Of a stretch of 35,777 nucleotides of DNA, positions 1 to 35,777 are shown in pieces. Origin of the DNA: an uncultured Eubacterium sp. (GTDB taxonomy: Bacteria; Bacillota; Clostridia; Lachnospirales; Lachnospiraceae); the NCBI GenBank assembly GCA_947178105.1, contig CAMWXD010000042.1, forward strand, positions 1-35,777, given 5' to 3'. Below the pieces are notes generated by a model that did no database searches, was not told where the DNA came from, and saw nothing but the letters and a program-made list of their open reading frames with translations. Numbering within the stretch: position 1 is the first letter of the stretch; each line of letters opens with the position of its first letter. The translations under genes were made by a program, and so were the position numbers.

Positions 1-1574
1 TTTTGCGCAATCAGCCAGAGGGAGTCGCCTGCCTGGACGACATAGCGGATCGTACCAGAGCCTGAGCCGGAGCCAGAATCAGGAATATTCTGCTGGATGC
101 CGAGGTAAGTCTCGTAGAGCGAGTTCCAGGTGCTTTTGCCGACAACGCCGTCAGGGTCAAGGCGCATCATGCGCTGGAAGGCGATCACCGCCTGTCTGGT
201 TCCGCTGCCGAAAATGCCGTCCTGGGCTGGCTGAGGGAGGTCGGGATAATATTCAGCGATCACATTTAACAGATACTGCAAGGTGACTACATCCTGTCCG
301 CTGGAACCCTGGCGGAGTACGGAAGACGGCGGCACCGTGCCGATGCCAAGCGTGATGCCCTCGCTGTCCAATTCTGCAAGCCTGCTCACTGCCGTATAGA
401 TGCTGGACATTTTATACCAGGTGCCTTTGCCGACGATGCCGTCAGGCGTCAGGTTGAAAATACGCTGAAAATTTGTGACGGCAGCCTTTGTGCTGCTTCC
501 GAAATCCCCGGAAGTATCTGTAATAGCGGGAATGGCAGGATAATTACGACGGATCCGGTTTAGCCAGGATTGTATTGTCTGTACGTCCAGCCCGGTACTT
601 CCTGTCTGCAACGGGGTGCCTGGGTAAGAGGACAAGGCGCCGGTAATGGCATTTGTCTCAGCAATTTCAATATCCTTTGGATAATAGGAACGCAGGATAC
701 GCAAAGGCGTATAACCTTGGTTTGCAAGGGACACAGTTCCCCATTGGGACAGCCCGTCACAGGTGACAGTCGTGCCGTTGCAAAAAGAAGTAAAATAAGG
801 CGCGTTCTGTCCGCTGCGGCGGACGTATTCATTAAAGATCTCATCTACGATCGTACTGATTGATTCATAGATTGGACGTCCGTATACAAAAGCCTGGTCA
901 TACGCTGTGCTGTTTGTAATATCAAAATCATACCCCCGGCTGCGATACCATTCGGTATAAATACGATTTAATGCAAATGTAATAATTGCATAGATATTTG
1001 CAGTCAGGGCGGCTTTAGGCCAGGTTGGGTAGATTTCGCTGCTGGCGGCGTTTTTTACGTATTCAGGAAAAGACATGCGGACATTGCGGGCGGAAGCATC
1101 TGGAGAGCCTAAATGTACGGTAATGGGGTCTGGGATTACGACCTGGCGCAGTACATAGGGGAAGGAGATGGGACCATCCTGTCCGCGCATTTCATGCATT
1201 GCGACAGCAGGTTTTCCAATAGGAATCTCCGTCTGGGACGGTGTGCGCTGGCGCTCCTGCATCGGGACAAGCGCAAGCGGAAGGATGGCGTTTTCTCCTT
1301 CATAAATAGGAATGTCCGAGATATACAAAGAGTTGAAGCCGGCAGCCTGCGCCAGTACATTGTAGCTGATGTAGGGCGTTCCTGTAAAATATGCATTTTG
1401 AGAAAAACTCTGATCGAGCGTTTCCAGCGGAACCTCCTGTGCTTCTCCGTTTTCGTCCGTAGCTAACTGATAGATGGTATTGCCCTGGTTGTCAGAGACG
1501 GTGATCTGTACGCCGCTCAATGGGACGGCGTCATGGGCAGTCCGCGCCTGGATGGTTAAATAACCGATAGCCAT
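1..1574 (-). CDS. SpoIID-like / peptidoglycan-binding / LysM protein (C-terminus beyond window)
   Basis: The frame is open from an ATG at 1574, preceded by an AAAGGAG site, to the left edge, giving 524 codons without a stop. Residues 1-105 resemble a transthyretin-like beta domain. Residues about 165-300 resemble the SpoIID/LytB domain, with FPEYVKNAASSEI, a TWPKAALTANIYA helix and a DGLSQWG motif. Two peptidoglycan-binding repeats follow (about 325-390 and 422-492, each ending in DGIVGKGTW or DGVVGKSTW). A Gly-Ser linker and the start of a LysM domain (YVVQAGDSLWLIAQ) end the visible part. SpoIID proteins act on spore or cell-wall glycans, so a cell-envelope role is inferred. No clear signal peptide is visible. 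It lies 51 bp downstream of the histidine kinase on the same strand, so it is probably in that operon. Confidence 0.85.
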   Translation of the reverse strand, partial: MAIGYLTIQARTAHDAVPLSGVQITVSDNQGNTIYQLATDENGEAQEVPLETLDQSFSQNAYFTGTPYISYNVLAQAAGFNSLYISDIPIYEGENAILPLALVPMQERQRTPSQTEIPIGKPAVAMHEMRGQDGPISFPYVLRQVVIPDPITVHLGSPDASARNVRMSFPEYVKNAASSEIYPTWPKAALTANIYAIITFALNRIYTEWYRSRGYDFDITNSTAYDQAFVYGRPIYESISTIVDEIFNEYVRRSGQNAPYFTSFCNGTTVTCDGLSQWGTVSLANQGYTPLRILRSYYPKDIEIAETNAITGALSSYPGTPLQTGSTGLDVQTIQSWLNRIRRNYPAIPAITDTSGDFGSSTKAAVTNFQRIFNLTPDGIVGKGTWYKMSSIYTAVSRLAELDSEGITLGIGTVPPSSVLRQGSSGQDVVTLQYLLNVIAEYYPDLPQPAQDGIFGSGTRQAVIAFQRMMRLDPDGVVGKSTWNSLYETYLGIQQNIPDSGSGSGSGTIRYVVQAGDSLWLIAQ

Positions 1575-1625
1575 AAATCTGATTTTCTCCTTTTTCATTA
1601 TTTTATGCAGGCAGGGCGGGAAGGA

Positions 1626-3257
1626 TTACTTCTGCTTTGGAAACACGACCGTAACGGTGGTTCCCTCATCCAAAACACTATGCAGCGTGAGTTTGGCATG
1701 GTGGATGATGGCGGCGTGTTTGACAATCGAAAGCCCAAGCCCCGTGCCGCCTAATTGTTTGGAGTGGCTCTTGTCCACGCGGTAAAAACGTTCAAAAATA
1801 TGCTCCTGGTGCTCTGGCGGGATACCGATGCCGGTATCGCGTACAATCAGGGAAGCCTGCCCAGGTTCATCCTGGATCTGGATAAAAACAGAGCCGCCTT
1901 TGCGGCTATATTTAATGGCGTTATCGCAAAGGTTGCATACGATGCCGTATAACAACTGCGGGACAGCAGGGATGACAGCGGCGTCACCTAAAAGCGATAC
2001 TGTCACTTCTGCATCATCGGCTTCTGGTGCAAGGCTGCGCACGGCGGATGCAGCGGCAGCAAAGAGATCCTGTGCTTCAAACTGCATGTCGCCCGCGCCC
2101 TCGTCAAGATGGGACAGATTGATAATATCCTCGACCAGCTTTGCCATCCGCTGGGCTTCTGCGTAGATCTTTTCTGCAAAAGGGCAGATATCGGATGCTT
2201 TCACCATCCCATTTTTTAATAACTCGGCATAGCCTGAGATAGCGTGCAGAGGAGTTTTAAGCTCGTGGGAGACATTTGCGGTAAATTCCCTGCGCATCTG
2301 TTCGGCTTTTTCTTTTTCAGTAACATCCAGTAAAAGCAGCGCAGCGCCCGAAACAGCGCCTTCTGAGATCACAGGGCTTGCAGTGATCTGGTAATGCCGG
2401 TTGTTTAACGTGACAATCTGCTCCTGCGGGTTTCCAAGCAGGGCGCTGTCGGCAGCCTGGATGAGCACAGAGGGCGTTTGTTGTGACGGGTTCAGCAGCA
2501 TTGCCGCAGCGGGATTGATGCTGAGTATTTTTCCGTCTGCTGAAAGCAGGATCATGCCTTCCTTCATATTTGAGATGACGGCATGTAATTCCTCCTGCTT
2601 TTGTTGTAGCTGCGCTTCTTTTAGCTTTAACTGGCTTTGCTGGCTGCCGATGCGGCGCAGCAGCGGAGTAAGCTCTTCATAATGTTCACTATCCAGAGGA
2701 TTGTCTAAGTCCAATGTATTAAAAGGCTTTACAATATTGCCGGAAAGCCGTGCTGCGAGTACGACGGAGAGGATAACGGCGATGGCAAATACGAGGAAAA
2801 CAGGCTGTGACATTCCAAGCAAAAGAATCAAAATTGTACCGTGGGTTGTACATAGGCGCACGATCGAACCATCATCCAGGCGCCTGGCGGAATAAAAGGA
2901 ACGTTCCATCAAGGTCGCGGAATAGCGGTCGCTTTCCCCATACCCTTCTTCCAAAGCCTGCCGGATTTCTTCACGCTCCAGGTGGTTTTCCATAGCTGTA
3001 TAATCAGACTGGCTGTCGTAAAGGATCGTGCCGGCGGCATCCATCCACGTAATACGGTAGTGTTCATCGTCTAAGCCGTCAAAAAAGCGGATGCCTTCCT
3101 TCGACACACCATGGGAGATCAGGTTTGTCTGCATTTTTAACTGCGCAAGCATCAGATCTGAAAAATAATCGTACAGGACACCCATAATCAGCACGACAGA
3201 TGAGAGAAAAACAATCATTGCCACAAGGCAGATGGAACGGAATATTTTTTTGGTCAT
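1626..3257 (-). CDS. PAS-containing sensor histidine kinase (PhoR/WalK-like)
   Basis: This 543-residue membrane kinase has a first transmembrane helix at about 9-30, an extracytoplasmic sensor of about 110 residues and a second helix at about 141-170. A PAS domain follows (about 222-315), then the HisKA box with phosphoacceptor His331 (NVSHELKTPLHAISGY). The ATPase domain has the N box (CNLCDNAIKYS), G1 (DTGIGIP), F box (FERFYRVD) and G2 (GTGLGLS). It would autophosphorylate on His331 and pass phosphate to the adjacent response regulator. The two genes overlap by 4 bp (ATGA), which fits translational coupling. Architecture matches PhoR-type kinases. The stimulus cannot be read from the sequence, but the cell-wall gene downstream suggests an envelope link. 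Confidence 0.93.
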   Translation of the reverse strand: MTKKIFRSICLVAMIVFLSSVVLIMGVLYDYFSDLMLAQLKMQTNLISHGVSKEGIRFFDGLDDEHYRITWMDAAGTILYDSQSDYTAMENHLEREEIRQALEEGYGESDRYSATLMERSFYSARRLDDGSIVRLCTTHGTILILLLGMSQPVFLVFAIAVILSVVLAARLSGNIVKPFNTLDLDNPLDSEHYEELTPLLRRIGSQQSQLKLKEAQLQQKQEELHAVISNMKEGMILLSADGKILSINPAAAMLLNPSQQTPSVLIQAADSALLGNPQEQIVTLNNRHYQITASPVISEGAVSGAALLLLDVTEKEKAEQMRREFTANVSHELKTPLHAISGYAELLKNGMVKASDICPFAEKIYAEAQRMAKLVEDIINLSHLDEGAGDMQFEAQDLFAAAASAVRSLAPEADDAEVTVSLLGDAAVIPAVPQLLYGIVCNLCDNAIKYSRKGGSVFIQIQDEPGQASLIVRDTGIGIPPEHQEHIFERFYRVDKSHSKQLGGTGLGLSIVKHAAIIHHAKLTLHSVLDEGTTVTVVFPKQK

Positions 3258-3964
3258 GGCATCTCCTCCAGTTTATACCCAACACCGCGTACGGTCTTAA
3301 TCCGTCCGCCGTATGCACCGAGTTTTGTCCGCAGGTTCCCGACATGGACGTCTACCGTCCGTGTGCCTCCCAGATAATCAGAATCCCAGATCTTCGCAAG
3401 CAGGACGTCGCGCGTATAGACGATTCCAGGATGGCTCATAAACAGGTGAAGCAATTCAAATTCTTTTAATGTTAATTCTATTTCTGACTTATTTTCTCTT
3501 TCCAAGCCTGTATAGCCGTTGTTGTGGACTAGGTATACAGTATGCGTATCGGCATTCAGCTCTAAATCGCCGATGCGCAGCAGGCTGGCGGCAGGCTTTG
3601 GAGCCGTACGCCGCAGGACAGCTTTGACACGCGAGAGCATTTCCATCATGCCAAAAGGCTTTGCGAGATAGTCGTCAGCGCCGAGATCCAGCCCGATTAC
3701 CTTGTCGTATTCCGTCCCTTTTGCAGAAGCGATAATAACTGGGGTATCACAGGTTGCATAATTTGCTTTTAATTTTTTCAGGATGGAAATGCCGTCTTCT
3801 CCAGGCAGCATTACGTCCAGGAGAATCAACTGCGCCTGTTTTTCCAAAAGTGCAGTAAACAGGCTGCTGCCGTCGGTAAAGCCCTCTGCCTGGAAACCGG
3901 CGGAATGGAGTGTATAAATCATTAAATCACGGATAGCGTGATCGTCTTCTACGCAGAAAATCAT
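3254..3964 (-). CDS. OmpR/PhoB-family response regulator
   Basis: This 236-residue regulator has a receiver domain with acidic residues near the N-terminus (VEDD), phosphoacceptor Asp50 (LILLDVMLPGEDG) and Lys102 (DDYLAKPFG). A winged-helix DNA-binding domain follows, ending in the family-typical RTVDVHVGNLRTKL and IKTVRGVGYKLE. The start is set at 3964: it gives the standard receiver N-terminus and has an AAAGGACA site upstream. A much longer in-frame extension to 4255 adds residues with no family match and crosses the divergent promoter region, so it was rejected. It is the first gene of a leftward operon with the kinase and the SpoIID-like protein. Confidence 0.94.
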   Translation of the reverse strand: MIFCVEDDHAIRDLMIYTLHSAGFQAEGFTDGSSLFTALLEKQAQLILLDVMLPGEDGISILKKLKANYATCDTPVIIASAKGTEYDKVIGLDLGADDYLAKPFGMMEMLSRVKAVLRRTAPKPAASLLRIGDLELNADTHTVYLVHNNGYTGLERENKSEIELTLKEFELLHLFMSHPGIVYTRDVLLAKIWDSDYLGGTRTVDVHVGNLRTKLGAYGGRIKTVRGVGYKLEEMP

Positions 3965-3986
3965 AAGCAATGTCCTTTCGGCTTGA

Positions 3987-4025
3987 GTTAAAGTTAAAGT
4001 TACGATAAATGCTGACAGTATTATA
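3987..4025 (-). promoter_or_regulatory. Candidate promoter and leader repeats for the response-regulator operon
   Basis: Read on the minus strand, a TATAAT (+ strand 4020-4025) lies upstream of the regulator with only a poor -35. Between it and the start codon are three tandem 6-bp repeats (+ strand GTTAAA, GTTAAA, GTTACG at 3987-4004). Tandem short repeats are typical of OmpR-family sites, so autoregulation is possible. These lie downstream of the -10, however, which would fit repression better than activation. Confidence 0.35.
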
Positions 4026-4093
4026 TCATAACATGCCTGTCCGAAAATGTAAAATTTTTTTGCCTCAGGAGCTGTCGTATCGGGGCTTTTGTT

Positions 4094-4125
4094 GCAGCTT
4101 ACCGCCCGTAAAATGCAGCTTACCG
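4094..4125 (+). promoter_or_regulatory. Two direct repeats with 21-bp period, candidate LytTR operator
   Basis: The 11-mer GCAGCTTACCG occurs exactly twice, at 4094-4104 and 4115-4125, with starts 21 bp apart. That is two helical turns and matches the known geometry of LytTR-family sites (about 9-bp direct repeats with 12-13 bp spacers). A weak promoter follows (TTGCAT 4134-4139, 16 bp, TATGCT 4156-4161), as expected for one needing an activator. The operon it precedes encodes a LytTR protein at 6108. Confidence 0.55.
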
Positions 4126-4192
4126 AAATATGCTTGCATTGTGAAGCAGTTGATATATGCTGAAAAGAAAACAACATAAGGAGGGTGTGCCA

Positions 4193-5149
4193 ATGGGGAT
4201 TATAAAGGTACAGAATCTTACAAAAAAATATGGGGCGTTTTATGCGGTCGACCATATTTCTTTTGAAGTGGAGCGGGGGACAATGCTTGGGTTTTTAGGC
4301 GTTAACGGCGCCGGAAAGTCGACCACGATCAACCTGCTTTCCACACTGCTGCTCCCGGATGAGGGAACTGGCGAATTGTGCGGGTATACGATCGGGAAAC
4401 AGGATCAGCAGATCCGGCAAAGGATCGGTATTGTTTATCAGCAGAATTGCCTGGATGAGCTGTTATCAGTAAAGGAAAACCTGCTGTGCGCAGGAGTGCT
4501 GCATGGAGCGAAAAAAAGAGATGCGGAGCTGCAAATAAAGCGTGTATGCAAAATATTAAATATGGAAGATATTTTAAAAAAGAGATATCAAACATTATCC
4601 GGAGGGCAAAAGCGCAGATGTGAGATCGCAGCGGCACTGATGCATACGCCGCAGATTTTGTTTCTGGATGAGCCGACAACAGGCTTAGACCCTGCGACCC
4701 GCCAGGATGTGTGGGCAGCCATTGCGGATTTGCAGAAAAAGGAGAACATAACAATATTTTTAACAACACATTATATGGAAGAAGCAGCCGGGGCGGACAA
4801 AATCGTCATACTCGATCATGGAAAGATTGTAACGGAAGGAACAGCCTTTGAATTAAAAGAAAAATATGCAGAAGATAAATTGCGGTTATATTTTAAAAGT
4901 GCAGATGGGGATATGAGGCAGAAGCTTATGGCAAGGCTTGGGAAGAAAAAGAAGGCCGTCTTGCTGCAAAATGGAGGAATCGAGATCGGTATACGTTCAA
5001 CGAAAGAGGCAATTCCGATTTTGAATGCGCTTTTGGATCAGATGGATGGGTTTGAGGTGATACAGGGAAACCTGGATGATGTATTTTTGAATGCAGTAAG
5101 CGCTGCCGAAAAAACAGGAAGGCGTACGGGGCAGCTTCTGAAACAGTAA
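4193..5149 (+). CDS. ABC transporter ATP-binding protein (DrrA/CcmA-like)
   Basis: This 318-residue ATPase has Walker A (GVNGAGKST, residues 36-44), the LSGGQ signature, Walker B (ILFLDEPTTGLD) and the switch histidine (TTHYMEEA). A C-terminal extension typical of DrrA-type exporters (DUF4162-like) follows. It would power the membrane partner encoded 28 bp downstream. The ATG at 4193 was chosen because AAGGAGGG lies 8 bp upstream; an upstream ATG at 4157 gives 12 extra, non-family residues. The substrate is unknown; this class often exports drugs, lantibiotics or lipids. Confidence 0.95.
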   Translation: MGIIKVQNLTKKYGAFYAVDHISFEVERGTMLGFLGVNGAGKSTTINLLSTLLLPDEGTGELCGYTIGKQDQQIRQRIGIVYQQNCLDELLSVKENLLCAGVLHGAKKRDAELQIKRVCKILNMEDILKKRYQTLSGGQKRRCEIAAALMHTPQILFLDEPTTGLDPATRQDVWAAIADLQKKENITIFLTTHYMEEAAGADKIVILDHGKIVTEGTAFELKEKYAEDKLRLYFKSADGDMRQKLMARLGKKKKAVLLQNGGIEIGIRSTKEAIPILNALLDQMDGFEVIQGNLDDVFLNAVSAAEKTGRRTGQLLKQ

Positions 5150-5177
5150 GGAATTGGCAAAAAGGAGGAAAAGCAAA

Positions 5178-6092
5178 ATGCTTGGGCAGTTAAAAATGAT
5201 AACAGGGAGAAATTTGAAGCTGTATTTGCGGGATAAGGGCGCGGTATTTTTTTCATTATTATCGATGCTGATTGTCATTGTGTTAATGACTTTATTTTTA
5301 GGGGACATACAGGCAGAAGAAATCACAAGCCTGCTGGGACAGTTTCCAGGGCGCGATGCGGCTGCTGATGAAAAACATGCGGATCTGCTCGTTTTTGTAT
5401 GGACATGCGCAGGCATTCTATCGATCAATGCCGTGACGGTTACACTGTCGGCATTGTCCTCGATGGTAAAGGATAAGGCGAGCGGCAAGCTGAACGCGCT
5501 GTATACAGCCCCGGTGAGCAGGCTGGTAATAGCGTCAGGCTATGTGCTGGCAGCCTGGGCGGCGTCCGTGGTGATCTGTATGCTGACGCTGCTGCTTACA
5601 GAGGCTTATGGCGTGGTGCGCGGGCTGGAATGGTTTTCTGCTGTGGTGCATCTAAAGCTTGTTGGAATGATTGCGGTCAATTCGTTTGCTTATGCAGCGT
5701 TTATGTATGTCGCTGCGGTACTGATAAAATCAGAAGGCTCCTGGAGCGGGCTTGGAACGGTTGTGGGGACGCTGACAGGGTTTTTAGGCGGGATTTATCT
5801 TCCGATCGGGCAGCTTTCCGAGGGTGTCGGCAATTTGATGAAATGTACGCCGATCATCTATGGTACGGCATTGTTTCGCGAGGTCATGACAAAGCCTGCG
5901 CTGGATGCGGCATTTGCAGATATTCCAGCGGAGGTGTTACATACGTATCGGGAAATGATGGGAATTGACCTGGTTGTTTTTGGAAAAACAGTTACCGCAC
6001 AGATGTCCTTGGCGCTGCTCTTGATTTTTGGCGCGGTTTTTCTTATGATTGGAGTGGTTGCAGTCACATATGGGAAGCGGGCAGACAGGTAG
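5178..6092 (+). CDS. ABC-2 type transporter permease
   Basis: This 304-residue integral membrane protein has about six hydrophobic segments and a first cytoplasmic stretch LKLYLRDKGAVFFSLL, characteristic of ABC-2 permeases. The region GFLGGIYLPIGQLSEGVGN also matches the conserved ABC-2 core. The ATG at 5178 follows AAAGGAGG at good spacing; a TTG at 5154 is possible but has no ribosome site. It forms the channel of the exporter powered by the preceding ATPase. Confidence 0.92.
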   Translation: MLGQLKMITGRNLKLYLRDKGAVFFSLLSMLIVIVLMTLFLGDIQAEEITSLLGQFPGRDAAADEKHADLLVFVWTCAGILSINAVTVTLSALSSMVKDKASGKLNALYTAPVSRLVIASGYVLAAWAASVVICMLTLLLTEAYGVVRGLEWFSAVVHLKLVGMIAVNSFAYAAFMYVAAVLIKSEGSWSGLGTVVGTLTGFLGGIYLPIGQLSEGVGNLMKCTPIIYGTALFREVMTKPALDAAFADIPAEVLHTYREMMGIDLVVFGKTVTAQMSLALLLIFGAVFLMIGVVAVTYGKRADR

Positions 6093-6107
6093 GCAGATAG
6101 GAGCGCT

Positions 6108-6545
6108 ATGAAGATCACGATAGAAACACCGGGGCAGGGAGAAGAAGATGAGATTATTATTCGCTGTGCTGCATTAGATGAAGAGCTGATGCAGCTCATA
6201 TACAGGCTGAAAATGGGCAGGGAAAAGCTGGCGGTGTTTTCAGATAAGGGGATTACGATGATGCCGCTAAAGGAGATCTATTATTTCGAATCCGTGGACA
6301 ATAAAGTATTTGCATATTGTAAGACAGAAGTATATGAGGTGCATAAAAAGCTGTATGAGCTGGAAGCTGATTACGAAAACCTGGATTTTCTGCGGGTCTC
6401 AAAATCCACGATTGTGCATTTGCCTAAGATCTCGCATTTGGTGCCTTTGTTTCACGGGCGGTTTGAGGCTGTATTAAAAAACGGAGAGAAGATCGGCATA
6501 TCCAGGCAGTATGTGTCAATGATGAAGAAAAAGCTAGGCATATAG
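6108..6545 (+). CDS. LytTR-family DNA-binding regulator
   Basis: This 145-residue protein carries a LytTR domain at about residues 40-145: EIYYFESVDNKVFAYC, then YEVHKKLYELE, FLRVSKSTIVHLPKI and the terminal GEKIGISRQYVSMMKK. There is no receiver domain; the N-terminal 40 residues are a short lead. It sits 15 bp after the permease and 10 bp before a DUF3021 protein. That set (ABC exporter, LytTR, DUF3021) recurs in Firmicutes and resembles LytTR regulatory systems, in which a membrane partner restrains the regulator. It probably acts on the repeats at 4094-4125. Confidence 0.92.
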   Translation: MKITIETPGQGEEDEIIIRCAALDEELMQLIYRLKMGREKLAVFSDKGITMMPLKEIYYFESVDNKVFAYCKTEVYEVHKKLYELEADYENLDFLRVSKSTIVHLPKISHLVPLFHGRFEAVLKNGEKIGISRQYVSMMKKKLGI

Positions 6546-6555
6546 GGGAAAGCGT

Positions 6556-7011
6556 ATGAATAAAATCATAAATAAATTAAAAATATTTGCGGAATGGTTT
6601 GTGGAATGGTTCGTATTTATTACTGCTGGGATTTTAATTATATGTGCAGTTAATTTTCTGCTATTTTCTGGAGGGGAAGATCTTCCGGGGGATACTTTGG
6701 GGCACATTCTTTTGTCGGCATTTGTGACCGCGGCGGAAACGGCAGTATTTTTTATGGCAGAGCCGGTAAAAAAAAGCAGCATGATCCTTTGGTTTGTTTT
6801 GCATTTTGGATGCCTGACGGCGACGATGCTTGTATGCGGAATCCGCTTTGGATGGGTTGATGCCAGCGTATTTGGATTTACCGAGATGGTAGTATCGGTT
6901 GCAGGCGTGTATGCCTTTGCAATAGTAGTATACTATATCCTGGACATACATCGGGCGGAGCAGATCAACCGCAGGCTGAGGGAAAAATATCAGGAGGAAG
7001 AGGAGGAATGA
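6556..7011 (+). CDS. DUF3021 family membrane protein
   Basis: This 151-residue protein has four predicted membrane helices (about 14-35, 48-68, 75-96 and 108-130) and a charged C-terminal tail (YQEEEEE). Size, topology and position right after a LytTR gene match DUF3021. By analogy with LytTR regulatory systems it may hold or inhibit the LytTR protein at the membrane; that role is inferred. The ribosome site is a weak GGGGAAAG. Confidence 0.85.
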   Translation: MNKIINKLKIFAEWFVEWFVFITAGILIICAVNFLLFSGGEDLPGDTLGHILLSAFVTAAETAVFFMAEPVKKSSMILWFVLHFGCLTATMLVCGIRFGWVDASVFGFTEMVVSVAGVYAFAIVVYYILDIHRAEQINRRLREKYQEEEEE

Positions 7012-7206
7012 AGCTTTGCCAAACGACAATCTGCCCTGTCTGTTGCGTTATCTCTACAAATCGGAAAAGCTGTCCGCATTGCTGTATATTTTTGTGAAAT
7101 TGTATGGTAACATTTTCCATGCAGGTATGATATGATAGAGCTGTTCCAAAAGCAAACATGCAGATTGGACACAATCAAGATCGTATGATATGGAGGAAAT
7201 GCAGAC

Positions 7207-7947
7207 ATGAAAAGCTTCAACATGAAAAACTATAATATCAAAAATTTCAAAAGAATCACATGCGGATGCCTGACTGCCGCAGTGCTTGCGACAACGCTTG
7301 CAGCCGCTCCGGTCACAGCAAAAGCTGCTGCGCCAAAGCTGAATAAGACATCCGCGACGATGACAGTCGGCAAAAAAATGACGCTGAAAGTACAGAATGT
7401 AAATAAGGACACAGCGGTGAAATGGTCTACGACGAAAAAAACAGTAGCCGCCGTATCCGCAAAAGGGGTTGTAACGGCAAAGGCGGAAGGAAAAGCGACG
7501 ATTAAGGCTGTAGTAAGCAATAAAACGCTGAAATGCAAAATTACGGTGACGGATGTGGCTGCTGAAGCTCCAAGTACAGATACAAGCAGCGGCAAAGATA
7601 CGAATACCGATGCAAAGGATGTATCCGCACTTTTGGCAGGGAAGTCTTATAAAGGAACTGCCGCAACTCCGCTTGGAAATATAGATGTGCTGATGATTAC
7701 CTTTGGCAGCGATGGGACGGCGACAGGGACACAGATGAACCAGGCGACCATGCAGCCGGAAGAGTTTACAGGTACATACAAAGCGGTCTTGTCAGGCAAA
7801 AAGGTAACCATTACCGTAGGTTCAGGCGATAAGTCGCTGACGGAGGAGCTTACGGCGGAAAATGACGAGCTTACCAAGCTGTCTGCAACGAAAAAAATTG
7901 CAGGCATGGATGTTCAGATTACAGTGGAAGAAGTAAAAGGAGAATAA
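7207..7947 (+). CDS. Secreted protein with bacterial Ig-like (BIG2) domain
   Basis: This 246-residue protein begins with a long basic signal peptide (hydrophobic core CLTAAVLATTLAAAPVTA, cleavage near AKAA, residue about 41). A BIG2 domain follows (about 45-118), with the typical LNKTSATMTVGKKMTL, VKWSTTKKTVAAV and GVVTAKAEGKATI. A Ser/Thr/Asp linker leads to a C-terminal beta-rich domain (about 138-246) of unknown family. The lack of a sortase motif or membrane anchor suggests it is secreted or loosely wall-bound. GGAGG precedes the ATG. It appears monocistronic. Confidence 0.85.
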   Translation: MKSFNMKNYNIKNFKRITCGCLTAAVLATTLAAAPVTAKAAAPKLNKTSATMTVGKKMTLKVQNVNKDTAVKWSTTKKTVAAVSAKGVVTAKAEGKATIKAVVSNKTLKCKITVTDVAAEAPSTDTSSGKDTNTDAKDVSALLAGKSYKGTAATPLGNIDVLMITFGSDGTATGTQMNQATMQPEEFTGTYKAVLSGKKVTITVGSGDKSLTEELTAENDELTKLSATKKIAGMDVQITVEEVKGE

Positions 7948-8077
7948 TTCTATCAGGTTTTCATCAGGGAGGATTCATTCCAGGTTCGGCAGCGGACGCG
8001 TGCCAGGTTTGGGGTGGATGCTCCTTTTATATGGTGTGTCAAAAATCAGGATTGGTGAAAAGGTTCTGTTTGAAGGG

Positions 8078-8106
8078 TTGTATATTTGAAGGAAAGACGG
8101 TATAAT
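8078..8106 (+). promoter_or_regulatory. Sigma-A-type promoter for the aldo/keto reductase operon
   Basis: TTGTAT (8078-8083), a 17-bp spacer and a perfect TATAAT (8101-8106) lie 43 bp upstream of the reductase ATG. Confidence 0.7.
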
Positions 8107-8148
8107 AGAAAAATGCACGATCAGAAAAGATAAAGGAGGGGAAACAAG

Positions 8149-9174
8149 ATGCAGATGGTTACGCTGGGCAAAACGGGAATTACGGTGAATAAAAATGGGT
8201 TCGGCGCCTTGCCGATCCAGCGTATTTCGAAAGAAAACGCGGTCAGGCTGGTACAAAAGGCATATAATGCCGGCATTACTTATTTTGACACGGCAAGATG
8301 GTATACCGACAGCGAGGAAAAGCTGGGAGAAGCCTTTGACGGCATGAGAGAGAACGTTTTCATTGCGACAAAGACAGGTGCAGACAATGCGGAGGCGTTT
8401 TGGAAAGACTTAGAGACGTCGCTTGCAAATCTGCGGACAGATTATATTGATGTCTACCAGTTCCACAATCCGCCGGTATGTCCAAAGCCGGGAGACGGCA
8501 GCGGGCTGTACGAAGCGATGCTGGAGGCGAAGGCACAGGGGAAGGTGCGGCATATCGGCATTACTAATCACAGGCTGTCTGTGGCACAAGAGGCAGTAGC
8601 GTCTGGATTATATGAAACGCTGCAATTTCCGTTTAGTTATTTAAGCGGAGAAAAGGAACTGGATCTCGTTAAGAAATGCGAAGAAGCGGAAATGGGCTTT
8701 ATTGCAATGAAAGCGTTATCCGGCGGGTTGATTACAAATTCTGCGGCAGCTTACGTGTTTTTGGCGCAGTATGAAAATGTGCTGCCGATCTGGGGTGTGC
8801 AGCGGGAAAAGGAGCTGGATGAATTTATCGCATATATCAGCCAGCCGCCAGCGATGACACAGGAGCTGTCGGATGTAATCGCACATGACAGGGAGGAGCT
8901 TAGCGGGGAGTTCTGCCGGGGATGCGGCTATTGTATGCCTTGTCCGGCGGGCATTGAGATCCAGACTTGTGCGAGGATGTCGCTGCTGATTCGTCGTTCT
9001 CCGTCCAAAGCGCAGTTGACAAAGCAGGCGCAGGAAATGATGAAAAAAATTGAAGGCTGCCTGCACTGTAACAAATGCAGGGGCAAGTGCCCATATGAAT
9101 TGGATACTCCGGCACTGCTTGAAAAAAATTACGAGGATTATAAGCGGATACTGGCAGGCGAGGTTTCGCTTTAA
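8149..9174 (+). CDS. Aldo/keto reductase with C-terminal 4Fe-4S domain
   Basis: The N-terminal 240 residues form an aldo/keto reductase barrel: ITYFDTARWYTDSEEKLGEAF holds the catalytic Asp and Tyr, FIATKTG the Lys and VYQFHNP the His. The C-terminal 90 residues carry two cysteine clusters, CRGCGYCMPCPAGIEIQTC and CLHCNKCRGKCP, expected to bind iron-sulfur clusters. The fused family is common in anaerobes and likely couples NAD(P)H or ferredoxin electrons to a carbonyl substrate; the substrate is unknown. The start has AAAGGAGGGG upstream. The symporter gene follows after 27 bp, so the two probably form an operon. Confidence 0.93.
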   Translation: MQMVTLGKTGITVNKNGFGALPIQRISKENAVRLVQKAYNAGITYFDTARWYTDSEEKLGEAFDGMRENVFIATKTGADNAEAFWKDLETSLANLRTDYIDVYQFHNPPVCPKPGDGSGLYEAMLEAKAQGKVRHIGITNHRLSVAQEAVASGLYETLQFPFSYLSGEKELDLVKKCEEAEMGFIAMKALSGGLITNSAAAYVFLAQYENVLPIWGVQREKELDEFIAYISQPPAMTQELSDVIAHDREELSGEFCRGCGYCMPCPAGIEIQTCARMSLLIRRSPSKAQLTKQAQEMMKKIEGCLHCNKCRGKCPYELDTPALLEKNYEDYKRILAGEVSL

Positions 9175-9201
9175 AATAAGGTAAGGAAAAGGAGTTTGGT
9201 T

Positions 9202-10608
9202 ATGAAACAGGAGAAAAAAAGAAACTCATTTTCAGGCTCGATCGGTTTTGTGCTGGCTGCTGCCGGCAGTGCAGTAGGGCTTGGAAATATCTGGAGGTTT
9301 CCATATCTGGCGGCAAAGGACGGCGGCGGGCTGTTTCTGGTATTGTATCTGGTTTTGGCACTGACCTTTGGATTTACACTGCTGACGACGGAAATTGCAA
9401 TCGGGCGCAAGACAAAGCAAAGCCCATTGACCGCGTATGGCAAAATCCATCCAAAGTGGAGGCCGCTTGGAATCGTTGCGTGCCTTGTGCCGGTTATTAT
9501 TTTGCCATATTACTGTGTGATCGGCGGATGGGTAGTAAAATACCTGATTGCCTATCTGACAGGAGAAGGCGCTGACGCTGCAAAGGACGGCTATTTTACC
9601 GGGTTTATTACAGCGGATGTGCAGCCGATGGTACTGCTTTGCGTATTTTTGTTTGCGGTAGCGTTTATTGTATTCCGCGGGGTAAATAAAGGGATCGAAG
9701 CGTCATCCAAAGTGATCATGCCGCTGCTGCTTCTGCTTGTTATTGGTATCGCTGTGTTTTCGCTGACGATCAAGCATACAGATGAGTCGGGGACAGTGCG
9801 CAGCGGGCTGGAAGGATTTAAAATCTATGTCATTCCAAACCTGGAGGGGCTGACGGTGCAGGGATTTTTTACGGTGCTGCTGGATGCGATGAGCCAGTTG
9901 TTTTTCAGCTTGAGTGTCGCAATGGGAATCATGATCTCTTATGGGTCTTATGTGCAGGATGATGCCAACCTCGTTAAATCGATTAACCAGATCGAGATTT
10001 TTGATACGTTTGTAGCGTTTTTAGCTGGCGTTATGATTATTCCTGCGGTATTTACCTTTATGGGCAGAGAGGGGATGCAGGCGTCCGGGCCGAGCCTGAT
10101 GTTTGTGTCGCTGCCGAAAGTATTTTCCGCAATGGGAAAAGCCGGGACGATAGTCGGCGTACTGTTTTTTGCAATGGTGCTCTTTGCGGCGCTGACGAGC
10201 GCGGTGTCCGTCATGGAGGCAGTTGTATCAAGCTTTATGGATGAGTTTCATATATCGCGTATCAAAGCGGCTGTGATCGAGACGGTCATTGCCCTTGCCG
10301 GCGGGATTCTTGTATGCCTGGGCTATAATAAGCTGTATTTTGAATATACGCTTCCAAACGGCGCGGTTGCGCAGATTTTGGATATTATGGACTATATCAG
10401 CAACAATGCGCTTATGCCGATCGTGGCGATCGGAACCTGTATTTTGGTCGGCTGGGTGGTAAAGCCAAAGGTGATTATTGAAGAGGCTGAAAAATCCGGC
10501 TGCAAGTTTGGCAGGAGAAATCTGTATATTGTGATGATTCGGTTTATCGCGCCGGTGCTGCTGATTGTATTGTTTTTAAAATCAATCGGGGTGCTGAATA
10601 TGATTTAG
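9202..10608 (+). CDS. Neurotransmitter:sodium symporter family (SNF) transporter
   Basis: This 468-residue membrane protein has about 11-12 helices. Near the N-terminus it has the SNF signature GSAVGLGNIWRFPYL followed by DGGG, which forms the sodium and substrate site in LeuT/MhsT relatives. Bacterial members import amino acids with sodium. The ATG at 9202 follows AAAAGGAG by 7 bp; an in-frame TTG at 9196 is too close to that site. It ends just upstream of a very strong promoter at 10638. Confidence 0.94.
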   Translation: MKQEKKRNSFSGSIGFVLAAAGSAVGLGNIWRFPYLAAKDGGGLFLVLYLVLALTFGFTLLTTEIAIGRKTKQSPLTAYGKIHPKWRPLGIVACLVPVIILPYYCVIGGWVVKYLIAYLTGEGADAAKDGYFTGFITADVQPMVLLCVFLFAVAFIVFRGVNKGIEASSKVIMPLLLLLVIGIAVFSLTIKHTDESGTVRSGLEGFKIYVIPNLEGLTVQGFFTVLLDAMSQLFFSLSVAMGIMISYGSYVQDDANLVKSINQIEIFDTFVAFLAGVMIIPAVFTFMGREGMQASGPSLMFVSLPKVFSAMGKAGTIVGVLFFAMVLFAALTSAVSVMEAVVSSFMDEFHISRIKAAVIETVIALAGGILVCLGYNKLYFEYTLPNGAVAQILDIMDYISNNALMPIVAIGTCILVGWVVKPKVIIEEAEKSGCKFGRRNLYIVMIRFIAPVLLIVLFLKSIGVLNMI

Positions 10609-10637
10609 GAGAAGTGCAAAAAGTGTGGCAGGATGAT

Positions 10638-10666
10638 TTGACAAAAGGATCAATTTTATATATAAT
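10638..10666 (+). promoter_or_regulatory. Perfect consensus sigma-A promoter upstream of MATE gene
   Basis: TTGACA (10638-10643), exactly 17 bp, then TATAAT (10661-10666). Both hexamers match consensus. Transcription would start near 10673 and run straight into the hairpin at 10682. Confidence 0.85.
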
Positions 10667-10681
10667 AAAATAGTCGTGTAG

Positions 10682-10722
10682 CAAAAAGCGTAAATCCAGA
10701 TGCTGGGTTTGCGCTTTTTTTC
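10682..10722 (+). terminator. Terminator-like hairpin in the MATE leader (possible attenuator)
   Basis: AAAAGCGTAAATCC pairs with GGGTTTGCGCTTTT (G-T wobbles only) around a short loop and is followed by a run of T. It could terminate the upstream symporter operon. Because it also lies just after the consensus promoter, it would stop most MATE transcripts after about 50 nt. Confidence 0.75.
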
Positions 10723-10735
10723 TTGCACAAAGAAT

Positions 10736-10768
10736 ATGGTTGTGGCAGCTTTCCAAAAAGTCTCCTGA
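10736..10768 (+). CDS. Possible 10-residue leader peptide
   Basis: A short frame, MVVAAFQKVS then TGA, ends inside the sequence that can pair with the MATE ribosome site. A longer in-frame ATG at 10700 lies in the terminator loop. Only a weak AAAG site precedes it, so translation is uncertain. The placement resembles leaders of ribosome-targeting drug resistance genes. Confidence 0.3.
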   Translation: MVVAAFQKVS

Positions 10769-10803
10769 GAATACGCGGTCGAGTATTCAATAGAAAAAGG
10801 AGG
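10761..10803 (+). promoter_or_regulatory. Hairpin able to sequester the MATE ribosome-binding site
   Basis: TCTCCT (10761-10766) can pair with AGGAGG (10798-10803) with one G-T wobble. Inside it, GAATAC (10769-10774) and GTATTC (10783-10788) pair perfectly. The nested stem would hide the ribosome site just before the TTG start at 10808. Confidence 0.5.
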
Positions 10804-10807
10804 AAAA

Positions 10808-12196
10808 TTGAATAAACAAGGAACAACAAACAAAATGGGGGCTGAGGCAGTTCCAAAAGTCATGCTGAACATGGGAATACCGATTATTCTGTCGATGGTA
10901 TTGCAGGCGTGTTACAACATTGTGGACAGTATGTTTGTAGCAAGAATACCGGATACGGGCAGTATCGCAAATGCAGGGGAGTGTGCGGTAAATGCCCTGA
11001 CGCTGGCATTTCCTGTGCAGATGCTGATGGTGGCATTTGGAATCGGTACAGGCGTGGGTGTGAATGCCCTGCTGGCAAAAAGCCTGGGACAGCGGGATGA
11101 GGAAAAAGTGGCAAAAACGGCAGGAAACGGGGTAGCATTAGCGTTTATCATTTATGCATTGTTTTTCTTGTTTGGCATATTTGGGGTGAAAGCCTATATC
11201 GGAAGCCAGACAAAGGATGAGATCATTCTCGCGATGGGCAGGTCTTATCTTTCAATCTGCTCGGTAGCGTCATTTGGCATGATTTTGTTTTCGATCTATG
11301 AAAAGCTGTTGCAGGCAACGGGGAAGACGGTCTATTCTACGATTGCGCAGGTATCAGGCGCGGTTGTCAATATTATTTTGGATCCAATCCTGATTTTCGG
11401 CTATTTCGGGTTTCCGGCAGCAGGGATTCGTGGTGCGGCTTACGCCACTGTATTGGGGCAGGTTGTGTCCATGCTGATCGCCATGTACCTTCATTACAAG
11501 AAAAACACAGAGATTAGGCCGAATATCACATATCTGAAGCTGGAAAGCAGTATTGTGAGGGAAATCTATGTGATCGGGCTTCCGGCTATTATCATGCAGG
11601 CGCTGATGTCGCTTATGACCTACAGCGTAAATATTATTTTTGCCACAGTATCGCAGGAAGCAGTGACGGCATATGGAATTTTTTATAAAATACAGCAGTT
11701 TATATTTTTCGCAGGCTTTGGGCTCAGAGACGCGATTACGCCGATTGTTTCTTTTAATTATGGAATGGGGTCGCAGAAACGTGTAAAACAGGGGATATTT
11801 TATGGAATCTTGTATACAGAGGTAATTATGCTGGCTGGATTTGTCGGCCTGGAGTTGTTTGCCCGCCCTTTGATCGGATTGTTTGCGATGTCTGAGCAAA
11901 CAGAAGGGTTATGTGTCCTGGCGGCGAAGATCATTGCGACAGGTTTCCTGTTTGCAGGAGGGAATATTGCGATACAGGGGGTATTTCAGGCATTGGGCTG
12001 CGGTATGGATTCCCTGATTGTCTCGCTGCTTCGGCTGTGTATCGTCGTATTGCCGCTGGCGTGGCTGTTTGCAAGGCTTGAGAATGCAGATGCAATGATT
12101 TGGTGGGCGTTTCCGATTGCTGAGCTGGCAGCGGTTTTGGCAGCGGTTTTATTTTTACTGTGTGCATATAAAAGGATCAAAACCAATTTTTCATAA
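10808..12196 (+). CDS. MATE family efflux transporter (MepA-like)
   Basis: This 462-residue protein has about 12 membrane helices in two similar halves. The N-terminal helix motif MGIPIILSMVLQACYNIVDSMFV is typical of MATE pumps. They export cationic drugs or metabolites using a sodium or proton gradient. The chosen start is TTG at 10808, directly after AAAGGAGGA; the next ATG (10835) has only a weak site but remains possible. The leader carries a consensus promoter, a terminator-like hairpin and a ribosome-site hairpin, so the pump is probably inducible. Confidence 0.92.
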   Translation: MNKQGTTNKMGAEAVPKVMLNMGIPIILSMVLQACYNIVDSMFVARIPDTGSIANAGECAVNALTLAFPVQMLMVAFGIGTGVGVNALLAKSLGQRDEEKVAKTAGNGVALAFIIYALFFLFGIFGVKAYIGSQTKDEIILAMGRSYLSICSVASFGMILFSIYEKLLQATGKTVYSTIAQVSGAVVNIILDPILIFGYFGFPAAGIRGAAYATVLGQVVSMLIAMYLHYKKNTEIRPNITYLKLESSIVREIYVIGLPAIIMQALMSLMTYSVNIIFATVSQEAVTAYGIFYKIQQFIFFAGFGLRDAITPIVSFNYGMGSQKRVKQGIFYGILYTEVIMLAGFVGLELFARPLIGLFAMSEQTEGLCVLAAKIIATGFLFAGGNIAIQGVFQALGCGMDSLIVSLLRLCIVVLPLAWLFARLENADAMIWWAFPIAELAAVLAAVLFLLCAYKRIKTNFS

Positions 12197-12225
12197 AAAA
12201 TAATAAAGTTTTTTCTGAAAAAGCA

Positions 12226-12254
12226 TTGACAGGTAGCAACGATCGTAATATATA
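12226..12254 (+). promoter_or_regulatory. Promoter for the iron-sulfur flavoprotein gene
   Basis: TTGACA (12226-12231), 17 bp, TATATA (12249-12254). The ATG lies 66 bp further on. Confidence 0.65.
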
Positions 12255-12319
12255 ATCAGTTGTATCAAATAGTTGGAACAATCCTAATTATAGTACCGAG
12301 AAAAGGAGGGCTATTACAG

Positions 12320-12937
12320 ATGAAAGTGTTGCTTGTCAATGGCAGTTCTAGAAAACAAGGATGTACGGATGTGGCGTTAAGAGAAGTGGAACGCGCGCTA
12401 AAGGAAGAAGGAATGGAAACAGAGATGGTGTTTATCGGAAACGAAGCTTTGCCAGATTGCATTGCCTGTCATAAGTGCAGGGAAACCGGGTGCTGTGTAT
12501 TCCATGATATTGTAAACGAATTTGTGGAAAAGGCAAAAACTGCCGATGGGTTTGTATTTGGTTCCCCGGTTTATTTTGCACATCCAAGCGGCAGGCTTCT
12601 GTCATTTATGGACAGGGCGTTTTATTCCAATGGAGCGGCGTTTTGCTTTAAGCCAGCGGCGGCTGTCCTGTCTGCAAGGCGTGCCGGAACAACGGCTTCC
12701 TTTGATGTAATCAATAAATATTTTACGATTTGTTCTATGCCGGTAGTTTCCTCTACCTATTGGAACCATGTTTACGGTGCGCAGCCGGAGGAGGTGGCAG
12801 AAGATCAAGAAGGGCTTATGACGATGTATAATATCGGGAAAAACATGGCGTGGCTGATCAAATGTATTGCACTTGGGAAAGAACATGGCGTGGCATATCC
12901 GCACAATGAAAAAATCTTAACGAATTTTACGAGGTGA
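12320..12937 (+). CDS. Iron-sulfur flavoprotein / NAD(P)H-dependent FMN reductase-like
   Basis: This 205-residue protein has a flavodoxin-like fold: MKVLLVNGSSRKQGCT binds the FMN phosphate and FGSPVYFAHPSG lines the flavin site. Between them is a compact cysteine cluster CIACHKCRETGCC (CX2CX2CX4C), which matches the 4Fe-4S motif of Isf-type iron-sulfur flavoproteins. It likely passes electrons between a reduced carrier and a small-molecule acceptor. AAAGGAGGG precedes the ATG. The gene stands alone between its own promoter and a hairpin. Confidence 0.9.
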   Translation: MKVLLVNGSSRKQGCTDVALREVERALKEEGMETEMVFIGNEALPDCIACHKCRETGCCVFHDIVNEFVEKAKTADGFVFGSPVYFAHPSGRLLSFMDRAFYSNGAAFCFKPAAAVLSARRAGTTASFDVINKYFTICSMPVVSSTYWNHVYGAQPEEVAEDQEGLMTMYNIGKNMAWLIKCIALGKEHGVAYPHNEKILTNFTR

Positions 12938-12952
12938 TGATCCTGTCTGTAT

Positions 12953-12982
12953 ATGCCCATGATTACAATTTTTCATGGGCAT
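12953..12982. terminator. Perfect 10-bp inverted repeat between convergent genes
   Basis: ATGCCCATGA and TCATGGGCAT are perfect complements around a 10-nt loop. Both neighbouring genes point towards it. The T-run is weak on both strands, so intrinsic termination is likely but not certain. Confidence 0.5.
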
Positions 12983-13021
12983 TTCCAAAACCGAAAGAAA
13001 TATTGCCATCCAGCGCCGCCG

Positions 13022-13756
13022 CTAATTCATAATCTTTTCAAAAAGTTCTCTATTGAATTCTTTATGGAATTGTCCTAATAAATCAGCAATCATCTCACAA
13101 CATTGGCTCACCTCCGGATTCGCTGAGCTCTTTGCATTTCTTAATTTATAAACATGTGCCCACTCTGTGAGATTTATCTTAAAAATAAAATTACTTGGAA
13201 TACTCAGCATATATAATCCACGTTTAATATCTGGATTATCTTTATCCTCCTCCAAAATATATCCATTAATTGCTTTTACATAGTTTTTCCCATCATATGT
13301 CATGGTTTCCGGAAGCTGAATACCCAGTGCTTGTGCAGCGACATCAGTAGGTATGATTTTATCCTGATAATATGTGGATACCTCGTATTGAAAGTCAGAC
13401 TTCTTTGTTCTTGTACTATTACGAATAATACGATTATCAAACCTTTTCGTATGCGCATCCCAGTCATCTTGTCCGGCTCTATGCAAACCTTCAACTGTAA
13501 TCGAAAAATCAATAAAGCGTAACATCGTCGTATGTTTCCAACCCCATTTAAGTAACTTTTCGAACCAGTTATGAAACTCCTCAAATTCGTCAGCCATACT
13601 TTCCTCATATTCTTTCAAACTGCCATTCGAATTCAAAACCTTATGGCATGTGTCATAAATATGAAGTTCCAACTCTCTTGTCCAAGTACGATAACTCATA
13701 AACATCGATACAATAGCATCATCAATTCCTGAAATTGAGTTTAAAAATACTTTCAT
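13022..13756 (-). CDS. Divergent ThyX-like protein (FAD-dependent thymidylate synthase family)
   Basis: This 244-residue protein is read as a distant ThyX relative. Residues 75-116 (HTTMLRFIDFSITVEGLHR, then FDNRIIRNSTR) follow the order of the ThyX helix and its RHRxxSxNExSxR-like site. Near the C-terminus, FKINLTEWAHVYKLR and ANPEVSQ resemble the substrate/FAD-binding end. The canonical RHR is not present (here DNRIIRNSTR), so catalysis is doubtful. The ATG at 13756 follows AAAGGAG; an upstream ATG at 13819 lacks a good site. Family assignment is from pattern only. The gene is AT-richer than its neighbours and may be of phage or mobile origin. Confidence 0.55.
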   Translation of the reverse strand: MKVFLNSISGIDDAIVSMFMSYRTWTRELELHIYDTCHKVLNSNGSLKEYEESMADEFEEFHNWFEKLLKWGWKHTTMLRFIDFSITVEGLHRAGQDDWDAHTKRFDNRIIRNSTRTKKSDFQYEVSTYYQDKIIPTDVAAQALGIQLPETMTYDGKNYVKAINGYILEEDKDNPDIKRGLYMLSIPSNFIFKINLTEWAHVYKLRNAKSSANPEVSQCCEMIADLLGQFHKEFNRELFEKIMN

Positions 13757-13959
13757 TGTGTTTTTCTCCTTTTTATGCTGATAATATTGGACTGCCTTAG
13801 TATATTGTTTGATCATCATTGTATAACCTTCGAAACATACTATTTATATTTATTAATGGTTACCTTTATTTGATTGATAAACGTATTCATTATACCTTAA
13901 ATAGCCCACTTCTGCAATAGAGCATTTACTTTAACAACTCTGTGGAAAGAGACAATAAA

Positions 13960-14052
13960 GCAAGAAGCTGCACAGTCACTACCCATGTCCGCCGAATTTG
14001 GAAAAAAATGAAGACGGCCCAAGCCGGCTGGAATATATCCAGACAGTGCGCG
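13960..14052 (+). pseudogene. Remnant of an OmpR-family response regulator C-terminus
   Basis: One frame reads ARSCTVTTHVRRIWKKMK. After a shift at a run of seven A, a second frame reads EDGPSRLEYIQTVRGVG. Together these are the recognition helix and wing of an OmpR/VanR-type regulator, but the receiver domain is absent and the frame is broken. It may be the lost partner of the orphan kinase at 15410. Confidence 0.6.
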
Positions 14053-14083
14053 GAGTTGGCTGCCCTCGATTTTACCTTATTTT

Positions 14084-14944
14084 CTATGACTGCTTGCTAA
14101 CAGGAATCCAGATCTCTGCATAATAGTTGTCGTCATTCGTGCCATTTGGATACTTGTCTGGCGAGTCATACATTTCAACGCAATATCCTGCCGCAAATTT
14201 ATAATCCGGCAGCGCAGGAAGCCATTCGGAGAATATCTTTGTATTTGCATCCTGCAGCGTTTGCTGAAGAGCGCCTTTGCATGGAAAGACAGCCCATGTA
14301 TAGGCAGGGATTGTCTTTACTACAAAACCGTCAGGAAGATCTATGGACGGATTATAAATGTCTGCAATCAGATATTCAAATTTTTCGTTTCCCATCTGCG
14401 GGTCAATATTTATGCCGTACATTCCGCAGACATATTTCCCCTTTCCCGAAGCATAATGTTCCTGCCAATACAAAGGGATTTCCTGTTTTGCATTTTCATA
14501 GCCAAACTCCTTCGATGCGCCCAAAACAGAAAAGGATTCTTTTTTTACAATTCTGTAATCCATAATGTAACCACCTTTCAATGAAATTGTTAGCTTCAGC
14601 GGTGCGAAAGTTTTAATCATTGTTTTATGCTTGCGCACGGTGAGAGGCGTATGTCCATGAAAACGAGCAAAAGCCTTGGTAAAACTGTCGGGAGAATCAT
14701 AGCCATATTTCATAGCCAGGTCTATTACCGCAATATCACTGGTAATCAGTTCTTCCCCTGCAAGGGACATTCTACGGTTTCTGATATACTCCGTTATAGA
14801 ATATCCGCATAATATGCTAAACCCCTTGTGAAAATAAAATGGTGAAATATTTACATGGCGTGCCACCTCATACATTGTAATATCTTCTGTGAGGTGGCTC
14901 TCGATATATTTGATTGCTTTACTGATAGCCTCTGCCCATTCCAT
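14084..14944 (-). CDS. AraC-family regulator with GyrI-like effector domain
   Basis: This 286-residue regulator has an N-terminal AraC DNA-binding domain (residues 8-105). Its first helix-turn-helix is MYEVARHVNISPFYFHKGF and the second is AMKYGYDSPDSFTKAFARF, followed by HGHTPLTVRK. Residues about 129-286 form a GyrI/Rob-type ligand-binding domain (IVKKESFSVLGASKEFGYE, YCVEMYDSPDKYPNGTNDD). Such proteins sense small hydrophobic or cationic drugs. The ATG at 14944 follows AGGAGG; the frame extends to 15163 but without family similarity. It lies between a broken regulator and a kinase pointing the other way, which suggests insertion here. Confidence 0.93.
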   Translation of the reverse strand: MEWAEAISKAIKYIESHLTEDITMYEVARHVNISPFYFHKGFSILCGYSITEYIRNRRMSLAGEELITSDIAVIDLAMKYGYDSPDSFTKAFARFHGHTPLTVRKHKTMIKTFAPLKLTISLKGGYIMDYRIVKKESFSVLGASKEFGYENAKQEIPLYWQEHYASGKGKYVCGMYGINIDPQMGNEKFEYLIADIYNPSIDLPDGFVVKTIPAYTWAVFPCKGALQQTLQDANTKIFSEWLPALPDYKFAAGYCVEMYDSPDKYPNGTNDDNYYAEIWIPVSKQS

Positions 14945-15409
14945 GACGATCAACCTCCTGCTGTGCTTAGAGTATACCCTGAATCCTTTCTGCTGTCCCG
15001 ACATTACTTGTTTTCTTTTGTCTATGCATCTTTCATCTGCCTGTCTGCATGGACTGCCTCTGAATAGGATGGCACTTTTGACCTTCTTATCTTTTCTGAT
15101 ATTTTTTCCTACAGTTACTGCCACATTTCCGGTTAAAAGCCCTTTATGCAAATAATTAATCAATCACTTTCTGCATGTCCAGGTATCCATGGGTGTCTCC
15201 TGATAGATAGACCATACCATCACCCTTCCGTTTTTTTATTTTATTATACACCATTTAGCAAGGTTGCGTTCACTGCAAGTCCAATATTTTTGCAATTCAG
15301 AATCTTTTTTCCTACATGAACCACATCCGTGCTGTGAAGCAGGTATTGAGCCATGAAGGGCAGTGTGTTAATATTAGTAAAAAACAGGATATAGATTTGA
15401 GGTGACAGA
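14945..15409. other. 465-bp region without a convincing gene
   Basis: No conserved protein was recognised. A 29-codon frame (15316-15405, starting MNHIRAVKQVL) ends just before the kinase start but has no ribosome site. It may be debris of the two-component locus. Confidence 0.4.
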
Positions 15410-16480
15410 ATGAAAGAATACTTTTCCCTTCGTACAGTACGGAAAAAAATAGTGATGAGCTCAAAAATCATTGGAATGGTATTGATTGCTTCTTATGCGC
15501 TTTCTACGCGGTTGCCTTTACGGCAGGAGCTTGCGCATTTGGCTTGGATGGGGTTTATGGTTTTGCTTGTATTTGTTGTAGATTATGTTTTGGGACGCTT
15601 TATTTCAGACCCGATTTCTGAAATCTGCGCTTCGGCATCCAGGATAGCGCGACTGGATTTTTCCTGCCCCTGTCCTATAACGTCGAAAGATGAATTTGGC
15701 GGCCTTGCAGGCAATCTCAACCGTATGTCTGAAAATTTGCAGCAGGCGCTGGAAAAGCTGGAGAATGCAAAGATCCAGCTTGAAAAGGAGGTGGAGCAGG
15801 AGAGGCGGTTGTTAGAAGAACGAAAGGAATTGGTAGACCGCCTGTCCCACGAAATGAAAACGCCTTTAGGAATTATTCGTGCCTATGCTGAGGGGATGCA
15901 GGACGAAGCAGATGAAGTGAAAAGGCAAAAATACGTTGGAATTATCATAGCAGAAACAGAACGAATGAGTACGTTGATTACAGAGCTGCTGGATTTGTCT
16001 GCGTTGGAAAATGGAGCTGTTTCGCTGACGCCGGAACGGTTTGACTTTGTAGAATTTGTTGAAACGGTAGCAGGGCGGTTATTGATCGATATGCCAGAAA
16101 CAGAATTTGAATTGCAGTATGAGCTGCCGGAACATAAGGTTTATGTTTATGCAGATAAAGCGCGTATGGAACAGGTATTAAGTAATCTGATGATCAATGC
16201 CCAAAAGAATGTGCTGGCGCATGGCATTTTAAAAATATCGTTAGTTGAGCAGGGCGGAAAACTTCATTTTTCTGTATTTAATCAGGGGATGCCCATACCG
16301 CAGGACAGGCTGGCGCAAATTTGGGAAAAATTTTATCGTGATAAAAATGTAAAGTACAGCGGTTCAGGATTAGGGCTAGCGATTGTTGCGCAGATTTTGT
16401 CTATGCAGAAGCTGGAATATGGAGTGAAAAATTTGGCGGACGGCGTTGTATTTTTCTTTTCTGTTCCCATAACAAAATAG
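15410..16480 (+). CDS. Orphan sensor histidine kinase (short-loop, HAMP)
   Basis: This 356-residue kinase has two membrane helices (about 18-33 and 44-62) separated by only about ten residues. A HAMP domain (62-112), a coiled coil (112-140), HisKA with His147 (LVDRLSHEMKTPLGIIRAYAE) and an ATPase domain follow (NLMINAQKN, FNQGMPIP, WEKFYRDKN, GSGLGLAI). The G1 box is degenerate (no DxGxG; FNQGMP instead), which is common in VanS-like kinases. The lack of a sensor loop fits an intramembrane sensor or a deletion. No intact response regulator is adjacent; a fragment lies at 13960. The ribosome site is a modest GAGGTG. Confidence 0.88.
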   Translation: MKEYFSLRTVRKKIVMSSKIIGMVLIASYALSTRLPLRQELAHLAWMGFMVLLVFVVDYVLGRFISDPISEICASASRIARLDFSCPCPITSKDEFGGLAGNLNRMSENLQQALEKLENAKIQLEKEVEQERRLLEERKELVDRLSHEMKTPLGIIRAYAEGMQDEADEVKRQKYVGIIIAETERMSTLITELLDLSALENGAVSLTPERFDFVEFVETVAGRLLIDMPETEFELQYELPEHKVYVYADKARMEQVLSNLMINAQKNVLAHGILKISLVEQGGKLHFSVFNQGMPIPQDRLAQIWEKFYRDKNVKYSGSGLGLAIVAQILSMQKLEYGVKNLADGVVFFFSVPITK

Positions 16481-16605
16481 GCTGTACCGCGGGCCGGGAG
16501 CAGTTTGAGATCACTGCATCAGTATGTACAAAACCGCTGATTACTGGCGGCAGAGGCATGGGAATGCTATGCCCGAAAAGCATTTTATATTATAAAATAC
16601 AGGTA

Positions 16606-16635
16606 TTAGACATAAAGAACCAGCGGGTATATAAT
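16606..16635 (+). promoter_or_regulatory. Candidate promoter for second MATE gene
   Basis: TTAGAC (16606-16611), 18 bp, TATAAT (16630-16635), 54 bp before the ATG. Confidence 0.5.
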
Positions 16636-16689
16636 GTAAGCATACGATTTTTGTTTATGCAGGTTTGTGGTTGAAAATGGAGGAACGGA

Positions 16690-18036
16690 ATGCAGATGCA
16701 CAAAGAGCTGTTTTCAAACAGCAGGCTGAAAGCAATGATTATCCCGCTGTTTCTGGAACAGTTGCTGGTTATGCTTGTAGGAATTGCAGATACGCTGGTA
16801 ATCAGTTACGCTGGTGAGGCGTCGGTATCCGGTGTGTCGCTGGTAAACCAGTTTAACACGATATTTATTTATCTTTTTACAGCTCTGTCCTCTGGCGGGG
16901 CAGTGATAGTCAGCCAGTATATCGGAAGGAAGGAACCGGTTCATGCAGGCGAAGCATCCAGCCAGCTTTTGATGTTTTCTACGGCATTTTCGGTGCTGGC
17001 TGCTGTTTTGGTGCTGGCCGGAAATGAGGGAATGCTGCGCCTGCTGTTTGGGAGAGTAGAAGCACCGGTTATGCAGGCATGTGTGACATATCTTAGGATA
17101 TCTGCCTATTCCTATCCTGCCCTGGCTGTTTATCATTCTGGGGCGGCGGTTTACCGCAGCCTGGGGAAAACCAGTGTGTCCATGTATATATCCGTTGTTT
17201 CCAATATGATAAATGTGATTGGGAATATTATTGGCGTGCTGGTGCTGCGGGCAGGTGTGGCAGGGGTTGCCGTGCCTTCGCTGATTGCCCGGACTTTTTC
17301 TGCGGCAGCGATTACATGCGCCTGTTTTCAAAGGAAAAATGAGGTGTATTACCGTTGGCGGTTTATCTTTCAGTGGAATAGCAAGATGTTAAGGCGCATT
17401 CTAAAGGTGGCAGTCCCAAACGGTGTGGAAAATGGGATTTTCCAACTGGTAAAGGTAGCGCTGAGCAGCATTGCCGCACTTTTTGGCACTTATCAGATTG
17501 CTGCAAATGGAGTGGCGCAGAGCATCTGGTCGCTGGCAGCTCTTGCAGGCGTTGCGATGGGGCCGGTGTTTATTACGGTGATCGGACAGTGTATGGGAAG
17601 CCGTGACCTGGAGGCTGCCGATTACTACTTTCAAAAGCTCACGAGGCTGACCTTGCAGATTTCGTTTGCCTGGAACTTGCTGGTACTGGTTCTGGCCCCG
17701 TTATTTATGAGATTCTATGCTTTGGAACCACAGACAAAGAGGCTCGTGTTTTGGCTGGTTGTAATCCACAACGTATTTAATGCCGCTGCGTTTCCTTTTT
17801 CCGGGGCGCTCAGCAGCGGCCTGCGGGCGGCAGGCGATATCAAATTTACCATGTATGTTTCCGTGGCTTCGACAGTTGCCGGGAGGCTGGTGCTGTCTTA
17901 CCTTTTGGGGATTGTGCTTGATCTTGGAGTGATAGGGCTTGCCCTTGCCATGGCTTGTGACTGGATTGTACGCGGAGCCATATTTTGCTGGAGGCAGCGG
18001 TCTGGTATATGGAAAAAATTTGAGGTGCTTGAATGA
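16690..18036 (+). CDS. MATE family efflux transporter (NorM-like)
   Basis: This 448-residue protein has about 12 membrane helices. The first contains IIPLFLEQLLVMLVGIADTLVI and the second ends in GGAVIVSQYIG, both typical of MATE transporters. It is clearly different in sequence from the MATE protein at 10808. The ATG at 16690 follows TGGAGGA. Its end overlaps an in-frame ATG of the hydrolase gene (ATGA), so the two are probably cotranscribed. Confidence 0.92.
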   Translation: MQMHKELFSNSRLKAMIIPLFLEQLLVMLVGIADTLVISYAGEASVSGVSLVNQFNTIFIYLFTALSSGGAVIVSQYIGRKEPVHAGEASSQLLMFSTAFSVLAAVLVLAGNEGMLRLLFGRVEAPVMQACVTYLRISAYSYPALAVYHSGAAVYRSLGKTSVSMYISVVSNMINVIGNIIGVLVLRAGVAGVAVPSLIARTFSAAAITCACFQRKNEVYYRWRFIFQWNSKMLRRILKVAVPNGVENGIFQLVKVALSSIAALFGTYQIAANGVAQSIWSLAALAGVAMGPVFITVIGQCMGSRDLEAADYYFQKLTRLTLQISFAWNLLVLVLAPLFMRFYALEPQTKRLVFWLVVIHNVFNAAAFPFSGALSSGLRAAGDIKFTMYVSVASTVAGRLVLSYLLGIVLDLGVIGLALAMACDWIVRGAIFCWRQRSGIWKKFEVLE

Positions 18037-18053
18037 ATGGAAAGGAGAACATT

Positions 18054-18830
18054 ATGGTGAGAACATATGGGAAGGAACCATATAAGGTAGCTGCCATTCA
18101 TGGCGGGCCAGGCGCAGCGGGATCGGCATTGGGGCTCGCAAGGCTGATCGCAGAGGCGCATGGGGTTGTGGAACCAATGCAGTCAAAAGATACGATTGGC
18201 GGACTGGAAGAAGAGCTGATGGAGCAAATAGAAGAGAACTGTTCTGGAAAAGTGATATTGGCAGGGCATTCCTGGGGAGCATGGCTGGCGGGCTTGTTTG
18301 CGGAAAGATTTCCGGACAAGGTGGAAAAAGTTATTTTGATTGGCTGTGCGCCTTTGGAGGAAAGCTATGTTTCTCAGATCGCAGAGCGCAGAAAAGAAAA
18401 TATGTCGCCGCAGGAGGCGGAAGAATTTGAAGAGATTTTGCGGCGGCTGGAAGACGGGTCAGGAGAAAACGATGCATATTTGCGGCGGTTAGGCGAAATC
18501 TGCGGCCGCGCGGACGGATACCAGGAAGAAGAGTTGTGGGACGAACAGGCGGACGTAAACGGAGATCTGTATGAAAAGGCCTGGAACGAAGCTGCCGGAT
18601 TGCGAAAATCAGGAAAACTGTTAGAAAGGTTTGCGAAAATAACCTGCCCGGTGGTACTGATTCAGGGAGCGGCTGACCCACACCCCGCGGCGGGCGTGAT
18701 ACAGCCATTAAAAGAGTGCAATGTGTATATAAAATCATATGTACTTGATAAATGCGGACATACTCCTTGGAGAGAAAAATATGCAAGAGAGAAATTTGCA
18801 GGGGTGCTGTGTTCGGAGCTGGAAGGATGA
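18054..18830 (+). CDS. Alpha/beta hydrolase
   Basis: This 258-residue enzyme has the oxyanion motif HGGPG (residues 16-20, as in proline iminopeptidases), the nucleophile elbow GHSWGAW with Ser73, acid Asp208 (IQGAADPHP) and His236 (DKCGHTPW). A charged helical cap lies at about 105-190. The specific ester or peptide substrate is unknown. The start at 18054 has AAAGGAG at ideal spacing; the ATG at 18033, overlapping the MATE stop, would add seven residues and is the alternative. Confidence 0.9.
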   Translation: MVRTYGKEPYKVAAIHGGPGAAGSALGLARLIAEAHGVVEPMQSKDTIGGLEEELMEQIEENCSGKVILAGHSWGAWLAGLFAERFPDKVEKVILIGCAPLEESYVSQIAERRKENMSPQEAEEFEEILRRLEDGSGENDAYLRRLGEICGRADGYQEEELWDEQADVNGDLYEKAWNEAAGLRKSGKLLERFAKITCPVVLIQGAADPHPAAGVIQPLKECNVYIKSYVLDKCGHTPWREKYAREKFAGVLCSELEG

Positions 18831-18926
18831 TAAACAACACGCCAGTATGTAAAAATCCGACTTTTGGAAGCAGGTTTGCAGAAAAGACAATTTGCAGCCT
18901 GAAGACTGGGTGGAACAAACGAATCA

Positions 18927-18989
18927 GGCGAATTTAAGGAATTTTTTCCGTCGAATGCTGTCGAATATTTTGTCTCCTACTATGATTGA
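18927..18989 (+). pseudogene. uvrB: 60-bp uvrB relic
   Basis: The frame reads [20 protein letters not shown] and then stops. This matches UvrB just after its ATP-binding motif and ends three codons beyond the point where the two longer fragments at 24324 and 27524 are cut. Sequence on both sides is unrelated to uvrB. It is too short to be functional and looks like a scar or old attachment site. Confidence 0.75.
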
Positions 18990-18996
18990 ATGACAG

Positions 18997-19164
18997 GTGA
19001 CTCAATATATAGTATTTTACAGAGATGACAGAACAATATATAGAGTAAAAACGGACGAGTTAGGACTATATGAACCGTGCGGACGGACAGTTACGGTGAA
19101 CAGGATTCGTCCAAAGGTCTATGCTAAAAGTGGTGTAGTGGACAGAGGCAGGGCATTAAAATAA
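18997..19164 (+). CDS. Possible 55-residue hypothetical protein
   Basis: From a GTG, the frame encodes a 55-residue basic protein (VTQYIVFYRDDRTIYRVKT at the start, DRGRALK at the end) and begins right after the uvrB relic. The ribosome site is poor and no family was recognised. It may be a fragment of a larger gene. Confidence 0.35.
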   Translation: MTQYIVFYRDDRTIYRVKTDELGLYEPCGRTVTVNRIRPKVYAKSGVVDRGRALK

Positions 19165-19181
19165 TAGGAATAAAAATCAGA

Positions 19182-19210
19182 TTGTGCAATATTGTTAAAC
19201 GTGATAAAAT
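19182..19210 (+). promoter_or_regulatory. Promoter for the Rpn-like nuclease gene
   Basis: TTGTGC (19182-19187), 17 bp, TAAAAT (19205-19210), 32 bp upstream of the ATG. Confidence 0.5.
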
Positions 19211-19242
19211 TGAATTACAATAGAGAAGGGAGATGGGGCTCT

Positions 19243-20085
19243 ATGGAAAAGACAGAATGGCATCCAGCGTTTTGTGCCGCAATGCGTCTGGAGCTTAGAG
19301 ACAATCCTGCATTAGAGTTCTATGATGAATATAATTTGAATGTAGATCCGCTTTGGGTGGATTTGCTGATTATTCATAAACCGTCTGATGTAAAGATAGA
19401 TAATCAGATAGGCGAATTTTTCAGGGAAAACAATATCCTTGAATACAAAAGTCCGACAGATCATGGGTACAATGAATATGGGGTGTATCAGGCCATGTCA
19501 TATGTGTACTATTATTACGATAGATACAGGACTATGGATGTTACATTATCTATGGTGGTCAGCAAGAGCCATTTTAACCTGCTTAAATGGTTTGACAGAC
19601 AGGGTATCCGATATAGCAGGAGACACCAGGGCATTTATGATATTTCTGATTTGCAGTTTATCAAATGTCAGGTTATAATAACAGAAGAGATTGATAATGA
19701 TAATTTCAGATGGCTGTCGGCCCTTACTGACAAGCTGACAGAATCAAAAGCAAGAGATGTTATATCTACGGCTTATGCTATGCCGCAAGGCGAGAACAAG
19801 CGGCTTGCAGAAGCTGTTGTGCAAGCGATGCATGATGCAAATTCAAAATTATTTGAAAAAATAAAGGAGGATCGGACTATGGCATCTTCACTTTTTGAAC
19901 TTATGAGGCCAGAGATTGACAAATATGCAGAAAAAGAGGCGGATAAAAAAGTTAAAGAGGAAAGAACTATAATGGCTCAAATAGTCAGTGCCCTTGTAGC
20001 TGACAAGGATAATGATACAATCGTAAGGGAACTAAATTGTACATTGGATCAAATAGCTCCAATCCGTGCAGCTATGGGTAAGTAA
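19243..20085 (+). CDS. PD-(D/E)XK nuclease family protein (Rpn-like)
   Basis: This 280-residue protein has the nuclease core DPLWVDLLII (Asp40) followed by FFRENNILEYKSPTDH (Glu67-x-Lys69) and a QAMSYVYYY helix. Rpn-like proteins in Lachnospiraceae share this layout; they are linked to recombination and phage defence, and some databases mislabel them as isopropylmalate dehydrogenase. The C-terminal 80 residues are helical and charged (YAEKEADKKVKEERT). The ATG at 19243 has GAAGGGAG upstream; a TTG at 19192 is less likely. It lies among mobile-element debris. Confidence 0.75.
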   Translation: MEKTEWHPAFCAAMRLELRDNPALEFYDEYNLNVDPLWVDLLIIHKPSDVKIDNQIGEFFRENNILEYKSPTDHGYNEYGVYQAMSYVYYYYDRYRTMDVTLSMVVSKSHFNLLKWFDRQGIRYSRRHQGIYDISDLQFIKCQVIITEEIDNDNFRWLSALTDKLTESKARDVISTAYAMPQGENKRLAEAVVQAMHDANSKLFEKIKEDRTMASSLFELMRPEIDKYAEKEADKKVKEERTIMAQIVSALVADKDNDTIVRELNCTLDQIAPIRAAMGK

Positions 20086-20189
20086 CGTAGTGTGATCGAT
20101 CATTGAAATATATCTGGCTTTTTCGGTCTTTTTAGCAAAATGCAGCGAGGTGGGTTGTATTTATAGATGGGAGATAGGATGTGTAATCT

Positions 20190-20288
20190 ATGAGTAATAC
20201 GGCATTGAATGATTTAGTTTATAATTTTGAACCGTTAGAAATTTTCGTGCCAGATTCAAATTATAAAGTGGATGAAGCGGCATTGTAG
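20190..20288 (+). CDS. Short 32-residue ORF, probable remnant
   Basis: The frame encodes a 32-residue acidic peptide ending KVDEAAL, with a GGGAGATAGG stretch upstream. No family was recognised. Another 16-residue frame follows at 20316. Both look like ends of broken genes. Confidence 0.25.
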   Translation: MSNTALNDLVYNFEPLEIFVPDSNYKVDEAAL

Positions 20289-20378
20289 GAGAGCAAAAAG
20301 AAAAGTGAGGAGTGAATGGTCTTTGCACATGATTATTTACGAAAAATGGATAGAAAGAATCAATAATTACATTTGCAG

Positions 20379-20633
20379 TTATGGAAATGATGAACGGTTT
20401 ATTTGAAAGTGGATGTAAGCGAGTAAAAACATTTGAAATCCCCAGGGAATACAACGACTTGGGGATTTTTTCTTTGGCTTCATCTCGAACGGGATGCCCT
20501 GCTGAAGCACGACATGCCTTAAAAACATACCGACTGCATTTGACATCGGTATCCCAAGCTGGTCAAGCACCCGTTCCGCCTGCTCTTTGATCTCAGGCTC
20601 CACACGCGCGAATACATTTGATGTCCTTGCCAT
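20379..20633 (-). pseudogene. Truncated RelB/DinJ-family antitoxin
   Basis: Residues 1-52 (MARTSNVFARVEPEIKEQAE, then LGIPMSNAVGMFLRHVV and GIPFEMK) are a standard RelB/DinJ ribbon-helix-helix start. The next 30 residues match nothing in the family and are read through a terminator on the other strand, so the toxin-binding C-terminus is lost. No toxin gene follows. It is probably a dead half of a toxin-antitoxin pair. Confidence 0.75.
20438..20471 (+). terminator. Intrinsic terminator
   Basis: ATCCCCAGG pairs with CTTGGGGAT (one wobble) and is followed by a T-run. It overlaps the aberrant C-terminus of the truncated antitoxin on the other strand. Confidence 0.7.
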
Positions 20634-20660
20634 CTAAACCACATCCTTTCACTATATAGT

Positions 20661-20682
20661 ATACCGCTTTTGCTTGCGGTAT
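20661..20682. promoter_or_regulatory. Inverted repeat upstream of the antitoxin remnant
   Basis: ATACCGC and GCGGTAT are perfect arms around 8 nt, next to a TATACTATATAG -10-like stretch on the minus strand. Its position fits a RelB-type autoregulatory operator. Confidence 0.45.
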
Positions 20683-20719
20683 GTAAGCGTTCCGCTTGGT
20701 TTTTGTATGGATGCACAAA

Positions 20720-21054
20720 TCAGAACACCTGTTCCGGCACCAGCTTCATCAGTTCCTTGGTGGGTGGGGACATGTCCTTGAAGCCCATCCCCTCAAGGTT
20801 CTGCACCATCTGCACCGCGCCTCTCCGGTCAAGGCGATCTCCCGGATGTTGAAACGCTCACCGAGCCGCTCAATGTATTTCTCGATAAAGCCGTAATGCA
20901 CCACGTTCCCCTCCGTGGCCATCAGTTTTCCCTGCCGCTCCCACACATCGTAAGGGAGCTTGATAGCCTTGGCTTTTTGTTTTTCAACAAGGGCCTGTGG
21001 CATATCAATTTTGTATAAGTCACTCGGATTCCATTGCTCACTGGTAGACAGCAT
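20720..21054 (-). pseudogene. Phage terminase large subunit remnant (frameshifted)
   Basis: The first part reads WNPSDLYKIDMPQALVEKQK and GKLMATEGNVVHYGFIEKYI, typical of phage terminase large subunits near the nuclease domain. After REIA the frame shifts, continuing as RRGAVQMVQNLEGMGF and then directly KDMSPPTKELMKLVPEQ, where intact relatives have about ten more residues. A stop follows. Both the ATPase part and the end are missing, so this is a decayed prophage fragment. Confidence 0.75.
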
Positions 21055-21401
21055 CTGAAAGCTGGTTCGTTAAGAAATAAAAAATGATTAGTCAATGCAA
21101 AAACATGCAATTTATAGAACTATATTTTAACTAAAAATTTATATAAAATTAAATAAAATAAACTAAATTTTATATATAAATTTAGTTGAAAAAATGTTAT
21201 GCTTTTAAAAACAAATATTTGTATGTAGCAGTGAAGTCAAAGGCTGAACTGTAACAGATTGTTATATTTGTGAGTAAAAAAGTTTTTTTAATCCATTTAG
21301 CTCTTAAGAGTATATATGGACAGTGCTCAAGGCAATGAGCAGTGTTTGCGGGGATACATGCAGAGATTTGTTTTGAAAATACAGAAAAGAGGTATGTATT
21401 T
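21055..21401. promoter_or_regulatory. AT-rich leader of the glycoside hydrolase gene
   Basis: This 347-bp gap is very AT-rich. It holds a palindrome at 21161-21187 (AACTAAATTT and AAATTTAGTT around 7 bp), with a related imperfect copy near 21129. A small hairpin lies at 21324-21341 (TGCTCA/TGAGCA). These may be operator sites, but no regulator gene is adjacent. Confidence 0.4.
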
Positions 21402-22949
21402 ATGAAACAGTATGAAACAGTAGAGTTAACTTTTCACGGGCCAATCTTTGAGGGCAGATGCGTAGATATTGATTTCAACGCTGCTTTTTCCGGAAATGGG
21501 CAGGAACAGAATGTAAAAGGATTTTATGCAGGAAATGGGATTTATCAGGTACGTTTTCTTCCAAAATCAGCAGGTACTTATACGTATCGTTTAACCGGGT
21601 GTATCGAAGAAGAGGGGTCGCTTGAGATTGAACCAGCGGATGCCGGCCGGCATGGCATGGTAAAGGCACAGGGAGAACATTTTTGTTATGAAGACGGAAC
21701 GCCTTTTTATCCATTTGGCACTACCGTTTATGCCCTGATACATCAGCCGGAGGAATTGGTTGATCAGACGATGGACTCTCTCTCCAAAGCGCCGTTTAAT
21801 AAGCTGCGGTTTTGTGTATTTCCAAAGAGTTATGATTATAACTATAACGAGCCGGCATTATATGCATTTGAAAAAGATGCAGAAGGAAATTGGGATGTCG
21901 GCCGTCCATGCTTTGCATTTTGGGACGAATTGGAAAAAAGAATCCGGGAGCTGGATCGGATGGGAATCCAGGCAGATTTGATCCTCTTTCATCCATATGA
22001 CCGCTGGGGCTTTGACTCTTTGACGCAAAAAGAGAATCTGGCCTATTTGGATTATGCCATCCGGAGATTGTCGGCATTTCCAAATATCTGGTGGAGCCTT
22101 GCCAATGAATATGATGTCAGCGGCAAAAAACTGGAAGACTGGGAAGAGATCGAAGCATTTGTCGCAGAGCATGATCCATGGCATCATCTGCTTTCCTGCC
22201 ATAACTGTTTTCCTATCTGGGATGCTTCTCGTAAAAATATTACACATCTTTCGATTCAGACCAAGGCTTTTTGGAATCTCGCAAAGCTGAGAGAAACTTA
22301 CCATAAACCGGTGGTATTGGATGAATGCTGTTATGAAGGAAATCTGCCGATGTACTGGGGCAGTATTTCCGGACATGAAATGGCGAGAAGGTTCTGGCGT
22401 GCGGTTGCCATGGGTACGTACTGTACACATGGAGAGACATTTTTGGATCCGGGACAGGATATTCTCTGGTGGGCGAAGGGCGGATGCCTGAAAGGAGAGA
22501 GCCCGGCGCGGATCGCGTTTTTAAGGCAGATACTGGAAAGCCTGCCGGGGCCGCTGGAAGCGATTCCGCCACAGATCGAAGGAGCGCGGAACGTTGCGTC
22601 TATGCCAAAAGAGCAGCAGGAAGAGATCTTTAGCCATTGTGAACCGATTTTCAGAAATGTCGTAACTGCAGTCTCCCGTATGAGCGAGCAGGAGATGCAG
22701 GATTTCCTTGCAGCAGAATGCTATTATCAGGGGCATTGTAAAGAAGACTGTTATTTATATTATTACGATACAAGAACCTGCGCGGAAGATACGATCACAC
22801 TGCCTGAAAACGGCATGTACCGTGTCGAAGTGATCGATACCTGGAATATGACGCGGGAAACGGTATATGAGCGTAAAAATGGCAGAATTACAATTACACT
22901 GCCAGGAAGAGAAGATATGGCAGTATTGGCTGTCCGTATTGAGGATTAG
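21402..22949 (+). CDS. Glycoside hydrolase-like protein (DUF5060 / TIM barrel / DUF5605)
   Basis: This 515-residue cytoplasmic protein (no signal peptide) begins with a DUF5060 beta domain (1-78; YETVELTFHGP, GIYQVRFLPKSAGTYTY). A TIM barrel of DUF4038 type follows (about 90-400), with candidate acid/base Glu236 (WWSLANEYD) and nucleophile Glu308 or Glu312 (VVLDECCYEGN). A C-terminal DUF5605-like beta domain (about 440-515) ends in VLAVRIED. It probably cleaves imported oligosaccharides; the substrate is unknown. The ATG at 21402 is the first giving the DUF5060 start; its ribosome site AAGAGG is rather far away. It seems intact although surrounded by remnants. Confidence 0.85.
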   Translation: MKQYETVELTFHGPIFEGRCVDIDFNAAFSGNGQEQNVKGFYAGNGIYQVRFLPKSAGTYTYRLTGCIEEEGSLEIEPADAGRHGMVKAQGEHFCYEDGTPFYPFGTTVYALIHQPEELVDQTMDSLSKAPFNKLRFCVFPKSYDYNYNEPALYAFEKDAEGNWDVGRPCFAFWDELEKRIRELDRMGIQADLILFHPYDRWGFDSLTQKENLAYLDYAIRRLSAFPNIWWSLANEYDVSGKKLEDWEEIEAFVAEHDPWHHLLSCHNCFPIWDASRKNITHLSIQTKAFWNLAKLRETYHKPVVLDECCYEGNLPMYWGSISGHEMARRFWRAVAMGTYCTHGETFLDPGQDILWWAKGGCLKGESPARIAFLRQILESLPGPLEAIPPQIEGARNVASMPKEQQEEIFSHCEPIFRNVVTAVSRMSEQEMQDFLAAECYYQGHCKEDCYLYYYDTRTCAEDTITLPENGMYRVEVIDTWNMTRETVYERKNGRITITLPGREDMAVLAVRIED

Positions 22950-23044
22950 AAATTGTCATAGAACAATTGGAGCAAAGGATTGTTTGACAGTTTTCTTAAT
23001 GGATGACATGTTGGGATTTTGTACTGACTGAAAAGGAGAAAGAT

Positions 23045-23278
23045 ATGGAACATTATAAAATGATTACTGCGATCACAGAGCTGGGGGCTTATGTATCTAA
23101 GATAATCCTTTCCATGCCTTATGAAGTAAGCGCGACAGAACTTACAAAAGATTCCTTTAATATATAGATTGAAATAATAAGAAATTTGATGGAGTCCATG
23201 AAATGGACTGCGGAGCAGGCAATGTCAGCAATGAAGATATCGGACAAAGATAAGTCTATCTTGTTAAAAAGATTATGA
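23045..23278 (+). pseudogene. Rpn-type nuclease C-terminal remnant with in-frame amber stop
   Basis: A well-placed AAAAGGAG precedes ATG at 23045. The frame runs 40 codons (MEHYKMITAITELGAYVSKI...) to a TAG at 23165, then continues in the same frame as IRNLMESMKWTAEQAMSAMK to a TGA at 23276. The second part resembles the C-terminal helix of Rpn/PD-(D/E)XK nuclease genes of this family of bacteria. The nuclease core is missing. It could also be expressed as a 40-residue peptide. Confidence 0.45.
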
Positions 23279-23413
23279 GTAGGCAGTAAAGTGGATTTAG
23301 AATATGCCGGTTTGAATGAAATAAATAGTTAAAAATTGGACTTAAGATTGAGAGTCCGGTTTGATGTGAATATCAGTCGGGCTTAAAAAAGATGACTTAT
23401 TAAATTTAATGGT

Positions 23414-23447
23414 AATCCCCAAGGAATAAAAACCTCGGGGATTTTTT
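23414..23447 (+). terminator. Intrinsic terminator
   Basis: AATCCCCAAGG pairs with CCTCGGGGATT with one mismatch and is followed by six T. Confidence 0.75.
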
Positions 23448-24036
23448 GCGCATAGAAAACAATAGAATAATTCAGAATATAGGTAGAATTATGATTATAA
23501 ATTGCTCTGCACTTTAATAGAATTATTTTCCGGAAGTTCATATACTCGGTTTTTTCAAATGGAAAGAACTTCTGCTACATCTGGTACGCTCATTATATCA
23601 CTATATTGGTTTAGCATCTTTCAGGACTCCATGATGTGGTATCATAGCATATGATAATAAGGCTTGTGTATTCCTATTTTCTCCGTTTAAAAATGCAGAG
23701 GTAATATTTTGTGCAAAATAAACAAAATTATAGGTATAGCCGCAAGTTGCAAGATAAAACACGGTTACGTCTGATTTTTAAAGTTTCACAAACGTCCTGA
23801 ATGGTTAAAACAGATTCTTCTCGATTTATCATGGCAGCATTCTCTTTTTTTAAATAATATTTTAGTTTATATTTATGTTGATTTAGTTGCTGCTTACATA
23901 TTCAAGAATAATTCTGTAAAGGAAGATAAAACTAGGAATGTGAATATTTAAAATAGATGGAGCAATATGGATTTTTTGATAGAGAAAATAAAGAATGCGG
24001 TTCATTATTTTTAAAGCATATAAAATAAAACAATTA
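23448..24036. other. AT-rich region of about 590 bp with only debris
   Basis: No intact gene was recognised. The minus strand holds short frames, one listed separately at 23728-23832. The region lies between the hydrolase block and the uvrB promoter. Confidence 0.4.
23728..23832 (-). pseudogene. Possible excisionase-type HTH fragment
   Basis: A 34-codon frame begins MINREESVLTIQDVCETLKI, resembling the N-terminal helix-turn-helix of excisionase/MerR-like proteins, and stops before the wing. No good ribosome site is seen. Confidence 0.3.
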
Positions 24037-24087
24037 CGAACGGATGTTTGCTTTTGTATAGACAAATGAAAGCGCGTGTGTTACAAT
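24037..24087 (+). promoter_or_regulatory. SOS (LexA) box and promoter of the original uvrB
   Basis: CGAACGGATGTTTG (24037-24050) matches the Gram-positive LexA box CGAACNNNNGTTY. It is followed by TAGACA (24059-24064), 17 bp and TACAAT (24082-24087). uvrB is a standard SOS gene, so this is probably its native control region. It now drives only a broken 5' fragment. Confidence 0.65.
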
Positions 24088-24222
24088 AAATTAGATTACA
24101 CATTTTTGATTGTTGCTTCACAAGGACGAAAAATTTTTCATAGATTTTCCCGGATTTGCCAGACTGTCCATTCAGTTTAAGTACATTCGCACAGTCCGAG
24201 AAAACAGAAAGCGGTGAACGAA

Positions 24223-24273
24223 ATTCGTCGTGGAGCATTTTGGAGCAAAACTAAATACCTGCCCACGACGAAT
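24223..24273 (+). promoter_or_regulatory. 11-bp inverted repeat in the uvrB leader
   Basis: ATTCGTCGTGG (24223-24233) and CCACGACGAAT (24263-24273) are perfect complements. A smaller hairpin (ATAGTC/GACTAT) lies just before the GGAGG site. The function is unknown. Confidence 0.45.
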
Positions 24274-24323
24274 CACGGGCGGATAGTCGAACTTTTTGAC
24301 TATAGATTTTGGAGGTGGTATTT

Positions 24324-24594
24324 GTGCAAGATGCGCAAAATATCTTTAAATTACACAGTGAATACCAGCCTACAGGCGATAGAAGCACTCGTAAATGGCT
24401 TCAAAGAAGGCAACCAATTCCAGACTTTACTGGGTGTTACAGGTTCTGGCAAGACGTTTACAATGGTGAATGTTATCCAGCAGCTTAACAAACCGACTTT
24501 GGTAATAGCGCATAATAAAACGCTCGCTGCACAGCGCTATGGTGAGTTCAAGGAGTTTTTCCCTGAAAATGCAGTCGAATATTTTGTCTCCTAA
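24324..24594 (+). pseudogene. uvrB: Truncated and frameshifted uvrB 5' fragment (copy B)
   Basis: A GTG start after GGAGGTGG begins [20 protein letters not shown] 14-bp deletion between two ACAGGCGAT repeats near 24365 then shifts the frame. The other frame continues as [20 protein letters not shown], with the UvrB Walker A GVTGSGKT, to NAVEYFVS and a TAA. UvrB would continue YYDYYQPEAY, its DNA-binding beta hairpin. The break is where foreign DNA joins. It retains an SOS promoter, so it is probably the ancestral 5' end of the host gene. Confidence 0.88.
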
Positions 24595-24731
24595 TTTGGG
24601 GACAGGATGAAAACCGCATTATTTCGTGTTATTTGGTGCTGATTGTACTGTATTTTGTGGATGAAATAGGGGAATATGGACGAAATAACACCAGGCGGAT
24701 GGGTGGAGTTTGTGACCTGGATTCGTGTAAT
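24592..24731 (+). repeat. 140-bp element-end repeat, copy 1
   Basis: From the TAA that ends uvrB copy B, 140 bp match 27794-27933 without gaps, with about 15 differences by eye. It contains inverted arms GTGTTATTT (24626-24634) and AAATAACAC (24683-24691), a plausible recombinase-binding site. Confidence 0.85.
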
Positions 24732-24829
24732 GGACAGGATAGCATAACATAGTACAAAATGGTAGAGGGAATAGTGTTTGAGAAGAAATAAGGGAAACAG
24801 ATAATGCACAAATAAGGAGGAAACCAGCT

Positions 24830-25934
24830 ATGAACTATAGTCCAAAAACAGAGATATTAACTAATGAGGATGTAGATATCGAGAGGTTATGTGCTGAGAC
24901 AATAGCTTTGGTGAAGTATGCAAGAAATATTGCTGTTCAACAAGTGAATATGATACAATTACTTACCTAATTATGCTATTGGAAAATGGATTATAGAAGT
25001 GCAACAAAAAGGCGAATCAAGAGCAAAATATGGCAGTCAAATTATTAAAAGGCTATCAGAAGAAATGAAAAAGAATTTAGAAAGAGGATTTTCAGAGGAT
25101 AGTTTGAAAAATGCACGGAAGTTTTATCTGACCTATAAGGATAGAATTAGCGAAACAGTGTTTAACCTTTTTGCAGTTGAAAAAAGCGAAACAGTGTTTA
25201 GCCTTTTTGAAGAGAAACCGCCCTTTATAGTATCATGGTCACACTATTTGCAATTAATGCGAATAGAGAATGAAGATGAAAGAAGTTTCTATGAAATTGA
25301 ATCAGCAAGATCCGGATGGAGTGTCCGAACTCTGCAGAGGCAATATAATTCCAGTCTTTATGAAAGGTTAGCGCTTAGCCGAGATAAGGAGGCTGTTTTA
25401 CAGTTAGCAAAGAAAGGTAATATTATTACAAAACCAGAAGATATTGTGAAACAGCCAACAGTATTAGAATTTTTAGGAATAGAAGAAAAGATGAAGTATT
25501 CGGAAACAGATTTGGAAACAGAAATTATTAATAAATTGCAGAAATTTTTGCTGGAAATGGGAAAAGGATATCTATTTGAATCCAGGCAAAAGCGTTTTAC
25601 TTTTAACGAAGATAGTTATTATGTGGATTTGGTTTTATACAATCGCTTTCTTCGCTGCTATGTGCTGATTGATTTGAAGGTAGATAAACTGACACATCAG
25701 GATATCGGACAAATGCAGATGTATGTAAATTATTATGATCGTTATGAGAAATTGGGAGATGAAAATCCGACGATTGGTATTCTGTTATGTAAAGAGAATA
25801 ATGACGCACTGGTGGAGATTACACTGCCACAGGATGCTAATATATATGCATCCGAATACAAATTGTATTTGCCAGATAAGAAACTACTACAAGATAAGTT
25901 GCGGCAGTGGATAGAAGAAGCTGATATAGAATAG
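24830..25934 (+). pseudogene. Frameshifted DUF1016 (YhcG-type) PD-(D/E)XK nuclease
   Basis: An ATG after AAGGAGG encodes 46 residues (ending VNMIQLLT) up to a TAA at 24968. The next frame continues the same protein from NYAIGKWIIEVQQKGE, typical of the DUF1016 N-terminal helical domain. It then covers ARSGWSVRTLQRQYNSSLYERL and the nuclease core (YYVDLVLYN, then VLIDLKVDKLTHQDIGQM, with Asp...Asp-x-Lys). A single frameshift near 24965 separates the two parts; an internal start near 24999 could still yield the nuclease domain. YhcG-like proteins occur in defence and restriction-modification loci. Confidence 0.82.
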
Positions 25935-25947
25935 AAGTACGGAAATA

Positions 25948-26031
25948 ATGGACAAGTATTGTGTACGACAGGATAAAGAGTATATTTTAGAGTTTGACAA
26001 GGAAGTGGAAAGATATTTGAAGGATAAATAG
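25948..26031 (+). CDS. Short 27-residue ORF between nuclease and ATPase
   Basis: The frame (MDKYCVRQDKEYILEFDKEV to YLKDK) lies between the nuclease and ATPase genes. It may be a small protein or the tail of a lost gene; no ribosome site is evident. Confidence 0.25.
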   Translation: MDKYCVRQDKEYILEFDKEVERYLKDK

Positions 26032-26054
26032 TTATAGAATTGGGAGGTTTTGTT

Positions 26055-27503
26055 ATGTATGAGAATAAAAAAGAATTATTATCAAAATTAGAATTTGGAA
26101 GTGTGGATTCAGAGTCAGAGTTAGATTTAGATAGAAAATTCATAAAGACAAAAGATTTTGAAGAGTTTGTTCATCCACAAAAATCTTTGGTTTTAGGAGC
26201 AAAAGGTTCTGGGAAGAGTGCGTTATTTCAGATGTTTTCTAAGTATGAAGAAAAAGCAAGGGAGCTTGCAGAACTTGATAATAAAATAATGATAGTAACA
26301 GGAACAGGCTTCAATGATTTAAAGGAATTACAAACAGATGATTTTACGAAACTATTAAAGAACGAGGAAGCTGATTTTAATAAAATATGGGAACTATATA
26401 TTGCAGTAAAAATAGCAATTAAAATGGGAAAAGAGGGGTATTATTGTGGGGAAAATTTAGTTGAATTTTATAGACATGCAGGTATTATGGAGGATTTTAG
26501 AATACTAAATATTTTAAAACAATTGTGGAGTATGGTTATGGGGACTCCAATACAAGGAATAGATATTGACGTAAAAGGTGTAAAAGTTAAAATTGGTGGA
26601 AAATTTAGTATTGATACACAAGATATGTTGAGTGATATTAATGATGTTTTAGAGCAGGAAAGTATAGATTGTTGGATTTTATTTGATAAAATTGATGAAT
26701 TGTTTTCTAGTGACTATGGAAAGAGAAAGAATTGCATTGAAAGTCTTTTTAGAACTTATTTGAATTTTGTAAACAGATTTCCTAGAATAAAATTTAAGAT
26801 ATTTTTAAGAAATGACATTTGGTCTACATTAGAATTCGTGAATAAGAGTCATTTATCGGATAAAAGTGTAGAATTGTCATGGGATAAAAAAGATTTATTG
26901 CTTATGTTGATGCGTCGATGTTTAAATAATGAAATGGTGGAAGAATATGCATCAAACGAAATGGGAGTAGAAAAGGAAGAACTATTATTACATCCAAATC
27001 TGGAAGAGACTTTTTATACTATATTTGCTCGACAAGTGTACAAAGGGAAAAAGGAAGCAAATATGATTGATTGGTTGTTACAGCGAATAACAGATGGTTT
27101 AGGTGGAAAATATCCTAGAGAATTTATCAATTTTGCAAATTATTCCAAAGAAGTGCAAGAGGCTATAGGGGATTTTGAAGAAAATTGTTTGATTTCTGGT
27201 ATGGCAGTAAAAAAAGCTTTTTCTAAAGTGTCTGAAGTTAAATGTGATACATATTTAAGTGAGTTTCCAAAACTAAGAAAACATTTTGAAAGGTTCAGAG
27301 GGAAAGATACAGCTCGATACAGTAGAGAAGAAATATTTATACTTATGAATGGATTGGAACCCCAAGGAGATGATATGCTTCAAGCACTGTATGAAACAGG
27401 AATGTTAGAGGCAAAAAATGGGAAGGCATTTGCAGATCATCTATTTGAAATTCCCAAATTGTTTAGAATTGGTTTAGGTTTAGTATTGAGAGGGAGACCA
27501 TAA
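26055..27503 (+). CDS. P-loop ATPase (KAP/Sll1717-like), candidate defence protein
   Basis: This 482-residue protein has Walker [12 protein letters not shown] (about residues 53-63) and Walker [12 protein letters not shown] (hhhhDxxDE, about 210-220). A downstream segment, [18 protein letters not shown], fits a sensor-1-like strand. The remainder is helical with no recognised domain. The layout resembles P-loop ATPases of the Sll1717/KAP type, several of which occur in phage-defence loci; the function here is inferred from context only. The ATG at 26055 follows GGGAGG. uvrB copy C starts 20 bp downstream, so ATPase transcripts would drive the regenerated uvrB. Confidence 0.75.
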
Positions 27504-27523
27504 TTGTAGAAAGGTATATTATC

Positions 27524-27796
27524 ATGAATCATTTTGAATTAGTATCACAATACGCCCCCACAGGCGACCAGCCCCAGGCAATCGAAGAATTAGTAAAGGG
27601 GTTCAAAGAAGGTAACCAGTTCCAGACACTTCTCGGCGTTACCGGTTCTGGTAAAACCTTTACGATGGCAAATGTTATTCAACAATTAAATAAACCAACC
27701 CTTGTCATAGCGCATAATAAAACATTAGCAGCCCAATTATATGGGGAATTTAAAGAATTTTTCCCCAATAATGCCGTGGAATATTTCGTCTCCTAA
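27524..27796 (+). pseudogene. uvrB: Intact-frame uvrB 5' fragment (copy C), cut after codon 90
   Basis: This 90-codon open frame ([20 protein letters not shown] to NAVEYFVS) includes Walker A GVTGSGKT and stops at the same TAA as copy B. At protein level it is nearly identical to copy B, but many codons differ synonymously, so it is not a recent duplicate. It has a GAAAGG ribosome site and no SOS box. It was probably brought in by element 1 to restore uvrB and was then cut by element 2. Confidence 0.88.
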
Positions 27797-27933
27797 TTTG
27801 GGGACGGGGTGAAAAGCGCATTATTTAGTGTTATTTGGTGTTGATTGTACCATATTTTGTGGACAAGATGGGGGATTATGGACGAAGTAACACTAGGTGG
27901 ATGGGTGGAGTTTGTGACCTGGATTCGTGTAAT
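27794..27933 (+). repeat. 140-bp element-end repeat, copy 2
   Basis: This is the gap-free counterpart of 24592-24731. The inverted arms are retained with one G-T change (GTGTTATTT and AAGTAACAC). It marks the left end of element 2. Confidence 0.85.
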
Positions 27934-27961
27934 TATAATGCAAATAGCCAAGAAGAAAAAA

Positions 27962-28102
27962 TCAGGATAAACTTATAAATTCGCTGTAAGAAGATTTCAG
28001 TACAAAATTTTGTATATAACGAAATTTTAAGACTGAAAATCGCACACAGCAGGTCATTTTATATAAATATTCTATAAAATCAAGTTTATAAGTTTATCCT
28101 GA
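27962..28102. mobile_element. MITE-like 141-bp element with 18-bp terminal inverted repeats
   Basis: TCAGGATAAACTTATAAA (27962-27979) and its exact reverse complement (28085-28102) flank 105 bp of AT-rich non-coding DNA. GAAAAAA borders both sides (27955-27961 and 28103-28109), a possible 7-bp target duplication, although the A-run makes chance likely. Nested imperfect repeats inside would fold into a cruciform or RNA hairpin. It holds no ORF. Confidence 0.65.
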
Positions 28103-28119
28103 GAAAAAATTGAAAAATC

Positions 28120-28148
28120 TTGCATATTATAGCAGTTTTTGATATAAT
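28120..28148 (+). promoter_or_regulatory. Promoter of the RNase HI-RnlA gene
   Basis: TTGCAT (28120-28125), 17 bp, TATAAT (28143-28148). It begins 18 bp after the MITE-like repeat and 64 bp before the -10-to-ORF boundary is far exceeded by no other gene; the ATG at 28184 follows GAAAGGAG. Confidence 0.75.
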
Positions 28149-28183
28149 TATAAACCAATTTTTGATAGAAAGGAGTTGCTTTT

Positions 28184-29689
28184 ATGGCTAAAAAGAAGTT
28201 TTATGCGGTTAAAGTTGGAAAGGTGCCGGGTATATATAGTACATGGAGCGAATGCGAAGAACAAGTAAAGGGATTTCCAAGTGCAAGTTATAAGTCTTTT
28301 GCCACGTTGAGCGAAGCAGAGAATTTTATGTTGGACGAGGGGATTGAAAAGCTTGATTCAGATAATGGAAATTTGACAGAAAATACTATATCAACAGAAG
28401 ATTTTAATTCAATGGTAAATAATAGAATAGCTTCATTGGAAGAAGATGAAGTTATTGCTTTTGTCGATGGCAGTTATAATGTAGAGGAAGAAAAATCAGC
28501 ATTTGGCGCAATTATTATTAGCTCAGGTGGAAACAGAGATATCCTTTATAAAGCATTTACAAAAAATTTAGGAATGGATTTTATTGCATTAAGGAATGTT
28601 GCAGCAGAACTTGAAGGTGTAAAAGAGGCGGTAAATTGGTCTATCACATATAAAAAGAAAAAATTGACAGTTTTTTACGACTATGAAGGTATAGAAAAAT
28701 GGGCAACAGGTGAGTGGAAAGCCAAGAAAGATATAACAAAAAAATATGTTTCTTTTATTCAGCAGAAGAAACAAAGTATAGAAATAGAATTTATAAAAGT
28801 TTTAGCACATTCGGGAATTGAACTGAATGAAGAAGTTGATGCACTGGCTAAAAGTGCGTTGTTAGCTAAAGGATATAAAACTTATAATGATGGCTCTGTA
28901 TATTTTGTAGGTTATGGGTTAGATGATTGGAAAGCGATTGTTGACTGTATCAATGAAGAAAATAAGAATTTATCTGAAGAAAATATACCCGAAATCAATT
29001 TGAAAACAGAAAATATGGGTTCAAGGAATAAGATAACAATTCTTCAGTCCAATAATAAAGTAGTGGTTAATTGTTATTCAAATTCTAAATCATATGTGCA
29101 GGGAAAGCAGACAGTGCTTTTCCAAAAAGTAATTGCAACCGCCATAGAATTATTACGAACAGGTCAGAGCGTAATTGAAACATTAAACAGTTATCATGCT
29201 TTAACACTAGAGAAATCAGAGGTAGAAAATAGGTTTGATCAACTTTTACCACATTATAGAAAAGAGGGCGAAAAGCATTATGCTAATTTACTGTCAGCGG
29301 TATACAATACAATGCTGACGGGGTATATGCCCGATTATACATGCTTAGTGACACCTATTTTTAGAGCATATGAATTTTACTTGCATAGAATATTAGGAGA
29401 TGTTATGGGATTGGATACAGAAACCGATAAAGGAACTAATAAATTTTCATATTTTTCAAAAAATAGTGTTGGTATGTATGAATGTAATAATAAAGAAACG
29501 GGAAAGCTAAATGTAAATCAGTTAGATTATTTAAACAAGCTTTATACCCAATACAATAGTGTCCGTCATCCATATTCACATTGGTCTGCAAGTGACGAGG
29601 ATACTGCTGTAATCACAGATTGTGCATATGCAAGGGAGATAATAATGGATGGATTAGAAGTGGTAGATAAATATTACATACTCTTTTAA
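28184..29689 (+). CDS. RNase HI-RnlA fusion: HEPN ribonuclease toxin
   Basis: Residues 4-50 are a Caulimovirus-viroplasmin/RNase H hybrid-binding domain (KFYAVKVGKVPGIYSTW, then GFPSASYKSF). Residues 88-230 are RNase HI with a full acidic set: Asp95 (FVDGSYN), Glu142 (AELEGVKEAV), Asp166 (YDYEG) and Asp219 (EEVDALAK), plus His209. Residues about 240-350 resemble the repeated domain of RnlA (NKVVVNCYSN, SYVQGKQTVLF). Residues 355-501 match its HEPN domain, with R461-HPYS-H466 as the R-X4-H RNase motif. RnlA (RNase LS) cleaves mRNA and blocks T4-like phages; in E. coli it works with separate RNase HI. The RnlB-like gene lies 41 bp downstream. Confidence 0.8.
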   Translation: MAKKKFYAVKVGKVPGIYSTWSECEEQVKGFPSASYKSFATLSEAENFMLDEGIEKLDSDNGNLTENTISTEDFNSMVNNRIASLEEDEVIAFVDGSYNVEEEKSAFGAIIISSGGNRDILYKAFTKNLGMDFIALRNVAAELEGVKEAVNWSITYKKKKLTVFYDYEGIEKWATGEWKAKKDITKKYVSFIQQKKQSIEIEFIKVLAHSGIELNEEVDALAKSALLAKGYKTYNDGSVYFVGYGLDDWKAIVDCINEENKNLSEENIPEINLKTENMGSRNKITILQSNNKVVVNCYSNSKSYVQGKQTVLFQKVIATAIELLRTGQSVIETLNSYHALTLEKSEVENRFDQLLPHYRKEGEKHYANLLSAVYNTMLTGYMPDYTCLVTPIFRAYEFYLHRILGDVMGLDTETDKGTNKFSYFSKNSVGMYECNNKETGKLNVNQLDYLNKLYTQYNSVRHPYSHWSASDEDTAVITDCAYAREIIMDGLEVVDKYYILF

Positions 29690-29730
29690 TGCTATTAAAC
29701 ATATTATATATTTGGAAAGGAGGAAAGACA

Positions 29731-30081
29731 ATGAAAAAATTGATATTGCATCATATGGCAGATAGTACATACATTGGTATGGTTACTATATTAGATTATG
29801 AAATTTCATTAAAAAAATCCTTAGTAGAAATTTCTTTTCCTCCAGAAGAAAGTAAGAGAAAAATTATTGTAGATTTGGCGTTAAAATGTGGGGTTAATCA
29901 ATATAGATTCGTTGTGTTTGATATAAGTGCTGCGGGTAAAGTGATGTGGAATACCAGTGAATATATTGTTCCTAATAATGATATAGTGAATGTGGCAAAT
30001 ATGTATTTAAAAGAAAATAAGGAAATTGTACTAAATTCAATGTTACCGACAATAAAGAAAAAGGAAATATTGAATGTATAA
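29731..30081 (+). CDS. RnlB-like antitoxin
   Basis: This 116-residue protein follows the toxin and has a strong GGAAAGGAGG site before the ATG. The core EISFPPEESKRKIIVDLALK, CGVNQYRFVVFDI and GKVMWN resembles the RnlB family, where a strand is followed by a D-L-L/A-L...G...RF motif. It is expected to bind the HEPN domain and inhibit the RNase. Gene order (toxin first) is as in rnlAB. A longer in-frame start at 29689 overlaps the toxin stop and lacks a ribosome site. Family assignment rests on pattern and context. Confidence 0.65.
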   Translation: MKKLILHHMADSTYIGMVTILDYEISLKKSLVEISFPPEESKRKIIVDLALKCGVNQYRFVVFDISAAGKVMWNTSEYIVPNNDIVNVANMYLKENKEIVLNSMLPTIKKKEILNV

Positions 30082-30098
30082 AAGTTAAGTATCTGTTA

Positions 30099-30137
30099 GA
30101 CCGATTGGTTTTCAAAAGAGAATCAGTCGGTTTTTTT
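30099..30137 (+). terminator. Intrinsic terminator of the toxin-antitoxin operon
   Basis: GACCGATTGGTTTTC pairs imperfectly with GAATCAGTCGGT and is followed by seven T. Confidence 0.8.
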
Positions 30138-30157
30138 ATTGCCCAAAATTCGGTACA

Positions 30158-30186
30158 TAGCCATTCTGCCTTATGCAGAGTGGCTA
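30158..30186 (+). promoter_or_regulatory. Hairpin in the parA leader
   Basis: TAGCCATTCTGC pairs with GCAGAGTGGCTA (one wobble), followed by TTAAATTTTTC, 15 bp before the AAAGGAGG site of parA. It may be a weak terminator or a regulatory stem. Confidence 0.5.
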
Positions 30187-30217
30187 TTAAATTTTTCAGG
30201 AAAGGAGGTAAAACGTG

Positions 30218-31039
30218 ATGTCTAAATGTAAGGTAATCGCTCTTGCAAACCAGAAAGGCGGGACGGGCAAGACCACGACTGCCGTAAATTTAGGGATAGG
30301 GCTTGCAAACGAGGGAAAGCGGGTACTGCTTGTGGACGCCGATCCGCAGGGGGATTTGACGACCTCTTTGGGGTGGACGGATCAGGACAATCTTCCTGTC
30401 ACACTGTCAACGCAGATGGAAAAGATTATCCGTGACGAGCCGTTTGAAGCGGGCGAGGGGATTTTACACCATGATGAAGGAGTAGACCTGATTCCGGCAA
30501 ATATTGAGTTATCCGGCATGGAAATCACGCTTGTAAACGCCATGAGCAGGGAGTTCACCATGAAATCCTATCTGAGCGAGCTGAAAAAGGACTATGACTA
30601 TATCCTGATTGACTGTATGCCGAGTTTGGGTATGCTTACCATCAATGCACTTGCGGCAGCAGACAGCGTGATTGTCCCGGTGCAGGCGCACTATCTCCCT
30701 TTAAAGGGAATGACACAGCTTATGAAAACCATAGGAAAAGTGCAGCGGCAGATTAACCCCGGACTAAAGGTGGATGGGGTACTATTGACGCTGGCGGATA
30801 TGCGTACCAACCTTGCCCGTACCACAGCCGACAATCTAAGGCAGAATTACGGGAGGGTTATTAAAGTGTACCAGACGGTCATCCCCGTTGCGGTGAAAGC
30901 GGCGGAAACCAGTGCCGCAGGGCAGAGCATTTACAGCTATGACAAAAACGGTGCGGCGGCAAAGGCGTATGGAGCATTTACGAGGGAGGTGATACGCAGT
31001 GGCGAAAGAAATAAAAATGCCGCTTCCCTCAGCCGCTGA
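30218..31039 (+). CDS. parA: ParA/Soj-family partition ATPase
   Basis: This 273-residue ATPase begins MSKCKVIALANQKGGTGKTT, with the deviant Walker A KGGTGKTT (residues 13-20). It also has DADPQGDLTTSLG, YILIDCMPSLGMLTINAL and VPVQAHYLPLKG. With ParB it would segregate the element in its circular or extrachromosomal form. A GTG at 30215 is an alternative start 3 bp earlier; AAAGGAGG serves either. The end overlaps parB by 41 bp. Confidence 0.95.
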   Translation: MSKCKVIALANQKGGTGKTTTAVNLGIGLANEGKRVLLVDADPQGDLTTSLGWTDQDNLPVTLSTQMEKIIRDEPFEAGEGILHHDEGVDLIPANIELSGMEITLVNAMSREFTMKSYLSELKKDYDYILIDCMPSLGMLTINALAAADSVIVPVQAHYLPLKGMTQLMKTIGKVQRQINPGLKVDGVLLTLADMRTNLARTTADNLRQNYGRVIKVYQTVIPVAVKAAETSAAGQSIYSYDKNGAAAKAYGAFTREVIRSGERNKNAASLSR

Positions 31040-31934
31040 CCTGTTCAGCACACAGGAGGAACGAGACAACGCAAGCCGGGAATCTGTCAGGGACATTCCA
31101 CTGGAAGAAATCAGCGATTTCCCCAATCACCCATTTAAGGTAAAAATGGACGAAAGCATGGCGGATATGGCAAAGAGCGTAAAACAGTATGGCGTTCTTG
31201 TCCCTGCGCTTGTTAGGGAAAAGCCGGAGGGCGGTTATGAAATGATAGCCGGACACAGGCGAAAAATGGCAAGCGAACTTGCAGAGAAAAAAGAGATACC
31301 CTGCATTGTCCGTAACTTAACAGATGATGAAGCGGTATTGATTATGGTGGATTCAAACCTGCAAAGAGAGCAGATACTACCATCAGAAAAAGCGTTTGCC
31401 TATAAGATGAAACTGGACGCAATGAAAAGACAGGCAGGCAGACCGAGTAAAAATTCTGCAACAGTGTTGCCGAATTTTGATGGAAAGACCTCAAGGCAGA
31501 TTTTGGCAGAGCAAGTGGGTGAGAGCCATGAGCAAATACGCAAGTATATCCGTTTGACCGAGTTAATCACGCCAATTCTGGATATGGTTGATGACGGTAA
31601 AATTGCCATACGTCCGGCGGTAGAGTTGTCTTACCTGCCGAAAGAGCAACAAACCGCCCTGCTTGACACCATGCAGTTAGAGGACTGCACACCGAGCCAT
31701 GCGCAGGCGATTAAAATGCGTAAATTTTCAGAGGAAGGGAGACTGAATGAGGATGTCATTCTCTCTATCCTGTCAGAGGAAAAAGGGAACCAGAAGGAGC
31801 AGTTTCGTATGCCGAAAGAGCGTATCAGCAAATATTTTTCACCGGGGACGCCTGCGAAACAGATGGAGGATACGATTGTAAAGGCACTGGAGCTGTACCG
31901 GAAACGGGAGCGAAGTAAGGACAGGGAACGGTAG
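30999..31934 (+). CDS. parB: ParB/Spo0J-family partition protein
   Basis: This 311-residue protein starts at GTG, overlapping parA, with GGGAGGTG upstream. The ParB nuclease-like/CTPase domain (about 25-120) includes VPALVREK and MIAGHRRKMASEL. The HTH region follows (SRQILAEQVGESHEQIRKYI and IAIRPAVELSYLPKEQQ). The C-terminal part is basic. It would bind centromere-like sites of the element and act with ParA. Confidence 0.94.
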   Translation: MAKEIKMPLPSAADLFSTQEERDNASRESVRDIPLEEISDFPNHPFKVKMDESMADMAKSVKQYGVLVPALVREKPEGGYEMIAGHRRKMASELAEKKEIPCIVRNLTDDEAVLIMVDSNLQREQILPSEKAFAYKMKLDAMKRQAGRPSKNSATVLPNFDGKTSRQILAEQVGESHEQIRKYIRLTELITPILDMVDDGKIAIRPAVELSYLPKEQQTALLDTMQLEDCTPSHAQAIKMRKFSEEGRLNEDVILSILSEEKGNQKEQFRMPKERISKYFSPGTPAKQMEDTIVKALELYRKRERSKDRER

Positions 31935-32113
31935 CAAAGTAAGGCTTTCCGCCGTGGGGCATTTATGCCCTTTTGTGGATAGCCTTTTTCCCGTTTCCCC
32001 CTTCCCACACCCTAACCCCCTTCAGTTACCAGCCGAATACCAGCCGAAAAAACAATATGGAGCCGGTGGCTATCCATGTTCCGGCTGGCACAGCAGAACA
32101 GCCAGTTTACCAA

Positions 32114-32138
32114 CCCTGCATACCGCAGGGATTTTTTT
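32114..32138 (+). terminator. Terminator after parAB
   Basis: CCCTGC and GCAGGG are perfect arms around ATACC and are followed by ATTTTTTT. It lies only 31 bp before the Cna-B gene start, so it separates that gene from parAB or attenuates it. Confidence 0.75.
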
Positions 32139-32168
32139 ATGCCAAAAAATAAAATGGAGGTAAGTAGA

Positions 32169-35100
32169 TTGAAGAAGTTGAAAGAAAGATTGAAAAGAGG
32201 GCTTGCCATGATGATGGTGGCGGCAGCTATGATTTCCGTATTTCCGTCCATGCCCGTGTCAGCAGCGTCGGAAACAGCGAAGATTACGTTTGCATACTGC
32301 CATGACGGGGCGGGTAATACGATCCGTTACCAGCAGAGCGTCACCCATGATGGGAGGAACTGCGGCGAGGCAGGGGAGGCAAGAACCCGTATCTATGCGG
32401 ACGGGGAGCCTGCTTTCTGCATCCAGCCGGGAGTGTCGCTGCATACGGGGAACACGCTGCGGGCAAATGCGTCTGACACATGGAATGCCCTGAGCGGAAG
32501 CCAGAGGAATGCGGTAAACCTTGCGCTTTTATATGGTTCACAGGGCAGCATGGGGAGCCTTCCGGGTTCCGAGGATGAAAAAGTGGTTGCCACACAGATG
32601 GTCATATGGGAGATCGTGACCAGGTGCAGGAGTGCAAGCGCACCGTATAACAGGACGGACAGCAAATTTTATGATAGCCTTTGCGCAAACGGGGCGAATG
32701 GCGGCGTGTCCGCAGCATACAGCCAGATTGTGGCGGGGATGCAGGAACACGGGACGATCCCAAGCTTTGCGTCTACCAGCCGGGGAGCCGTCGTAAAGGA
32801 GCTTTCGTGGAATGGGGAAAAATATGTCCTGAACCTGACGGATACGAATGGGGTTTTATCAAAATATAACTTCACATCTTCAGACAGCAGCGTTTCCGTG
32901 AGTGCGTCCGGGAATACCCTGACAATCAGCTCCAAAAAGGCAGTGACGGAGGAAGTGGTTTTATCCGCAACGAAGAGAAGCCCAGCAGTCAGCGGCACAC
33001 TGGTAGCCTATGGCGATGCGTCCCTGCAGGACGTCGTGGTGGGCGTGGAGAGCGCAGCCGACATCACGGTTTACCTGAGTGTGAAAATCCCTTACGGCCA
33101 TGTGCAGATTGTGAAAACATCCGAGGACGGAATCGTGGAGGGGCTGAAATTCCAGATTACGGGCAACGGGATCGACAAGACGGTGGTAACAGGGAAGAAT
33201 GGCAAGATTAAGGTAGAGAACCTGAATCCGGGAACCTACACCGTGACGGAATTGAAAGAGGAACGCTATGAAACGCAGAAATCACAGAAGGTGACCGTTT
33301 CGGGCGGGCAGACCGCAAAGGTTGAGTTTTCCAACATCTTAAAGCGTGGCGATTTGAAAGTAATCAAGAGTTCCGAGGATAATTTCGTGGAGGGCGTGAG
33401 GTTCCATTTGTACGGGACGTCCCTTTCTGGTGCAACGGTGGATGAGTATGCAGTGACTGACAAGAACGGAGTCGCTATGTTTTCCAACATCCTGATTTCC
33501 GGCTCCACACCATACACCCTTGAGGAAGTGGACACCGCTGTCCGCTATGTCATCCCTGCAAAGCAGAGCGTCACAATCAAGTGGAAGGAAGTCACCAGCG
33601 CAACCGTGACCAACATCCTAAAGAAATTCCGTGTGAATGTGACAAAAACAGATAAGGAAACCGGGGAGCCGCAGGGCGACGCAACACTGGCAGGCGCAGT
33701 ATATGGCATTTATGATGGGGACACCCTGATCGACACCTATACCACCGACAGCGAGGGGAAATTCACCACAAAGTATTATATCTGCGGCTATGACTGGAAT
33801 ATCCGTGAAATCACGCCGTCCGAAGGCTACCTGCTGGATGAAACCGTACACCATGTAGGGGCGAAGCCGGAGAATTATACGATTGAGTTGAACACCACTT
33901 CCAATGACGTGAATGAGCAGGTCATCAAAGGGCGCATATCCATCATCAAGCATACCGACGATGGCAGCACGCAGATTGAAACGCCGGAGGAAGGCGCAGA
34001 ATTCCAGGTGTATTTAAAGAGTTCCGGCAGCTATGACAACGCAAAAGAGAGCGAGAGGGACACGCTGATTTGTGACCAGTACGGCTATGCGGAAACAAAA
34101 GACCTGCCTTATGGCGTTTACACCGTCCACCAGACCAAAGGCTGGGAAGGCAGCGAGCTTATGAAGGATTTTGACGTGTATGTCAGCAGGGACGGGGAGG
34201 TTTACCGTTACCTGATCAACAACAGACCGTTTGCATCCTATATCAAGATTGTGAAGAAGGACGCAGAAACAGGAAAGACCATCCCACTTGCAGGCGCAGG
34301 CTACCAGATTTATGACGAAGCCGGGGAGCTTGTCACCATGAAGTACACCTACCCGGAAGTGACAACGCTGGATACGTTCTATACCGGATCGGACGGCTAT
34401 CTGATTACGCCAGAGGAACTTCCCTTTGGGAATTACACAATGGTTGAGGTGCAGGCTCCCTATGGCTATGTGCTGGATTCCACGCCAATCCCATTCACCG
34501 TAGCGCAGGAAAACTCCACCGAGGAAAGCGGCGTGACGGTTGTTGTGGCGGAGCAGAAAAATATGCCGCAGAAAGGCAGAATCCTTGTGTCCAAGACCGC
34601 CGAGGAATTTGCGGGCGTGCAGACGTCCGGCGACGGCGTGGTTGACAAAGCCGGGAATCTGGCAGAGGGCGAGAATATCTATACCCCGGTCTATGAAGTG
34701 GCTGGAAAAGCGGGCGCAGTGTATGAGGTTATCGCCGCAGAGGATATTGTGACGCAGGACGGAACCGTGCGGGCAAGCGCAGGGGAAGTCGTGGACACCA
34801 TTACCACCGATGAGGACGGGAACGCAGAAACAAAGGAGCTGTATTTGGGAAAATACAGGGTTGTGGAAGTGGCTGCGCCTTATGGGTGTGTGTTGAATAT
34901 CGAAGCCCACGAAATCGAGCTTGTCTATGCGGGGCAGGAGATTTCCGTAACGGAAACCGACACCGCCTTTTACAATGAGCGTCAGAAAGTGACGGTTGAT
35001 TTGACAAAGGCACTGGAGCAGGATGAAACCTTTAACATTGGAAATAGAGGGGAAATCCAGAATGTTGCGTTTGGGCTGTATGCGGCAGAGGATTTGACCG

Positions 35101-35741
35101 CTTCCAATGGCGACGTCATCCCGGCAGACGGACTCATTGAGATTGTATTCTGCAACACGGACAGCATGGCATTTTTCACAAGCGACCTGCCTTTCGGAAG
35201 TTATTATGTGAAAGAGGTATGCACCGACCAGCACTATATCCTTTCCGATGAGAAATACCCGGTAGAGTTCTCCTATCAGGGGCAGGATGCGGCACTTGTA
35301 AGCATCCATGCGAATGACGGGGAAGCCGTTGAAAATGAGCTGCTCCGTGGAAGAATCGAAGGAATCAAAGTAGACACAGAGGATCAGCCGCTGGAAAATG
35401 CAGTAATTGGTCTGTTTTCGGCAGGTACAGAGGAATTTACCGAAGAAACCGCACTGCTTGTTTCTGTAACAGGCGCAGAGGGGGCATTTGTTTTTGAGGA
35501 TGTGCCGTTTGGAAGTTATATCGTGCGGGAGATTGCGGCACCGGAGGGATATGTGCTGAACGAAGCACTCCACTATGTGTCTGTAACCGTGAATGGGGAA
35601 GTGATTGAAATCAAAATCACGGACAAGCTGATTATCGGCAGCGTCCGTCTGACAAAGGTTGACGCAGACTACCCGGCAAACAAGCTGACAGGCGCAGTCT
35701 TTGAACTGTATCAGGACACGGACTGTCAGCCAGCGAATTAA
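32169..35741 (+). CDS. Thioester-domain, multi-Cna-B surface protein, prematurely ended
   Basis: The TTG at 32169 lies 8 bp after GGAGG and gives a good signal peptide (GLAMMMVAAAMISVF, cleavage near VSAAS); an upstream ATG at 32076 would add 31 unlikely residues across a terminator. Residues 38-200 look like a thioester domain: Cys84 (PAFCIQPG) and Gln143 (ATQMVIWE) could form the cross-link used to attach covalently to host targets. From about 310, eight complete Cna-B/SpaA domains follow, with LPFGNYTMVEV- or GSYIVREIAAPEGY-type ends. A ninth begins (VRLTKVDADYPANKLTGAVF) but stops at DTDCQPAN. There is no LPXTG motif or membrane anchor, so the 3' end has probably been lost or displaced. 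Confidence 0.85.
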   Translation: MKKLKERLKRGLAMMMVAAAMISVFPSMPVSAASETAKITFAYCHDGAGNTIRYQQSVTHDGRNCGEAGEARTRIYADGEPAFCIQPGVSLHTGNTLRANASDTWNALSGSQRNAVNLALLYGSQGSMGSLPGSEDEKVVATQMVIWEIVTRCRSASAPYNRTDSKFYDSLCANGANGGVSAAYSQIVAGMQEHGTIPSFASTSRGAVVKELSWNGEKYVLNLTDTNGVLSKYNFTSSDSSVSVSASGNTLTISSKKAVTEEVVLSATKRSPAVSGTLVAYGDASLQDVVVGVESAADITVYLSVKIPYGHVQIVKTSEDGIVEGLKFQITGNGIDKTVVTGKNGKIKVENLNPGTYTVTELKEERYETQKSQKVTVSGGQTAKVEFSNILKRGDLKVIKSSEDNFVEGVRFHLYGTSLSGATVDEYAVTDKNGVAMFSNILISGSTPYTLEEVDTAVRYVIPAKQSVTIKWKEVTSATVTNILKKFRVNVTKTDKETGEPQGDATLAGAVYGIYDGDTLIDTYTTDSEGKFTTKYYICGYDWNIREITPSEGYLLDETVHHVGAKPENYTIELNTTSNDVNEQVIKGRISIIKHTDDGSTQIETPEEGAEFQVYLKSSGSYDNAKESERDTLICDQYGYAETKDLPYGVYTVHQTKGWEGSELMKDFDVYVSRDGEVYRYLINNRPFASYIKIVKKDAETGKTIPLAGAGYQIYDEAGELVTMKYTYPEVTTLDTFYTGSDGYLITPEELPFGNYTMVEVQAPYGYVLDSTPIPFTVAQENSTEESGVTVVVAEQKNMPQKGRILVSKTAEEFAGVQTSGDGVVDKAGNLAEGENIYTPVYEVAGKAGAVYEVIAAEDIVTQDGTVRASAGEVVDTITTDEDGNAETKELYLGKYRVVEVAAPYGCVLNIEAHEIELVYAGQEISVTETDTAFYNERQKVTVDLTKALEQDETFNIGNRGEIQNVAFGLYAAEDLTASNGDVIPADGLIEIVFCNTDSMAFFTSDLPFGSYYVKEVCTDQHYILSDEKYPVEFSYQGQDAALVSIHANDGEAVENELLRGRIEGIKVDTEDQPLENAVIGLFSAGTEEFTEETALLVSVTGAEGAFVFEDVPFGSYIVREIAAPEGYVLNEALHYVSVTVNGEVIEIKITDKLIIGSVRLTKVDADYPANKLTGAVFELYQDTDCQPAN

Positions 35742-35776
35742 ATTTTTCTATTACCGCAGGTTTGCGGCGAATTAAA
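35733..35776 (+). repeat. Short direct repeat at the right edge
   Basis: GCGAATTAAA occurs at the stop codon of the Cna-B gene and again about 33 bp later, at the window end. A CCGCA/TGCGG stem lies between. Continuation beyond the window is needed to tell whether this is part of an inserted element. Confidence 0.4.
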
Positions 35777-35777
35777 A

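Follow-up and report, generated by a model that had tools for sequence, protein, structure and literature searches.

Truncated uvrB starts in the window

How does one bacterial contig come to carry several beginnings of the DNA-repair gene uvrB, each broken off at the same codon? The window analyzed here is the 35,777-nucleotide contig CAMWXD010000042.1 of an uncultured Eubacterium sp. (Lachnospiraceae; assembly GCA_947178105.1). The original prediction recognized two uvrB 5' fragments with an identical cut. The shared cut stands, exons 1 and 2 both ending after the NAVEYFVS codons and continuing with TAATTTGGGGAC, in which TAA directly follows Phe-Val-Ser (cut points 24591|24592 and 27793|27794); the count was one short, a third and more eroded piece being present (Table 1). 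The UvrB HMM matches all three, at model positions 1-90 in exon 2 (27530-27799, E 1e-44), 15-90 in exon 1 (24370-24597, E 3.5e-34) and 72-92 in the eroded piece (18927-18989, E 1.2e-6), the last match reaching 18989, past the cut at 18977, because the downstream sequence mimics YYD. Given these E-values and the recurrence of the exons in other genomes, a chance origin is untenable. Exon 1 has a frameshift near its start, where by eye the beginning of the reading sits in another frame, and is altered at two residues invariant among active exons; exon 2 and the exon of the intact uvrB in genome G003 share 88.6% identity across 237 nt.

The 140-bp sequence noted behind both fragments, here termed left-end type T1, is indeed near-identical in the two places: the 154-bp junction sequence (14 bp of exon, then what follows the cut) shows 90% identity between the copies and has exactly two matches in the window's genome, i.e. 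these copies. Across a 300-nt ungapped block comprising exon end and start of the after-cut sequence, identity is 79%. What follows the cut in the eroded piece differs from T1 and represents a second type, T2. The T2 and T1 left ends carry the motifs GTGAACAGGATTCGT (19096-19110) and GTGACCTGGATTCGT (24712-24726), respectively, and the leader ahead of exon 1 has the motif GTGAACGAAATTCGT (24214-24228) and paired arms at 24223-24233 and 24263-24273. The contig ends at 35777, before the far end of the array, and the host genome's own uvrB (contig C22) runs off its contig within the 5' exon.

Table 1. Features of the array in the window (positions in CAMWXD010000042.1)
Feature	Position	Strand	Remarks
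Stranded uvrB 5' piece, most eroded	18927..18977	+	51 bp left; same codon as cut point
Left end, type T2	18978..19110	+	Same type adjoins uvrB in G009 (L028)
Cargo gene immediately inside T2 left end	19192..20085	+	90% identical to same-place gene in L028
Right-end leader ahead of exon 1	24214..24342	+	Motif and paired arms
Stranded uvrB 5' exon 1	24305..24591	+	Start approximate; frameshift near start; HMM match
Left end, type T1, behind exon 1	24592..24735	+	The 140-bp sequence; recurs in relatives
Complete small unit, 3,202 bp	24592..27793	+	From T1 left end through two cargo genes to replacement uvrB 5' exon
YhcG/DUF1016 PDDEXK nuclease	24999..25934	+	PADLOC candidate PDC-S02; without first part of DUF1016 domain
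P-loop ATPase, Sll1717 family	26040..27503	+	PADLOC candidate PDC-M28C
Stranded uvrB 5' exon 2	27524..27793	+	Frame intact; HMM match
Second T1 left end, behind exon 2	27794..27934	+	End motif at 27914-27928
RnlA-type toxin (RNase LS)	28184..29689	+	RNase H1 N-terminal and RNase H domains precede
RnlB-type antitoxin	29689..30081	+
Further part of third, open unit	30215..35777	+	ParA-like, ParB-like, 1221-aa protein; runs off contig

Junctions and arrays in related genomes

Beyond the window's genus, the identical uvrB codon is cut in all 15 fragment-bearing Lachnospiraceae genomes examined (15 of the 25 indicated as such). The same cut recurs across 37 non-redundant junctions, although in one of them, L061, the uvrB part is just some 27 bp long, and several diverged left-end types use it. 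The expectation that the 140-bp sequence would accompany uvrB 5' fragments in other genomes held for 18 of the 20 matches to the T1 pattern; the other two, L061 and L064, touch the refuting condition, since T1 is preceded there by only about 27 bp of uvrB-like DNA with unrelated sequence upstream.

The prediction of another uvrB 5' end, joined to an intact 3' part, was borne out in relatives, among them Eubacterium plexicaudatum (G001), in which two stranded exons and then an intact uvrB lie on one strand. In G037, 128 kb separates a stranded uvrB start, still adjoining ctpA, ftsX and ftsE, from a new start fused to uvrB; ctpA neighbors uvrB in G066 and G036. The 128-kb element carries an integrase pair next to the new exon-uvrB and a VirD4-type gene for a type IV secretion coupling protein (G037:C33:170929-172146, E 7.9e-42), the latter evidence coming from a single element. 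Other transfer-like genes of this element were named by eye only, and no phage structural genes were noticed by eye. A search of viral_contigs with the T1 left-end pattern alone gave 0 matches, and a plasmid search matched just the initial 44 bp of the query, on the uvrB side, in two Proteus records.

Integrases next to the replacement exon

An integrase had been anticipated nearby, and tyrosine integrases do occur upstream of the replacement uvrB start, mostly as tandem pairs: 20 of 22 integrase matches have uvrB at most 1.6 kb downstream, and for 7 of the 22 no second integrase lies in the flank. The G001 integrase matches PF00589 (E 1.5e-16), and R, HxxR, H and Y, which we take to be the tyrosine recombinase catalytic residues, are invariant in 13/13 aligned integrases (nine of one kind, four of the other). 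In the window's own genome the query integrase has distant matches only, none at E<=1e-60; class-wide, 2/391 genomes have one at this threshold. One of these two lies outside the family (39% identity), and the 19.9 kb inspected around its integrase contains no uvrB match. Judged by integrase model and cut position, an integron cassette array does not fit: with the integron integrase model (cut-off 265) one integrase scores 48.4 bits and the other has no match listed, and the cut falls in uvrB codons.

A model for exon replacement

Taken together, the junctions, arrays, contiguous and split neighborhoods, mosaic genes, integrase adjacency and exon decay make it very probable that integrative elements of Lachnospiraceae insert repeatedly in uvrB, replacing its 5' end and building tandem arrays, which is in essence what the original prediction proposed. 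The attachment site would be the codons for Val-Glu-Tyr-Phe-Val-Ser|Tyr, and the right end of each element would bring a replacement for the first 85-100 or so uvrB codons, in many cases together with a conserved leader; in larger elements this replacement would be located directly behind the integrase genes. Integration between Ser and Tyr, presumably performed by the integrase pair, would sever the resident 5' exon, leaving it ahead of the element's left end, and would join the incoming exon in frame to the resident 3' part. A chimeric uvrB would thus be rebuilt, its product probably functional judging from the open frame, and the restored site would be open to the next element, such that the oldest exon should lie farthest from uvrB. 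The resulting arrays would consist of large conjugative-type elements and small integrase-less units with defense-type genes. Intron and splicing readings were dropped since every unit brings a complete new exon.

Small units and their cargo

Small units have defense-type genes as cargo with no integrase found, and the cargo between stranded exons often looks like antiviral defenses. RhuM is the first gene behind the left end in 9/38 cases, and similar cargo families recur at that place. The gene inside the T2 left end has no Pfam, PADLOC or NCBIfam match and is nuclease-like by eye only; the 1221-aa protein of the third unit appears, by eye, to be of a surface type.

The units may move with help from relatives, or may be deletion remnants. 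We consider it a tenable, if tentative, proposal that they are cassettes moved in trans by the integrases of the large elements, in a manner comparable to a gene-cassette array. Consistent with this, the window's 3,202-bp unit and the G047, G202 and G001 (6.8-kb) units consist of flanking exons with cargo between and no integrase found, and the recurrence of similar cargo right behind the left end points the same way. They are, however, equally explicable as CIME-like remnants of deletion, and integrase remnants do persist in both the G040 unit and the G003 flank, whereas none is present in the window unit. Both junctions are present in the window's 3,202-bp unit and in the G047 unit, with no transfer gene among the two ORFs. 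In the first unit of the window the left motif is unlike the right one, and this unit may have arisen from two that fused.

The conserved leader

That the leader is a regulatory RNA for uvrB expression, the elements being chiefly switches of nucleotide excision repair, would be compatible with repeated exon replacement, but appears improbable. The leader immediately precedes the exon start, and its arms, which are absent from the upstream regions of the 17 single-match uvrB loci that could be compared, covary: in 20 sequences picked from 64 for having the motif, 96% of 200 cells are paired and 35 are changed on both sides, values that 0/500 shuffles reach in either case. Both-side variation is nevertheless confined to 4/10 pairs, five pairs never varying, and neither the number of both-side-varying pairs (328/500 shuffles) nor that of pair types (88/500) exceeds shuffling. 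Moreover, the arms occur in 32/64 exon upstream regions, and the variable letters are mostly common to the left and right ends of one element, which suits protein-binding sites. There is no Rfam match for the leader; the window gave nothing at gathering scores, and six loci gave a single match, located in L128 outside any leader, that fell short of its gathering score. A consensus promoter scan of 24000-28200 found 24 candidates versus 17.5 (sd 4.9) expected.

Mosaic genes and exon decay

Near the junction, intact uvrB genes have a mosaic structure. Ranked by strength, the top five breakpoints among 66 intact-uvrB pairs of the genus fall at +11, +8, -18, +17 and -33 from the junction, with strengths reached by 0/200 permutations; the sixth strongest, likewise at 0/200, lies at +540, and many weaker pairs peak away from the junction. 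Stranded uvrB starts decay: 12/43 have a stop, a lost frame or a truncation, and of the remaining 31, nine are altered at residues invariant in active exons, compared with 4/48 active exons (leave-one-out).

In a very unlikely scenario, the arrays are relics of a single ancient integration, later shaped by duplication, RecA-mediated exchange between exon copies and cargo inserted at random, with no repeated site-specific integration. The exon copies are direct repeats, the stranded and active exons of G169 being identical over 237 nt and the two G001 copies 97% identical, and several small units have no integrase or a mere remnant. The G169 identity means that RecA exchange or duplication may also act. 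Against relics as the general explanation, stranded and active exons are usually diverged (74-86% identity in 7/10 pairs, the 58% reading for the G003 pair being due solely to ungapped comparison across its frameshift), one cut codon is common to several diverged left-end types, and different species share exons more than they share uvrB 3' parts. An artefact of assembly, binning or contamination, to which the genome's 8.26% contamination and the several contigs ending near uvrB might have pointed, is already contradicted for the phenomenon by the same structure in single contigs elsewhere (one-contig G047 and G202; the 6.3-Mb contig of E. plexicaudatum) and is exceedingly improbable, only the window's own unit order depending on its contig.

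Relation to known systems

The repeated exon replacement proposed here has partial parallels. SCC elements insert repeatedly in staphylococcal rlmH, keeping the gene and forming composite arrays with mixed cargo; their recombinases are of the serine type (Ccr) and their site is at the 3' end of rlmH, whereas the uvrB elements use tyrosine recombinases and the 5' end of their gene. The Tn554 family inserts in radC, a target annotated as DNA repair, with two adjacent tyrosine recombinases; a third gene is present, and the family interrupts its target and, in contrast to the uvrB elements, is not known to supply an exon. Closer in mode are the ICE, IME and CIME related to ICESt1 of Streptococcus thermophilus, in which, according to PMC5704250, incomers integrate in a resident's att site to give tandem accretion. 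The uvrB system appears to work along the same lines, with integrative elements accreting site-specifically in a gene that they rebuild; it differs in its target, in usually having an integrase pair and in replacing the target's 5' part each time (some 85-100 codons that include the Walker A motif, often plus the leader), the old part being left behind. The large G037 member has a site-specific integrase at its end and a coupling protein inside, as in an ICE; the window's 24592-27793 unit and the G047 unit have att-type junctions at both ends with integrase and transfer genes not found, as in a CIME.

SpyCI islands of Streptococcus pyogenes likewise occupy, site-specifically, the 5' end of a DNA-repair gene, mutL, switching it off and on with a mutator phenotype as a result, and in decayed SpyCI a promoter within the integrase gene can rescue expression; the abstract reports neither a substitute coding exon nor arrays (PMC3430984). 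The effect of uvrB elements on excision repair, by analogy with that of SpyCI on mismatch repair, becomes a directly testable question. Among the literature matches listed, mostly titles and abstract openings with subscription journals thinly covered, none mentions uvrB as an integration site (including PMC10732058 and PMC8138268, in the parts available). What appears to be new here is uvrB as the target, a 5' exon brought along at every insertion, the pairing of integrases and the formation of arrays.

With the uvrB elements, the coding sequence of a conserved DNA-repair gene joins the known attachment sites, its 5' exon being replaced at every event, and the N-terminal part of a core enzyme is shown to be capable of horizontal travel. 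More speculatively, uvrB might serve as an exchange dock at which a two-integrase system swaps element-borne 5' exons, many with a leader, between genera, such that the N-terminal ATP-binding part would evolve as mobile DNA, while past integrations would stay recorded in order on the chromosomes, together with small trans-mobile defense cassettes. The exact cut provides a simple search key for elements and defense genes in gut Lachnospiraceae, fragmented genomes included. Since the discarded exons appear in what is probably their order of arrival, the arrays may serve as a record of integration. An arrangement that speaks against the model is that of G058, whose stranded exons are 4 Mb away from uvrB and on the opposite strand; a symmetric inversion might account for it.

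Results

The uvrB pieces of the window and their relatives

The window is the entire contig C42 of a genome of 4.95 Mb in 159 contigs (95.6% complete, 8.26% contaminated). Both of its main uvrB 5' fragments end in the codons for NAVEYFVS followed by TAATTTGGGGAC (see the table), at a position that we take to be the start of the UvrB beta hairpin, and the two junction copies are 90% identical over 154 bp, 14 bp of which are exon; a search of the window's own genome with the junction sequence gave 2 matches only. The original observation of two uvrB fragments with an identical cut and the same following sequence stands as to cut and sequence, but not as to number, with a more eroded third piece at 18927 having the same end codon and a different sequence beyond. 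From left to right, the three pieces retain 51 bp, have lost the frame near the start, and have an intact frame, i.e. erosion falls rightward. The stranded exon at 27524-27793 shares 88.6% identity with the active exon (that joined to the rest of uvrB) of the relative G003, compared with 73-79% for other active exons.

Cuts following the two main uvrB 5' fragments of the window
Feature	Position	Strand	Source
Cut after uvrB 5' fragment	24591|24592	+	Junction alignment
Cut after second uvrB 5' fragment	27793|27794	+	Junction alignment

A pattern search of genome contigs for T1, the 140-bp left-end type, returned 20 stretches, 3 of them repeats from G001 or G003. The expectation that other genomes would have a uvrB 5' fragment followed by this sequence was borne out for 18 of the 20, which have the same end residue (one, L060, is badly decayed), and only in part for L061 and L064, where T1 lies behind no more than ~27 bp of uvrB-like DNA, either a truncated exon or a secondary site. 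Similar unrelated sequence is present upstream in both L061 (around 3686) and L064.

With a 90-residue exon as query, the per-genome table for 200 Lachnospiraceae genomes (199 genera) gave matches in 188 and at least two matches in 26, some of which may be split genes. From the 25 multi-match genomes besides that of the window, 15 were examined (14 fetched for the purpose, plus G163 from another region set), and the exon is cut at this codon in all 15; one further exon, in G168, runs off its contig. The junction alignment comprises 37 non-redundant junctions, L061 included.

Arrays, neighbourhoods and mosaic genes

The window genome's own uvrB, with uvrA behind it as judged by eye, is on contig C22 and runs off the contig end at UvrB position 44; the window array is therefore not traceable to uvrB. 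In the window's genus, uvrB is above the family cut-off in 12 of 13 genomes, and the predicted further 5' end joined to an intact 3' part is present in relatives. G001 (taken to be Eubacterium plexicaudatum ASF492) has two stranded exons (cut-off 5' ends left in front of an element), at 5774330 and 5903669, followed on the same strand by intact uvrB at 5910720; a decayed exon precedes intact uvrB by ~1.2 kb in G003 and a truncated one by ~6.8 kb in G009. In G058, two stranded exons (L096, C1:5444000-5458000) lie on the opposite strand, 4 Mb away from uvrB, at roughly equal distance from the opposite contig end, which suggests that a symmetric inversion split the array.

The gene ctpA lies upstream of uvrB at ~0.2 kb in G066 and ~0.7 kb in G036, with ftsX and ftsE farther out; it is upstream in 4 of 20 regions fetched (L128, L131, L133, L138), the rest having other neighbours. 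In G037, ctpA, ftsX and ftsE still adjoin the stranded exon (C33:205409), and an integrase pair, a new exon and the remainder of uvrB follow 128 kb beyond; the intervening stretch includes a VirD4-type gene and, by eye, more secretion-type genes.

The intact uvrB genes of G001, G006 and G007 have exons that are 93-96% identical, compared with 79-80% for the following 900 nt. Among 66 pairs of intact uvrB in the genus, in which the window's genome is represented by just 135 nt of exon, the five strongest breakpoints are at +11, +8, -18, +17 and -33 from the junction and the sixth at +540, with 0 of 200 permutations reaching the value for each of these six pairs. Stops, lost frames or truncations affect 12 of 43 distinct stranded exons, a set including L061 and the two short pieces from the window and G009. 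Active exons are by definition those that continue into uvrB, so the residue comparison alone offers a fair contrast: of the 31 remaining stranded exons, 9 are altered at positions that do not vary among active exons, versus 4 of 48 active exons (leave-one-out).

Integrases

The G001 gene at 5901906-5903231 encodes a tyrosine recombinase. As a query (E<=1e-60) it matched 22 times, across 19 of the 299 family genomes, and the prediction of an integrase nearby held, a uvrB 5' end being in the short flank of 18 of the 22 and, after longer stretches added L080 and L084, of 20. Of the other two, L073 is on a contig that stops ~0.3 kb past the gene and L089, near a contig start, has no uvrB in the 1.2 kb present. 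A second integrase is directly upstream in 15 of 22; L087, one of the seven others, starts at a contig end. Within the alignment, members of each kind show 23-26% identity to the reference of the other kind, with R, HxxR, H and Y unchanged in 13 of 13. In L070 (G221), the uvrB 5' end after the integrase pair comprises two matches ~280 bp apart, possibly reflecting insertion within the exon. Outside the Lachnospiraceae, related integrases occur in tandem in G470 (L146, 7499-10573), and the 19.9 kb retrieved around them contain no uvrB match; this is possibly a relative with a different target.

Element ends

Left ends vary widely. A motif of the type GTGAC(N)ATTCGT, sought with a loose pattern, occurs in 30 of 37, starting 109-121 bp past the cut, and two of the 7 without it are too short. 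Of 64 uvrB exons, intact and stranded ones together, 29 also have the motif in their upstream region, in most cases at a distance of 152-225 bp from the PTGD codon. Its variable letters are equal at left and right in 4 of 7 units (G009, G037, G163 and G001 unit 2), show a single difference in G001 unit 1, and disagree in the first window unit; a motif pattern search found no right motif in the second. We read the motif as a probable binding site of the recombination proteins; a leader RNA is a possible alternative. In 20 sequences picked for having the motif, it forms a 10-pair stem with a downstream ACGAAT arm, with 96% of 200 cells paired and 35 changed in both arms (neither value was reached in any of 500 shuffles); in this set the number of doubly changed pairs and pair types was not above shuffling. 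Stem arms precede 32 of 64 exons; they are absent from all 37 left ends and from the upstream regions of all 17 single-match uvrB loci that yielded a row (L120 and L124 did not). L130 has both an element and the arms. The inverted repeat at 24214-24342 of the window and upstream of related exons covaries around a conserved ATTCGT/ACGAAT core, and the repeat ahead of the mobile exon was unmatched in Rfam. By eye, L072, L074 and L075 have a second long stem, with a TTTTT end, interleaved with the inverted repeat.

Proposed mechanism

Our results establish the exact cut, rebuilt frames, arrays, neighbourhoods, mosaics and integrase adjacency. With respect to mechanism, we infer that integrase carries out an exchange no more than a few bases from TCC|TA and that binding sites at both element ends are employed; units lacking an integrase would have been moved by relatives, and the array would record order of arrival. 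The exon-side Ser codon is variable (TCC, TCT, TCG, AGC), so exchange probably takes place at this codon or immediately past it. Known systems include the build-up of elements and their decayed relatives in a single att site (PMC5704250) and SpyCI in mutL, an island within a repair gene's 5' end (PMC3430984). In the papers found by our literature search, uvrB was not named as such an integration site.

Cargo

From 43 junctions, 40 first same-strand ORFs behind the left end were obtained and 38 scanned, leaving out L025 (transposase-like) and L053 (cut, 96 residues). Domain matches were to RhuM (9), PIN (3), YhcG (2), RnlA (2) and the RNase H1 N-terminal domain (4). Nine of 38 matched the PADLOC entry PDC-S05, and are taken to be the RhuM nine; YhcG matched PDC-S02 and Sll1717-type ATPases PDC-M28C, all PDC entries being defence candidates rather than proven systems. 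Among ten proteins scanned, the window RnlA and RnlB and three others went unmatched in PADLOC. The reverse transcriptase in the 6.8-kb unit of G001 scored 1160.8 bits to RT_UG10; this UG10-type enzyme (L026, 8743-11277) has a primase-like domain, and its unit directly precedes intact uvrB. At 28184-30081, the window has a gene in which RNase H1 N-terminal and RNase H domains are joined to an RnlA-type toxin, accompanied by a gene for an RnlB-type antitoxin; L050, L065 and L067 encode proteins with this same start behind their T1 left ends.
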